A DNA stretch of 64,000 bases from Girardinichthys multiradiatus (lineage: Eukaryota > Chordata > Actinopteri > Cyprinodontiformes > Goodeidae), in the NCBI RefSeq assembly GCF_021462225.1, contig NC_061812.1, positions 44,187,363-44,251,362 on the forward strand. Direction: 5' to 3'. Within the stretch, counting starts at the first letter, position 1. Every line of letters begins with the position of its first letter. Below the pieces are notes generated by a model, which had not been told where the DNA came from, did no database searches, and worked only from the letters and a program-made list of their open reading frames with translations. The translations under genes and the position numbers were made by a program. Below, in pieces: positions 1 through 64,000 of this stretch.

Positions 1-959
1 TGCGATTACCTAATCAGTTATGTCCGCATTTTGCCATGATCAGGTTTGTGCACGTTCAGCAGATGATCACTGACAGCGATATCATGCTGGAATGATGTTG
101 AAGGAAGTGTTGCAAGGCGTTTTACCATCGGAGAAATATTGTAGCTTTTGTTTGTAATTGGCTCCAAATCAGAGTTTAGATAATCCTCCATAGGATCCTC
201 TCTTCTCATCTATTTTTAATATTTTTATTGTTGACAACCCAAAACTGTTGGCAGATGTACGGAAGATTCTCTCTTCCTGTCTCTGTCATTCTATCTATGC
301 CTCCTTCTGACTAAAGTGACAGTAGACACTTTTACGTCCCAGTTAGCTCTTGCCTTTCAAACATGCTAAATCCACCTGCAGAATTGTGCCCGCAAACCAT
401 GTCATGCTTTCAAAATCACATTGCCGGTGGTAAGGGTGGACCCACCTCTTGCACCAGCTAATGAGGTCAGGGGAAGGGATGACATTTGCATATCCTCCTC
501 CCATGCATTTGCACATTTGGGTCATTATCATATGTTTTGCATATTCATGAAGACAGACACGCTAAAACGTTTGTGCACGCAGTTCCGCTGATATTGCAAA
601 GACAATCTGATTACCACCTCGTTTGTAGATCAGCTATGCTGACGCAAAGAGGTTTGCGTGCGGTTTTGTACATGCAAATCTTTTGAAGATCAGGCCCCAA
701 GAGTAAGATGTGGGTTAACTGAAGATTGTGGTTGTTTGTTTTAAATCTGATATATCTAGAAATGACAATGCTATGCATTATAATTTGAGTCATTGTCAAA
801 TTATTACAGTGGTTTACTTTACTGAAGAGTTAACCTATGGTAAAGCACCAAACAGAGGTGGACCTGCAGAAACCGAGACAGAAAGAAGAATAGGAGAGAC
901 TGCGACATCATTGGTAAGCTGTAATACCAACTAAATGTAGTACACAATTTTTCAAGCCA
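1..959. other. Intergenic, no supported gene
   Basis: Only short open frames without family resemblance occur here. The stretch around 440-700 looks like non-autonomous DNA-transposon sequence, but I see no clear terminal repeats or target duplication, so I assign no element. Confidence 0.5.
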
Positions 960-1362
960 CAACATTTTCATGCAAGGACAGAAACAGGGTCAACGATCGG
1001 AACAAGAGGCGTCAGGCAAGGGGCAAGCAGAAGCATAAACCAGATGCAGGAAACAAGGTCGACAACCAAAATCCAAATAGTCCGACAGGGAGCAGGCAGA
1101 GGCATAAATCCAAAAGGCAAGGCAAGGTCAAGAACAATGAACAGACATGAAGGAACGCTGGATATCTACTCACAAAGTGGCTTTCAAAAATCTGGCACCG
1201 TCTGCTTGTCAGAGTCAGTATATATCAGGGAAGACACAAGTGCTTGGCATTCCACAGATTCCACCCAGATTCCACTACACTGCAGCAGCCACCAGGTGCA
1301 TCTAATCTGCTGATTGCAGCCAGGGAGACAGGGTAGAGCAGACCTGCCAGAATCATAACAAA
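960..1362. repeat. LTR-like dispersed repeat fragment (tentative)
   Basis: Purine- and CAG-rich text with many short GGCAAG/GGCAGAGGC-type motifs resembles non-coding fish LTR or retroelement leader repeats known from many teleost genomes. No paired copy, TG...CA boundary or target duplication is visible in the window. The assignment rests on family resemblance alone. Confidence 0.3.
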
Positions 1363-4300
1363 CATAGTCTCTATTTGAACATTTTTACTCATTATTAATT
1401 TAGTTTTTTATAGTTTGGACCCACATGGATGCAGAAAAGAACTAACATACAGATAAATATTAATAATAAAACTTAAAATAAATGACTCAAGACACTGACT
1501 TTAAAACAAACATCAGGACATAAACTGGCATGGCATGACAAGCAGAAAACAGAGTACTAACAGACAGATTTGAAAGTGAATTGTCTGACTACTGACTGAT
1601 GGCAGATGGGTGTGGAGAGCTGGAAGCTATGGCAGCTGAGGATATTGCTTATAGAAAAGTAGTTGCTATACTCCGCAACCTAAAAAAAATAAATTAGGAA
1701 CTCTTAAAATATCACATAAAAAAACTCAGCATTGTGCAACAGATCTTTTAAATTAACATGGCTGCATGAGATTCAGTGTGTCCTAGTCTGAAAAGACCTG
1801 CACACAAGCGCCATGGTAAACAGTAGGGAAACAAACTGTTTGGGAAAATCCAGATTTGTTAGAATTATTTCCATTAGCTACAATACAAATTTGTAAACCC
1901 TGCAAATATCTCTGCAGACTTGAAATCACAGACGGTACAATACCAAAAGCTTGTGGGTGTTAGGTTTGATCAGGGACTAAACTATACTTGTGATAAAATT
2001 GAGACATCCCTAACTTTGAGAGAAAGTGTAACATTTAAGGCTTTAACTGAATACCACAGCTGATACTGACTAAAACATTTCTTATCATACTGTCCGCCCA
2101 GTGCCTAGTGTGATCTCTCAGGATAGCCTTTAATATTACATGTGGCACTTGTCATGGTAGTGCAATGGATTACTGTTGTCAACTTTTGACCCCTTCCTGT
2201 CTCAAAAGTCCTCTGCAGTTTGGCTATTTATGTCTTTAGCTCTGGCAGAGTGGAGTTAAGAGGTCATTCACTGTTTTAGTTGCTCCAGAGTTAAGTTTAT
2301 GGAATCTGTCTTATTTATTTGAGAAAGCTCGAAAGTATTTAGATAAACTTAGCACAAAACATAAGAACATTTGTTTAACAATGCATCTTATCAACAAAGC
2401 TTACACTATTAAAAAGCTTGTTAATTTCATCCTATATGGTGCCACATTGTAATGAAAATGCTTTTGTGAATTGAAAAGCAGAGTTGAGTGTTTGGGTTGC
2501 CCCCATTAAAAACATGCTGAATCCTCTCTGCCAGTGCCAAACAGCTTTTGGCTGAGGCGGTGTGATTGTGAGGGGCGGCAGATCTCCGTCACTGGAAAAA
2601 CGCAAATGCAGAAAGGAATTGAGAAAAGATTTGGCCATACCACACCTCCCCTCTTAGAGACCGAACGATTCTGGTAAGAGAATAGGATGCCATCCCACAG
2701 AAGAGTGTGAGCAAGCTGGTGACCAGCAAACAGTTCGCCAATTCATTGAGGCCTGATACATACAAGAAATAAGGAAATGCTTTATTTGCATAATTTTGTT
2801 TGGTGATGTTAGTACACACATATGTCACTTTACAGTGCGGTTTCTAGAGATGCCTGTACAAAAGGTAAAACATTTCTGAGGGCTTAACAGGGCCGCAATC
2901 AGGAGCCAAGTTTATGCCAATGCTTTGGTAAAGCAATTTTGATTGTTGTTTGAGAGAAATCCAGTTCCAATTATTAAAGACAGCTTGTTTACCTCTAATA
3001 AAACAACCTATTAAAAATATGGATTCTTGTACTCAATGCCTAGAGCAGAATCTTTGGAGCAGCATCAGTCTTCATTTCATTTCATTAGGTTTGATGAGGG
3101 GATTGTTTAGAATAGGCAGCATGATAGCATCTTCTGCCTGCTAAGCCTGCTAAGCCTCTTCTTGTAGCTCGCACATCCCATCTGTTTGTCAGCCCTTAAT
3201 ATGAACGGAGCCGCTCAAGCTGAAAATGTGTTGCAGGACTAATGTTTACGAAAACCAGTTATCCTAATGTAGGCTGGAGCTAGCAGCATAATGCCTGAAC
3301 ATTGGGCTTCTGGCGTATTGTGCATGACAAATATATAAATGATTAGAAAAAGCAGTCTCTGGAGCATTTACTCACTGCTAATGGAGATGCAGTGTTTGGG
3401 GTGAAAGAAAAAAAGTGTGTTTGACTGTAATAATTTAAAGCGGGAGCAATGATGTAATGAAAAGAACTGTTTTTACATGGGCAGTCAATTTCAGCAACTA
3501 ACTTCATTATCGGGTCATGGACACATATTAGCAACTCTCGATGATGTTACTAATTTAAAAACCCTCATTTCTGCTAAACCAGCAGCAGTCAGTGTGCTTT
3601 TTAGAACAGCTAGACTGATGTACAGAAGTTGTGTAATGATGTGAATTACATTTCCATGCAAATTCTTTAAAATGTTATTTATGTTCAGGAAAATGGTGGC
3701 TTGCAACCCTCAGTTTGGGAATGAGTTACTGTCCTAAGTGAAGGAATTTCAGTGCCCTGGAGTCTTGTTTATGAGTAAGGGTGAGCCTGATTAACATATT
3801 CAGGGTTCCTACATAAACCGAAAAATTCAGGCTTTTTCTAGGTCTTGATAAGTATGGAAAAATATTTCTATTTTCCGACTTCATTTTCTGTCTCTGTGTG
3901 TTTTTACAGTCAACGTAAAAGAGGCACATAATTATTATCATCATCCATCCATCTCTAATAGCCTACTGTATTTAATAAAGAGGAATCTGAATTAGCTCAA
4001 ATTGGTATCGGCAGGCCAAAGCTTTACAGAAAGTCAGCCATAACATTCTGATCTGTGCATTTCTATGCTTAACATCTGACAGAGTTCATGAGACTGAGCC
4101 AAAATGCTTTTCTTACATTTCACCAAACCTACATTAGAGCACATTATTTCAATTTTAGTCTGACCTACCCAAAGGACATTCCTCTTGAAAGTTGTTTCCG
4201 ATGCAAACCTAAGCCTTCCTTCCATTTTATTTTTAGAAAAATACAAGTACTTCTTTCTCCTTAGAGTCCTTGAAAACAAGCCGTAATTGTTCACAAACTG

Positions 4301-5335
4301 TACTGCAATGAATGTTATCACTGAGCTCACTCACTGGAGGCTTCACAGTCTGCGATGTAGCTCTGGAGTTTTAGCAGTTTTTTTGAGCATTGTATGACCT
4401 GACCTCAGAGTGAACCTGCTGGGGTGCCCGCTCCTGGGAACATATTACACCGCTCAAGTTGTTGGGGAAGCCATTAGATCAGTTCCAAGTGTTGATGACA
4501 CTAAACATTTTACAGCGAGAAACGCTGAACACCCAACAGCTACATTTGTTTTTATATTTTATAGATATTTTAAGCACAATTTTCCAGAATGAACCCTGAT
4601 GTTTCCTTAAACTCTACACACAATCGGCATATATACATTTTACCTGCATTTACAGATTTTCTCCTTACCAAATAACAAAGTTCACTTGGTAAAAATCATG
4701 CAACCATAGTCTAAAATAAGAAAAGTCTGTCTTGATTGCCTTGTGGTGGGGATTTGTAAAACTTTAATCAATCATTTGTCATCCTGGTCTCCACAGGACA
4801 CTTTTTTTTTTTTCTTCTTGTCACGTTCCAATATCCTGCAGTCTACAACACCGCATCTTCTCCCAGTGAATGTTATCGCTGTGGGGACAAGCAGGAAGTT
4901 TTTCAATTTCGTCTTTGAAATATAAATGGAGGAATATGCAGAAGATTTTATCTACAGTACATGCGAGGACTCTGAGTGTTAATTAATTAAACAGCCCTGT
5001 CTCTTTACTTGGCTTCTTAATTACAAGTGAATTAAACAATGTCCAATGTGAATTGTGTCTAATCAGAGGAATAGATTTACCCAATTAAAGTGCCCTCTAG
5101 TCAGGAGGTGGGAGTAAAACATATGTCACAGCCTTGCTCATAAATCCAAGTATTGATTTGAGCTGAGAGGCGGGGTGAGAGGATTAATATACAGTGGGTC
5201 TTTCTCTGTTCTTGGAAATCTAAGAACCAATATACATAGAAATTAATGATTGGGAACCATGGAGTCATGACATATCTCTAAAGAGCTGTTTTTTTCAAAT
5301 TTGTTTTGCATTTTTGTGTGTAAATAACAATGTGA
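1363..5335. other. AT-rich intergenic region
   Basis: No gene, RNA or complete element is recognised. Open frames are short (under 100 residues), on both strands, and lack low-complexity-free conserved motifs. Some of it may be conserved non-coding sequence, but that cannot be judged from one genome. Confidence 0.5.
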
Positions 5336-5450
5336 CTTATGAAAGTATTTAAGCTTTTCCCATTTTGTTACATTACAACCTCAATCTTGTATGCAATTGG
5401 AATTATTGAAGTTTTATTTGAAAGACTCAAAATGGTGCTTAAATAATAAC
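5336..5450. repeat. Tc1-type terminal repeat relic
   Basis: The text resembles the inverted-repeat end of an old fish Tc1 family: a 'gaaagtatttaagc...' start, then a run reading like 'cattttgttacattacaacc', then 'atgcaattggaatt'. No transposase or partner end follows. It is probably a solitary decayed end. Confidence 0.4.
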
Positions 5451-6079
5451 AATTTGAAAAATGTAACAAGTATTTACTATGAAATCCCCAAAAATTCGAG
5501 CATTGTTTTGAGTTCAGCCCCACAGGTTTCACCTTGTTTTTGGTGTGGAATCCCCTTTATTCTGTCAAGAATGTTGGAATTCTAATTACACTTTTTAAGT
5601 TGATCCAAGCATTAAGAAATGAGAGGCATTTTATGAAACATCAACTCCTATCTAATCTTTTAAGTGTTCATATTGCTCAATATGATTGTTCTTTTTTCAT
5701 GCTTTGCCATGGTGTCTCCATCATTTTGTTTACCATACACAATAATAACCTGACTTTTTTGGGATGAGAGTTTAATGATCTGTGCACAGTCCATGAGTTG
5801 CCCCAAAAGGTCAAGAATGGTGCAGTATCAGTGCTACAATTACGACTATTGTGCAACCCGACGGTGGCTACTTCCTTGTTGCAGTAAGTACCCACCGAAG
5901 CCAGTTACTTATCTGACTAATGATAGGCCTGAATCGGTAAATGAGTGCCCCGAGCTGGCAAATAAGAAGGAGAGTACTCACTTGAGCTAACATTGGATAG
6001 GCTAGCTGTAGCATTGATGAGGCTAGTGACCAGCATGAATTTTTTCTTCTCCTTTTTAAGGGTAGATGTCGCAGTTCCG
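5451..6079. other. Intergenic, no supported gene
   Basis: Short open frames only. Nothing recognisable apart from a gradual approach to the fold-back region that follows. Confidence 0.45.
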
Positions 6080-6215
6080 TAACAACACATAAGCCCAATA
6101 TTTATACCAATATATGAGAATGGAAATTGCTGTTGTAGCGGCAATGATATGTTTATTTTCTTATACTATTTTTATGGACTGTCCTTTATTTTACCCATAC
6201 CCTTTACAAAATGTA
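6080..6215 (+). repeat. Left arm of a diverged inverted repeat
   Basis: This stretch matches, with mismatches and small gaps, the reverse complement of about 7,010-7,180. Shared landmarks are 'tttataccaatatat', 'ggcaatgat.tgtttattttct' and 'tggactgtcct'. The two arms bracket the TA array and composite SINE, so the roughly 1.1 kb block could fold back on itself. The origin is unknown; it may be the remains of a DNA transposon with long inverted ends. Confidence 0.6.
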
Positions 6216-6419
6216 AAATGAGCCATACTGTATTTATTTAGCAGCTGAGGGGAAATATTTATATCAATAACCTTCAGGAAAAGGAAACAGTACGTTTAAA
6301 GAGGCTCAATGCAATTGAAAAAAAAACTTTGTTTTAAATGTTTATCAAATTCATCTGTACTTGCTCTATGTCTGGTATAAGAAAGAAATATAGTTTATAT
6401 ATATATATAAAAAAACATC

Positions 6420-6424
6420 TGCAG

Positions 6425-6464
<40 letters not shown>

Positions 6465-6469
6465 CTGCA
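6420..6469. repeat. Perfect 50-bp palindrome with (TA)n core
   Basis: TGCAGCCC on the left is mirrored by GGGCTGCA on the right around an uninterrupted TA array (about 6,428-6,461). The right arm is the start of the SINE that follows. The left arm therefore looks like the first bases of an inverted, truncated second copy, or an insertion-related inverted duplication. Confidence 0.85.
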
Positions 6470-6971
6470 TGCTGGTGAAGTTGGTAGCACTGTTGCCTTG
6501 CAGCAAGAAGGCCATGGGTTCAATTCCCAGCCTCGGGTATTTCTGCATGGAGTTTGCATGTTCTCCCCGTGCATGTGTGGGTTCTCACCGGGTACTCTGG
6601 CTTCCTCCCACAGTCCTAAGACATGCCTGTTAGGTTAATTGGTAACTCTAAATTGCTTGTAGTGATTGTTGCCTTAAAAACATGTTTTTTTTTTTTGGAT
6701 GTAGCATGACTTTTAGATTTATGTGTTTTACTATTAAAAGGTTAATGAAATAGTTTAAACTAGTTTGAAGAATTAGGTTAGGTTAATTGGTCACTCTAAA
6801 TTGCCCTTAGGTGTATGAATGAGTGTGTGCGTGGTTGTTTGTGTGTTGCCCTGCGACGGACTGGCGACCTGTCCAGGGTGTACCCTGCCTCTCGCCCATA
6901 GACTGCTGGAGATAGGCACCAGCTCCCCCGCGACCCACTATGGAATAAGCGGTAGAAAATGACTGACTGAC

Positions 6972-6972
<1 letters not shown>
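6461..6972 (+). repeat. tRNA-derived SINE, composite
   Basis: The head has an RNA polymerase III A-box-like TGGTGAAGTTGG (near 6,473) and a B-box-like GGTTCAATTCC (near 6,518). These are followed by the widespread fish SINE body 'ttctgcatggagtttgcatg' and 'cttcctcccacagtcc'. After 6,656 a 120-bp segment intervenes, bounded by two copies (6,629-6,656 and 6,777-6,804) of a 28-bp sequence that differ at one position. The body then resumes and ends in a GACT repeat. The same 120-bp segment plus tail recurs inverted at 11,087-11,399, so it belongs to the family rather than being a one-off insertion. Confidence 0.65.

Positions 6973-6998
<26 letters not shown>
6972..6998. repeat. (TA)n microsatellite
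   Basis: A run of TA dinucleotides directly follows the GACT tail of the SINE. Confidence 0.9.
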
Positions 6999-7003
<5 letters not shown>

Positions 7004-7009
7004 ACAAGC

Positions 7010-7180
7010 AAGACTTCACAACAACAAAACAAATATGCACTTTACTATGAAAAACTGAGCAGAAAGGGTAAAACTGAGGACAGTCCATGAAAACTGTATG
7101 AGAAAATAAACAAATCATTGCCATGACAAGTTTAATTCTTAAATTATTAATATATTGGTATAAATATACATAGTTCCCCC
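7010..7180 (-). repeat. Right arm of a diverged inverted repeat
   Basis: This is the reverse-complement partner of 6,080-6,215. The best-matching part is 7,075-7,125, and the match weakens toward 7,180. Confidence 0.6.
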
Positions 7181-7281
7181 AAGACTGGACCAGAAGTAAG
7201 TGACTCTGGAAATGCGCCATGTTGAAAATATACCTGTCAACTGTGTTACATAGAAAATGCATTACGAGCGGGATTATCGCG

Positions 7282-7566
7282 GCTTTTATTCAGAATCAGA
7301 ATCAGCTTTGTTGCCTAGTTTGTACAGACGAACAAGAAATTTGACTCCGGTACATTTTGCTCTCAATAATAAAGAATAGCCTCAAGGAAAAAACTGTCTC
7401 TGTGGCGGCTGACTTTAGCAGACAGCGCTCTGTCGCGACGACCTGAAGGTAAAAGCCCAAACAGAATGTGTGCAGGTTGTGTGTGGTCTGCAGAGATTTT
7501 AGCTGCCCTTTTCCAGACCCTAGACCTTCCCTCTGGATAGTGAAGGTCAGCCCAGAACACTGGTTT
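7282..7566 (-). pseudogene. LINE ORF2 C-terminus and 3' tail (Rex1/CR1-like)
   Basis: On the minus strand the translation reads like the end of a Rex1/CR1-group LINE reverse transcriptase protein. It includes the family-typical LLPSGRR motif (about 7,440) and an R.SFF...A block. It runs into a 3' tail made of repeated CTGATTCTGATT near 7,282-7,305. Only the last ~85 codons survive, as expected for a 5'-truncated LINE copy. The family name is from motif resemblance, not a search. Confidence 0.65.
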
Positions 7567-7643
7567 TATTTGTTGTTGTTTTTTTTCCGTGAGCTATTGC
7601 GTTTTGCTGGAGCTGTTACAGAGACACTTTAAACGTTGTGTCC

Positions 7644-8068
7644 TGTTGTGGAATTTTCTTATCAAAGTGGGTAGAAGTTGACTCATAACAAGAGAAAATC
7701 CGGACTTTGTCTTTATAAGTTTTATTCAAAGGCATTCAGCGTTTGAAGACCCTGACACTGAGGTTAGTCAGTGAAACAGAGCCCCGATCAACATTTACAC
7801 AGTATTTATACCAGAACATGACAGTGTTATCTCAACTTCAAAGAGTCTATATTTTATGACCCAAACCCTTCTTGAGTTCAAAGGTGACAAGGTTATCTAG
7901 GAACAGACCTAACTGCCCTTCCTGACATCGTCCTAAGAGATGGGTCTGAACCATTAAACTTCTGATAATGGCTTTTACAGCTTCCTCCTCTAACACAGAT
8001 GCTCAGAGGAGTGAGGTAACAAAAAGGTCATACACTTTGGAACATTTACTACAAGAATTTCCATCACA
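7644..8068 (-). repeat. 3' LTR of the endogenous retrovirus
   Basis: Near-identical to 15,496-15,922 over its whole length, with only scattered substitutions and a 2-bp length difference. The plus-strand copy ends in CA (8,067-8,068). The high identity suggests a fairly recent insertion despite the broken interior. Confidence 0.9.
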
Positions 8069-8081
8069 CTCCCCCCTTGTG
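8069..8081 (-). promoter_or_regulatory. Polypurine tract next to 3' LTR
   Basis: Minus-strand CACAAGGGGGGAG sits immediately inside the left LTR, where the plus-strand primer of reverse transcription is expected. It fixes the orientation of the element. Confidence 0.75.
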
Positions 8082-8104
8082 ATTACAAGACAATCACAAC
8101 TAAA

Positions 8105-8995
8105 GGAAAATTCTTCAAAACCAACACCCCTCTCAGCTAACAGATAATCCAAAGCCATTCTATTTGCAAACTCATCGTTCTAATAGCCTGCTGTTCCGTA
8201 GTCAGAACAGCGAAACCTTCCTCAGATAAAGCAGTAAGATTAAGAGTTAACACAAAGGGATCTGGGACCAAAGATCCTGAAATAGTATAAGGATCAATTC
8301 TGATAGGACATGACTCAAATTTATGTCTGTTGATTAAAGCACATAAAACAGATATAATAGGTTCGCAACCTACTGTCTTCCCAAGGGAAATAAGGTCTAC
8401 TTTCCTCCTGTGTAATACAAATATCTGGACCTTTAATCAGATTTCTAATACCCCGAATTCTATAAAGAGTTCCCGTAGACGCACATGTTAAATTAGTCTC
8501 ACTAGAAAATCTACTAACATTTCTGCTTTACTTAACAGTATAATTCCTCACCCAAGGAAAAATGACCTCCACCAGCTGGTTATGTTGCCTATCTGGAAAG
8601 AAAGTAGTATCAATAGGAACAGGTACTAAAAATGGTTGATCATTAATAGCACGTGGAATCAAACAACAAACATAGCATCTTCCTCACAGTTTGATGCATC
8701 AGTTGCCACCAGACATTATCAGCATGATCATAGCAGTCAGGAAAGTGATGAATCTCTCTTCGAATCCGCTGATGAGTATTATTAGCATAATTCCTCAGAT
8801 TAGCCTTACATTATCTTTGCTGCACCTTTTCCCAAATGAACACAAGAGTTATAAAAATACTTGCAATACCAATCATTAGCATCAGAACAGACCATCTTCC
8901 ATGTAGCTGCATCGGGACCTTGAAGTGGAATGTCCTTTCTTCTGGTACTGAAAGCAAACAGTTTTTTCCAAAGAAAACAAATTATAAACAAATTT
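8105..8995 (-). pseudogene. Retroviral env remnant
   Basis: Minus-strand reading shows pieces of an envelope glycoprotein in several frames with stops. The clearest is near 8,140-8,260, where a QNR-ALD-type stretch matches the heptad/immunosuppressive region of the transmembrane subunit of gamma-type retroviruses. The sequence then jumps almost directly to the polypurine tract, so the rest of the transmembrane subunit (disulfide loop end, membrane anchor, tail) is deleted. Upstream parts (to about 8,995) are weaker and assigned mainly by position between integrase and LTR. The remnant cannot encode a functional protein. Confidence 0.6.
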
Positions 8996-8999
8996 AAAA

Positions 9000-9600
9000 A
9001 TAAAAAAATAAAAACAAATCCTGCTGCCTCTCCTGAGTGGCTTCAAGCTGCCCTGTTACCAGTCTGGTACAGGTGGGCGGTCGTAGGAAGCTCCTCTAGA
9101 AATATATTTAGAAACAGGAACTCTAACCTGCTGGAAGTTAGGCTTCCATAGTCCAACTAAACAACGGTGGAAATGAACACATTCAAATTCGTAATAATAC
9201 CATAATGATAGATATCAAGCAATAAACATGAAAGTTAGATAAAAGCATCGGAGATTTCCTCCTCAGAGTCAGTCTCGCTGTCAAAGTGGGAGAAAAGAAT
9301 ATGGCTGACCCTTGCTGTCCAGGCAAAGGAGCCCCTAGTAGCCACCAAATATTAAGAAATTAAGGAGAATAAGCATCATGGTGCATGTTTGACTGTCTCT
9401 CTGTTGCAGACGTCACCAGTCCATCATCCAGAGAAAGGTTATGTGCAATGTGTAGAGGTCTTCCCTGTATGTTTCCTATGTGTCTCTCACTGTGGTGTGT
9501 GTGCAGTGAGGCAAATGACCATATGATTTCTAACTTTCAGGCAAAGCGATGGCCTTAAGTAGATTCTGAAATAACGTGGCACTGCCCAAGGGATTATTGT
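9000..9600. other. Unresolved ERV interior between pol and env remnants
   Basis: No retroviral frame is readable here. By position it should hold the pol-env junction and the surface subunit, which are either too decayed or replaced. Confidence 0.45.
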
Positions 9601-9619
9601 GGCCTTGTGAGAACAGTGT

Positions 9620-10180
9620 TCTTCAACCACCTCTTCAATCCCTCGCCAGTGATCAGCTTACAGTTCTTTGTCTTGTGGTGGTCCGCTGTCCTCACACCTT
9701 TCAGGCCATGGATGATCCAGTTGGAAGATGACTTGTGTCCTGGAAGCCAGATGAAGCTGGAGGAGCTGGAGCTTTCCTGGGTGTCTAGTAGGATCTGATA
9801 TGGGCCATTCCAGCCCTGGACTTCCTGTGTTTTCTCCTAAATTCTCTGACCAGAATCCAGTCGCCAGGAATAAAGGACTGGAGGGTGGAAGTGGCTGTTT
9901 CTGGTAATGCAGCCTTCACCGTCTGTGAAACTTGAGAAAACACAGTGGACAGGTTTTGACAGTAAAACAACATCCTACCTTCATACAAAGATGTGGAAGA
10001 AAATGATCTTGGCAATATCCCCATGTCCAAATTAGGAGACCAGCCACACAGCACTTCAAAAGGACTGAGATTTGCCTGTGTCCTTTGTCTCAATCTCATA
10101 TAAGTGAGAAAAGGGCCTTCACAACGCTTGGCTAATTTTCAATTCACAGTCCCATTCTCAAACCTAAGTGCTTAACTACA
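9620..10180 (-). pseudogene. Retroviral pol remnant: integrase C-terminus
   Basis: The longest intact piece is a 104-codon frame at 9,785-10,099. It contains a LSPFE.L.G block (end of the integrase catalytic core in gamma-type retroviruses) followed by P.GDW..VR.FRRKH.K, the typical C-terminal DNA-binding region. Reading on through a frameshift after about 9,785, a GPYQILL-type motif and a tail to about 9,620 continue the same domain. Upstream to about 10,180 an ENGT...KLAK..EG stretch with an in-frame stop is also integrase-like. The catalytic acidic residues and all of reverse transcriptase are absent, so this is a dead fragment. Confidence 0.75.
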
Positions 10181-11086
10181 TGAACTTCATCAAAACATCC
10201 AACAAAATCAAAAGAATTGATCTTCTGACTTCACCTGATATACTAGCAGTGACCATCAGCTAAATATTCTGAATATTAAAAATGTGACATGATGTTTGAG
10301 GAAGGTCTGATTACAGGTCATTATTTCCATAGTTTCAAAATACCCAAAAATAATTTCAAAAATGGTCTAATCTGTGGAGATGTAAAATTTCACAAAAGAA
10401 TCAACAGCATACTTTCAGAGAGGTTTTCAGAATGTGGTCTTAGGAAGCTATGCACCATTTATATAAACAAACTACAACGTCTCTCTCGCATTGTCACTAA
10501 GTCCTCACTGGAGGTATGAGCTACCCTTTTTCCCATGAGTGCAACAACTTTTGGAACCCCATGTTGCTTTATTCTGACATTCCCCTCTTCTGGCGCAAGG
10601 TCCAACCCATGCGACAATCCAGCAAAAAGTTTGTACAAAAATGTTCTAGTAACCAAGATCACATTACATAGAACCAAAGAAATGAATTCTGACATAACTA
10701 TGTGTCACTATGAATTTAACGAAAGCAACATAAAGAAAATCCAGATGTTTTTAACTGTAATTCAGTTCCATTAACAACTAAACACAAACTTTAATTATTC
10801 AGTTCATCAATGTCTCACTTAGAAATCACATATCCTGATTTGTCTTGAATGAAGATGAGTATTAGATTAATGGACATCTAATGTAATTCAGATGCATAAA
10901 CCCTACAAATTCGAATCTAATAAATAATTCCCACCAAGTATAAAGTCATGACTCTGATTCTTTATCAAAAATATATTCCTTACTTTTGCATATCTTGAAC
11001 TGTCAGCTAGCTTAATGGCACCAGGGAAACTTCCAATCTAATAAATCACCAATGATTCTACATGCAAAACTAATTCTTCAAACTAT
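10181..11086. other. Non-coding ERV interior, unrecognised
   Basis: Short frames such as 10,459-10,695 (minus) have no recognised motif. Capsid, protease and reverse transcriptase signatures expected here are not visible. Confidence 0.5.
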
Positions 11087-11399
11087 AGTCAATCAGTCAG
11101 TCATTTTCTACCGCTTATTCCATAGTGGGTCGCGGGGGAGCTGGTGCCTATCTCCAGCAGTCTATGGGCGAGAGGCAGGACAAGTCGCCAGTCCATCGCA
11201 GGGCAACACACAAACAACCATGCACACACTCATTCATACACCTAAGGGCAATTTAGAGTGACCAATTAACCTAACCTAATTCTTCAAACTAGTTTAAACT
11301 ATTTCATTAACCTTTTAACAGTAAAACACATAAATCTAAAAGTCATGCTACATCCAAAAAAAAAACAACATGTTTTTAAGGCAACAATCACTACAAGCA
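11087..11399 (-). repeat. SINE-tail copy, inverted relative to 6.5-7.0 kb
   Basis: Near-identical reverse complement of about 6,650-6,970, covering the GACT tail, the 'ttctaccgcttattcc' body and the 120-bp internal segment with its poly-A-like run. The tRNA-like head is missing, and the copy stops at 'ctacaagca'. It lies inside the retrovirus interior and so landed after it, or came with replacement DNA. Confidence 0.75.
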
Positions 11400-14300
11400 T
11401 TTTGATTCTATTGTCTCTTAAACAGTGTTAAAACTCAGGAAGGGAGGTACTGAGCATTACCATGGAAGCAAAGGCATGAACCAACCTGGTAGGTGGGCAG
11501 AGTCAGGCAGAACTAACCTTTGATGAACAGCCTATAGGCGGACCCACAGTTTCTTCATTCCAATCCATCTTAGTGAACCTTAAACTGCAAAACTGTTAAC
11601 ATGCACCTACCTCAGAAACAAGCTGCTTCTTAACTCTCCTGAAAACTCAAAGTTTTAATCAATCTGGGATTTAGAAACATTATTCTAAACATGGATTATT
11701 GTTTCATGCAACATATAAACATACATTCATTCCAACAAACACAAAGACAAAACATGAAAGACAGACAAATGACCAAATTTGAAGCTTAAAGAATTAAAAG
11801 AAATTTTTAACAATCTCTTTTCAGAATATGTTTTCTCAGCCATATCTTTTAATGCTATAATTGATCAATTTTGTTATGACAATTTTCAGGATCCTTTTTT
11901 AAAAATGAGTGCACATAGTCCAAAAAGATCTCAAAGTATTTAGAAGCACAGTAACAGTTTTCTCTTAAATGAATCCAAATTCATTGATGCTGAAACTTTT
12001 TGCTAATTCTTTGTACTGTAACTCTATAATAATAACTACAATCCTGAGAGTTATTGTTATAATTCTCTTTTTGTTTGGCTCAATTTGATCGCAGCTATAT
12101 TGCAGAATTTCAGGTTAAATGCAAATAAGTATTTTAATTCAATTCAATTCAAATTCAAAGATACTTTATTGATCCCCGAGGGGAAATTAGAAAAGTCGGC
12201 GTTGACATTTTTATGGTATACCCAAACTAAACAAAACTGCAGTTCTTAACTTAATCAGAAATTAAGATAAGAAGCTTGACTCCAAACTGGACCTTTTCCC
12301 ACATAGTGTTTCAAAAAGAACAAACATCATTTTCTTTAATTTGGCCTATTTAAATTTTGAGAGTTGGGGAGAAACATTAGAAAAATTACTAGAAGCCCTC
12401 TTTAATAATCCAAATGCTGATAAATGTTCCAATATTTTATCTCTTAGTAATCTGAAATCACCTTGTGTACCTTTCTACTCCTATGTATTCTTTTAATCTT
12501 TAAACCCTAAGAAATCAAACAAGGAGACTGGAGTTTGAGCCGACCATCCTCTTACTGTTAAGAGGGAGGGCCTTTATCTCTTTTCTTTTCCTAAAATGAA
12601 GGATTTTACTTGTCTTGATTCTGTTATAACAATCCTAACCTTGGTTCCAAAACAAAATTCTTCAACCCCAATCTGTGTTCCCCAGAGTAGAAATGTTGAG
12701 TATTATTGCATTTCAAAGCCACCAAAATGACTGGAACTCATCATTGGCTTAGATCTATTTTAATAGGTAATCGGTCTACCTTTAATTAAATATTATAATT
12801 TTATGTACCCAAAATCTATGGCTCACGGGCTTCAGGAGTCCAGGAACCACAAGTTGAGTACTACTGCATTGAACAATGGTGTTAACTTTCTGCAGAGATT
12901 GAAGGATTGGCTAAATATATTATTTCTGCTTGGACAATAATCAGATTTAAAATGATTAGTTCACAGCTCCTAATTTACCTCAGATCATATTTGCTCCTAT
13001 CCCAGTTCATGAGATGCTTCAGACAACATTATGCTAAAAAGCCAAAAACAAAACAAAACAAAAACCAGATCTGTTTTAAAATAAAGAAAAAGCATGCTTA
13101 AAAAACTTGGTACTGTGGTGGAAAATAACTCCACGGTTCTGAAGGCCTTTTCATGCAGAGTCTTTTAGGAAACATGATATTAGTTTAATTTTTGTGTGGT
13201 ACCACTGTCCAATCAGATTATTTCTTACCTTCAAAAATAACCCAATTTTTCCCATTCTCATTTTAAACGTTTGTTTTACCAAGGAAAATGTGTTTAACAA
13301 AACCAATTACTCTCAAAAGTTTTAAAAGTTTTAGCTAGTGATATCTTAGAAAACAACAAGTGTTTGGATATTTCTGTGCAGCACAGAACTGATTAGGTTT
13401 CCTTTCCTTCTCCAAAGGGAGAAAAAAGGAAACTGCAGAACCAAGCCTTTCATAGTTTTTGTCAGGACCTGATATCAGGTACAGTGTAAATCAACACGCT
13501 GCATGAATCAGAAGAGGGAAGAAAAACCTAATATAACCTCTTCCCAGCAGCTGCTGTGAAAAACAATGAATTTGTACCTTCCATAAGCGTCAGTTAGCAC
13601 TTGCGGACAAAAACTGCACCAAACTGCAAATACTGTGTCAGAAACTATATGAAGACCATCTGCAGTAGAACTAAGCCTGTTTTAATGAGGTCTCTACCCA
13701 TTAGATTTATGGAATACAAACTCTGACAACAGAAAATAATGCCTGAAGGAGAAACCCATCAGGTTTTACGCATGCGCTGGGTTTTAAAAATGTTCCTTCA
13801 TGAGATCTGTCCTGAGAATAACATAGAAACACTTGGTTACTGCTGAGTTTTTGAGATGTTGTAACTTCCTGTGCTTTTAATAACTTTTAATAACTAGAAT
13901 AATTGACCCTGAATATTCCACGACAAAAGAGAACTTGCTTCTCTGAAAGAATTAACCGGGAAGTATCAAATGAGCTAAGTTATCACCCTTTTAAAGATAC
14001 TTTTCTATCCCTAAAATAATATTTTAACCCGCTATATCTGTCAACATCAAGCCAGCGTCACATGAGCAGCGGTTAATAAGCGTTCTTCTTTGCAGAAAAT
14101 AGGAAAAGATTTATGCAAATGTGTGTGTGTTTGTACGTTACCCCCATCAGTTTCTTAATCGCTCCAGAGTCAGACTGTCATGGCACAGAGTTCTCTATCA
14201 GTCCAAAAAAACCAGGCCCTTCCCAGGTCTGTTGGTGAGACATTCAATCATTCTTTGTCCACTTTAACTTCTTTCAGGAGGGAGAAAGAAGAAACTTTGC

Positions 14301-15459
14301 TCCGGCCTGTTTTTCTTCTGCCCGCATAAGATGCTTTCAACATAAATCCAGTGCATTCACTCTTCTGGCTCTTGCAAACAGCATGGATCGTTGTCCATCT
14401 CAGTGGGGCCAGACTTCTTCTGAGTTTCGTTTTTGGTGGAAATTCACACTGCGATTTGCCACAAGCAGGCAGACAGGAAGGCAGATCTCTCTCTTTCAGG
14501 CCGTGCTGGAGAAGCGTCTCTGGCGGAGTAGCCATGGAGAAGGGCAGGTTTCTAAAATCCACACTCAAAAACGCAGATGTTGAACTCAAATCCCATATAT
14601 GTGTGTATTTGTGTGTGAGAGAGGCAGAAGAAAAAGTTTAGTATAGGTTCAGAGTTTGCACAAATAAATATTGTCAGTCAGTCAGTCAGTTGTCCACCTA
14701 CCTGTCACTTCCTTCCACAACATGCATTATACTCCTTTCTAAAACAGCTTTCTTTTTGACTCTCTAATGTCCCTTTTCACTTTTTACCTTCTTTTCCGAC
14801 TGATCACAATATTTAAGACAAACGAAACTTCCTTCAGGAAAGTTTTAACTTCTTTTTTTTTTTTTTTGGTTTTTACTTATTTACACTTAAACTTCCACAC
14901 TGTGAAAAACCAATGTTATCTTCCAAATTAAAGCACATTTAACACAATCATCCCCACTTTTCTCTTTCATTATTTTATAAATCAGAGTATGAAGAAGGAG
15001 ACACCCCTGATGCCTCAAGGTTCCGGAACCATTTTATTTTACCCGTTCAGCGGCACGTCTGCCCTCTGGCTTTTCTCCTTTATGAGGTGTAGAAAATTGC
15101 TAAAAACCACCCGCAAAACCCTGTGTTCTGCTTTATCCCATTGTTACCAATGAGAACCTCATTGGTAACAATGGTAACAATAACAGGGTGACCGGGCCCT
15201 CAGCTAATGTCCTCCCTCTCGCAACTCTGGAACCTAATTAATTAGTTAGGAAATGATGGTTAATGTGTAATAAAAATAATAATATACATTATATCATACA
15301 GAGCAACTTCTCACCCAGATATATTTGAAGACAAATAGTTCGGATCCAATCGGCCAGAAGCCGCAGGTGGGCACCCGGACTCCCCTCCTGTAATATGGAG
15401 GTGGACTGAGGACAACGTCTCCAGGCTGGCCAGGCGTCCGTGTCCCCTCCTGCGGTCTC
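11400..15459. other. Non-coding ERV interior; scattered repeat pieces
   Basis: About 4 kb without a convincing frame. At 12,128-12,190 an 'attcaattc' run followed by 'atactttattgatccccgaggggaaatta' is the well-known 3' tail of fish LINE copies. A perfect hairpin lies at 15,138-15,174. The minus-strand 113-codon frame at 14,248-14,589 shows no Gag signature. The region is probably replaced or heavily mutated retroviral DNA plus later insertions. Confidence 0.5.
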
Positions 15460-15473
15460 CTCTGGCACGTTAG

Positions 15474-15495
15474 ATCCTGTTCGTGACGCTAAAAT
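15474..15495 (-). promoter_or_regulatory. Candidate primer-binding site of the ERV
   Basis: Just inside the 5' LTR the minus strand reads TTAGCGTCACGAACAGGATC. Its position and shape suit a tRNA primer-binding site with a mutated leading TGG. I do not assign the tRNA species. Confidence 0.4.
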
Positions 15496-15922
15496 TGTTG
15501 TGGAATTTTCTTATCAAAGTGGGTAGAAGTTGACTCATAACAAGAGAAAATCCGGACTTTGTCTTTATACGTTTTATTCAAAGGCATTCAGCGTTTGAAG
15601 ACCCTGACACTGAGGTTAGTCAGTGAAACAGAGCCCCGATCAACATTTACACACAGTATTTATACCAGAACATGACAGTGTTATCTCAACTTCAAAGAGT
15701 CTGTGTTTTATGACCCAAACCCTTCTTGAGTTCAAAGGTGACAAGGTTATCTAGGAACAGACCTAACTCCCCTTCCTGACATTGTCCTAAAAGATGGGTC
15801 TGAACCATTAAACTTCTGATAATGGCTTTTACAGCTTCCTCCTCTAACACAGATGCTCAGAGGAGTGAGGTAACGAAAAGGTCATACACTTTGGAACATT
15901 TACTCCAAGAATTTCCATCAAA
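15496..15922 (-). repeat. 5' LTR of the endogenous retrovirus
   Basis: Partner of 7,644-8,068. It starts TGTTGTGG at 15,496 (plus strand). The outer end reads CCATCAAA where the other LTR reads CCATCACA, so the terminal CA is mutated. It is followed by the target duplication GTCC. Confidence 0.9.
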
Positions 15923-16028
15923 GTCCTTAAATACGTACAGAGCAAAGATCGCTGTAATCGGTAGATCCATACAAGGTGGACAAATGCAACATGTCAGCGG
16001 AGTTGGATTCACTTCCAGCAGTCACCTA

Positions 16029-17619
16029 CAGGTCCTTCTCAAAATATTAGCATATTGTGATAAAGTTCATTATTTTCCATAATGTCATGATGAAAATTTA
16101 ACATTCATATAATTTAGATTCATTGCACACTAACTGAAATATTTCAGGTCTTTTATTGTCTTAATACGGATGATTTTGGCATACAGCTCATGAAACCCAA
16201 AATTCCTATCTCACAAAATTAGCATAATTCATCCGACCAATAAAAGAAAAGTGTTTTTAATACAAAAAATGTCAACCTTCAAATAATCATGTACAGTTAT
16301 GCACTCAATACTTGGTTGGGAATCATTTGGCAGAAATGACTGCTTCAGTGCGGCGTGGCATGGAGGCAATCAGTCTGTGGCACTGCTGAGGTCTTATGGA
16401 GGCCCAGGATGCTTTGATAGCGGCCTTTAGCTCATCCAGAGTGTTGGGTCTTGAGCCTCTCAACGTTCTCTTCACAATATCCCACAGATTCTCTATGGGG
16501 TTCAGGTCAGGAGAGTTGGCAGGCCAATTGAGCACAGTGATACCATGGTCAGTAAACCATTTACCAGTGGTTTTGGCACTGTGAGCAGGTGCCAGGTCGT
16601 GCTGAAAAATGAAATCTTCATCTCCATAAAGCTTTTCAGCAGATGGAAGCATGAAGTGCTCCAAAATCTCCTGATAGCTAGCTGCATTGACCCTGCCCTT
16701 GATAAAACACAGTGGACCAACACCAGCAGCTGACACGGCACCCCAGACTATCACTGACTGTGGGTACTTGACACTGGACTTCTGGCATTTTGGCATTTCC
16801 TTCTCCCCAGTCTTCCTCCAGACTCTGGCACCTTGATTTCCGAATGACCTGCAGAATTTGCTTTCATCCGAAAAAAGTACTTTGGACCACTGAGCAACAG
16901 TCCAGTGCTGCTTCTCTGTAGCCCAGGTCAGGCGCTTCTGCCGCTGTTTCTGGTTCAAAAGTGGCTTGACCTGGGGAATGCGGCACCTGTAGCCCATTTC
17001 CTGCACACGCCTGTGCACGGTGGCTCTGGATGTTTCTACTCCAGACTCAGTCCACTGCTTCCACAGGTCCCCCAAGGTCTGGAATGGGCCCTTCTCCACA
17101 ATCTTCCTCAGGGTCCGGTCACCTCTTCTCGTTGTGCAGCGTTTTCTGCCACACTTTTTCCTTCCCACAGACTTCCCACTGAGGTGCCTTGATACAGCAC
17201 TCTGGGAACAGCCTATTCGTTCAGAAATGTCTTTCTGTGTCTTACCCTCTTGCTTGAGGTTGTCAATAGTGGCCTTCTGGACAGCAGTCAGGTCTGCAGT
17301 CTTACCCATGATTGGGGTTTTGAGTGATGAACCAGGCTGGGAGTTTTAAAGGCCTCAGGAATCTTTTGCATGTGTTTAGAGTTAACTCGTTGATTCAGAT
17401 GATTAGGTTCATAGCTCGTTTAGAGACCCTTTTAAGGATATGCTAATTTTGTGAGATAGGAATTTTGGGTTTTTATGAGCTGTATGCCAAAATCATCCGT
17501 ATTAAGACAATAAAAGACCTGAAATATTTCAGTTAGTGTGCAATGAATCTAAAATATATGAATGTTAAATTTTCATCATGACATTATGGAAAATATGCTA
17601 ATATTTTGAGAAGGACCTG
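16029..17619 (-). mobile_element. Tc1 transposon copy A, full length
   Basis: The element begins CAGGTCCTTCTC at 16,029, ends with the inverse at 17,619, and is flanked by TA on both sides. The inverted repeats are about 200 bp. Each contains an outer and an inner copy of a CCTTCTCAAAA.ATTAGCAT-type direct repeat, i.e. an IR/DR arrangement like that of Sleeping Beauty-type elements. The right inverted repeat lacks about 17 bp present on the left. It lies about 100 bp outside the retroviral 5' LTR. Confidence 0.93.
16323..17309 (-). CDS. Tc1 transposase, copy A
   Basis: A 328-residue DDE transposase that would cut and paste its own element at TA sites. The N-terminal ~110 residues form the paired-like helix-turn-helix region with a basic GRKKCGRKR stretch at about 50-57. 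The catalytic core carries D148 (in LFSDESKF), D238 (in QHDLAPAH) and E273 (in NPIENLW). The 34 residues between the last two give the DD34E pattern of Tc1. The start codon follows the conserved CCCCAATC leader shared by all three copies. The stop TGA interrupts a codon that copy C reads through, so this protein is 6 residues shorter. The frame is otherwise open. Activity is unproven, because several substitutions distinguish it from copies B and C (for example in residues 75-85 and 153-155). Confidence 0.9.
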   Translation of the reverse strand: MGKTADLTAVQKATIDNLKQEGKTQKDISERIGCSQSAVSRHLSGKSVGRKKCGRKRCTTRRGDRTLRKIVEKGPFQTLGDLWKQWTESGVETSRATVHRRVQEMGYRCRIPQVKPLLNQKQRQKRLTWATEKQHWTVAQWSKVLFSDESKFCRSFGNQGARVWRKTGEKEMPKCQKSSVKYPQSVIVWGAVSAAGVGPLCFIKGRVNAASYQEILEHFMLPSAEKLYGDEDFIFQHDLAPAHSAKTTGKWFTDHGITVLNWPANSPDLNPIENLWDIVKRTLRGSRPNTLDELKAAIKASWASIRPQQCHRLIASMPRRTEAVISAK

Positions 17620-17621
17620 TA

Positions 17622-18735
17622 TATAGACATTGTGAATTATTAAATTCACAAAAACGTGCCTTCATAATGGAGAAACTATGGTCCTTGAAGTATTTGGGCA
17701 CTTTTAACCTGTTTTTTCAAGCACATGTGGTTCAACAAGAAGCAATGTGTACATGTGAGATCAATAAAGTCAATATTATTACATTTGCACATCTACATTT
17801 TGTAATTACTTACATTTCATATTTTGTGAACATGCAAATTATTACGTCTTCTTTGTGTGGGATTGACAGAGTTTTATGTTTGTTATGACATACAAATAAA
17901 TTATACTGAACACATTTAAAGGCTTTTTACTGAACTACATCAAGTTATTTACTCATAGTTTGATCTTGCTTTCACGACTGACACATTGTTAAATGGAACA
18001 TAATTGTGAGTACTTACACAGTCCTATAAGATAGAAACAGTTTAACATTCAGCACTAAAATGCACTGATCCCTATAAGGCTCTGGTAGTTGTTGACGGTA
18101 TTATTCAAATAAACAGAGCAGAATGTAACACATGTAAGGCTTTATTTTCTAATCACAAACAGTATGACAAGCTACATTAAATGTACATAAGAATATTTGT
18201 AGTCTGGTACATCACAAATTGGCATGTACAACAGCATATTTAGTGACTTTGTGGTATTGCTCCTAATAAACAGTTGCATGGTAGGTCAAGAACAATACAA
18301 AATCAGTTGAATGCAATACAATGATATCTGGTTTGTGCACATTGTGAAGGTCCAGCAAGCCTCTGGCTGTGTTGTACTTGACCTTTGTGTTACTGGTCCT
18401 TTACCCTTTCATATTTGTTGTAATAAGAAGGAAGAGTGCATAATGCTATTATCAATAGAGAAACAGAAATAATGCATATATTAAAGCACAATAACAATAA
18501 CAGGATGAAACATATTGAATAATGTTTTACACCATCATGACTCTGATCAGCATTTCAGTTTGGTATTTTATTAATTGTAATCCAATACAGTTTATTAATT
18601 CAATATTAATAATTACTATCTTTTGTGATAGCATCGTTTTCCTATATATTGTTTCAATTTCTACATAATCTCATTGCAGATACATAATGTCATGGACAAA
18701 GCCTGCACCTTTTCAAGTTAGTTTGATAGAGTCTC
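17622..18735. other. Intergenic, no supported gene
   Basis: AT-rich. Around 18,130-18,420 the minus strand carries an AATAAA-type signal and text that could be the 3' end of an old element, but nothing can be assigned. Confidence 0.45.
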
Positions 18736-18739
18736 CTTT

Positions 18740-19135
18740 TACGGTCAGTTTCTAAAATAGTTACAGTGTCGGTCAGCCTCAAGGTAGGGGCCCAATCTGG
18801 GTTGGATCTGTCTTACAGCAGATCTGAAGAAGCCTCTGACTGAAGAGACTCTGTTGTTGTCGGACAGTCTCATGAAGAGGATGCTCAGGGTTCTCCATAA
18901 TGTTCTTCATTTAATGAAGAATCTGTCTTTCCACAATGATCTCCAGAGGTTCCAGAGGAGTCCCCAGAACAGAGCCAGCCTTCTTTATCAGCTTGTTGAG
19001 CTTTTTTAAGTCCCTGGCTCTGATGCTGCTTCCCCAGCAGATGATGGCAGAAGAGATCACACTCTCCACAACAGACTTATAGAAGATATGCAGCATCTTC
19101 CTGCAAACACCAAAGGACCTAAGCTTCCTCAAGAA
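18740..19135 (-). pseudogene. LINE reverse-transcriptase C-terminal fragment (Rex1/L2 type)
   Basis: The minus strand encodes LRSFGVCRKML..FY.SVVES...A..CWG, then LNKLIKKAGSVLG and NPEHPLHETV. This is the conserved block downstream of the polymerase domain in Rex1/L2-type fish LINEs. A frameshift separates the first ~73 codons from the rest. The polymerase YADD motif is absent, so this is a 5'-truncated dead copy. Confidence 0.75.
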
Positions 19136-19313
19136 GTACAGTTATATAATAACAATCCTAAATTCAGTATTTCAGAAAATTAAATTTTGAGAAAAAGTTA
19201 AATATCGAAAATTAGTGGTGTCACACCCTAATGAGCTAATTAACTAAAAAAAACTGCATGGGTTTCCTGAGCCTCTAAATGATCTCTCAGTCTGAATAAG
19301 TAGGCTATACAAT
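19136..19313 (+). other. Spacer with decayed Tc1 leader
   Basis: The text resembles the untranslated leader of Tc1 elements ('cctgagcctctaaatgatc'). It is probably the 5' part of the dead Tc1 that follows. Confidence 0.4.
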
Positions 19314-19314
19314 C

Positions 19315-20205
19315 ATGGGGAAGACTGCTGACTGGACAAAAATCCAGAATTGACACCCTCTGCAAGGAGGGTAAACCACAAAAAGTCATTGCTAAAGAAA
19401 CGTGTTGTTTACAGATTACTGCATTTAAGCATAATCATAGAAAGTTAAGTGGAAGAAAAACATGTGGAAGGGAAAGGTCCTACTAAATTCAAGAATTTGG
19501 GGTAGCTTCACATGGAGAGGACTGAGGCGGGAGTCATCGCATCAAGAGCCACTACGCATTAACAAATCATAAACATGGTCGCATTCCTTATCTCAAGCCA
19601 CTCTTGAACCAGACACAACGTTAGAACGTTTTACCTTGGCTAAGGAAAAAAAGAACTGGACTGTTGCTCAGTGGTCCAAAGTTCTCTTTTCAGATGAAAG
19701 CAAAGCTTGCATTTCATTTGGAAATTAAGGTTCCAGGGTGGAGAGGCAAAGTAGCCATGTTACTTAAAGTCCAGTTTGATGTTTCCACAGTCGGTGATGA
19801 TTTGGGGTGCCATGTCATCTTCTGATGTTGGTCTACTGTGTTTTCTGAAGTCCACAATCAAGAGAGCCATCTACCAGGCAACCTTAGAGTACTTCATGCT
19901 ACCTTCTGATGGCAGCTTTATGATGCTGATTTGAGATGCTAATTTCATTTTCCAGCTGTACTGGCCCACACAGCTTACGGTACCAAAAGCTGGTTCAATG
20001 ACCATGGTGTTACTGTCCTTGATTGGCCTGACCTGAACCCCATGGAGATTCTATGGAGTATTGTCAAGAGAAAGATGAAAGTCACCAGACAATGCAGATG
20101 ACCTGAAGGCCACTATCCATTCAACTTGGGCTTCTATTACACATCAGCAGAACCACAGGCTGATTGCTTCCATGCCACGCCACAATGATACAGTAATTCA
20201 TGAAA
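19315..20205 (+). pseudogene. Tc1 transposase pseudogene, distantly related to copies A-C
   Basis: The reading starts at an ATG in ATCATGGGG, like the other Tc1 copies, and can be followed to a CATGCCACGCCAC-type end. Frameshifts and stops occur throughout. The region of the first catalytic aspartate is recognisable (TCAGATGAAAGC at about 19,690), as is a GACCTGAACCCCATGGAG stretch near 20,030, in which the expected ATAGAG became ATGGAG. The copy is clearly older than copies A-C, and clean inverted-repeat ends are not visible. Confidence 0.85.
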
Positions 20206-22055
20206 AAATCTCTTACATTGCATTTCATCACACTACACTACAGTGTAAAATGTATAGAAAGAAATGGTTTAACATTATTCACATAGAGTCGCATATCTTC
20301 ATACGTTAAAGAAATGCAAGGCAGAGCTACAACTGTGGGATGGGGGCATTAGCAATGTCAGAGGAATAATATTACAAAATCTCATCCTATCCCTCTGTCT
20401 GTCTTCATGAAGATTCCATTACCTTGTCTTAACAAATGATTGCAGCTGGTAGAATTGCCTGGATAAGTTTGCTAATAATTATTTGACAACTTGGAGGCAT
20501 TCATACGCAGTGTAGCATTGAGCCTTCAGCCCAAGATGGTCAAAATGTTATTAAGTATGGAAAAAGAAAGTGGCTTTGTAAGATGACGAACCTGTTCAAG
20601 TAAAGGTACAGCATTGGTAGATGTTGACAGTCATTCAAAATTTCAAATCAAGGAAAAAAAAAAATTGAAGGTTGTCACCACGACTCATTACACAGCAGTT
20701 CTGTATAATTTTACACTTCTAAAGTAATATTGCAATGTATAAGTTGGGAACTGATTGTGAATGTTCCACCTACATTATATACTGTATGTGACAGGACTTC
20801 GGATTTCACTTCGTTTTTTCATGTTTGGATCCATGCAACTGTCCCCCCGTGCATAGACCAATCATTTATAAAACATGTTGGTCTCTCAGTATCATAATAA
20901 AGCTTTAAGGTCTATGAGGTGCCTAATTGTGTCCAACTAAGCTTGTGAGCCTCAATTAGTTATAGGTGCCTATCGGCCATCCTGGGGTCCCACCTATTGC
21001 ATTCAGTCTTGTTAATCCATCAGCATCTCTTTGCCCACTGTGCCTTGCAAAAGTTGGACATCTCTTGTCAAGAGTCCTCTTTAGGTTATTGCACAGATTT
21101 ATGGCAACTTTAGTTTTTCTCTTATAAATTTATTCCTTTGTTGATTTTGATGTTGGTTGACCACTGTGATAGTGACAAATAAAATCTATGTTCAGTTTTC
21201 TACCCTAAATGTTAAGGCTTTGAGCCAAAAGTGATGGGTATTTACAAATGTTCATAATTTCATCAATTTAAAAAAGCCATATTCGATTTAAAGAAAAGTA
21301 ATGAGTGTACCACCATTGTGTTTTATGGAGCCAGTAAAGGGACATTGAAGAAAAAAAGACTGTGCGCGCCAGATCATTTCTCCAATTTATTGTGTAACTC
21401 ACAGAGTATTTTGGGCTACTGTCTAAAGGTACTGTATTTGTAGTTTGGGCTACAGTACAATGACATTGGTGCATTGTTTGCTAGATGTTATCTTTATGTT
21501 GTTTAAAAACAACACTTAAAACTGATCTCAAAGTTCTGGGGTCTATTTCGGTGCAAGGCGCACGTGAAAGTATCTGGTGCACATTAGAAAGTTAACTTCT
21601 TAATTTTTTACTCTTCAGTGCTCCTTTATGTGCTCCATAGTGTTTCACAGTAGGTCTTGTGTTCCTTTGGTAATATGCTATGTTGTTTTTGTGTGAAACA
21701 TAACCATTTAGAATTACCGCCCAAAAGTATTGATTTCATCAGACCACTGCAGTTCTCACACAGGATTTTGGGAGATTTTAGTCAGGCCTAAATGTTTCAT
21801 TTGGAAAAAAAAAGATATATAAAGAATACGGGAGATTGTTGTCACTTGAAGAACACATCAATATTTGTATGAAATTCCTGCAGCTTCTTCAGCGTTCCTG
21901 TAGGTCCCTTGGCAGCATCCCTGAAGAGTTTCAGTCTTGTCTTTTCAGTCTTTTCATCAAGTTTGGAAAGATGTTAAATTTTAGTGATGTCCCTATATTT
22001 TCTTTATTTACTGTTTAAATAAAGTAAATAAAGTTACAGTTATGTACAGTTACAT
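20206..22055. other. Intergenic, no supported gene
   Basis: AT-rich with only short frames. No repeat with visible boundaries. Confidence 0.5.
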
Positions 22056-22135
22056 AAAAGGATGTAACTGTACAAACAGTACAGTTACATCCTGTACTGG
22101 ATGTAACTGTACTGTTTGTACAGTTACATCCTTTT
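22056..22135. repeat. Perfect 37-bp inverted repeat with 6-nt loop
   Basis: Arm 22,056-22,092 is the exact reverse complement of 22,099-22,135, with loop TGTACT. Each arm is itself a hairpin: GATGTAACTGTAC pairs with GTACAGTTACATC around a 5-nt loop. The block can fold as one long stem or as two side-by-side hairpins. Related GTTACA/TGTAAC words precede it at 22,033-22,055. Confidence 0.95.
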
Positions 22136-22476
22136 CAACCTTTTTAACCTCTCTGCAAACTTTGGCTTAAGCTAACAGACAGTATTGAACTTTATTTTAG
22201 GTTAATCAGATTTACTATAATTGATGACATGTGAACTCAAAAGGTTATTGACATTGATTCAAAATGCTTCAATAAAGTATTAGTTTTAGGGTGTGCATGT
22301 CATCTGAATAGATTTTGCAGCTTTTTATTTCAAAGATTTCTTCCCCCATTTCTATTATTTTGTGTTTTCCTCTTTACTTGTACAAGATATGTTTCACATT
22401 ATATGTGGAAAACACTTTGAAATTATTTGTGGATGTCTAACATTATATGACAAAAATCGTACATTTTGGGTGTGAG
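22136..22476. other. Intergenic, nothing recognised
   Basis: AT-rich, no frame or repeat with boundaries. Confidence 0.5.
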
Positions 22477-22661
22477 GTGTGGCGCGTGTAGTACTAGAGC
22501 ACACGGCCCAGAAGCTTCAGTCCTCAATGCAGCTGTTTCCTGGTTCAAGTCCCAATCCCAACCCCGACGACCTGTGCTCCCCCGTCTCTTCACAATATTT
22601 CCTGTCTTCCTACTTTCAAATAACAAAAAATAAAGCATACTAGTGTTGCAAAAAAAAAAAC
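22477..22661 (+). repeat. tRNA-derived SINE
   Basis: A degenerate A-box near 22,480 (GTGGCGCGTGTAG) and a B-box-like GGTTCAAGTCC at about 22,543 are spaced as in a tRNA promoter. A CT-rich body and a poly-A tail (22,651-22,660) follow. It is distinct from the SINE at 6.5 kb. Confidence 0.55.
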
Positions 22662-23170
22662 TGACTTTTTAACATGGGCTTGTACACTTCCGAGAGCCTC
22701 TAAAAGCTGTACTGTAAAATGCATGCAGTTTCATACAGCTATAGTCATAATATAATAAATGATAATGAAAAAAAGTATAGAAGGAAAAAAGTTTCACAGA
22801 AATATTTAAAATTCAAAAAATGGACATTGGTTCAACTTCTTTATTTAGCTGAGCACATTGTAAGTGTACAGTGTTGGTCTCTCAGTTCGCTATTTCCCAT
22901 CTGTGGTCGGAGGCCGGAGTGGTCCCTCTAGTCGGGTCTGGGCTGGGGTTGGGGTTGGGGGTCGGGTCTTGGGGATTGTCTGGTGCTGGGCTGGCGTTTC
23001 GGCTCTCTCGGGATCGCTTGGGTTCCCTTGGATCTCGGCCCCTGGCTTTGGGCCCTGGTCTGCCAGCTGGAGAGGTGCCAGGCTCCGGCAGGGGGATCTT
23101 AGCCGGCGTTGATTGGGATGTGGCCCCGTTTTGATGGAGGGGCTGGCTGGCTGGCTGGACTGCTTGGTGG

Positions 23171-23203
23171 CCATGCGGGGGTGCCACCCGCACCCCCGCA
23201 TGG
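23171..23203. repeat. Perfect 14-bp hairpin in GC island
   Basis: CCATGCGGGGGTGC pairs with GCACCCCCGCATGG around a CACCC loop. The first 10 bases recur at about 23,215. Confidence 0.9.
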
Positions 23204-24650
23204 ACGTGGTGTGCCATGCGGGGTGCGGGTGGCTGGCGGGCTGGGGCGACCCCGGGGTTTGGGGGTGGGGTTGGCAGGGTGCCCGGTAACTGGGGCCACC
23301 GTGGCCTTTTTTCCACTGCTTCCTTTTGTGGTCTTGGCCTGGGGTCGGGCGCTGGGCTGTGGTTGGTGGTCGGGTGAGTGGGGCGGCAGAGCATGTCTTG
23401 TGACTGCACCGGGGCGGTTGGTGGGTTGTGCTTGGCCTGGCGCGGTAGGCCTGCATGGCCCAGGGCTCAGGCCGGTGCATGTATCCCTCTCGTGGACTGG
23501 TGGGCTGGGGCTGCTGGCGCTGTCCGGGGGGGGGTTGGGCAAGCTTGGAGGTGTGCTGCTCTGCTGGCTGTCTTGTCCGAGGGGGGATCGGGGCGGTGGG
23601 TTGGGGGGTGGCATGGAGGGGCTGCGGCCTGTGGGGTGGAGGGGTTGTGTCGACTTCTAGGGTGTGGGGTCACTGGCGTTTGGATTGGCTAGGTGGCGAT
23701 GGTGGAGCTGAGCTGGATAGTGTTTCTCCCTGGGCGGTTGTTGCAGTGGCAGTGATTAATTGTTTTTTGTTGCTGAGGGCAGCGTGGTGGGGTCACTGGC
23801 CCTGGGTGCCTGCCGCTAGCCGGGGACCTCTTGGTGGATGAGTTTGTCCCGTCATGGTGCGGGGTCAGGGGTCCGGTTGTGGGTGCGGTGCTGGGTGGGG
23901 TCTGCCCTGTTGCGCCAGTGGGCGGGGGTGGTGTTGCGCGGGGCCCTTGCCTTGCCGTTGCGGCGCGCTGTGTGGTGGGGGAGCGGGGTGCGGTGGGGGT
24001 TCTTAGAGCGGGGCTGTGTGTTTAGCTTGCACTGTGTGGGTGTGGCTTCATCGGCTTCTCGGCCACGGAGTTCACCTGTGGGGGTGTGCCTCTCAGCTGG
24101 TGGGGATTCGTGGCGTTTGGGTTCGGGGGGATGTGTTCGATATCGGTGTCCTTGTTTGGGGTGGCCCTGTGGGGAGGTTCTTGTTGGGGTTCACTGGGGG
24201 TGGGAGGCTCATGGAATTGGGATCGGAGCTCGTTGGGGGGTCGGGACTGCTCCGACATGGGATGGCTCCAGTTGGCGGGTTGCTTTGGGCCATGTGGACA
24301 ACTCTTTTGTACATAGCCCCCTCTCCGGAGGTGGATGGGGGTTGTTGGGGACTGGGTTCGTGGCGTGGGGGCGGGAGCCGGGCCGGGGTCGCCCGGGTCT
24401 GGGCGGTACCAGCGCTGTCTGCCTGCCTCTGCCCCAGGAGGGAAGGGGACCACCTCCTGGGTCCGGGGGCCGGTTGTCCCTAGGGGGTGATTGTGACTGT
24501 GTTTGCCTGTTTTTTTTTGTTTTTTCTTTGCGACAGGTTGGGTCTTGGACTGCTCCCTCTCCTGGATCAGCTTCCTCCCCGCCACACCGCCTGCCGGTGG
24601 TTGGAGTCTCTGCCCGCTGGTGTACTTGTGGTTCTTGGTGTCCAGGGCCG

Positions 24651-24740
24651 GGTGCTTTGGTGTGTGCTGGCTCACTCCCGGGTGCTTTGGTGTGTGCTGG
24701 CTCACTCCCGGGTGCTTTGGTGTGTGCTGGCTGCTTGCCG
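24651..24740. repeat. 30-bp tandem repeat, three units
   Basis: The units start GGTGCTTTGGTGTGTGCTGG at 24,651, 24,681 and 24,711. The first two are identical and the third diverges at its end. A period of 30 keeps all reading frames open. Confidence 0.9.
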
Positions 24741-25124
24741 GGGCCTGGCCCCCTGGGCTCTGTCAGCCCTCTGCTTGGGGGGTGGTGTGTCCCGGGGTCT
24801 TGGGCCTCTGGGTCCATGGCTGGATCTGCTCGGCCTTTGGGCTCGTCGCTGCGGCTCCCTGGGGCTTCTGCAGTGGTTCCCCTGGGACTCTCCACTGCTC
24901 TTCTCTGGGAGGGTTGTGGTAGTCCCGGTGGTGGTTTTCCTGGGGTTCCTGTGCTTTGGGGATCGGATCTCCTCAGTGTCCGTTCAGGGACCATGGGGCA
25001 GGCCTGTGGGTCCTCACACTCGCTATTGCATATTTGTGTGGAGAAACCTTGTATACAAAAGCGCGTCCACACCCATACTCACAAGTGTTAAGCTTCAGGT
25101 GTTGACAGATACATAGATGTTCTA

Positions 25125-26733
25125 CAGGTCCTTCTCAAAAAATTAGCATATTGTGATAAAGTTCATTATTTTCCATAATGTCATGATGAAAATTTAACAT
25201 TCATATATCTTAGATTCATTGCACACTAACTGAAATATTTCAGGTCTTTTATTGTCTTAATACGAATTATTTTGGCATACAGCTCATGAAAACCCAAAAT
25301 TCCTATCTCACAAAATTAGCATATCATTAAAAGGGTCTCTAAACGAGCTATGAACCTAATCATCTGAATCAACGAGTTAACTCTAAACACCTGCAAAAGA
25401 TTCCTGAGGCCTTTAAAATTCCCAGCCTGGTTCATCACTCAAAACCCCAATCATGGGTAAGACTGCCGACCTGACTGCTGTCCAGAAGGCCACTATTGAC
25501 ACCCTCAAGCAAGAGGGTAAGACACAGAAAGAAATTTCTGAACGAATAGGCTGTTCCCAGAGTGCTGTATCAAGGCACCTCAGTGGGAAGTCTGTGGGAA
25601 GGAAAAAGTGTGGCAGAAAACGCTGCACAACGAGAAGAGGTGACCGGACCCTGAGGAAGATTGTGGAGAAGGGCCGATTCCAGACCTCAGGGGACCTGCA
25701 GAAGCAGTGGACTGAGTCTGGAGTAGAAACATCCAGAGCCACCGTGCACAGGCGTGTGCAGGAAATGGGCTACAGGTGCCGCATTCCCCAGGTCAAGCCA
25801 CTTTTGAACCAGAAACAGCGGCAGAAGCGCCTGACCTGGGCTACAGACCACTGTTGGACCACTGTTGCTCAGTGGTCCAAAGTACTTTTTTCGGATGAAA
25901 GCAAATTCTGCATGTCATTCGGAAATCAAGGTGCCAGAGTCTGGAGGAAGACTGGGGAGAAGGAAATGCCAAAATGCCAGAAGTCCAGTGTCAAGTACCC
26001 ACAGTCAGTGATGGTCTGGGGTGCTGTGTCAGCTGCTGGTGTTGGTCCACTGTGTTTTATCAAGGGCGGGGTCAATGCAGCTAGCTATCAGGAGATTTTG
26101 GAGCACTTCATGCTTCCATCTGCTGAAAAGCTTTATGGAGATGAAGATTTCATTTTTCAGCACGACCTGGCACCTGCTCACAGTGCCAAAACCACTGTTA
26201 AATGGTTTACTGGCCATGGTATCACTGTGCTCAATTGGCCTGCTAACTCTCCTGACCTGAACCCCATAGAGAATCTGTGGGATATTGTGAAGAGAACGTT
26301 GAGAGGCTCAAGACCCAACACTCTGGATGAGCTAAAGGCTGCTATCGAAGCATCCTGGGCCTCCATAAGACCTCAGCAGTGCCACAGGCTGATTGCCTCC
26401 ATGCCACGCCGCACTGAAGCAGTCATTTCTGCCAAATGATTCCCAACCAAGTATTGAGTGCATAACTGTACATGATTATTTGAAGGTTGACATTTTTTGT
26501 ATTAAAAACACTTTTCTTTTATTGGTCGGATGAATTATGCTAATTTTGTGAGATAGGAATTTTGGGTTTCATGAGCTGTATGCCAAAATCATCCGTATTA
26601 AGACAATAAAAGACCTGAAATATTTCAGTTAGTGTGCAATGAATCTAAAATATATGAATGTTAAATTTTCATCATGACATTATGGAAAATAATGAACTTT
26701 ATCACAATATGCTAATTTTTTGAGAAGGACCTG
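25125..26733 (+). mobile_element. Tc1 transposon copy B, full length
   Basis: Runs from CAGGTCCTTCTC at 25,125 to its inverse at 26,733, flanked by TA (25,123-25,124 and 26,734-26,735). The inverted repeats are about 200 bp with the outer/inner direct-repeat arrangement, and the outer parts are complete on both sides, unlike copies A and C. It was inserted about 95 bp downstream of the GC island. Confidence 0.93.
25453..26439 (+). CDS. Tc1 transposase, copy B
   Basis: A 328-residue Tc1 transposase, same domain order as copy A: helix-turn-helix DNA-binding half, then a DD34E core with D148, D238 and E273 all present. Residues 132-137 read DHCWTT where copies A and C read EKQHWT. At DNA level this is a run in which GACCACTGTTG occurs twice in tandem with no change in total length, as if locally rewritten from a neighbouring template. 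The frame stops at the same early TGA as copy A. Both inverted repeats are intact, so of the three this copy looks structurally the most complete. The local rewrite lies just before the first catalytic aspartate and could matter for activity. Confidence 0.9.
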   Translation: MGKTADLTAVQKATIDTLKQEGKTQKEISERIGCSQSAVSRHLSGKSVGRKKCGRKRCTTRRGDRTLRKIVEKGRFQTSGDLQKQWTESGVETSRATVHRRVQEMGYRCRIPQVKPLLNQKQRQKRLTWATDHCWTTVAQWSKVLFSDESKFCMSFGNQGARVWRKTGEKEMPKCQKSSVKYPQSVMVWGAVSAAGVGPLCFIKGGVNAASYQEILEHFMLPSAEKLYGDEDFIFQHDLAPAHSAKTTVKWFTGHGITVLNWPANSPDLNPIENLWDIVKRTLRGSRPNTLDELKAAIEASWASIRPQQCHRLIASMPRRTEAVISAK

Positions 26734-26735
26734 TA

Positions 26736-27738
26736 TATTGGGCTACACCTCTCACTAAGTACATTTTACATTCAGAATTACCGTGTACTATTTTGTTAAA
26801 AAAAAAAAAAAACTAAAAAACAGCTGCAGGTGTATAAGCAAGCAGGGTGTATTCTCTTCATCCTTCTTTATCTCCTCCACTCTTTCCTCCTTTTCTCCCC
26901 TTTTTCCCCCATCTCTCTCTTTTTTGAGCTTCTTTTTTCATTTTTATTTCAGTTTCCGTGTCCGTAACAATTGAAATATTCCCAAAGAAGTTTATAATAA
27001 AGTTTCTTTTATAAATATCAAGCAGAGCTTTAAAGCATTAGCTGTGATGTTCTGCTTGTGAAAGTAAATCTGTTGGGCAATTTCTTGGTACTCAGACAAC
27101 AATTCTGAGCGATACTCTGCCGGACAGGACACGGTAAAAAAAATAAAAAAATAACAAAGAACAAGAATGGTTTATATCGGGAAACTACCTGAACCTGGAG
27201 CGGACCCACACAGCAGACGACAAAGATGAGCTTCTTCAGATAAAGTTCTGTTGAGCTGTGAAACTCAGCCTGGAGCGGTGGCACTGATGCCAGCCCAGAG
27301 TGTAGGAGTGAATGATCATCTGTGTCAAGACATGCACTAAGATCCTGGATAACTAAAACAGAATTTTCTACCTTGGTTACTCAATCCAAGCCATTCCTCA
27401 GCATGAGCTGAAATCTGTGTGGTAAAATAAAGCAGACTCTTTTTAAAGATTATCAGAGCTGAAAAAAAATAATTAATCCTTTACCGTTTTCTCCAAGAGC
27501 CTTGTACAAAAATAAGCTCAAGGAGATTAAACAGCGAGTACTTACAGAATAATAGTCATAGTCCCTTTGGAAGCTTAAAAAAATTTGCTTAAAGAATGAA
27601 AATGTAAAAATAAAAATGGTAAAGCCTAAAACACCCATATTGTGGAGAGAAGTTTCGTTGACTCTATACTGTTATAGAATTTTTGGTGTATGGGCCAAAG
27701 TTGATTCCTCTACAGCAGAACATTAAATTAATTCTCTC
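26736..27738. other. Intergenic, AT-rich
   Basis: Poly-A run near 26,800 and pyrimidine-rich tract 26,850-26,950. No gene recognised. Confidence 0.5.
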
Positions 27739-27740
27739 TC

Positions 27741-27804
<64 letters not shown>
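27739..27804. repeat. (AC)n microsatellite
   Basis: About 33 dinucleotides with a single interruption (CAAAC) near 27,760. Confidence 0.97.
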
Positions 27805-27806
<2 letters not shown>

Positions 27807-28490
27807 GTGAACAGACATCAGGTTGCAACCACAAAATGTATTGAATCAAACAGCTAAAGCACACCAATTTACTGCCTGAATCTTCTAAAGGTTAAAAAAA
27901 GACGTTTCCTTTTCTCCTCTCTGTGCTCTCTTGCCAGGTTGTCAGGCTCCATTACAGCTGAAGACAACCTTCCAGTCTCACCTCCCGGAGCAGCTGTGCT
28001 GCTCTACATCACACCAGTCACCATCCATGCCTTTGCTATCTAATGCATAATTTGCTGCCTAATTTGACACTCTTCACTTCAGCCTGTTTTGTGCCTATAG
28101 CTTCTCAGTCGGCAGAACACATTCAGCAAATACTGAAAGCTATTTTTATCTGAGTGCACATCTCTTCGCGATAAGTAATTGTGAAAACCTCGTTTCTGAA
28201 CAGCATCAGCGTCTTGGAAACTTGAACAGGCATTGTGCATTACAATCTAAAAACGTCGAGCCTCTTACTCTATTTACTGTGTTACTTCATCAACTGGAAC
28301 AGGTTGCAATATGTTTTTTAATTGATTTTTAAAAACTGGAACACATAATGAGACACTGTATCCAACATCTTCTCAGCTTCATTTTATTTTTCACAACACT
28401 ATTGATGATTTCATTTGAATATCCTTTATTATAATGCCTAGCAAAAAATGTCATACTTCTTCAACCTTTTTGAATTTTGTCGCAGCAAAA
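27805..28490. other. Intergenic, no supported gene
   Basis: No frame or element recognised. Confidence 0.5.
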
Positions 28491-28494
28491 CCAC

Positions 28495-28745
28495 ACACAC
28501 TATATTTCCTTCAGAAGTCAAGCTATTAGTAAAGAGTCCACCTGCCTCACATTGTATGGACGTTCTAAAAAAGATCACAAAAGTCCTGTAAAAAGAGAAT
28601 GACACAACTGCAAACCTACCAAAACATAGCTATTTACCTAAACAGACAAGCTAGGCAAGGAGATCATTAATCAAAAAAGTAGTCAGGAAGATGATGGTAA
28701 TTTTGGAGGAGCTGCGGAGATCTACAGCTCATAAGAAATTCTCTT
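28495..28745 (+). pseudogene. Old Tc1 relic: leader and N-terminal region
   Basis: The text follows the start of a common fish Tc1 family: 'ttcagaagtca', 'agagtccacctg', then 'acaactgcaaacctaccaa', 'agctaggcaaggagatcattaatc' and 'gaggagctgcggagatc'. This would be the helix-turn-helix half of the transposase. It is riddled with gaps, and nothing of the catalytic half follows. Confidence 0.55.
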
Positions 28746-28934
28746 TGCAGTTTGTCATTAGCCATGTGGAAGAAGGTGCTTTGCTCCTATTTATTTTATT
28801 TTTTAGTTCACTTTCATTTAAACAGGTAAATCTCAATGAGACATGATGTCTTGTTTTCAAAAGTGACATGTACAACTTGTTAGAACATGCTATAGTCATT
28901 ATATTTCATATAACAAATTAACTGAAAAAATATG

Positions 28935-29168
28935 ACAGACGGACGGACGGACGGACCGACCGACCGACCGACCGACCGACCGACCGACCGACCGACCGAC
29001 CGACCGACCGACCGACCGACCGACCGACCGACCGACCGACCGACCGACCGACCGACCGACCGACCGACCGACCGACCGACCGACCGCCCGACCGACCGAC
29101 CGACCGACCGACCGACCGACCGACCGACCGACCGACCGACCGACCGACCGACCGACCGACCGACAGAC

Positions 29169-29205
<37 letters not shown>
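28935..29205. repeat. Compound tetranucleotide microsatellite
   Basis: Four blocks in series: GGAC, about 55 units of CCGA/ACCG with one A-to-C change near 29,087, then AGAC, then about ten ATAG units. In one minus-strand frame it translates as a Gly-Arg-Ser-Val repeat, which is an artefact. The array resumes on the far side of the Tc1 insertion (29,971-29,995: TAGG, then AGAC units). Confidence 0.97.
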
Positions 29206-29207
<2 letters not shown>

Positions 29208-29970
29208 GGGGTTGGACAATGAAACCAATCTTTCACCAGTCTTGCTGTGTGTATTGCATTGTCATCCTGATACATGGCACTGCCTTCAGGATACAATGTT
29301 TGAACCATTGGATGCACATGGTCCTCAAGAATGGTTCGGTAGTCCTTGGCAGTGACGAGCGCATCTAGCACAAGTATTGGGCCAAGGGAATGCCATGATA
29401 TGGCAGCCCAAACCATCACTGATCCACCCCCATGCTTCACTCTGGGCATGCAACATTCTGGGTGGTACGCTTTTTTGGGGCTTCTCCACATCGTAACTCT
29501 CCCGGATGTGGGGAAAACAGTAAAGGTGGACTCATCAGAGAACAATACATGTTTCACATTGTCCACAGCCCAAAATCTGCGCTCCTTGCACCATTGAAAC
29601 CGACGTTTGGCATTGGCATGATATTCTGCCATGATTTGGGCAGCCATGTTTTTATGTTTTTTGGATACAATCTGGGTTAGCACCCGAACATCCTTTTCAA
29701 ACAGCTTCCTCGTGCGTCCACAGTTAATCCTGTTGTACGTGCACCAACAATTTGTCCTCTTTTGAACTCTGGTATGTCACCCATAATGTTGTGTGCATTT
29801 CAATATTTTGAGCAAAACGGTGCTCTTACCCTGCTAATTGAACCTTCACACTCTGCTCTTACTGGTGCAATGTGCAATCTATGAAGACTGGCTACCAGGC
29901 TGGTCCAATTTAGCCATGAAACCTCCAACACTAAAATGACAGGTGTTTCAGTTTAATTGTCCAACCCCTG
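29206..29970 (-). mobile_element. Internally deleted Tc1 inside a microsatellite
   Basis: The ends are GAGGGGTTGGACAATGAAAC (29,206) and its inverse ending CCAACCCCTG (29,970), with TA on both sides. At only 765 bp it lacks the last third of the transposase: the reading passes straight from the region after the second catalytic aspartate into the terminal repeat. The flanks are both tetranucleotide repeat, so it jumped into the array at a TA of an ATAG unit. Confidence 0.9.
29228..29765 (-). pseudogene. Truncated Tc1 transposase
   Basis: Belongs to a Tc1 family different from copies A-C. On the minus strand the frame has the FSDEST motif with the first catalytic aspartate, then MPRVKHGGGSVMVWAA and a YQDDNA.HTA block with the second. 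The glutamate region is deleted. A second deletion removes part of the N-terminal half, so AEYHA runs directly into NAKRRFQW. The copy cannot make active transposase but keeps both ends. Confidence 0.88.
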
Positions 29971-30251
29971 TAGGTAGACAGACAGACAGAAAGACAAGCC
30001 TGTGAGAGAAGGCTGCAGTCACTCTGCTTAGCTGACATATAGGAAGTAAGATACACTGGTAGTAAGCCAATTACTGATTTATAAAAGAAAATATACCAGC
30101 ACAATAGTCAGCGTGGGGACAGTGAAGGCCAGTGTATAATGTGCAATAGTGGGTAAGAGATTTACATCCTGTGATTAAGATCAGTGCTCCATGATAAACA
30201 ACATCCAACGTCTTTGAAGAGCAAATGGGAACATTCATAAAAGGTTGAACA

Positions 30252-30472
30252 CAGGTGTCAAACTCCAGTACTGGTGGGCTGGTTTCCTGCAACTTTTAGA
30301 TGTGTTTCTGCTTCATCACGCCTGTACTAAATTAGTTCATTAGCATTACTCTGAAGAACTTGACTGCTTACTGAGGAGGCAATTCAGCCACTTTATTTGG
30401 GTCTGTTGAATCAGCGACACATCTAAACTTTGCTGGACAGCAGCCTTCCAGTACTGGGGCTTGACACCCCTG
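30252..30472. mobile_element. hAT-type MITE
   Basis: A 221-bp element with imperfect inverted ends: CAGGTGTCAAACTCCAGTAC on the left and GTACTGGGGCTTGACACCCCTG on the right. The CAG.GGTGTCAAACTC end is typical of non-autonomous hAT elements. An 8-bp target duplication is not evident, so the copy is probably old. Confidence 0.65.
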
Positions 30473-31369
30473 CCATAGAAGAACGCGAGTTCCAATCTGA
30501 GCTCTGAGATGTTCAGTTTGTGACTCAGAAGAAATATTGTTATCTATTAAAATTACTAAATATTTATATTTATATATTTACATCCAATTGGGTACGTTGT
30601 GCAGGCATAAGAGCAGGGAAAATGTTTGAGATTTTGTTTTTTGTCTAAAAATAGCATGTCCCTAGTTTTTGTCAGCATAAAGTACCAATTTGAGGTGGAA
30701 AAAATTTGAATGAATGAGGTTAAATGCAAACTGTAGACAATCAGAAACCAGTACAATTGAGTGTGCATGACAGTAAATGACTGTATAATCAGCGTAGAGT
30801 TGGAGAGATGTATCAGATAAATTCTACCCCAGCTTAGTAATGTAAATTGCAGAAAGTGTTGTCCCTAACAGAGCCTGGATACACACCGTTTGTAACATTA
30901 AGATGATAACAGTATTAGGGCATAGAATATTTTTTGAGTCCAAGTATTTCCTTAATTGGTCATTCACCAGTTTGTCAAGCACTTCAGCTAGAATGCAGAG
31001 TTTATAAATGTATCAATATTTTTTATTAAAGTGGGATCCCCACTTTTTAGTAAAGGTAGTACAAAATCTATTTTCTAAACTTCAGGAACAGTATTAGTAT
31101 GAATGGAAAGATTAAAAATATATGACACTGGTTAGGCTACAAGACCTGCAGCGAGGCGTAAGAAATAGGAAAGGAGGTTATCGGGACCTACTGTTAGTCT
31201 AGGATAGATCTTTTGATCACTGGGAATATTGGGGATTGATGATTTACAATCAGAAACTTTTTCAAAGTTTGAATTGGAAGAAATATAATTTCTGTTTAAA
31301 CAGTTAAGAATTCCTGATTTGTCTAACACTGTGACATACTCAATGAGCACTTGAGACATTAACGCAGAA
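30473..31369. other. Intergenic, no supported gene
   Basis: AT-rich, nothing recognised. Confidence 0.5.
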
Positions 31370-31815
31370 GACTAAGAGTTGCCCAAAAAGTTTTGTATGA
31401 GATCAAATTAGAATTTTTTGGCCTACACGCAAAGAGGTATGTGTGGCAGAAAACGTACATCATACACAACCATAAAGAGCATCAGCTGTGGTGATGATTT
31501 TCCTTATCAGGGGCACAGAAGCTGGTCAGAGTAATGGCAGGATGGATGGAGCTAAATATAGGGCAATCATTGAAAAAACAAAATCATTGTTAGAGGCTGC
31601 AAAAGATTTGAGACTAGGGCAGAGGGTCAACTTCCATCAGAACAGCAGCTCTAAACATACAACCACAGCTACAATTAGAACAAAGAATATTCATGTGTTA
31701 GAATGGCCTAGTGAAAATCTTGACCCAAATTCAACTGAGATTTTGGCACACATACAAATTGCTATTCACAGACTATCTCCATCCAGTTTGACTGAAGTAG
31801 AGGCTTAAGAAATCT
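31370..31815 (+). pseudogene. Tc1 transposase fragment, third family
   Basis: The C-terminal half of a salmonid-type Tc1 transposase. The reading includes GAKYRAIIE, DLRLGQRV.FHQN...KHTT and VLEWPSENLDPNSTEIL, equivalent to the second aspartate and glutamate regions of the DD34E core. The second aspartate of the usual QQDNDPKHT is changed, and the glutamate context is NSTE instead of NPIE. The preceding region (31,370-31,480) is FSDETK/FGL-like with frame breaks. No inverted-repeat ends are seen. Confidence 0.75.
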
Positions 31816-34800
31816 TAAATCCGAAGAATATTCTACTGTAAAATTGTCATTCTGCCCAGTTAACAAAAAGCTATTATATTTTCATGTAATGAAATCGAAC
31901 AGCATTGAGCAGCCTGTCTCATCTGCAGTCATTGCTTACACTCTGGAGATGGACTCCCCATGCGCATTCACTGTGCTGAGTGTTTTATCAGCAAACAATG
32001 GTTCAATGCTCTGTGGTCTACCACAAACTGCGATCCTCACACATCAAGTGGAGAGCCATTAGACAGTACCAGGGGGCTGGGGGGTGGGAGGTGCAGTGAA
32101 GTCTCTCAGCTCTGCAGGAATTGCGCTGACTGGGGCTTTCTGACAGAGCATCCATGTCTGTATAAAGAGCTCAGAGAGGTTCAGAACTCCTGTGTGAAAG
32201 GGTAAAGAAAACCATGGCAAAATAAACATGCAGCTTTGGTCCAGCAGACACATCTTGAGAGTTGGTCATGCTTCCTTAAATTCTCAGTTTAAATTACCCA
32301 ATTTAGAAAGTTTAGTTATTAATTTGAAAAGTTTGACTTTTCTCAGCAAGAAGTTTGAGTGCAAAAAACTACTCTGAAAAATTGCACCATATGCAGTGCC
32401 ATTTTAGTTGACCCTCAAAACTCTTCAACAGTGGACAACTGATTCCCAAACCGCCTAGATATTAATTCTTTATATTCACCTGAAAGAGACCCTTGTCTTT
32501 TTTTTACGTAAATTATTTCACAAATGATGTTAAACTGTGGCAGATTGTTTTAGAACGTATACAGGTCAGGAAGTGAGTTTCACCAAAGTTACGTTAGCAC
32601 TCAGTGGGGGTTTATCATCTCTCAGCTCAAAGACAAAGGTATGGTTCTTATTGAGCATGAATGTTTCTTGCGTACTTTGAAGTCGAAGATCCAAACATTT
32701 CATTTTGTGTTATAGGTAGAAGCATATTATTATCACTGCAGACATTGGCAGCACTTAATATGCAGCGTAAATTTGTTTAATTGCCACAATTCATTTAAAG
32801 AAATAGATTAAATCTTTTTTTGAAATTTAAATCTTGGATAGTTGTCAGATCAGGTTGGACAGTTAATGCCTGCAAGCTTTGCGTCATCTTAAAGAATGCT
32901 TGTAATGCTGTTTGATCTTCTTCGCTCTGTTACAGCTTTTTTTTTACTTTGCTTTGTTATGTATGAAGTAAGTTTAAGAAGCTTTATTATGTACTTCTCT
33001 TCCTTAACTCATGGAGAAATAATTGTCCCTTCTAACCAACCATACAGACTAAACAACATCAAATAGGACAATCTGTAAAAATTCTTAGAAAAATCTTAAT
33101 ATTATTTAGGGACAGGGACTGAGATACAAATCTTCACATGAAAGTAGTGGATAACTTGAAAGTTGTTTTGAGCTGTACCATAGTCATGCTGTGTACAGTA
33201 GCCTGATCGATAGGAACACAGGCACCCCAAGCTTGTTCAAGCAATTGCCAAACTAGTTAAGCAACTCCCTTAACTAGGGCTTTTTTTTTCTACCAGATAG
33301 GCTTTGGTAAATACCCATAACATACTCATGGACTTTACTAATTTGAAAGGTGCGTGTATATATAAAACGTTGTTGGTCTTGATATTTTCTCTGCGACTGT
33401 AAGCTGCCTCTTACCATTTGGCAATTAGCTACACCCCCTGCATTCTAAACAGGGTAAACCCCCTGTAGATTGTTGTCGCAAATTTGCCTCAAACCGTTTC
33501 CTCTGCTAATGCAGTGAATTTGGCATATGTATCCCTAAAATGCATATCGTATACATTCCAAGGATCACATTGGAAGCACATTGGTTCCATCTGTCGGAAT
33601 TATGCCCAATTATGCCTATTTTTGCTAATTTGTGCATAAATAATACCTATATTTTTATGCTCTAATTAAATTTACATTATGCATTTAATTTGGCATCTGC
33701 TTCGCAGTAAAATAACAAATTATGTATTATTATATAACTGAAAATACATTCAGATAGTAAGGTGTTAAGCAATAGAAAATGGAGGATTGCACTTAACTGG
33801 AGTAAATTTGATTGCCATAAACTGGACTGTATTTATTTTGACATCAGATTAATTGGTCTTCACTTGTGGGGTAGTGAGATCTAAGGGTATGAAGTCTCAT
33901 AAAATTAAAACATTATGATTTCTCATAGGCTGGATTTTAAGAAGTTATGGTTTTAAAACCACTAAAAGGTTCCATCATACTCTTCTTACAGTTTGAAGTC
34001 CTTAATGAGAAGATGGAGAAACAGTTTCTTGTTCACAGATAAGACATACAGTTGTTTAAAAAGTCTTGGCATGGAAGCTTATAAAGCTCCACCCACTTGT
34101 ATTGTTAAGGTAAAACCTATTTAAAAGTAGTTAGCAAGCTAAGATGCTTGGGCTTTATTTCTGTTAAGCAGCAAACTGCTGTTTCTCTGCATGAGCAATT
34201 AGCCTCACTTGTTAACCAGCTAATATTACAGCTAATATAATACCAAGCTCATTTGCCTTGAAGTGTTATTGTATAAAGATGATAAAAATAAAAAATGAGA
34301 AAATGAAAAAAGTGTCATATTCTGCAATAAAACACATTAAAACATCTTCTAAATTCACAGAATGTTTATTCTACATTTTCCTTGAGTCTTTCAAAACTGT
34401 ATACCAGTAAAAGCAATGTATAGCAATAACATTAAAAAGGTTAAATCTTTTAAAACAACCTGTTATTTCTTTTGAAATAGATATTATACAAATGTAACAT
34501 TAAATATTCATTTAAAAACATCTTTAACTGAAATAATAATGATAAAGAAAGATGAATGGTAAGTCATTGTCATGTAAGTAGGTGGCTGATATTAAACACT
34601 GTCAAACCTCACCTCCCACTCTTCATGGCTAAGTCTATGTATCAACATCAAAATGGCAATAAATAAATGTCATAACAACATCAAAACTATAATAATCGAT
34701 TATTTCATTCACAGCAAGGAATGATTGTTGCATTTCTGTTTTAATAAAGGCAATGGAATCATGTTTGTTTAAAATATTTTTGTTAGTATGGTAATATTGA

Positions 34801-37565
34801 AACATTTTGGTATTTTTAGTTCTTGGACCATGAGAAGCTCCTATGACCCAGGTCATAATATTTCTCATCAATCTGAGGCTGTGTTGCAAATTTTTCTAGT
34901 TGCTATATCAGTGTAAGGTATGATTTTGAGGCCCAGATAAGAAGGTGAGTGCTTAAAACTTGACATTTCTTTGTTTATTAAATGTTATATTTAAAGATAA
35001 ACAAAGAATCAGCCAGTGATGGAAACTGACTGATTTTCAGATTGATTGGTCCTGACTAGTCAGCTGGTTAAAAATTCAAAACTCTGATCTTTTCTGATCA
35101 TACCTAACCACTATCAGTTAATGTTACAGAAACACTCTTCAGAGTGGAAGTTGTAAATGAGTTAAGAAGACTCAAAGTTAGCTGCTTTCAGTATCAGTGA
35201 TGTATTTAAAAATGTAGTCAGGAAGCACAAAAATGCCAGAAGCTATTTAAAAGAAAACTGTTTTCTACAGTGTCATATCTGCTAAACAGAGGGCTAGACC
35301 TAGTCCTGGTTTAGTTCTCGTGTTTTCCCCATTTTGGAGTTTTGGTAATTTTGTCCCTGACTTTTTCATGTACAAACAAACCACAGAACATTAAATTATT
35401 CCTGTTTAGACATTTTTTCTTTAGATAGTCAAAAGGGCAATCTGACTTTCGCTTTCAGCAGATACCAGGAAGGCTAAACATACTACTGCAAATTTGCTCT
35501 GTTTTTATCTGTTTGAGTTTTCAACCTCTGTCTGTTATGGAGCATGCTGAATTTAATACACAAAGTGACTAAATGTTAACATTCTGCAATGCTGTGACCA
35601 TGCTTATCACTAATATAAAATGCTAAAACAGTTTAAATGTTTATTCCAAATCACCTAGGGCTTTACCAATTTATAACTGTTTTACATCAACTGCTCTCTC
35701 ACACACAGGTGTGACATCACCCCTGTTCTGAACAAAAATAACTAATAAAGTTAAGTCCAAAATTATTCAATGTTATGGAGGTAATGTTAAGATTTTGGAA
35801 AGACTCTGCCAGATTCTGAGCTAAAGATTAGGGTGATGGTAAGGCAGCATTCCAACCTTAAAGACTTGGAACTCATCACTAAATATAATTCATGAAAGTA
35901 CTAGTAAAACATGCAAAAAGCTGGTCAACATTTATATGAAGTGTTTGATTGCTATAATTTTAATAATGATTGTTGAATTGATTATTGAGAAGGATAAAAA
36001 TAATTTTTTTAAACTTATACTCGTTTTACATTATTTTATCTTCTGAGATATTTCATTTCCTATCAGAAACAAACTACTTGGTTGAGTGGAAATAATTTTA
36101 AATCTGTATCTCTCAGGGGTGTGACTAATATACAGTCAGTTCTTTAAAGAAAAATCTAAATTGGCAGGTCAAAGCTTAAAACATTTTTAAAACATCTAAA
36201 AAGCTCTAATTGGTGCATCTTTAATAGTTTTTGAAGTCGGAAAATGATGAGTTATTGAGTGTCCCTGCTGGATTGATTGAGTTGACTTATATTCTTATAT
36301 TTTTCTTAAAAAACAAAACCTCAGTAATATCCCTATTATTACAAAGTATACAAACACTATGAAATTAGATGTAAAATCGGATACACTCAGATGCACTTCA
36401 CTGAAAATGAATGTAGTTTTATGCAGTGCTGTTTCAGCCCATCTTTCTGCGCTTAAAGAACATAAACAAAGAGGGCTGCTACAAGATTTGGTCTCAGCTC
36501 TCTTTGTCACTGTAATCTGTTGTGTCTGGTTTATTTCTTTCTGTTTGTTAAAAACCTTCTTTGAGGTGCCATTAAGCAAGTTGTTAAATAAACAAAAGTG
36601 ACTTGAATAGATTTTATCTAGCATAAGTGTTAGGATAAAGTGTTTTTACAATCAAAATGTTTTGAGAGCATCTTAGTCAGCCATTCCAAATGAATTACTA
36701 TACATATTGCAAACAAAGTGAGAAAAAACATTCACCACATGCTCCTACCTGCACCACGCACACACCTCCTCACAAAGAAATCAAGTGCAAAATTACATTT
36801 GGTGTATTGCTGTGTTGGGAAAATTTTGTTTCGGTATTTATATGCTGTTTAAAAATGCAAAAATCCAAAGTGCCGCATTCACTTGTTTCCTTTCTCAAGT
36901 CAGTGCAGAATGTTGTAGCTTCACATCCTTTGTTTCCCCTCCTTTCTCAGCCACAGTGTTAATAATTCATTGGAGTTACATGTCTAAAGTTGCTGCCATC
37001 TATGTGAAGACTGCACAGATCAGGTACACCCCTGGGCGAGAAAGAGAGAGACTTCTGTTTTCAGAGCATTATTGGCTGCAGGAAGAAGACGCTTCACATC
37101 CAATATGCTATTCTGCTCCTGCTTCACACCGAAATACCCCCAGAAATACAGCATTTCTCCCTCTGAATCCTCTGACCCAGCATTGTGGTGGCAGTATATT
37201 TATGAAGCAGTCATCAGACTGACAGCAGCTGAATAATCTGCTTGTTTTTGCAAGAGCAGTGGAAGGGCTCAGTAGAGCAAGTGGTAAAATGAAGAATGAT
37301 GAGTGAAAACACCAGGGAAGAAATGAGTCAAATATTAAAGTGATCACATTTTGTTGCTTATAGCTGTGTAAGAAAAGAAGAGGGTCAGCTCAATGTGTCC
37401 GTGTGTTGCAGAATCTAATTCAGCTAAAACAGAGGTTAAAAACATTTAATAAAAAAATCCCTTTTCACATTTCCTGACAGCTAATAATTGTCTCAACATA
37501 CAACAAACAAATGAGAGGAAAACATGTTAACAGTGTCATGTAAGTAAAAAAAAACATACATTCAT
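31816..37565. other. Long AT-rich intergenic region
   Basis: Nearly 6 kb with no recognised gene, RNA or bounded repeat. Open frames are at most about 145 codons (36,785-37,222 plus) and have no family motif. Around 33,595-33,720 a run of ATTATGCC/TTATGC/TAATTAA words stands out from its surroundings and could be a conserved regulatory element, but that is speculation. Confidence 0.5.
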
Positions 37566-38565
37566 GACCAGTGGCCGATGCTGGTCTTTTAAGGAGGGGA
37601 AGCTCAATTTTAAGATCGCTGATTCGCTGATTCGCTCACTTCGCTGTCAATCAAAAAGGGATTCAGCCTCTGACAGATAATCCAATCATCATGCAGAAGT
37701 TTAGCGTCAACCATGTGAATCACGACAAACATATCTATTTCGCGGTTTTTTGTGTCCTCTAATAATACAAAATTTCTGTATTTTTTAGTATTGGTTATTC
37801 TGTATCTGTCACTTTATCATTTCAGATGCAGTGTGACCTGTGCAGTCGGTGGGCCCATTTTGACTGTGCCAGATATATAATACTCACACAACTTATTTAT
37901 GAACAAAGTGTTTGCAGGGATAACCAGTATTTGTAGGTGTCTATTTAATTTATTTGGAGTTAAAGTTAAAACTCGTCTGAAACGGTTTCATTCTTTTATC
38001 CTCCTTCAAGTTGGATATTCTGATGATTCGTACGAATCAGAAAACCAAACTGACAACTTTTGCAGAATTTGGTTTCACTTCCAAAACTAGAATAATGAAT
38101 GAACGCAAAAGTACACGGACCTAAAGACTTCACCTTATGAAATGGTCTCTCTTCCTACAGAAAGGTAAACTTGCAGTTTATATGCATACTTTCGATTTCT
38201 AAATACTTGTCTGGTGTCTAAGGGGAATGTTTGGAAGAATTCATAAAAGGGGTTCCAGGAGAAGAAGGCCTGAAGGTCAGCTACCAGGAAACAATACATA
38301 GAGTACCTCCATTTTGGGTCAGACGCTGCTTACCTTCTCAGAACCAGCTCGGGTTACTGCTCCAGGTTGCATCAGGTCCCTCAGCCTTCTTCGTCTATCG
38401 GCTGGAAAGGATCACCAGCAGTGGTTCACACAGCTGCCGTCTGCTCTGAATTCAGAATTGTAAACAATCTAAAAAACTATTTTTCTGAAAGATTAAAGAA
38501 ATTCTGGTAAATTAAATGACACAACCAGATTTTAAATTAGTGGATTACTGTGTTGCCAAGACAAG
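37566..38565. other. Possible transposon remains with PHD-like fragment
   Basis: At 37,571-37,680 the text (repeated GCTGATTC, GCTCACTTCGCTGTCAATC) reads like a dispersed DNA-transposon end. At 37,826-37,873 a pyrimidine tract plus AG is followed by a short frame with CDLC...WAHFDC, a C-x2-C...W-x-H-x2-C pattern like half of a PHD zinc finger. Such fingers occur in some transposon proteins. Nothing downstream continues it. Confidence 0.25.
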
Positions 38566-38569
38566 ACAT

Positions 38570-38850
38570 GCCTTGGGCAGCACTGACATTTTCAACATGT
38601 CCCTTTGACTCTCCCAGGTTCCTTCCTGCTTCAAAACAGAAACCGTTGTCTCTGACCCCAGCAGTGAGCCTTAAAAAGAGTACCGGTCAATTGCCCTGAC
38701 AACTCTGATTTTTCAATTTTCAGAGCTTCTCGAACACATCAAAGCCTGTGTCCCCCAGATGTAGATCAGCAGCAGTTTGCCTACCTCTCAAACAGATCCA
38801 CTAAGGATGTGGTTGCACTGGCTCTTCATACAGCCCTTCATACAGCCCTC
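38570..38850 (+). pseudogene. Rex1-like LINE, upstream part (interrupted)
   Basis: The reading shows reverse-transcriptase landmarks FNMSL..SQVP.CFKT, then a region matching DYRPIALT with a stop, then RSTKDVVALALHTAL. This is the stretch just before the palm domain of Rex1/CR1-type LINEs. It stops at about 38,850 where the L2-like insertion starts, and resumes at about 40,056 with THLEKHNSYVKV in the order expected for an uninterrupted protein. The copy has frameshifts and stops. Confidence 0.75.
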
Positions 38851-40055
38851 ACTCCAGCTCGGCCTGATGTTATAGAAAGTTTTTCTCCTATTTCTTTAAT
38901 TGAGCTGGAAAAATTAGTGGACTCAACGAAAGCATCTTCTTGCTCTCCTGATATTCTACCTGCCCCCTTTCTTGTGGTGTCCCCCAAGTTTCTGTCCTAG
39001 GGCCCTTGTTATTTTTATTGTATTTGCTTCCTTTACAGCATATCCTGAGCACTTTTGAGGGCATTTCTTATCACTGTTATGCTGACGATATTCAGCTGTA
39101 TATTTCCTTTAAGCCTGAACATGTTTTTAAGTTACAGTTGCTGATTGTATGTTTTGAATCTATCAAAAGTTGGATGGCTGATAACTTTCTCCAACTTAAT
39201 GATGAAAAAACTGAAGTCCTTGTTTGTGCCCTTGATAGATTTATACCCAGGATAATGGAAGCTCTTGGTCCTCTTGGCAAATTTGCTAAATCTTCCATCA
39301 GGAACCTTGGTGTAACCTTTGACTCTGCTTTCTCCTTAGATACCCACATCAAATCTCTGGTTAACTCTTGTTTTTATCATTTATGTAACCTTACTAAGTT
39401 AAGTCCCATTGTGTCACATTCTGAACTTGAGATTACTATCCATGCATTAATTTCCTCACGTTTGGATTACTGTAATGCTTTATTTACCTGTCTTAGCAAA
39501 AACTCCCTGGAACGTCTCCAGGTTGTTCAGAATGCTGCTGCTAGACGTCTGACAAAATCTTCTAAGTATTCCCACTCAACACCGTTACTCATCCAGCTGC
39601 ACTGGCTCCCCATTAAATTCAGAGCTCAGTTTAAGATTCTGGTCCTGACTTATAGAGGTCTTCATGGTCAAGCCCCAACTTATATCAGTGAACTCTTATA
39701 TCCGTACAATCCCCCCAGGTCTCTGAGGTCGTGCGATAAAATCCTACTGGCTGTACATCACACAAGGCTGAAAACTAAGGGTGATAGAGCTTTTGCAACA
39801 GTAGCTCCCCGACTCTGGAACTCTATCCCCTTGTGTATAAGGACTGCAGATTCGGTGGTGTCTTTTAAAAAACAGCTAAAAACTCATTTTTTTAGGCTTG
39901 CGTTTGGTTAGTTTATTTTTGATTTTATCTTATTCTATTTTACATTTATAAATATATTATTCCAATTGTACTTTGTATTAGTGTTGTGAAGCACTTTGTG
40001 ATCTGTGTCTTGAGAGGTGCTATATAAATAAAATTTTACTTACTTACTTACTTAC
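38851..40055 (+). mobile_element. L2-like LINE inserted into the Rex1-like LINE
   Basis: A 5'-truncated, internally deleted L2 element. It comprises a short upstream ORF2 piece (SPISLIELEKLVDSTKAS, 38,880-38,940), a deletion junction near 38,985, the C-terminal reverse transcriptase, then the typical L2 3' end 'agcactttgtgatctgtgtc', 'gaggtgctatataaataaa' and a tail of ACTT repeats (40,035-40,055). The upstream and downstream host LINE halves join without loss, so insertion came after the Rex1-like copy. Confidence 0.85.
39006..39911 (+). pseudogene. L2 LINE reverse transcriptase, C-terminal 301 codons
   Basis: The frame is open from just before the catalytic motif to the end of ORF2. It carries [10 protein letters not shown] (YADD at residues 25-28 of this frame), then the L2-typical C-terminal stretch with [42 protein letters not shown] and the terminal APRLWNSIP...[11 protein letters not shown]. 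The endonuclease and first polymerase motifs are missing. Just before the frame, the PQGSVLGP motif reads VPQVSVLGP, so the glycine is lost. It is dead by truncation, although this part is unusually well preserved. Confidence 0.88.
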
Positions 40056-41075
40056 TCATTTGGAGAAGCATAATTCCTACGTAAAGGTGATGTGGATTTC
40101 AGCTCAGCTTTGAACTCCATCAACCCTGACAAGTTGGTGGAGAAGCTGGGGACCCAGGGACTAGGAGCACGATTGTGCTGGTGGATAAAGGATTTTTTAA
40201 CCAGCAGGTCCCAGCATGTCCACATTGGGCTCTTACCTCCTCCACAGTCACACTCAGCATAGGTATGCCCCAAGGCTATGTGCTCAGCCCTGTTCTTTAT
40301 TCCCTGTTTACCCATAACTGCAAGGCTACCCACTACAGTAACACCTTGTTTAAAAATGCAGGTGATACAACTGTTGTGGGCCTCATCAGCAACAATGAAG
40401 AGGGAGCCTATAGGGAAGAAATTCAAAAGCTGGCAGCATGGTGCAGGGAGAACGACCTCATCCTGAATACCAAGAAGATGAAGGAGATTATGCTTTGCTT
40501 CAGGAAAAGGAGGACAATCCCCCCAGAGCTGAGCATAGATGGTGAGGAAGTGAGAGGGTCAGCAACTTCAAATGTTTAGGAGTACACATCTCAAATGATC
40601 TCACCTGGAGCCTCAACGCCAAACAACTGATAAAAAAGGCCCAGCAGAGACTCTTTTTCCGAGAACTCTCCGATGGTGGGGTCTTCCCAAGGAGCTGCAG
40701 ACAAGTAACTACCTAGATACAATAGAGTCCATACTGACCTGCTGCTGCAAAGTGTGGTACTCTAATTGCATAGTTGCGGAGATGAGGAGCCTGCAGAGGG
40801 TTACCAAAACAGCAAACCAGATAATCAGATCCCCATTGGCCAGGTTTGAATACATCTACTCAGCCAGCCTGCTCAAGCGGGCAAAGTGCATCCGAAAAGA
40901 ACCTTTACACCCAGGACATTGTCACTTTTCCACCCTTCCATCTGGAAGAATGGGCGTACACAGGGCACGTACCAAACGGTTTAGAAATACCTTTATCCGT
41001 CAGGCTGAGAACAGTCTTCTAAACAACCCCTCTAAAGTAAAGCACAGGGGACAGTCAGGGTAAAGGTCCTGAGGG
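40056..41075 (+). pseudogene. Rex1-like LINE, downstream part
   Basis: Continuation of the Rex1-like ORF2: DFSSAFN-like start, GMPQGYVLSPVLYSLFTH, then AGDTTVVGLI where an active copy has the polymerase FADDT motif (the first aspartate is lost, so it is catalytically dead). Next come ENDLILNTKK, then after frameshifts SILTC...WY, AEMRSLQRV.KTA..I, and the LPSGR..V end. The frames are 40,175-40,579 and 40,752-41,063, with breaks between. An 80-bp fragment of the same family recurs at 47,884-47,963. Confidence 0.8.
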
Positions 41076-41300
41076 ACTGTTAAAGACTATAATGATGACT
41101 GGACACGCAAATACATTGACCTTACATTAAATACATTTATATATTTTAATTTATTTATTTGTTGCTCATTTTAACTGTGACGTTTATATCTCTGAGCCAC
41201 TTTTGCACAGTATTTTGTTGTCTGACATGCTGCTGCCGACACAATTTGATTGTATTGGCTTGTGCATGCAATGACAATAAAGTTTATCTAGCTTTCTAAC
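41076..41300 (+). repeat. 3' end of Rex1-like LINE
   Basis: A non-coding tail after the last frame, ending 'atgcaatgacaataaagttta', the usual 3' terminus of this LINE type. Confidence 0.55.
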
Positions 41301-41643
41301 TTTTATTCAATCGATGGTGAACAGTTCTTGGTCAGGGTGTTCACCTGGTCAGAGGTAAATCGGGGTGACCATCTCTCTAGCTCTATCTGCCATCTCCTGC
41401 ACCATGCACTTCATCAGTCAGGTAAACATAGAAGCACACAAAAATCATAATTTTGCCACTTATATATTAGATAGTGGTTAGAAAAAAAGGAGTGTATTAT
41501 TTTCTCAAAACTCTGTTTTCTGTCTCAGGTAGACTGAGTTCCATAATATAAATAATAAGAATCAGCAGACAAATTTCAATAAATGTTTTAAACATTTTAT
41601 CATGACAATGTCATAGTCATTGCATTTTTGACAATCTCAATAT
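41301..41643. other. Intergenic spacer
   Basis: Nothing recognised. Confidence 0.5.
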
Positions 41644-41645
41644 TA

Positions 41646-43240
41646 CAGGTCCTTCTCAAAATATTAGCATATTATTTTCCATAATGTCATGATGAAAATT
41701 TAACATTCATATATTTTAGATTCATGGCACACTAACTGAAATATTTCAGGTCTTTTATTGTCTTAATACGGATGATTTTGGCATACAGCTCATGAAAACC
41801 CAAAATTCCTATCTCACAAAATTAGCATATCATTAAAAGGGTCTCTAAACGACATATGAACCTAATCATCTGAATCAACGAGTTAACTCTAAACACCTGC
41901 AAAAGATTCCTTAGGCCTTTAAAACTCCCAGCCTGGTTCATCACTCAAAACCCCAATCATGGGTAAGACTGCCGACCTGACTGATGTCCAGAAGGCCACT
42001 ATTGACACCCTCAAGCAAGAGGGTAAGACACAGAAAGAAATTTCTGAACGAATAGGCTGTTCCCAGAGTGCTGTATCAAGGCACCTCAGTGGGAAGTCTG
42101 TGGGAAGGAAAAAGTGTGGCAGAAAACGCTGCACAACGAGAAGAGGTGACCGGACCCTGAGGAAGATTGTGGAGAAGGGCCGATTCCAGACCTTGGGGGA
42201 CCTGCGGAAGAAGTGGACTGAGTCTGGAGTAGAAACATCCAGAGCCACCGTGCACAGGTGTGTGCAGGAAATGGGCTACAGGTGCCGCATTCCCCAGGTC
42301 AAGCCACTTTTGAACCAGAAACAGCGGCAGAAGCGCCTGACCTGGGCTACAGAGAAGCAGCACTGGACTGTTGCTCAGTGGTCCAAAGTACTTTTTTCGG
42401 ATGAAAGCAAATTCTGCATGTCATTCGGAAATCAAGGTGCCAGAGTCTGGAGGAAGACTGGGGAGAAGGAAATGCCAAAATGCCAGAAGTCCAGTGTGAA
42501 GTACCCACAGTCAGTGATGGTCTGGGGTGCCGTGTCAGCTGCTGGTGTTGGTCCACTGTGTTTTATCAAGGGCAGGGTCAATGCAGCTAGCTATCAGGAG
42601 ATTTTGGAGCACTTCATGCTTCCATCTGCTGAAAAGCTTTATGGAGATGAAGATTCCATTTTTCAGCACGACCTGGCACCTGCTCACAGTGCCAAAACCA
42701 CTGGTAAATGGTTTAAAGACCATGGTATCACTGTGCTCAATTGGCCTGCCAACTCTCCTGACCTGAACCCCATAGAGAATCCGTGGGATATTGTGAAGAG
42801 AATGTTGAGAGACTCAAGACCCAACACTCTGGATGAGCTAAAGGCCGCTATCGAAGCATCCTGGGCCTCCATAAGACCTCAGCAGTGCCACAGGCTGATT
42901 GCCTCCATGCCACGCCGCAATGAAGCAGTCATTTCTGCAAAAAGATTTCCGACCAAGTATTGAGTGCATAACTGTACATGATTATTTGAAGGTTGACGTT
43001 TTTTGTATTAAAAACACTTTTCTTTTATTGGTCGGATGAAATATGCTAATTTTGTGAGAAAGGAATTTTGGGTTTTCATGAGCTGTATGCCAAAATCATC
43101 CGTATTAAGATAATAAAAGACCTGAAATATTTCAGTTAGTGTGCAATGAATCTAAAATATATGAATGTTAAATTTTCATCATGACATTATGGAAAATAAT
43201 GAACTTTATCACAATATGCTAATATTTTGAGAAGGACCTG
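41646..43240 (+). mobile_element. Tc1 transposon copy C, full length
   Basis: Bounded by CAGGTCCTTCTC at 41,646 and its inverse at 43,240, with TA on both sides (41,644-41,645 and 43,241-43,242). The left inverted repeat lacks about 15 bp (the TGTGATAAAGTTC block) that the right one has. Confidence 0.93.
41959..42963 (+). CDS. Tc1 transposase, copy C (full-length C-terminus)
   Basis: A 334-residue Tc1 transposase with the same domains as copies A and B and all three catalytic residues (D148, D238, E273). It reads past the position where A and B stop and ends FPTKY, giving the longest and probably ancestral C-terminus. Private differences include DVQK near residue 10, DSIF before the second aspartate (others DFIF), NPWD for NLWD after the glutamate, and KRMLRDS for KRTLRGS. 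The NPWD change sits next to the catalytic glutamate and may weaken it. Confidence 0.9.
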   Translation: MGKTADLTDVQKATIDTLKQEGKTQKEISERIGCSQSAVSRHLSGKSVGRKKCGRKRCTTRRGDRTLRKIVEKGRFQTLGDLRKKWTESGVETSRATVHRCVQEMGYRCRIPQVKPLLNQKQRQKRLTWATEKQHWTVAQWSKVLFSDESKFCMSFGNQGARVWRKTGEKEMPKCQKSSVKYPQSVMVWGAVSAAGVGPLCFIKGRVNAASYQEILEHFMLPSAEKLYGDEDSIFQHDLAPAHSAKTTGKWFKDHGITVLNWPANSPDLNPIENPWDIVKRMLRDSRPNTLDELKAAIEASWASIRPQQCHRLIASMPRRNEAVISAKRFPTKY

Positions 43241-43242
43241 TA

Positions 43243-44219
43243 CAGTCTGTAGAACTAAAAGATGATTTGTTTCAATCCACTTGTAATGTTGCCTGAAGAC
43301 CATTCCAACCAGCTTGGTCAGAGTAGTGAAGTTTACACCTGTATGATCAAGAACAGTTTTATTGCATTTCTTTATGCAACACAAAGCAAAATGAGGAGGG
43401 GGGGATTTTGATAGCAACTTTTCCTGTCAAACCTATAGTTTTAATTGTGGCTAGCCACTAAAGCCGTTCCTCTTTAATAAAAGCCTGATCCTGTTCAAAT
43501 ACATCAACTGATAACATCTTCAGTCACATATTTAAAAACAGGTCCTATGAGAAGTGAGAAGTGACTGCATTGGTGGCAATTCCATTCCAAGTCTTCATCA
43601 GAATCCTGCAGTTTAACATAAACTAGCTGTATTTGTACAGAAATTGAATTTAAGTGAACTCTGTTTTAGTTAACTTTTAGGGGTCCATGGATGAATATGC
43701 CCATCTTTTTTACATGCCTGATTTGGGATGACATGGCACCAAGACTTCTCATGAGTCTCAGTTTCAATGTAGGTTTAAAGTGCCCATTGTAAACTATACA
43801 CCAGTCTTTCGATTGTGTTAAAAGGCCAAGTAAAACCAGTTTTGCTAAATTAATTAAACCCTTTTATTGAAATATTGACATGTTTTTTGCAAGGAGAAAT
43901 TGTAAAACCTGGCTATTCTGTGAAATGGATATGATTGCAAACATAAAAAAACAACAACATGAGAAGCCCTCTGCTATTGATGGACATCTCAAAATATTCA
44001 ATCAAGAAGAATGGGCAGTCTTTTGTTGCTGGGAGATGGAGGAAAGTTGCCCGAGTAACGGGACGAACAGAGTAACGTTGAGAAGAAGAGTAATGTGGGA
44101 ACGGATTAGTGGGAAAAACAGGGACATAACAATATTGACGACGAGCTTTGATAAATAGGGAATTAGTGATGTTCAGTTTGTAAGTTGTATGTAGTTCTGT
44201 AGTTTTTATTTTGTATGTA
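43243..44219. other. Intergenic, no supported gene
   Basis: A 92-codon frame at 43,880-44,158 has no recognised motif. It may be an upstream part of the decayed element that follows. Confidence 0.4.
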
Positions 44220-44570
44220 AAGGCTGATGCGAAGACTCAAAATACAGCAGGCAACGCAACTCTTTTTTGAGCTGGAAGATGAAGAGGGAGACTTGCAGCT
44301 GGAGTCTTTGATGATGAAGTGGTGGATCAATCATTCATCCTAGAAATTGAAAAAGAGGAGGGGGTATGAGGATGAAGATGGGGAGAACCAAGCACCTCTG
44401 GGTCAGGATGATCAGCTGATCATGCTCCTGTGGCAAACACTGCCTCCAGGACAAAAAAGGTCTCACACACCATGGAAGTGCCAGGCATGTAATGTGCCCC
44501 TCTGTTTAGTGGTTGATTGAAACTGCTTTAAGGAGTGGCTCAAATAATTTGAGATTTGTTGTGACCCCCT
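44220..44570 (+). pseudogene. Possible piggyBac-type transposase relic, both ends only
   Basis: An acidic N-terminal-like run (ELEDEEGDLQ, then in another frame DDEVVDQSF and YEDEDGEN) is followed closely by WKCQACNVPLCLVVDRNCFKEW. The latter has the CxxC...PLC...CF pattern of the C-terminal zinc-binding domain of piggyBac-type proteins. Everything between, including the DDD catalytic core, is absent. The call rests on these short patterns and could be wrong. Confidence 0.4.
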
Positions 44571-46312
44571 GGGCCTTTTTTAAATAACTATAAATAGTTG
44601 TACAAACATTTATAAAGGAATTGCCAGTATTCTGATTTATTTTGGACAAATATATAGTTTTTGGAATCTTGTTTTGACCCATGATGTTTTAGAAGTAGTA
44701 TAGTTGTATCCAAACAAATGAGGAGTTGACTTAATTGTCCTGTAAATGATCTCATATAACAATGTTTTTTGTTATATTTTTACATAAGTTTTAGAAATTT
44801 ACAGTGAATATTACTTTCTAGACTATAAAAATTATTTGTTATACATGTTTTTGGGTGTTTCAATTTTTTTGTTTTTGTGTGACTTAAGGTCCTATATGCA
44901 ATTACAGTAAGTCCAAACACAATAGATAGTTTAAACATAAAATATTTTTTGAGCTTATTTTAACTTGAGATTCAACTTTGAACCATGTGCATGGAGAGCT
45001 GATAGCATAAAATAAATGCAAACGTTAAAATGACCTGGATAGTTTTAGCTAAATTTAATTTATGGATATCACATTTTAAGCTATCTTTTGAAAGGCACTG
45101 TTATTTTATTCTTAATTTAAAATTTCAGGTGGGAAAGAGCATTTAATAGCTGGGTGCTGGATGATCAGCGTTGACAGTCACGTCATTTCACAAATGCCAA
45201 CATTCGTTACAGGGCTTGCCGCACTGTTTTCAGCATATTACGTCTTAACAGTTTTAAGAAGAGGCTGCTTGTAGGCTTGAATTCATTCAGAGGTAAGACC
45301 TTCATTGTCCATTTATGCTTCAATTTTCAGAAAGTGCATTTAAATACTAAATTTACTCAATTGTTTTTTCAAATAGCAATCTTTAATTTATATCCAAATG
45401 CTATTTTAGATGTCTTATTGGCATAAATCCAGAGAGAGAGACTAAAGCAAAATCATCTCCAAGTGAAACAGAAAAGGAGCCACAGTCAACCTTCGTGTTT
45501 CAACTCTCCTGGAGAACATCATTGGCTCTGAGTGGAATTTCTTATAGGTCAGTGAAAACTCATTTAAAAGGTTTTTTTTTTTTTTGTTTATTGTCACATT
45601 TTAATCAAAAAATATTCCTACTTCTGAAAAGCCTTTCAAAAAGACTATATATGTACTCAAGAAAGCATGTACAACATGTTTGCCTTTGTACGATGTGTTC
45701 ACTTTTTTATTCTAAATTTTACAAATTTATTATCAGCAGAACTGTGGCATATCATTATCTATGAGCCTTCGTTTTATGTTTCATGCTGACTTATTTAGGT
45801 GAATGTAAAAGCCTTGAGTTGCGTAAAGGGATTGTTATTTGTCTGATGTATGCACTCTTATTTTACATTAAGGATGACCCAAATCAGTGAGTTTTTTGGT
45901 CTACCTTGAAATGCAAAAATAAAAATTAATAATTTTTGTTTTATTTGACAAATTTTGTCATGTGCTGCAATGCGTTTTGCAAAGAAAGAGTGGGTTTCTA
46001 TTCAAAATACAACAGTTACATTTTCAATTTAGTTTTAGTTTCATTAAGTAATTGCAGTCTGTACACCTTGCATTTCAAAATGGGACTGAAAAATATAGAC
46101 AAACATTTGAGGGAACTAAATGGACATTTCTTTTTAGCATGGCTTTTTTGGTTGGTTTTTATAAAAGGGTAATGTGATTTGTAAATTACTGACAACCCAG
46201 GTGCCTACTGTAACCGCAAACAAATACAGTAATACACCGTAATCACCAAAGTCTTTTTAAACAATAACATACTAATAAGAGTACTGTAAAATAATTACTG
46301 GCAACCCTGCTG
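44571..46312. other. Intergenic; MITE-like edge near the end
   Basis: AT-rich. The stretch 46,200-46,312 ('tactgtaaaataattactggcaac') resembles a common fish MITE. The matching motif 'gtattttactgtaaat' resumes at 46,856, so the LTR-like block that follows interrupts it. Confidence 0.4.
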
Positions 46313-46855
46313 TGTCATGATGTAGGGTTGTTTGGTTTTTGGTTTCGGGGTTTTTCCTTATGTTTTTCACTGTTCAAGAGTTGAATCATGTTTCTGTTTA
46401 TTTTCCTGGTCATGCTTTTGTTTTGTCGTCTTGTTCATGTTTTGTCAAGTTTGGTTTTCGGATCTGGTTATGCTTTTGCTTCATGTTTTTCTAGTGTGTG
46501 TTCAAGAGTCTCTGTTTTGCTCCAGTCATGTTTTGTTCTGTTAATTAAGTTTATTCAGTTCACCTGCTTCAAGTCAATCTGTCTCCTTACTCCACCTGGT
46601 TTTCACGCCATATATTCACACCTGTTCAGTTAGTCTTGGCGGAAACATCTTTCATTCTCATGCTCATGTCTTGTTCTAAAACCAAGTCTTGTCTTTTTGA
46701 TCTTGCCATGCCTGTCTTGCCTGCCCGTTTGTTTTGTTCCTGCCTCCTGCTGTGAGTGAGTTTTTGTTATTAAACCTTTTTTTTCACTTACCATCACACT
46801 GCCTGCTCGTCTGCATTCTGGGGTCCAATATCAAGTAAACCGTGTCATGCTGACA
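46313..46855 (+). repeat. LTR-like repeat, 543 bp
   Basis: Starts TGTCATGATG and ends CATGCTGACA (TG...CA with short inverted ends). It is T-rich with many TTGTTCATG/CATGTTTTG words, and it has a TTATTAAACC polyadenylation-like signal about 75 bp before its end. It resembles a solo LTR. A target duplication is not evident. Confidence 0.45.
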
Positions 46856-46959
46856 GTATTTTACTGTAAATATACAAGACAGGGTACAGTGCACTTATCA
46901 AATATTGATTTGTGGAAAAAATGAAATAATATAGAAGCCATGTATCATTTTCCTTCCAA

Positions 46960-47070
46960 TTCACAACTGTGTACTACTTTTCCTTGGACTTGCATATAAA
47001 ATCCCAATAGTTGTAATGGGACAAAGTGTAAAAAGGTTCAAGAGATATTAATACTCTTGCAAGACTGTGT
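46960..47070. repeat. Old Tc1 terminal repeat relic
   Basis: 'atcattttccttccaattcacaa' and 'aaaatcccaata' followed by 'aatactcttgcaagac' resemble the end of the same fish Tc1 family seen at 57.1 kb. Confidence 0.45.
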
Positions 47071-47418
47071 AGTGGTATAGAAGAGGAAGGCTTCAGGCTG
47101 AGGTAGAAGGACCTGTCAGTTCAGTAACGTGTACTTTGTGTTGCTGAATCTAATTCAGTTATACTAAGATTAAAGCCTTGCAATAAAAAAAAATAAACAA
47201 TCCTCTTGTAGGCATGTTATTTCTCCCATCATGCAGAAAATGTCTCAATCAAAAAACAATAAAATGGAAGGGATCAAATGTCTGCAGTATTATGTGAGTA
47301 AAAAACATACATTCATAAAATGCGCATGCTGTATATCCTGCCAAAACTGCAGGGAAAACAAGCTTCTCCTTGAAACTAAGATGCAGTCTGACATCTACGG
47401 TGGCCGGGGGGTGCAAAA

Positions 47419-47679
47419 CACTTTTACAAGTACCGAAACAAATTTACATTTTAGAAAACACTTTTACATTTCAGAAAACAAATTTACATTTCAGAAAACA
47501 ATTTAACAAGATGCGGAACAAATTTACATTTCAGAAAACAAATTTACATTTCAGAAAACACTTTTACATTTCAGAAAACAAATTTACATTTCAGAAAACA
47601 CTTTTACATTTCAGAAAACAAATTTACATTTCAGAAAACAAATTTACATTTCAGAAAACACTTTTACATTTCAGAAAAT
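47419..47679 (+). repeat. 20-bp tandem array, left arm
   Basis: About 13 units of 20 bp alternate irregularly between AAATTTACATTTCAGAAAAC and ACTTTTACATTTCAGAAAAC. The outermost unit ends ACAAGTACCGAAAC instead, and one inner unit (about 47,500-47,520) is degenerate. Confidence 0.93.
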
Positions 47680-47883
47680 CAACCGGAAAGGGAATGTACC
47701 AACGCCGAGGCTGACCCGGAAGTCAGCCTCAGGGGCTGCATCCTTCGAAGGCCGTATTTGTAGGCTGATTACGTTATAGCGCGGCAACAAAGGCTGTCCC
47801 AATTCATGAATCATTCCGAGCAAATGCTGCCAACAAATGTGTCCTTATTTTGCCCGATTTGAAGGATGGGTCGTGAGTATCCT

Positions 47884-47963
47884 TCTCTAATTGCATAGCT
47901 GCGGAGATGAGGAGCCTGCAGAGGGTTAGCAAAACAGCAAATCAGATAATCAGATCCCCATTC
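47884..47963 (+). repeat. Rex1-like LINE fragment inside the fold-back element
   Basis: Nearly identical to 40,762-40,840 of the Rex1-like LINE (coding for AEMRSLQRV...). It starts exactly at the inner edge of the left arm. It is either captured DNA or the product of a repair event. Confidence 0.85.
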
Positions 47964-48465
47964 CGGACTCCCAAGTTTAGCTTGCCTCACCGCCGGTAGG
48001 ACTGGCGAGGCGAGCCAGTTACTACGCCGGGAGCGGAAACCTCCGAACACGTCGGAGCACGTTTGAAATTAAGCGATGTCTAGATAAATCAAGCAGATAT
48101 TTCACGTCTACATAGTTATATTCCTGCACTAAAAACATTGTAGAAGTTAATTTGTGTCACAGAAAGTGTAAGTTTCCACAATTTCCCAGCTTTTGCTGCT
48201 ATGGTCCTCCATGGCTTCCCCTGCTTGACCAATCCGCTTCGAGCCGCAATGAATCATGGGAAATGATGGGCCGCGAAGGATACTCACGACCCATCCTTCA
48301 AATCGGGCAAAATAAGGACACATTTGTTGGCCGCATTTGAGGGAGTCACGGAATGATTCATGAATTGGGATAGCATTCGTCGCCGCGCTGTAACGTAATC
48401 GGCCTACAAATACGGCCTTTGAAGGATGCAGCCCCCTGAGGGTACATTCCCTTTCCAGTTGATTT

Positions 48466-48684
48466 TCTGAAATGTAAGAGTTTTCTGAAATGTAAATTTG
48501 TTTTCTGAAATGTAAATTTGTTTTCTGAAATGTAAATTTGTTTTCTGAAATGTAAAAGTGTTTTCTGAAATGTAAAAGTGATTTCTGAAATGTAAATTTG
48601 TTTTCTGAAATGTAAAAGTGTTTTCTGAAATGTAAAAGTGTTTTCTGAAATGTAAATGTGTTTCGGTACTTGTAAAAGTGTTTT
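48466..48684 (-). repeat. 20-bp tandem array, right arm
   Basis: About 11 units, inverted relative to the left array, with the same two unit types and the same variant ACAAGTACCGAAAC unit in the outermost position. Confidence 0.93.
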
Positions 48685-48709
48685 GCACCCCCCGGCCACC
48701 GTAGACATC

Positions 48710-51287
48710 CCAGTGCTGACTGCAAATGACATTCTTTTATGCAACATATTTACTGCGAAAATGCCTAATGATCTAATATGCTGCTTTATCAATTGAAGTC
48801 AGAAAGTAGAGTTTTCACAAATTTCCAAATTAACACAGATGTTGGAATATTCACATCTCACACCTTGGAAACTTCTTCATGCCTGCAATGTAAAATTAAT
48901 CGTAACCCTCATTTGAGTCAAGCGAAGATCCTATACGACACAAACAAATGCACTGAAAGTGAAACACAAACGTTTAATAACCAGACACAAACTGTGTGTG
49001 TTGCTGAGGTGGGATGAAGAAGAGAAGGGGGTAACCATTGACAACAGGCCAATGGTGGAGGCTGCTCTTTTAAGTAATAAAATTAGCCCACAGTGTATGA
49101 GCAACAGGATGGTCTCAGGTGCAGCACTAGTAGGATTTACAGTTGCTGCCTGCCAACAAATTTCCAGCTCGGTGATGGAACATCTATTAGTTCTGATATA
49201 AACAATGAATTATCTGTCATTGCAATCCACAGCGGATATCAATTCTATAAAAGATAAGAGCAAACACCACAGAGAGGTAGTGAAGGACACCTATAAAGTT
49301 TGTTTGCTTTCTGTATATTCTTACACTTCCATCTGGCTTATAAATCTATCATATAATGATGGTTTGCAGTGGTGGGTGGGTTGCGAGTGCCGTGGGCGAG
49401 GGATAGGATGCTTGCTGGCACCAGAGTGGGGAGTGTGTGTGAGTGTATTTGTGTGGGCATGTGAACTTGGCAGAGGCATAAGAAGAGACAACGCACTCAC
49501 CATTTCTGTTGTCTCCTGGAGACTGTACATCACGGTTCAGCCTGGGTGGCATCTTTCTAAGCTCCGCAGTGAATTTACCATCCAGCGAGAGGATTAGCAA
49601 TGAGCACGCACCAGGATTTGGGGTTTTCTTTGGGATGGCTCAATTTTCATATCTCCTTCAGCAGAGGCTCAAGTTAGGGTCGGATGAATTGTGGGAATTG
49701 TGAGATTTCTTTTCCAGCTAAATCTGATGGAAGGGAAAATGTTTCAGGGAAGTCATTGAACATGTATGAATTACAGAACACAGCTGTTTCTGCAGTTTGA
49801 CTGCATCAGATGGCTATTATACAATGTCATTGGGTAAATTATTAAGGTAAACCCCAAATTATTCATACCTGATGTAGATTTAATATTGTTTTCACTCAAG
49901 CAAAAGTTTGCTCCTGATAGAATGTGTGACAGGCTTCTCTAGAAAGATAAGAAAACAATGTAAACAGGAGTATAACATTTTTAAAATTATTTATCTGTTT
50001 TCATTTACATTTTATTTAGAAAAATGGCATGTCTAAAATGATTTATATGCTTTTAAAATAATCAGTCTTCAAATCTTTACAGCATCACAGCAGTTAAACC
50101 CTTTTATGATTGCTGACCAGCATTTTGCATGTTTCCACTGGTTTTTTAACCATTTATTTTTAGTGATGAGTTTGAAGTCTTTGAAATTGGAAGGCGTTCT
50201 TGCCATCATCCTAATCTTCGGCTTCCTCCACAGATTGTCTATCAGATTCAAGTCGGTACTCTGGCTGGGCTACTCCAGTATGTTATCACTTAAAGTCACA
50301 AAAAGAATGTTGGTAAAATTAAACGATTACTGTTAACCTAAATCTACATAATGTATAATGTGTAGACAAAATTGACAATTTCAGTTTTACCTCATTTCCC
50401 CTTACATGTTTTATTAAAGTCTATGATGAGGATTTAAAGTTAACTGTAAAAGCTAGGATTGTTTGGAAGTCTATTCCTAGATGGTCTTTATGTATAGATA
50501 TGTGTTATTGGCTGTTCACCTTGCATGACTTTGGGTTGGATCTATAATGTACCGACAATTTGTTCAAGGTGTGTCACCCATTGACCACTAGAGATAGATT
50601 CCAACAAATTAGGTACAGTAAGTAAAACTGTTTATTACTTAGAATACTGACAGAAGAGTTTTTAACTACCTGCAGATGCTCCAAGGATGTTTTGTTCAGG
50701 CAGGTGAAAAGTCAATTACTATAATCTAGTCTTAAATAAACAAATGCACAGAGAACAGTTTCCAGGTTTAACCTTGAAACAATGGTATTTATTTCAGAGT
50801 GTTTCTTAAGTGAAAAATAAAACATGAGTAAACTAGAGATTGGACATGAACATTGAATTGAGTATATAAAATATACCAAGACATTTCATTCCTTGTGATT
50901 TTTTTTTTCCTGGAGCACAAACATTTAGTGAGAAAAATATTTTTGCCATTCAACTTTTCACATAGTCTAAGCACTTACGTAAGATATACAGTTTAGTTTG
51001 AATTGGTTGAAATTAGGTTTTCTGAATTTAACAATTAAATTTAATTAACTGAACCAAAATTTAGCCTGTTAATATCAGCTAAAATAGCATTGCATCCCAC
51101 TTGTCAAAGTTGTTTTAAACTGTTAAAGTCAGCTGAAACAAACAGCGTAAGTCTGACCAGCAATAAGCTTCCGCCTCTGTGAGTTCTTTTTTATTTTCAA
51201 CAAGTCCAATGATAGGACATATTTTTATTACAGATAAGGGAATTGATATAAATAACTTCAAAAATCAAACTAACCCTTTAAAGATAT
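48710..51287. other. Intergenic, no supported gene
   Basis: AT-rich; frames up to 130 codons (49,205-49,597 plus) lack family motifs. No bounded repeat is visible. Confidence 0.5.
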
Positions 51288-51352
51288 GTTCGTTCGTTCG
51301 TCGTCTTCCGCTTATCCAGGACCGGGTCGCGGGGGCAGCAGACTCAGCAGAG
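51288..51352 (-). repeat. LINE 3' terminus fragment with (GAAC)n tail
   Basis: The plus strand reads TTCG repeats, then CGTCGTCTTCCGCTTATCC and ACCGGGTCGCGGGGGCAGCA. These are the last bases of the LINE also seen at 61,230-61,432, in reverse orientation. Confidence 0.7.
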
Positions 51353-52472
51353 ATATATATATTTAATTATATTCTGCATACTGCTAGTAAGAAATATCTA
51401 TAAAAATGTGTTCAGTGTCAAATAGGGTGGAAACATATACAACAGAGACAAGTGTCCCTAAACAGAACCTTGGGGTTCACCATAATGATGTACTTATGTA
51501 GATACTTAGAAAATGGATGTTCATAGGCATACCTTAGATGGATTGTTATGAGACGTTTTGGCATAGATCATTCACACTCAAACTGAAATGTTAAAAACAT
51601 AATCCTATTATCATTTATATTAGAGCAGGCAGATGGCTGCTCATCCTGAACCTGGTTCTACTAAAGAGTCTTTCCTTTAAAAGATTTTCCTTTCTACTGT
51701 CCCCCTCTGCTCCATTTAAATATAATTGCATGCTCACAGTAGTCACTACTGTCGTGAGCAGGTACTATATTTGAATCTGACCTTAAGTCTTTGAGCCTAC
51801 TGGATTGAATAGGTATGAATTGTATAAAAATGTGCAGTGTCCAGAACTGAAATTTTAGTGAACTGGCACTAAACAACTTTGCTTCCTTTAGATGAAGAGA
51901 TCAAACAGCCTTGAGATATGGGAGCAGTACTTGTCATGTCTTTTGACAGTTAGGCTTCAGGGGAACTTGCCTAATAAATCTGTTTGACTGCTCCGTCAGC
52001 AGCGTTCATCCAGCTGCCTGGTCCACTCTCCAAGGTAACAGCTGTTGGACTGGTTACCAAGAAGACTTTTGGTATTCATGGTAGTGGTTTCTGCTACCTT
52101 CATTAGATATTTGAGCTTCAACTCAGATATTTACCACAGCATCAGGATGTAGGTTAAGCAGCAGACCCAAACGGACAAAAATCAGCAAATCTTTTAGTAT
52201 CAGGTGTATTGTTCAAGCTGCATGTGAACTTGCACCTTTAAATAATCTATACAGTTATTCTAGAAAAAATAAATAAATAAATCACACACCATGTCCATCT
52301 GTTAAGGTGGCAACCAAATAAATAAGTCAACTGATTCAGCTGGTTGCCACCTAAGAAGCTGACCATGCAGCTTCTCCTACCTAGCAGGTCATCTTTTAGC
52401 TTCCATATCATTGCTGATGAATATCGTTACTTCTATAGTAAACAAAACATAATGTTTGATTTAATGGACTCT
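51353..52472. other. Intergenic, no supported gene
   Basis: Nothing recognised. Confidence 0.5.
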
Positions 52473-53165
52473 GGGGTGACAACCAGGAGGACAGAACAGC
52501 GTTTTAACAATTTATTGAATGTGCAAGCATGTGGGTTTGAACCTGGACGCGAACTGCCAAGGGGAACAGGATCGTCACTGAGGAGTAGAAGAGAGAGGCT
52601 ATTGAGGCTCTAGGGTGGAAATGGAAATGGATGGAGAAAAGGTCTCAGGTGGACTTACTGGTGGTTGATGAGGGCTTGTTGGAGAGAAAGGTCTTTCCCA
52701 CGGTGACTGAGTTTGGCAGAGAAGGAGGAACAGAACGCTGTCGAGTTCCTGTTTCCACTGTATGATCTTGGAGTCGCTCCGTGTTAACAGGGTGGACAGG
52801 CAGGTGGAGGGTGGACAGGCAGGTGAGCAATAGTAAGGTGTCTCCATGTGGTGTTATTATTATTATTATTATTATATGAACTATTATTTCTAATGCTCAC
52901 CTGAGCATGACACGGAGAACAGGAACCTTGGAACCTTGGAATGTAGTCACAAAAATGACCAGGTCTGCACAGCAGGACAAAAACAAATCAAAAAAAGCAA
53001 GCTTAGGAGCACTGCATAGTTCTGTATAACAGGGTCAGTTACCACGCTGGCAAAAGCAACCAGCTGACGCCTCCTTCCAGGCTCCAGCTCCTTATGAAGC
53101 CCTATTGATTGGGTTCAGATCAGTAACACCTGTGCTGCAGCACCTGTCAGTCACGCCCTGCAGGA
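52473..53165 (-). repeat. Possible solo LTR or other dispersed repeat
   Basis: Read on the minus strand, the block ends with an AATAAA-type signal followed by 'gttgtcaccccagagtcc', similar to the 3' part of fish LTRs. It contains two copies of GGGTGGACAGGCAGGTG (52,789-52,825) and a (TTA)n run at 52,853-52,875. The boundaries are uncertain. Confidence 0.3.
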
Positions 53166-54737
53166 GAGGGAAAACACATCACATACACACAACTGCACAC
53201 AGCCACCATGGGGTATTTTGGTGAGAAGTATTTATTTTAAATCCCTAAAATAAAAACTTAATAAATGTCTGAAAAAATTAAAGAACTTAAAAACTGAAAA
53301 ACAATCTATTCATCAAGCAAAGAGAACCCAGTGAAGAATTATTTATAGGTCAGAGAGACATTTTGGACAGAGAAAGAGTCACCTGTGCTTTTGAGTTTAC
53401 TGCTTCAATTGTGGTGCAGCCAGTGTTTGAAGTGAGTGTAAGCAACAACAGGGTATGACTGGGGTCTCTGTGGTGAAACCTTTGAGGGAAGGATTAATAG
53501 GAGAGATGGTCTGCGGATGCATGCTCTAGCTCCTTCGGGTCTCCATAATTCACATTGTCAGCTGAAGGGCCTGTGCCGAGCACCAACCCGGAGCTGTCTC
53601 TCATCATCACACACAGTCAAGAGCCTGTCAGAACAGATGAAGCCACCAGCTCAGCACTGTCGAGGAACATTGAGCAGTAATTCACATTCTCCTGCGCCGA
53701 CAGGCCTCACTAAATTCAGGTCCTGCCATGAAAAGCTAGCGTCTGATCATGGAAGCCCTGCCGTGAAACCACAGAAGAACCACTTCCTTGTGATCTTGAT
53801 TAACACTGATTGACTTGCCCTTGCTTTTCCCTCTTGTGGTATCGGCACCTATGTTAGATGTGTCGCTTTGCGCAGTGGTTTACATGTCCCTGTGCTAATA
53901 TTTTCACTCCATAATGAAAGCTGTATCTTCTTAGTGTATGGCTCATTTAAAATGTATTGGGTGTATGTGACATATAATATTTCCTCTCTGCATCCTATTT
54001 GTGCAAATTATATCGCAGCTACATCAAATTTAAACTATGAGAGGTGTTTGGGGATTAAATTAGTGTAATCATTTGAAACGTCACATTGACACGGCCTTTT
54101 GCCACAGCAGAGGGAGAGAGGCATTTTAGTTCACCCAACCCTGGTGTAGCTGAACCTTACAATTATCAGCTAAAGCAGTATGATGTTTGTGTTGCTACAC
54201 ATCTCTTGGCTGTTGTGACAACAGTACCAAAGTCCACGTGTTCCTCCCTGGGAAAAATTATCCTCCTTTTATATTCAACAGCTATATTTTCATCAGCCTT
54301 GGCATGTTTGCGAATCTTAATCAGGCTGTGGTGAAGAAGCTGCTTTCTGCTTGGAAGTTTCTGATGCCCAGTGTCAGTTCTCATTTAAACTATGGGCTTC
54401 CTGACGCACATTTCAGACTTTAGGAAACCTCAGGGCAATCTAAGCATTGGCTGGAGTAATGATGAAGTCCACGCCACCAATAAGTGTACAAGACCAGTGT
54501 ACAGCACAAATGATTGGAAACTACAAGCAGCAGCAAAAAAATTGAAATGAATGCAAAAGCACATCATTCTGTAAAATCTATTTTTATAAAACTGTATTTT
54601 TATAAAACTGTATTTTTATAGTGAACTACTAATTTACTCACCACAACAATAAACAGCAAATAAGGTGTGCTCATCACCACCCAGTGTTTGTTTTGGTTGC
54701 CATGAATCTATAAGTTATTTAAATACATTCAGTACAT
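53166..54737. other. Intergenic, no supported gene
   Basis: Includes a short tandem of 17 bp (ACTGTATTTTTATAAA-type, about 54,577-54,620). No gene recognised. Confidence 0.5.
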
Positions 54738-54890
54738 GACAAAGGTATTGATGGCCTTTGGCCTTTTTCACTTTTTGTCACAGTACAAAAAACAAAGTTA
54801 ACTCTTTTTTTGGGTAGATATTATATGATACACCGGCACAATGTAGAAAGAAAATAATACATATGTTTGAACATTTTGTGCCCCCTTTAT
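54738..54890. repeat. Old Tc1 terminal repeat relic
   Basis: 'cactttttgtcacagta', 'gatattatatgatacaccggcacaatg' and 'aatacatatgtttgaacatttt' resemble an eroded end of the fish Tc1 family represented at 57.1 kb. Confidence 0.45.
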
Positions 54891-55594
54891 TCTATCCCCT
54901 AAAATAAAATCAACTGCTACCAAATGAAGAAGTTACATATTTGGCAGGGATAGCAACTAAATTTAGTCGACAAAATAAAAGACTTCAGCCTCAAATTAGA
55001 CTTGTGGCCTGAAGACTTGAGACTTGACTTGGACTCGCAGTTTGAGATTTGAGTCTAAGTAACAGCTTCAATTTCATGTAATGGAGAGTGAAAGGAAGCC
55101 AGTATGTGGGCTAGAGACTGCAGCTGCTCCACATGTTTTACTGTTAAGGATGCAGTTAATTATTAGCCAGTGACATAGGTGTATTTAGTTAATAGCTCAT
55201 AACCTGTTCATGTTGGCTGAAGATTCACAATACTGACCACATGAATGTCTCTCCACTTGAATTTTGTAATAAATGACTTTGGATCATTTAGGAAACAAAA
55301 TAAACATAACTAATTTCCAATGTTTTCTTGGTATTAAGCTAGCTGAAACAATGCAAGTAGACTTCCAGTTGAAAATATCAAAATAAAGCACTTCTTGTAC
55401 TGTTCATTCAGAGGTTTAACACTCATTTACCTACTACACTTTATCATTCATTACATAGTCATTTATACCTTAAATTTGGACATCATTATCAGTTAAAATA
55501 AGAACAAAGGTTTTAAATGTGGATTTAAAAAATGCTTTCACAAGATTATAAAACTATTAAAAAGTATAAAACATTATTTGTAAAAAACTCTGTA
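54891..55594. other. Unassigned DNA between two Tc1 relic pieces
   Basis: About 700 bp where the Tc1 family would have only about 150 bp, so unrelated DNA probably inserted here. It contains a 'gacttgagacttgacttgga' stretch seen in other fish repeats. Confidence 0.3.
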
Positions 55595-55830
55595 AGATTA
55601 GATAGAGAACGTTTGTGAACAGCAGTTTAAGTTTTTTCACAAACTCTCAATTAGACCTAGGTCCAGACTTTGACTGGGCCATTCTTATTTATGAATATGC
55701 TTTGATCAAAATCGGTCCTTAGTAGCTCTGGCTCTGTTTGTAGTTGCTGAACTTCTGCCCCAGTCCAAAGTCTTTAGAAACTTCTAACAACGTTTCTACC
55801 AAGATCGCCCTGTTTTTAGCTCCATCTGTC
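55595..55830 (-). pseudogene. Old Tc1 transposase relic
   Basis: 'tttgtgaacagcag', 'tctcaattagacctaggtccagactttgactgggccattc' and 'gccctgtttttagctccatc' are recognisable as minus-strand transposase-coding text of a fish Tc1 family (glutamate-end region). Heavily mutated. Confidence 0.6.
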
Positions 55831-57049
55831 AGGATTTGGAGTTCTGCTGCCTGCTGCTTACACCTTTTCGACACTAGGTGCCGCCAGTAGGAGTGTACCT
55901 GAGGCGACAGGTGTTGTGCATCTACTCATCAGCTAGGAAGCATATAGAGGAAGGTTGCCAACACCTAGGCGCCTGAGTGTTTTTGCCTCCGTGGTAATTT
56001 CTGGCCAGCTCTGAAATCTTTGCATGATTTTTACCATGGATATCTTTTGAAGGATCTGTTGTTGCAAACTCTAACTTGCTTTGTTACCTGTTCCAGGTGT
56101 GAATCCTACCTGATCTGTTCCAGTCCTCCGTAGTGGCTAAGGCTACTTCCTGATCTAGTCTGTGCATGGCAAGCTGAACTCCTTTCCTGACATTTATTCT
56201 CTCCCTGGCGGGTTATTCCAGGGATCCCAGCCACCAGGCGCTCTCCGACGAGTCCCGACCCCAGGCCTGGCTCCAGGGTGGGACTCCGGCTCCGCCGTAC
56301 CAGGCGACGTCACGTGCCTCGATTTTGTAGTCGTCATGAGGGGTTCTTGTGTGCAAAAGTATCAGTTTACATATTTTTACCATCTTTTAACTCACTTTTA
56401 ACTAACTTTCAGGCGTTTCCCACTCCATCTTTAGTCCTCTGACCTGTTACAACTTTTTCTGAACTGGTGCCCTGAGACCATTAGTGATCCTGTGTAGTTA
56501 TCTGTTCACTCCATCAAAAGTCCCTCTTACCTTATCTGTCCATGACATCTCTGTCATTAGGTGTTTCTTGGTGTAATCCAGACATTTTAGGTTGTGAAAC
56601 ATACAAGTGAATCTCTTTCAGTGCTAATGTTGTATGTTTCATCCTGTTTGAACCTCAGACATCTCACTGAGTGGATGCTATCTTTTTTATATAGACATTT
56701 GGTAGGCTGCAGTTCTGATGTGGTGGCTGTAGATAATGAAAAACTGCTGAGTATAAAATTTTTCTCAAGTTTTCTGGAAGTAATTAGATATTTTTGTTTT
56801 TGTGTTTTAAAAAAACGGTTTACTATTGTAGTTGACAATCACGCTTCATGTATAGCTGTACAACTCCTGTTTTTCTACCTCACATCACAGCATAACTGGT
56901 CTTTGCTAATATGCTGAAGATACAGTGTATAATAAGTATTAATGAAAGCATGTTTAAATATTATCTAAATATTAATGGTTTTATAAGTCTCTTTTTAATT
57001 AGAAGGTATGAACATGTAAAAGTTATCCTGCACCTTAAAATCACAAACT
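55831..57049. other. Intergenic with possible repeat at 56.2-56.35 kb
   Basis: The GC-richer segment 56,205-56,345 ('ccaggcgctctccgacgag...caggcctggctccag') resembles a dispersed fish repeat I cannot name. The remainder is AT-rich with frames of about 80-107 codons and no motif. Confidence 0.35.
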
Positions 57050-57690
57050 TCAATGTGTTTTATTGGGATTTTAACACAAAATAGTAGGTTTGTGAAGTGA
57101 AAGGTTCATAGTACATTGTCAAATATTTAAGTAAATAAAAATTTAAAAACTGCAGGGTGTTCAGCCCCTACGATTTAGTACTTTTTAGAAACTCCTTAAA
57201 GCAATTAGAGCTGCAAGTCTCAAGCTCTGTCAGATTGGATGGAGAATTTCTGTAAACAGCAGTCTTCAAGTCATTCTAATAACTCTTAATTGGATTTAGG
57301 TCTGTGCTATTCAAATGTATTTTGTTTTTAACCTTTCCATTGCAGGTCTTGCTATATGCTTAGGTTGGTTGTCCTGCTTGGAGGTGAACCTTTGCCCCAG
57401 TCTTAAGTCTTTTGAAGCCTGTAACTTCTTTTCTTTTAGTATTGCCCTATTTTTAGCTCTGTCCATCAATCGACTCTAACCAACTTTCCTGTCCCAGCTG
57501 AAGAAAAGCATTCCCTCAGTATGGACCCCCTGCTCAATGCCACTACCATGATTCACCCTGAGGAAGAAGAGTGTTGAGGGTGAAGTGCAGTGTTACTTTT
57601 CTGCCACAAATCACATTTTGCATGTAGTTAGTGGATATAATGTGCAAAAATGCATAAGAGTTCAATGGGTTATCATTACTTTTGTAAGGC
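57050..57690 (-). pseudogene. Old Tc1 copy, 3' half
   Basis: Starts with a terminal-repeat-like 'tttattgggattttaacacaaa'. It passes through text for the C-terminal half of a Tc1 transposase on the minus strand ('cagattggatggagaatttctg', 'cttaattggatttaggtctg', 'ccagctgaagaaaagcat') and ends with a degraded inverted-repeat end near 'acttttgtaaggcacta' (57,680). Many indels; no open frame. Confidence 0.7.
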
Positions 57691-59375
57691 ACTACAAGAT
57701 AAGGTATGTTACTCATTAATAAAAATGAAGGATGGGCCATAATTTATTGTGGTAAGGAAAACAAAATCTGTGAAAATACTGAATTATGTTGTGACAGCAT
57801 AAGACCTTTTCTCCATCAAAAGGAGAGCTTGATGAAAGCATGTGATCATTTGACTCTGTTTAACCTGCTTTGCATGATCTGTTCAGAAGATTATGCACAA
57901 CGTATCATTGTAAATGTTCTTTACAACCAAACCTGAACCAAAGTATTGATAGAGTTGTAACACTACTTCTTTGTACAAATTAGAATTATTTCTAGTAAAA
58001 TACAGCTTTGGTATTAGCACCAGATGAATCCTCCTTTACAGTGCAGCAGTTTGCATCTGTTTAGTTTTCCTTCTGTTTTATTTGCACTGCTCTTGCTTGC
58101 TGCTAATTAGTGTTTCCAGCTTCCAATTAGCTGTTTTTAGCTAGTATACTGAGACAGATCTCTTATTCAGGAGCAACGTGTTTACATAAGATAAGTAAGA
58201 GGGAAATCCTCAATGTACACACAGCTTTATTGATATGACATTTTCCTTGAGCTGCCATGCACAGGAATGGCTAACACAGTGGCTAACAGTGACCATGTTT
58301 TCTTGTCTGTTGTCCAATTAGTTTTGTTGTTTGACAGACTAGTCTGCTTCCATAAGTAGACACAGAGCTCAGTTGGCACAATTAGAAATGTTTCGGACTG
58401 CAGAAATATCAGGTGGGCCTTTGGACACAAATGACAAACATAACATCAAATAAAATTTGTAGCGAAGCTGACATATAAACCATGAACACCCTGCAAATTT
58501 GAAAATAAAAAGCAAATATAAAGCAAAACCATGAGACAATTTTATAATTTGACTAGAGGTGTTTTATTTATTAGCACATGCAAAGAAATGCATCTACATT
58601 TGAATGTCATTCTAGACCTTCCCAATAAAAAAGCTATTAATCATATTAGAAAGAAGGTGAAAAATGTGTTACTTTGATAACTGCAGTGTGTGAAGTCAAG
58701 CTTAGTGGAGTATTCCATTTGTCTCCAACTAAAACAAGACAAAATACAGTGTATCTGCATGCAACATTGTTAGAGTTTTTTAAGGAAGTTATATAAACAA
58801 AAAATTACCCAAACAGTTTTATTTGTTTTTCAGGTCATCAGGCTGTGCAGAAACAATTGGGATTTTGTTTTTGTGATGTATTTCTTTAATCCAGAAAAAA
58901 AAAAACTTCCTTTGTTTTGCATTTGTTTAAGGTTATTTCACCTGAATATGAATCACACTACAGGAACTATTATTAAGTATGAAAACAATAATCCATCACT
59001 GTCTTGCCAACCAAGGTGCGCTAGAGATATCATTTGCTACCAAGCGATGCTTTGCAATCAAATTAGGAGAAAAATGGACATGTTACTAAAGACAAGGTTT
59101 AAATGTCTGTGGATTAAAAAAAGGTTACAGAATGCTAGCAGGAAGAAAAAAAGCTCTTTAAAGAGATTTAATTGAGTATAGAAATGAAAAAGCAGAAAAT
59201 AAATATTAAAATATTAAAACAAGTTACAACTACGCTGAGAGCAGGCAGAAAGTTATATTACAAAAAATTACTAGAACAAACAAATATAAGAAATATGGGG
59301 CATTCAGAAAAATATATTTAAAAAAATTACCCTCAGTATTTTATTGATGAAGACATTGAAACTGATTAAAAAACA
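57691..59375. other. Intergenic, no supported gene
   Basis: AT-rich; nothing recognised. Confidence 0.5.
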
Positions 59376-59460
59376 TTTAAATTCCAGGTTGGAATGTGAC
59401 AAAATAGGAAATAGTAAAACGCCAAGTGGGGTGAATACTTTCGTAAGGCACTGTACATAG
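59376..59460. repeat. Old Tc1 terminal repeat relic
   Basis: 'gtgacaaaataggaaat' followed by 'gtgaatactttcgtaaggcactgtac' matches the outer end of the Tc1 family at 57.1 kb. Confidence 0.5.
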
Positions 59461-59878
59461 TTCTTTTATATTGATAGTTTTTGGAAGTCTGGGTTTTTAC
59501 CATATATTCCACTTAAGAGCCTACAAATCAGAATAGAGCATTGAAAAACATGCAAGATTTGTATGTAGTCATTAAGCAAAGGCTAAACACATGCTCTGTG
59601 TGCAGCTGGAGGAAACTGCTGTTCAAGCACTGGGCTGACTGTGAGCGCTTTGTGATGTGCTTTCCGACACAGTCTCTAAAGGTCTCCAATAACACCTGAA
59701 GACATTACTATATTTGTCACTTGTAATTTTTCTAAAAAGATCAGCAAAGGGAATTAAGAACTTGTTAATTATGAAAAACAAAGTTGCTAATTTAGAAACA
59801 GAAACAAAATCACCGTGGATTGGAAATGGTTTCAACTCCATTGAAAAAAAAAAAAAAAACATGGCAACACAGGAACTA
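59461..59878. other. Intergenic spacer
   Basis: Short frames and a poly-A run; nothing recognised. Confidence 0.5.
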
Positions 59879-61061
59879 CTGTATTTTCCGCACTATAAGG
59901 CGCACTTAAAAACCTTAAATTTTTTCAAAAAATGACAGCGCGCCTTGTAATCCGGAGCGCCTTATATATGGATCAATTGGTTAATTGGTTGATCCATACT
60001 GGTTGTACACGGCGCTCTGTCCAAAATGTTTCAGTACGACTGGTAAACTACAAAGCAGCACCGCTTGCAGCATTACGGCTACCGTAGTCAGGGGCGTCGC
60101 CGAAGTAATAGCGGTAAACACCTGTACTGTGCTTACTCCTAGTCCAACACCACTTGTGTGTGTATAACGTTTGAATGTACTGTTGCAGGAATTGCCTGAA
60201 CTATATGTGATTAGAAGCTCAGTGTGTGGGCTGTATGTTTCGTGTGTGTGTATGGAAGATGTTGACATTACTCCTCCGGACAGAGGTGGCGCTGTGTGCT
60301 GCCGTAGCTGAGAATCAAGAGTGAAGGAGTGACGTCGGTATTATTGTGTGTGTGGGGTGGGTAGAGACGGCGACCGGAGCAGCGGTGTATGAGTCTGTAA
60401 GCCCTGTGTTTTTACGTGCTGCAAGGTCATTAAAAAGAACCCCGAATCTCGTCAACAACTCAGTGTTTTGATGCTGTTTCTTCATGCTCAACTCAGCAAC
60501 GTATGAGTGAGGGAGTTAACCCCCAGGAAACTAGTAACTTCGGCCCTGGAGAAAGCGTCTCCCCTGTGTCATCAGACTACGGTCAGGGGACAGAAACAGG
60601 AAAGGTTAACAGTACTAACGTTTGATTTAGTGCATCAAACTGTTTCTTTTACGTGTTTACTGAATCAGGGAAAAGTTCCCTTTCACGTTTTAACTAACGT
60701 TTGATTTCAACTTCAACTTCATAGACTCCAATGCATTCCTAACGTGCGGTTGGCTCTATTCAATAGAATTCTATGTAGAGGAGACCATACCATGAGAGTG
60801 AATGGAGTTATTAGAACACTGGTTTGTAGTGTATTAATAAAGTTTGACTGACTTATCTGACTGTTTTGTTGACATTCTCTTTAGCACAGCTCCATCTAGT
60901 GGATGCATAACGCAACCCCAGTCAAACGTTTGACTGCAGTAGCTTCTATTCTATGCGCCTTATAATCCGGTGCGCCCTATATATGAAAAAAGTTCTAAAA
61001 TAGGCCATTCATTGAAGGTGCGCCTTATAATCCGGTGCGCCTTATAGTGCGCAAAATACGA
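59879..61061 (+). mobile_element. Non-autonomous pogo-like element
   Basis: Its ends, CTGTATTTTCCGCACTATAAGG and the inverse ending AAAATACGA, match those of the intact pogo-like element at 61,664-63,649, in the opposite orientation. The left 290 bp equals that element's 5' untranslated end up to 9 bp before its start codon. From about 60,614 the right part corresponds, with gaps, to its 3' untranslated end, from 61 bp after the stop outward. The coding sequence in between is replaced by about 444 bp (60,170-60,613) with no similarity to the transposase. TA flanks the left end; the right flank reads TG, probably a mutated TA. Confidence 0.85.
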
Positions 61062-61224
61062 TGCTTCCTTTCCTACATTAATATAATCTAAAAATCCAGA
61101 AATTCAGATGAACCAGCTGCAAAAGTGGCATATGGTGCAAATTTCACACAAAGTAAAATACAAAATAGGATTCAAAGAAATGTCCAAGTGAGTAAGATCA
61201 TTTTCTATATTTTCCAGTTTTCCT

Positions 61225-61432
61225 CTCGTCTCTCTCTCGTCGTCTTCCGCTTTATCCGGGACCGGGTCGCGGGGGCAGCAGACTCAACAGAGACGCCCAG
61301 ATGTCCCTCTCTCCAGACACCTCCTCCAGTTCCTCCAGGGGGAGCCCAAGGCGTTCCCAGGCCAGCCGAGAAACAAAGTCCCTCCAGCGTGTCCTGGGCC
61401 GTCCCCTGGGCCTCCTCCAGTTTTCCTTATCT
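61225..61432 (-). pseudogene. LINE ORF2 extreme C-terminus
   Basis: The minus-strand reading GRPRTRWRDFVSRLAWERLG, then EELEEVSGERDIWASLLSLLPPRPGPG, is a C-terminal signature seen in many 5'-truncated fish LINE copies. The 3' end reads GAAGACGACGAGAGAGAGA. About 65 codons only. Confidence 0.7.
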
Positions 61433-61663
61433 ATGTAATAATTTAACACTAGGACTCCCAGAATTCTAACACTACTAGAACTCCCAAGCCCGTCAATTTC
61501 ACGGCGAGCATTCTGGATGCCAGGGCGGTGATAACGTCATCGCATTACGTGCGGTCAGAATGCTACAGGTTTCCTTGCAGGCTATAAAATTATGGTTTTG
61601 ACAAGAATTAATAATAGTATTTGGTCAAAACCTATTATGTTTTATTATTATTTATAAATAGTA

Positions 61664-63649
61664 CCGTATTTTCCGCACTATAAGGCGCACCTTCAATGAA
61701 TGCCCTATTTTAGAACTTTTTTCATATATAGGGCGCACCGGATTATAAGGCGCATAGAATAGAAGCTACTGCAGTCAAACGTTTGCATCCACTAGACGGA
61801 GCTGTGCTAAAGAGAATGTCAACAAAACAGTCAGATAAGTCAGTCAAACTTTATTAATACACTACAAACCAGCATACGTATAAAACGTAGTTAGTGCATT
61901 CACAATAACTCAACGTTGTTCAAACGTTAATGTGCATATTCACAATATCTCCCAGCCTTGTTCAGTTGTAAACATGTAAAATAAACACAGTCTGATACCG
62001 CTAAATCAAACGTTAGTGCATAACTCAACATTGTTCAGTTACGGTATGTATATAATACGTAAAGCTCACTTTTTCAGTTTATTCCTCGTCCACGAATCCC
62101 TCGAATTCTTCTTCTTCAGTGTCCGAATTGAACAGTTGGGCGATTGCGGCATCCAACATGCCCGGCTCCCTCTCGTCATTATCAGAGTCAGTGTCGCTGC
62201 TGTTGCCTGGCGGTTCAGTGATTATTCCTGCCTTCTTGAAAGCTCGGACCACAGTTGAGACTGATATATCAGCCCAGGCATCCACGATCCACTGGCAGAT
62301 AGTGGCGTAAGTCGCCCGGCATTGTCTCCCTGTCTTGGTGAATGTGTGTTCGCCTTCTGTCATCCACTGCTCCCACGCAGCTCGCAGTCTAGCTTTGAAC
62401 GGCTTGTTGACACCAATATCTAGTGGCTGGAGTTCTTTAGTTAATCCACCCGGAATGACTGCAAGCTCCGAATTAGTTTTCTTCACTTGTTTTTTGACAC
62501 CATCGGTGATATGGGCGCGCATGGAGTCGTTAATCAATAGGGACGGAGCTGTGTGAAAAAAGCCACCCGGTCTCTTGACGTAAATTTCTCTCAGCCATTC
62601 ACTCATCATGTTCTCATCCATCCATCCCTTTGAGTTAGCTTTGATGACGACGCCGGCTGGAAAGTTTTGTTTTGGCAAGGTCTTCCTCTTAAAAATAACC
62701 ATGGGTGGAAGTTTCTGGCCATTAGCCTGGCAGGCGAGAACTACAGTGAAGGATGACTTCTCATTCCCTGTGGTGCGTATAGACACTGTACCGGTCCCTG
62801 TTTTCTCCACAGTGCGGTTCACGGGAATATCAAAGGTGAGTGGAACCTCGTCCATGTTGGTGATGTGCTCTGGCCGGATCTTCTTTTCAGTGATCTTGTT
62901 TTTGCAGTATGCGCGGAACGTGGCCAGCTTTTCTTGGTAATCTTTTGGCAGTTGCTGCGAGATGGTAGTTCGTGTGCGGATGGAGAGATTATGTCTTTTC
63001 ATAAAACAAAAACACCAAGAAGGACCACCTTGAAATTCATTGATGTTCATGTCCTGTGCTAGCGCTTTTGCCTTCATACGAACAGTGACTGTAGAGACGC
63101 TTCTACTTGCTGCTCTCTGTTCAACAACCCACTGTTCGAGTTTGTCCTCTAACTGTGGCCATCTCGCTTTATTCCCTCGGAAACTCTTTTTAGTCTTGTT
63201 TACTTGGCACAGGTCATCTTCTTGCTTCCTCCACTTCCGTACCATTGATTCATTAATGTTGAATTCTCTCGCTGCTGCTCTATTACCATGTTCGACTGCG
63301 TTGCTGACAGCCTTGAGTTTGAACTCAGCATTGTAAGCGTGTCTCTTGAAAGGTGCCATTTTGGGGTCGTTATACACACACAAGTGGTGTTGGACTATGA
63401 GTAAGCACAGTACAGGTGTTTGCCGCTATTACTTCGGCGATGCCCCTGACTACGGTAGCCGTAATGCTGCAAGCGGTGCGGCTTTGTAGTTTACCAGTTG
63501 TACTGAAACATTTTGACAGAGCGCCGTGTACAACCAGTATGAATTAACCAATTGATCCATATATAAGGCGCTCCGGATTACAAGACACACTGTCATTTTT
63601 TGAGAAAATTAAAGGTTTTTAAGTGCGCCTTATAGTGCGGAAAATACGG
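61664..63649 (-). mobile_element. Pogo-like (Tc1/mariner superfamily) element, apparently intact
   Basis: A 1,986-bp element with inverted ends CCGTATTTTCCGCACTATAAGG (about 27 bp), flanked by TA at 61,662-61,663 and 63,650-63,651. Subterminal repeats of GGATTATAAGGCGCA/GCGCCTTATA type lie inside both ends. It carries one open transposase gene filling most of its length. Confidence 0.9.
62079..63359 (-). CDS. Pogo-family transposase, 426 aa
   Basis: A DDE-type transposase of the pogo group (Tigger, Passer, POGK-like), expected to cut and paste the element at TA. Residues 1-50 are a helix-turn-helix of the kind found at the N-terminus of pogo/CENP-B-related proteins (HAYNAEFKLKAV...MVRKWRKQE). 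Residues 60-130 form a second, CENP-B/Tc5-type DNA-binding domain. Residues 165-320 are the catalytic DDE_1 core with D170 (NMDEVP), D278 (LLINDSMRAH) and D314 (LQPLDIGVNKPFK). The spacing of 35 gives DD35D. The acidic tail (SDTDSDNDERE, DTEEEEFEGFVDEE) is usual. I start at ATG 63,359: 8 codons extend the frame upstream, but MAPFKRHAYN is the natural start. No stop or frameshift is present. The host gene POGK derives from a related lineage, but here inverted ends and TA sites mark a transposon copy. Confidence 0.9.
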   Translation of the reverse strand: MAPFKRHAYNAEFKLKAVSNAVEHGNRAAAREFNINESMVRKWRKQEDDLCQVNKTKKSFRGNKARWPQLEDKLEQWVVEQRAASRSVSTVTVRMKAKALAQDMNINEFQGGPSWCFCFMKRHNLSIRTRTTISQQLPKDYQEKLATFRAYCKNKITEKKIRPEHITNMDEVPLTFDIPVNRTVEKTGTGTVSIRTTGNEKSSFTVVLACQANGQKLPPMVIFKRKTLPKQNFPAGVVIKANSKGWMDENMMSEWLREIYVKRPGGFFHTAPSLLINDSMRAHITDGVKKQVKKTNSELAVIPGGLTKELQPLDIGVNKPFKARLRAAWEQWMTEGEHTFTKTGRQCRATYATICQWIVDAWADISVSTVVRAFKKAGIITEPPGNSSDTDSDNDEREPGMLDAAIAQLFNSDTEEEEFEGFVDEE

Positions 63650-63704
63650 TACTGAAAAATAATACAGAGTAGCGGGTACATTTAAAAAAAAAAAAAAAGC
63701 ATTA

Positions 63705-64000
63705 CTAATCTGACCAAAAGCTGGACAGCTCCATGATACGCCCCCCTTTCACTTCGCGGACATAAACTAGTGCTAAAAATGCCTTCAGCTCATCCACACT
63801 CATGTCCAAGAGAAATCATCTAATAAAACTATGCGGGCCTAGGCCACACTGCAGCCCTGAATGTGGATAAGCATTTCGGCATCCACCAAGCAGAGGAATG
63901 CGGTCCGAGCATCTTGGATCTGGCGCTCTGTCAACGCGTTCTGGCTCTGAAACCTCCCTGTACTTTCTTCCTCCCCTAACACTGTCCACACAGTGCCATC
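63705..64000 (-). pseudogene. piggyBac-type transposase N-terminal fragment
   Basis: The minus-strand reading enters from the window edge with DGTVWTVLGEEESTGRF...ALTERQIQDARTAFLCLVDAEML. After a stop (near 63,840) and a frameshift it continues as MSVDELKAFLALVYVREVKG and MELSSFWSD, then a stop. This order (DGT.W, a domain entrance with FLCL.D..ML..I, then ELKAF.AL.Y.RG.KGG.I...S.FW) matches the start of piggyBac-type DDE domains. None of the catalytic aspartates is reached. It is broken and partial. Confidence 0.7.

Follow-up and report, generated by a model that had tools for sequence, protein, structure and literature searches.

The 64,000 nucleotides of Girardinichthys multiradiatus DNA analysed here, which we call the window, contain, at 16323-17345 (-), 25417-26439 (+) and 41923-42963 (+), three long open frames in which Tc1-type domains (DDE_3, HTH_Tnp_Tc3_2) were recognised. 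A further open frame, at 62079-63425 (-), encodes 448 aa with DDE_1 and DNA-binding domains of the Tc5 type, and we take it to be pogo/Tigger-like. A LINE with reverse-transcriptase pieces lies at 38952-41063 (+), with RVT_1 matches at 38952-39911 and 40130-40579, and about 59 copies of the tetranucleotide GACC, followed by an AGAT array, occupy 28934-29168. The subject of this report is a near-palindromic block of 1308 bp with 44-bp ends that are identical (Table 1). It is flanked on both sides by GACATC, and when flank lengths of 2 to 11 were checked only 6 gave a match. Its arms hold tandem arrays of a 20-bp unit in opposite orientation, the second ACAAG unit of the left array lying at 47495-47514, and the unit has 20 matches in the 64-kb window, every one of them inside the element (mean of 0.02 in shuffled sequences). 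A first-pass annotation had described these boundaries, the matching ends and the 6-bp duplication, and they proved exact; its inverted arrays of 13 and 11 units, with the same outermost variant in both arms, were likewise recovered.

Table 1. Parts of the foldback element and its flanks, in window coordinates.
Feature	Position	Strand
Left target-site duplication, GACATC	47390..47395	+
Foldback element in full, non-autonomous, with IS3EU-type ends, 1308 bp	47396..48703	.
Left terminal 19 bp, TACGGTGGCCGGGGGGTGC	47396..47414	+
Outermost left 20-bp unit, ACAAGTACCG variant	47415..47434	+
Left array, 13 units of 20 bp, outermost unit included	47415..47675	+
Remainder of outer (IS3EU-type) element end; the junction with the Harbinger falls between CAG and GGGCTGCATCC	47676..47732	+
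Left arm, inner part, Harbinger-derived, breaking off at 47885	47733..47885	+
LINE fragment of 78 bp filling the deletion joint, 96% identical to window 40760-40837	47885..47962	+
15 bp at the joint between LINE fragment and right arm	47963..47977	.
Right arm, inner part, Harbinger-derived	47978..48434	-
Right arm, remainder of outer (IS3EU-type) element end	48435..48465	-
Right array of 11 units, of which one has 18 bp	48466..48684	-
Outermost right unit, with ACAAGTACCG	48665..48684	-
Right terminal 19 bp, same sequence as at the left end	48685..48703	-
Right target-site duplication, GACATC	48704..48709	+

Folded alone as a single DNA strand, the element reaches -507 kcal/mol, as compared to -125 to -139 kcal/mol for six single-base shuffles and -126 to -168 kcal/mol for six other stretches of the window, and 404 of the 541 predicted pairs join the two arms. 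In the structural sense it is a foldback, with long inverted arms, internal tandem repeats and little else. The rest of the arm sequence had been described as unique, a view that we abandon, as most of it comes from a Harbinger and a LINE fragment makes up 78 bp of the middle. Within the right arm an ATG at 48210-48212 (-) opens a short frame that resembles the beginning of Harbinger's Myb-like second gene; the later remnant of this supposed gene gave no clear Pfam match.

The near-palindromic block belongs to a large gene-poor transposon family, of which it is a shrunken copy. Searching the whole genome (1.15 Gb, 72 contigs) for the 24-bp end with up to 2 mismatches gave 391+420 = 811 matches, whereas the reversed-pattern control gave 1+0, in agreement with the non-autonomous foldback-like family that had been proposed from the window alone. 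The end sequence had no match in viral contigs, and the array pattern none in viral and prokaryotic genome contigs. With the first 305 bp of the element as query, 1096 candidate places were returned and 40 were scored; 20 other high-scoring places were fetched and 14 of them extended, which together with the window copy makes 21 loci examined. Both ends were seen at 13 of the 21, with a perfect 6-bp duplication at 11 and a match at 5 of 6 bases at the other two, and the eight fetched loci with one end only were excluded from this count. Four further copies, chosen because their nuclease frame or the copy itself is long, all have a perfect 6-bp duplication, so that 15 of 17 two-ended copies are perfect and 2 of 17 match at 5/6, the duplicated sequences differing among copies. 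The duplication reading left out loci L001-L008, L043-L054, L057 and L058, and two end matches with 6 errors each (L010 at 3349, L028 at 3341) were dropped as spurious.

The arrays vary from copy to copy, as the first-pass annotation had anticipated. Apart from the window copy, the array scan covered 28 genuine ends, one more match having been set aside as spurious. An inner landmark is present in 24 of the 28 ends and absent in 4, and at the 24 landmark-bearing ends the arrays run from about 5 to 27 units and deviate by at most 3 bp from a whole number of units. The outermost unit is nearly fixed, as the variant ACAAGTAC stands at 37 of the 42 ends read; the five ends lacking it in exact form are both ends of copy L055, both of copy L056 and one of copy L059, this last one with one base changed. 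In L055 and L056 the 20-mers are fewer and diverged, which may represent the older state.

All six of the copies first extended are 4.9-5.4 kb long and have the same ends. They are 91.6-95.4% identical in pairwise matches over 3 kb, and their terminal inverted repeats (TIRs) extend 0.84-1.38 kb inward. L055 (4596 bp) and L056 (4301 bp) have TIRs of about 0.19 and 0.24 kb, respectively. As the two TIRs within each of the six long copies are 97.3-98.9% alike and the mean between copies is 96.2% (84 pairs), homogenisation within copies is mild. In the window copy the similarity of the two arms is only 91.6% over 179 bp, below the between-copy mean, indicating that they were not recently homogenised.

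Positions 1-490 of the window copy match 489 bp of one TIR of copy C20a, and positions 583-1308 (726 bp) match 769 bp of the other. The 78-bp filler between them had no match in the 26 loci compared, and its predicted source is a relative of the LINE at 38952-41063. These matches suggest that the window copy is a deletion product joined via the LINE fragment, and its structure would be the expected leftover of interrupted gap repair with filler DNA. An autonomous copy with the same ends, which the first-pass annotation had hoped for as support, was not found; two copies of about 8.2 kb, L059 and L060, were considered as candidates and rejected, as no IS3-like frame was seen by eye in their extra DNA, that of L060 being LINE-like, also as judged by eye. 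Other elements lie beside some ends. At L028 a retroviral envelope gene remnant (TLV_coat, 1.4e-5) occupies 3824-4537, and at L011 frames with DDE_Tnp_4 (5.8e-34) and THAP (1.7e-15) domains occupy 3274-5012 and look like an ISL2EU-type element; both were read as neighbours of the family.

The core of the six long copies contains a HARBI1-type nuclease, the DDE_Tnp_4/HARBI1-like enzyme that marks PIF/Harbinger, and relatives of it occur in many fish. In all six copies the nuclease carries the same three frame-shifting differences relative to the reading of L055, in which the HARBI1-like frame is uninterrupted (395 aa; DDE_Tnp_4, PF13359, E=3.7e-19). L056 has an open frame of 381 aa that is partly shifted and lacks the ADGGYP stretch (PF13359, 5.2e-18). 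A 25-bp palindrome in the nuclease was considered as a shared lesion and dropped, as it is open coding sequence in L055. The L055 core also contains an inverted, diverged (~71%) second copy of part of the nuclease gene (4043-4292 and 5298-5539); a similar inverted pair appears in the top matches of three of the six long copies and in L056.

The question is whether this nuclease is the element's own transposase, in which case the family would descend from PIF/Harbinger and would have gained its TA..TA ends and 6-bp duplications within that lineage. In favour of this are L055, which combines the same ends and a perfect 6-bp duplication with its 395-aa frame, and L056, which does likewise with its partly shifted one. 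The left end of the Harbinger points in the same direction: 40 of 283 candidates for it were scored, giving 39 listed matches besides L055, and in 20 of 20 flanks sampled from these it is bordered by the outer element. The empty site of a Harbinger insertion, which would speak for nesting, had 0 matches with up to 3 mismatches allowed. Against the nuclease as the element's own transposase stands the finding that the Harbinger end is also present in other surroundings. The inner motif has 482+514 matches in the genome (control 0), and of 20 flanks chosen from 100 listed places, away from listed outer ends, 11 are outer element (one partial), 7 are unrelated DNA and 2 are other sequence. All seven unrelated flanks precede a shared TGTCC-like terminus, and two of them belong to opposite ends of a single element, about 2.1 kb long, whose 3-bp duplication is AGA/AGA. 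This is the one independent pair examined, and such a duplication is not kept in the composites. As the same inner end is found in unrelated flanks, that Harbinger end exists on its own, and for this reason we demote the reading of the nuclease as the element's transposase, which we now regard as unlikely. Furthermore, the Harbinger-like inner ends of L055 are 197 and 218 bp away from the outer ends, and within the outer right end of both L055 and L056 a Harbinger-like TGTGTCC terminus is still recognisable by eye. Duplications of 0, 2 or 3 bp are given for Harbinger relatives (PMC12730594), and by its 6-bp duplication the family, taken as a whole element, does not fit PIF/Harbinger. For the nuclease, dN/dS from copy to copy spans 0.33 to 1.78 (0.61 for L055-L056) and shows no clear constraint, which is not decisive. 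The data rather suggest that the Harbinger core of the long copies is a passenger within a smaller outer element, about 0.4 kb in size, and that the outer ends are the ones by which the composite moves. A simple nested insertion with a CTG duplication was rejected, as CTG/CTG was seen in L055 only; the left flanks of the 20 other matches end in CAG in 18 cases and in CAA or a shifted CAGA in two. The missing empty site and the CTG/CTG pair private to L055 count against the nested reading.

The outer ends themselves point to a different superfamily. Written as TACGGTGGCC..GGCCACCGTA, they read TACGG..CCGTA in the window copy, which fits TAYGG..CCRTA, the termini that IS3EU families of fungi are described as having together with TIRs of >30 bp in the sections of PMC12730594 cited here. 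The TIRs of the eight copies measured are about 0.19 to 1.38 kb, and the 6-bp duplication is that of IS3EU/GingerRoot. Since termini and duplication match the published signature of IS3EU, we file the window element as IS3EU-type and non-autonomous. IS3EU has been reported in killifish (PMC12763893) and zebrafish (PMC4746887), according to excerpts of these papers. We thus propose, with a probability of roughly three in four, that the family is a non-autonomous cut-and-paste DNA transposon of the IS3EU/GingerRoot type, moved in trans by a putative transposase that recognises the TACGGTGGCC ends and produces the 6-bp duplications. Counting against an IS3EU assignment, the one nuclease frame that looks whole is the HARBI1-like frame of L055, lying inside these same outer ends. 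An IS3EU transposase with these ends was not found among 19 rve_3 hits, obtained by scoring 150 of 1748 candidates; the six hits on C1-C6 lie >300 kb from any end among the 100 of 811 listed, and several of the 19 are in frames of retroelement length. With this coverage the negative is a weak one.

Other superfamilies that leave 6 bp, hAT6 among them, fare worse. Families of hAT with 6-bp duplications exist, as excerpted from PMC12730594, and yet the termini TACGG..CCGTA match IS3EU, making such an origin quite improbable. Dada, in the part of PMC3706591 cited, is without TIRs and located in small RNA genes, whereas the element here has a perfect TIR, and neither a tRNA nor any Rfam family scoring above its gathering threshold was found in the window; Ginger, in the corresponding part of PMC2836005, leaves 4- or 5-bp duplications and has TGTNR ends.

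The first-pass annotation had likened the element to the Drosophila foldbacks FB and Galileo, and in shape the comparison stands. A true relative of these, whether Mutator-type like FB or P-type like Galileo, would have the long repetitive inverted arms and little coding content that are seen here, and the unequal unit number between the arms is found in Galileo as well (excerpt of PMC3573991). A THAP domain, as in the Galileo transposase, lies beside the end at L011, but together with DDE_Tnp_4. The duplication of 6 bp differs from the 8-10 bp of Tetris and the 7 bp of Galileo given in excerpts of PMC4079207 and PMC3573991, and a Mutator or P transposase domain is absent from the frames scanned. 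Common descent is thus very unlikely, and the likeness is one of shape only. Finally, a local and immobile inverted duplication of satellite DNA would account for a palindrome with tandem repeats, and the first-pass annotation had held that a single genomic copy or an inconsistent duplication length would point to it, but with 811 ends across the genome and 6-bp duplications whose sequence differs among copies this is refuted and we give it practically no weight.

Returning to the IS3EU-type reading, we infer the following order of events. The starting point would be a small element, each end of which had some six diverged 20-bp units and into which a Harbinger transposon inserted, and the composite would have remained mobile via its outer ends as the Harbinger nuclease decayed. 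One terminal region may then have been copied over the other, so that TIRs of about 0.2 kb reached about 0.8-1.4 kb, and the arrays would have expanded in the same period. The window copy would finally have lost its interior, the gap being closed by the 78-bp scrap of LINE, and almost nothing but the TIRs would remain. For movement, an IS3EU transposase provided in trans would attach to the array as well as to the terminal unit, with cleavage at TACGG and an integration stagger of 6 bp. By analogy, the 20-bp units beside the ends are probably extra transposase-binding sites that are gained and lost unit by unit; in Galileo, according to an excerpt of PMC3688188, the THAP domain of the transposase binds sites in the tandem repeats of the TIR.

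The family shares with non-autonomous IS3EU/GingerRoot members the termini, the TIRs beyond 30 bp and the 6-bp duplications, and differs from them in its foldback form, its expandable 20-bp arrays, its nested Harbinger and TIRs that reach about 1.4 kb. Long, internally repetitive TIRs with unequal repeat numbers, lengthened by gain of repeats and recruitment of inner sequence, are described for Galileo, a Drosophila element of the P superfamily, in the cited part of PMC3573991, but there the duplication is 7 bp, the transposase P-type and the repeat unit about 210 bp. Tetris, a foldback of Drosophila virilis, likewise has no intact genes and an array unit related to the outer TIR domain, but, as excerpted from PMC4079207, its duplications are 8-10 bp and its unit 220 bp. 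Teleost PIF/Harbinger elements share a HARBI1-like nuclease with the core of the long copies, yet have usually 3-bp duplications and TIRs of 25-50 bp (excerpt of PMC9179366).

Foldbacks have been proposed to arise from different transposon lineages through gene loss and TIR elongation, most examples being Mutator (excerpt of PMC4079207, citing Marzo et al. 2008), and neither a fish foldback nor an IS3EU foldback appeared in the titles and abstract starts among the literature matches listed. What our analysis adds to the first-pass annotation are the IS3EU-type ends, the nested Harbinger and a candidate series of intermediates. We consider it an evenly balanced proposition that the family is a foldback outside Mutator and P, of IS3EU type, in which subterminal 20-bp binding repeats became an expandable array, the TIRs swallowed the end of a nested Harbinger and the path from a composite with short TIRs to a hairpin without genes survives in one genome. 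If the IS3EU reading is true, foldbacks would have originated independently in a third, poorly known superfamily. The candidate intermediates, with TIRs of 0.2 kb, TIRs of 0.8-1.4 kb and sub-kilobase hairpins and with about 5 to 27 units, would allow the effect of unit number on mobility to be tested, and the relatives of the window copy suggest that this genome may show how hairpin-shaped elements grow from ordinary transposons.
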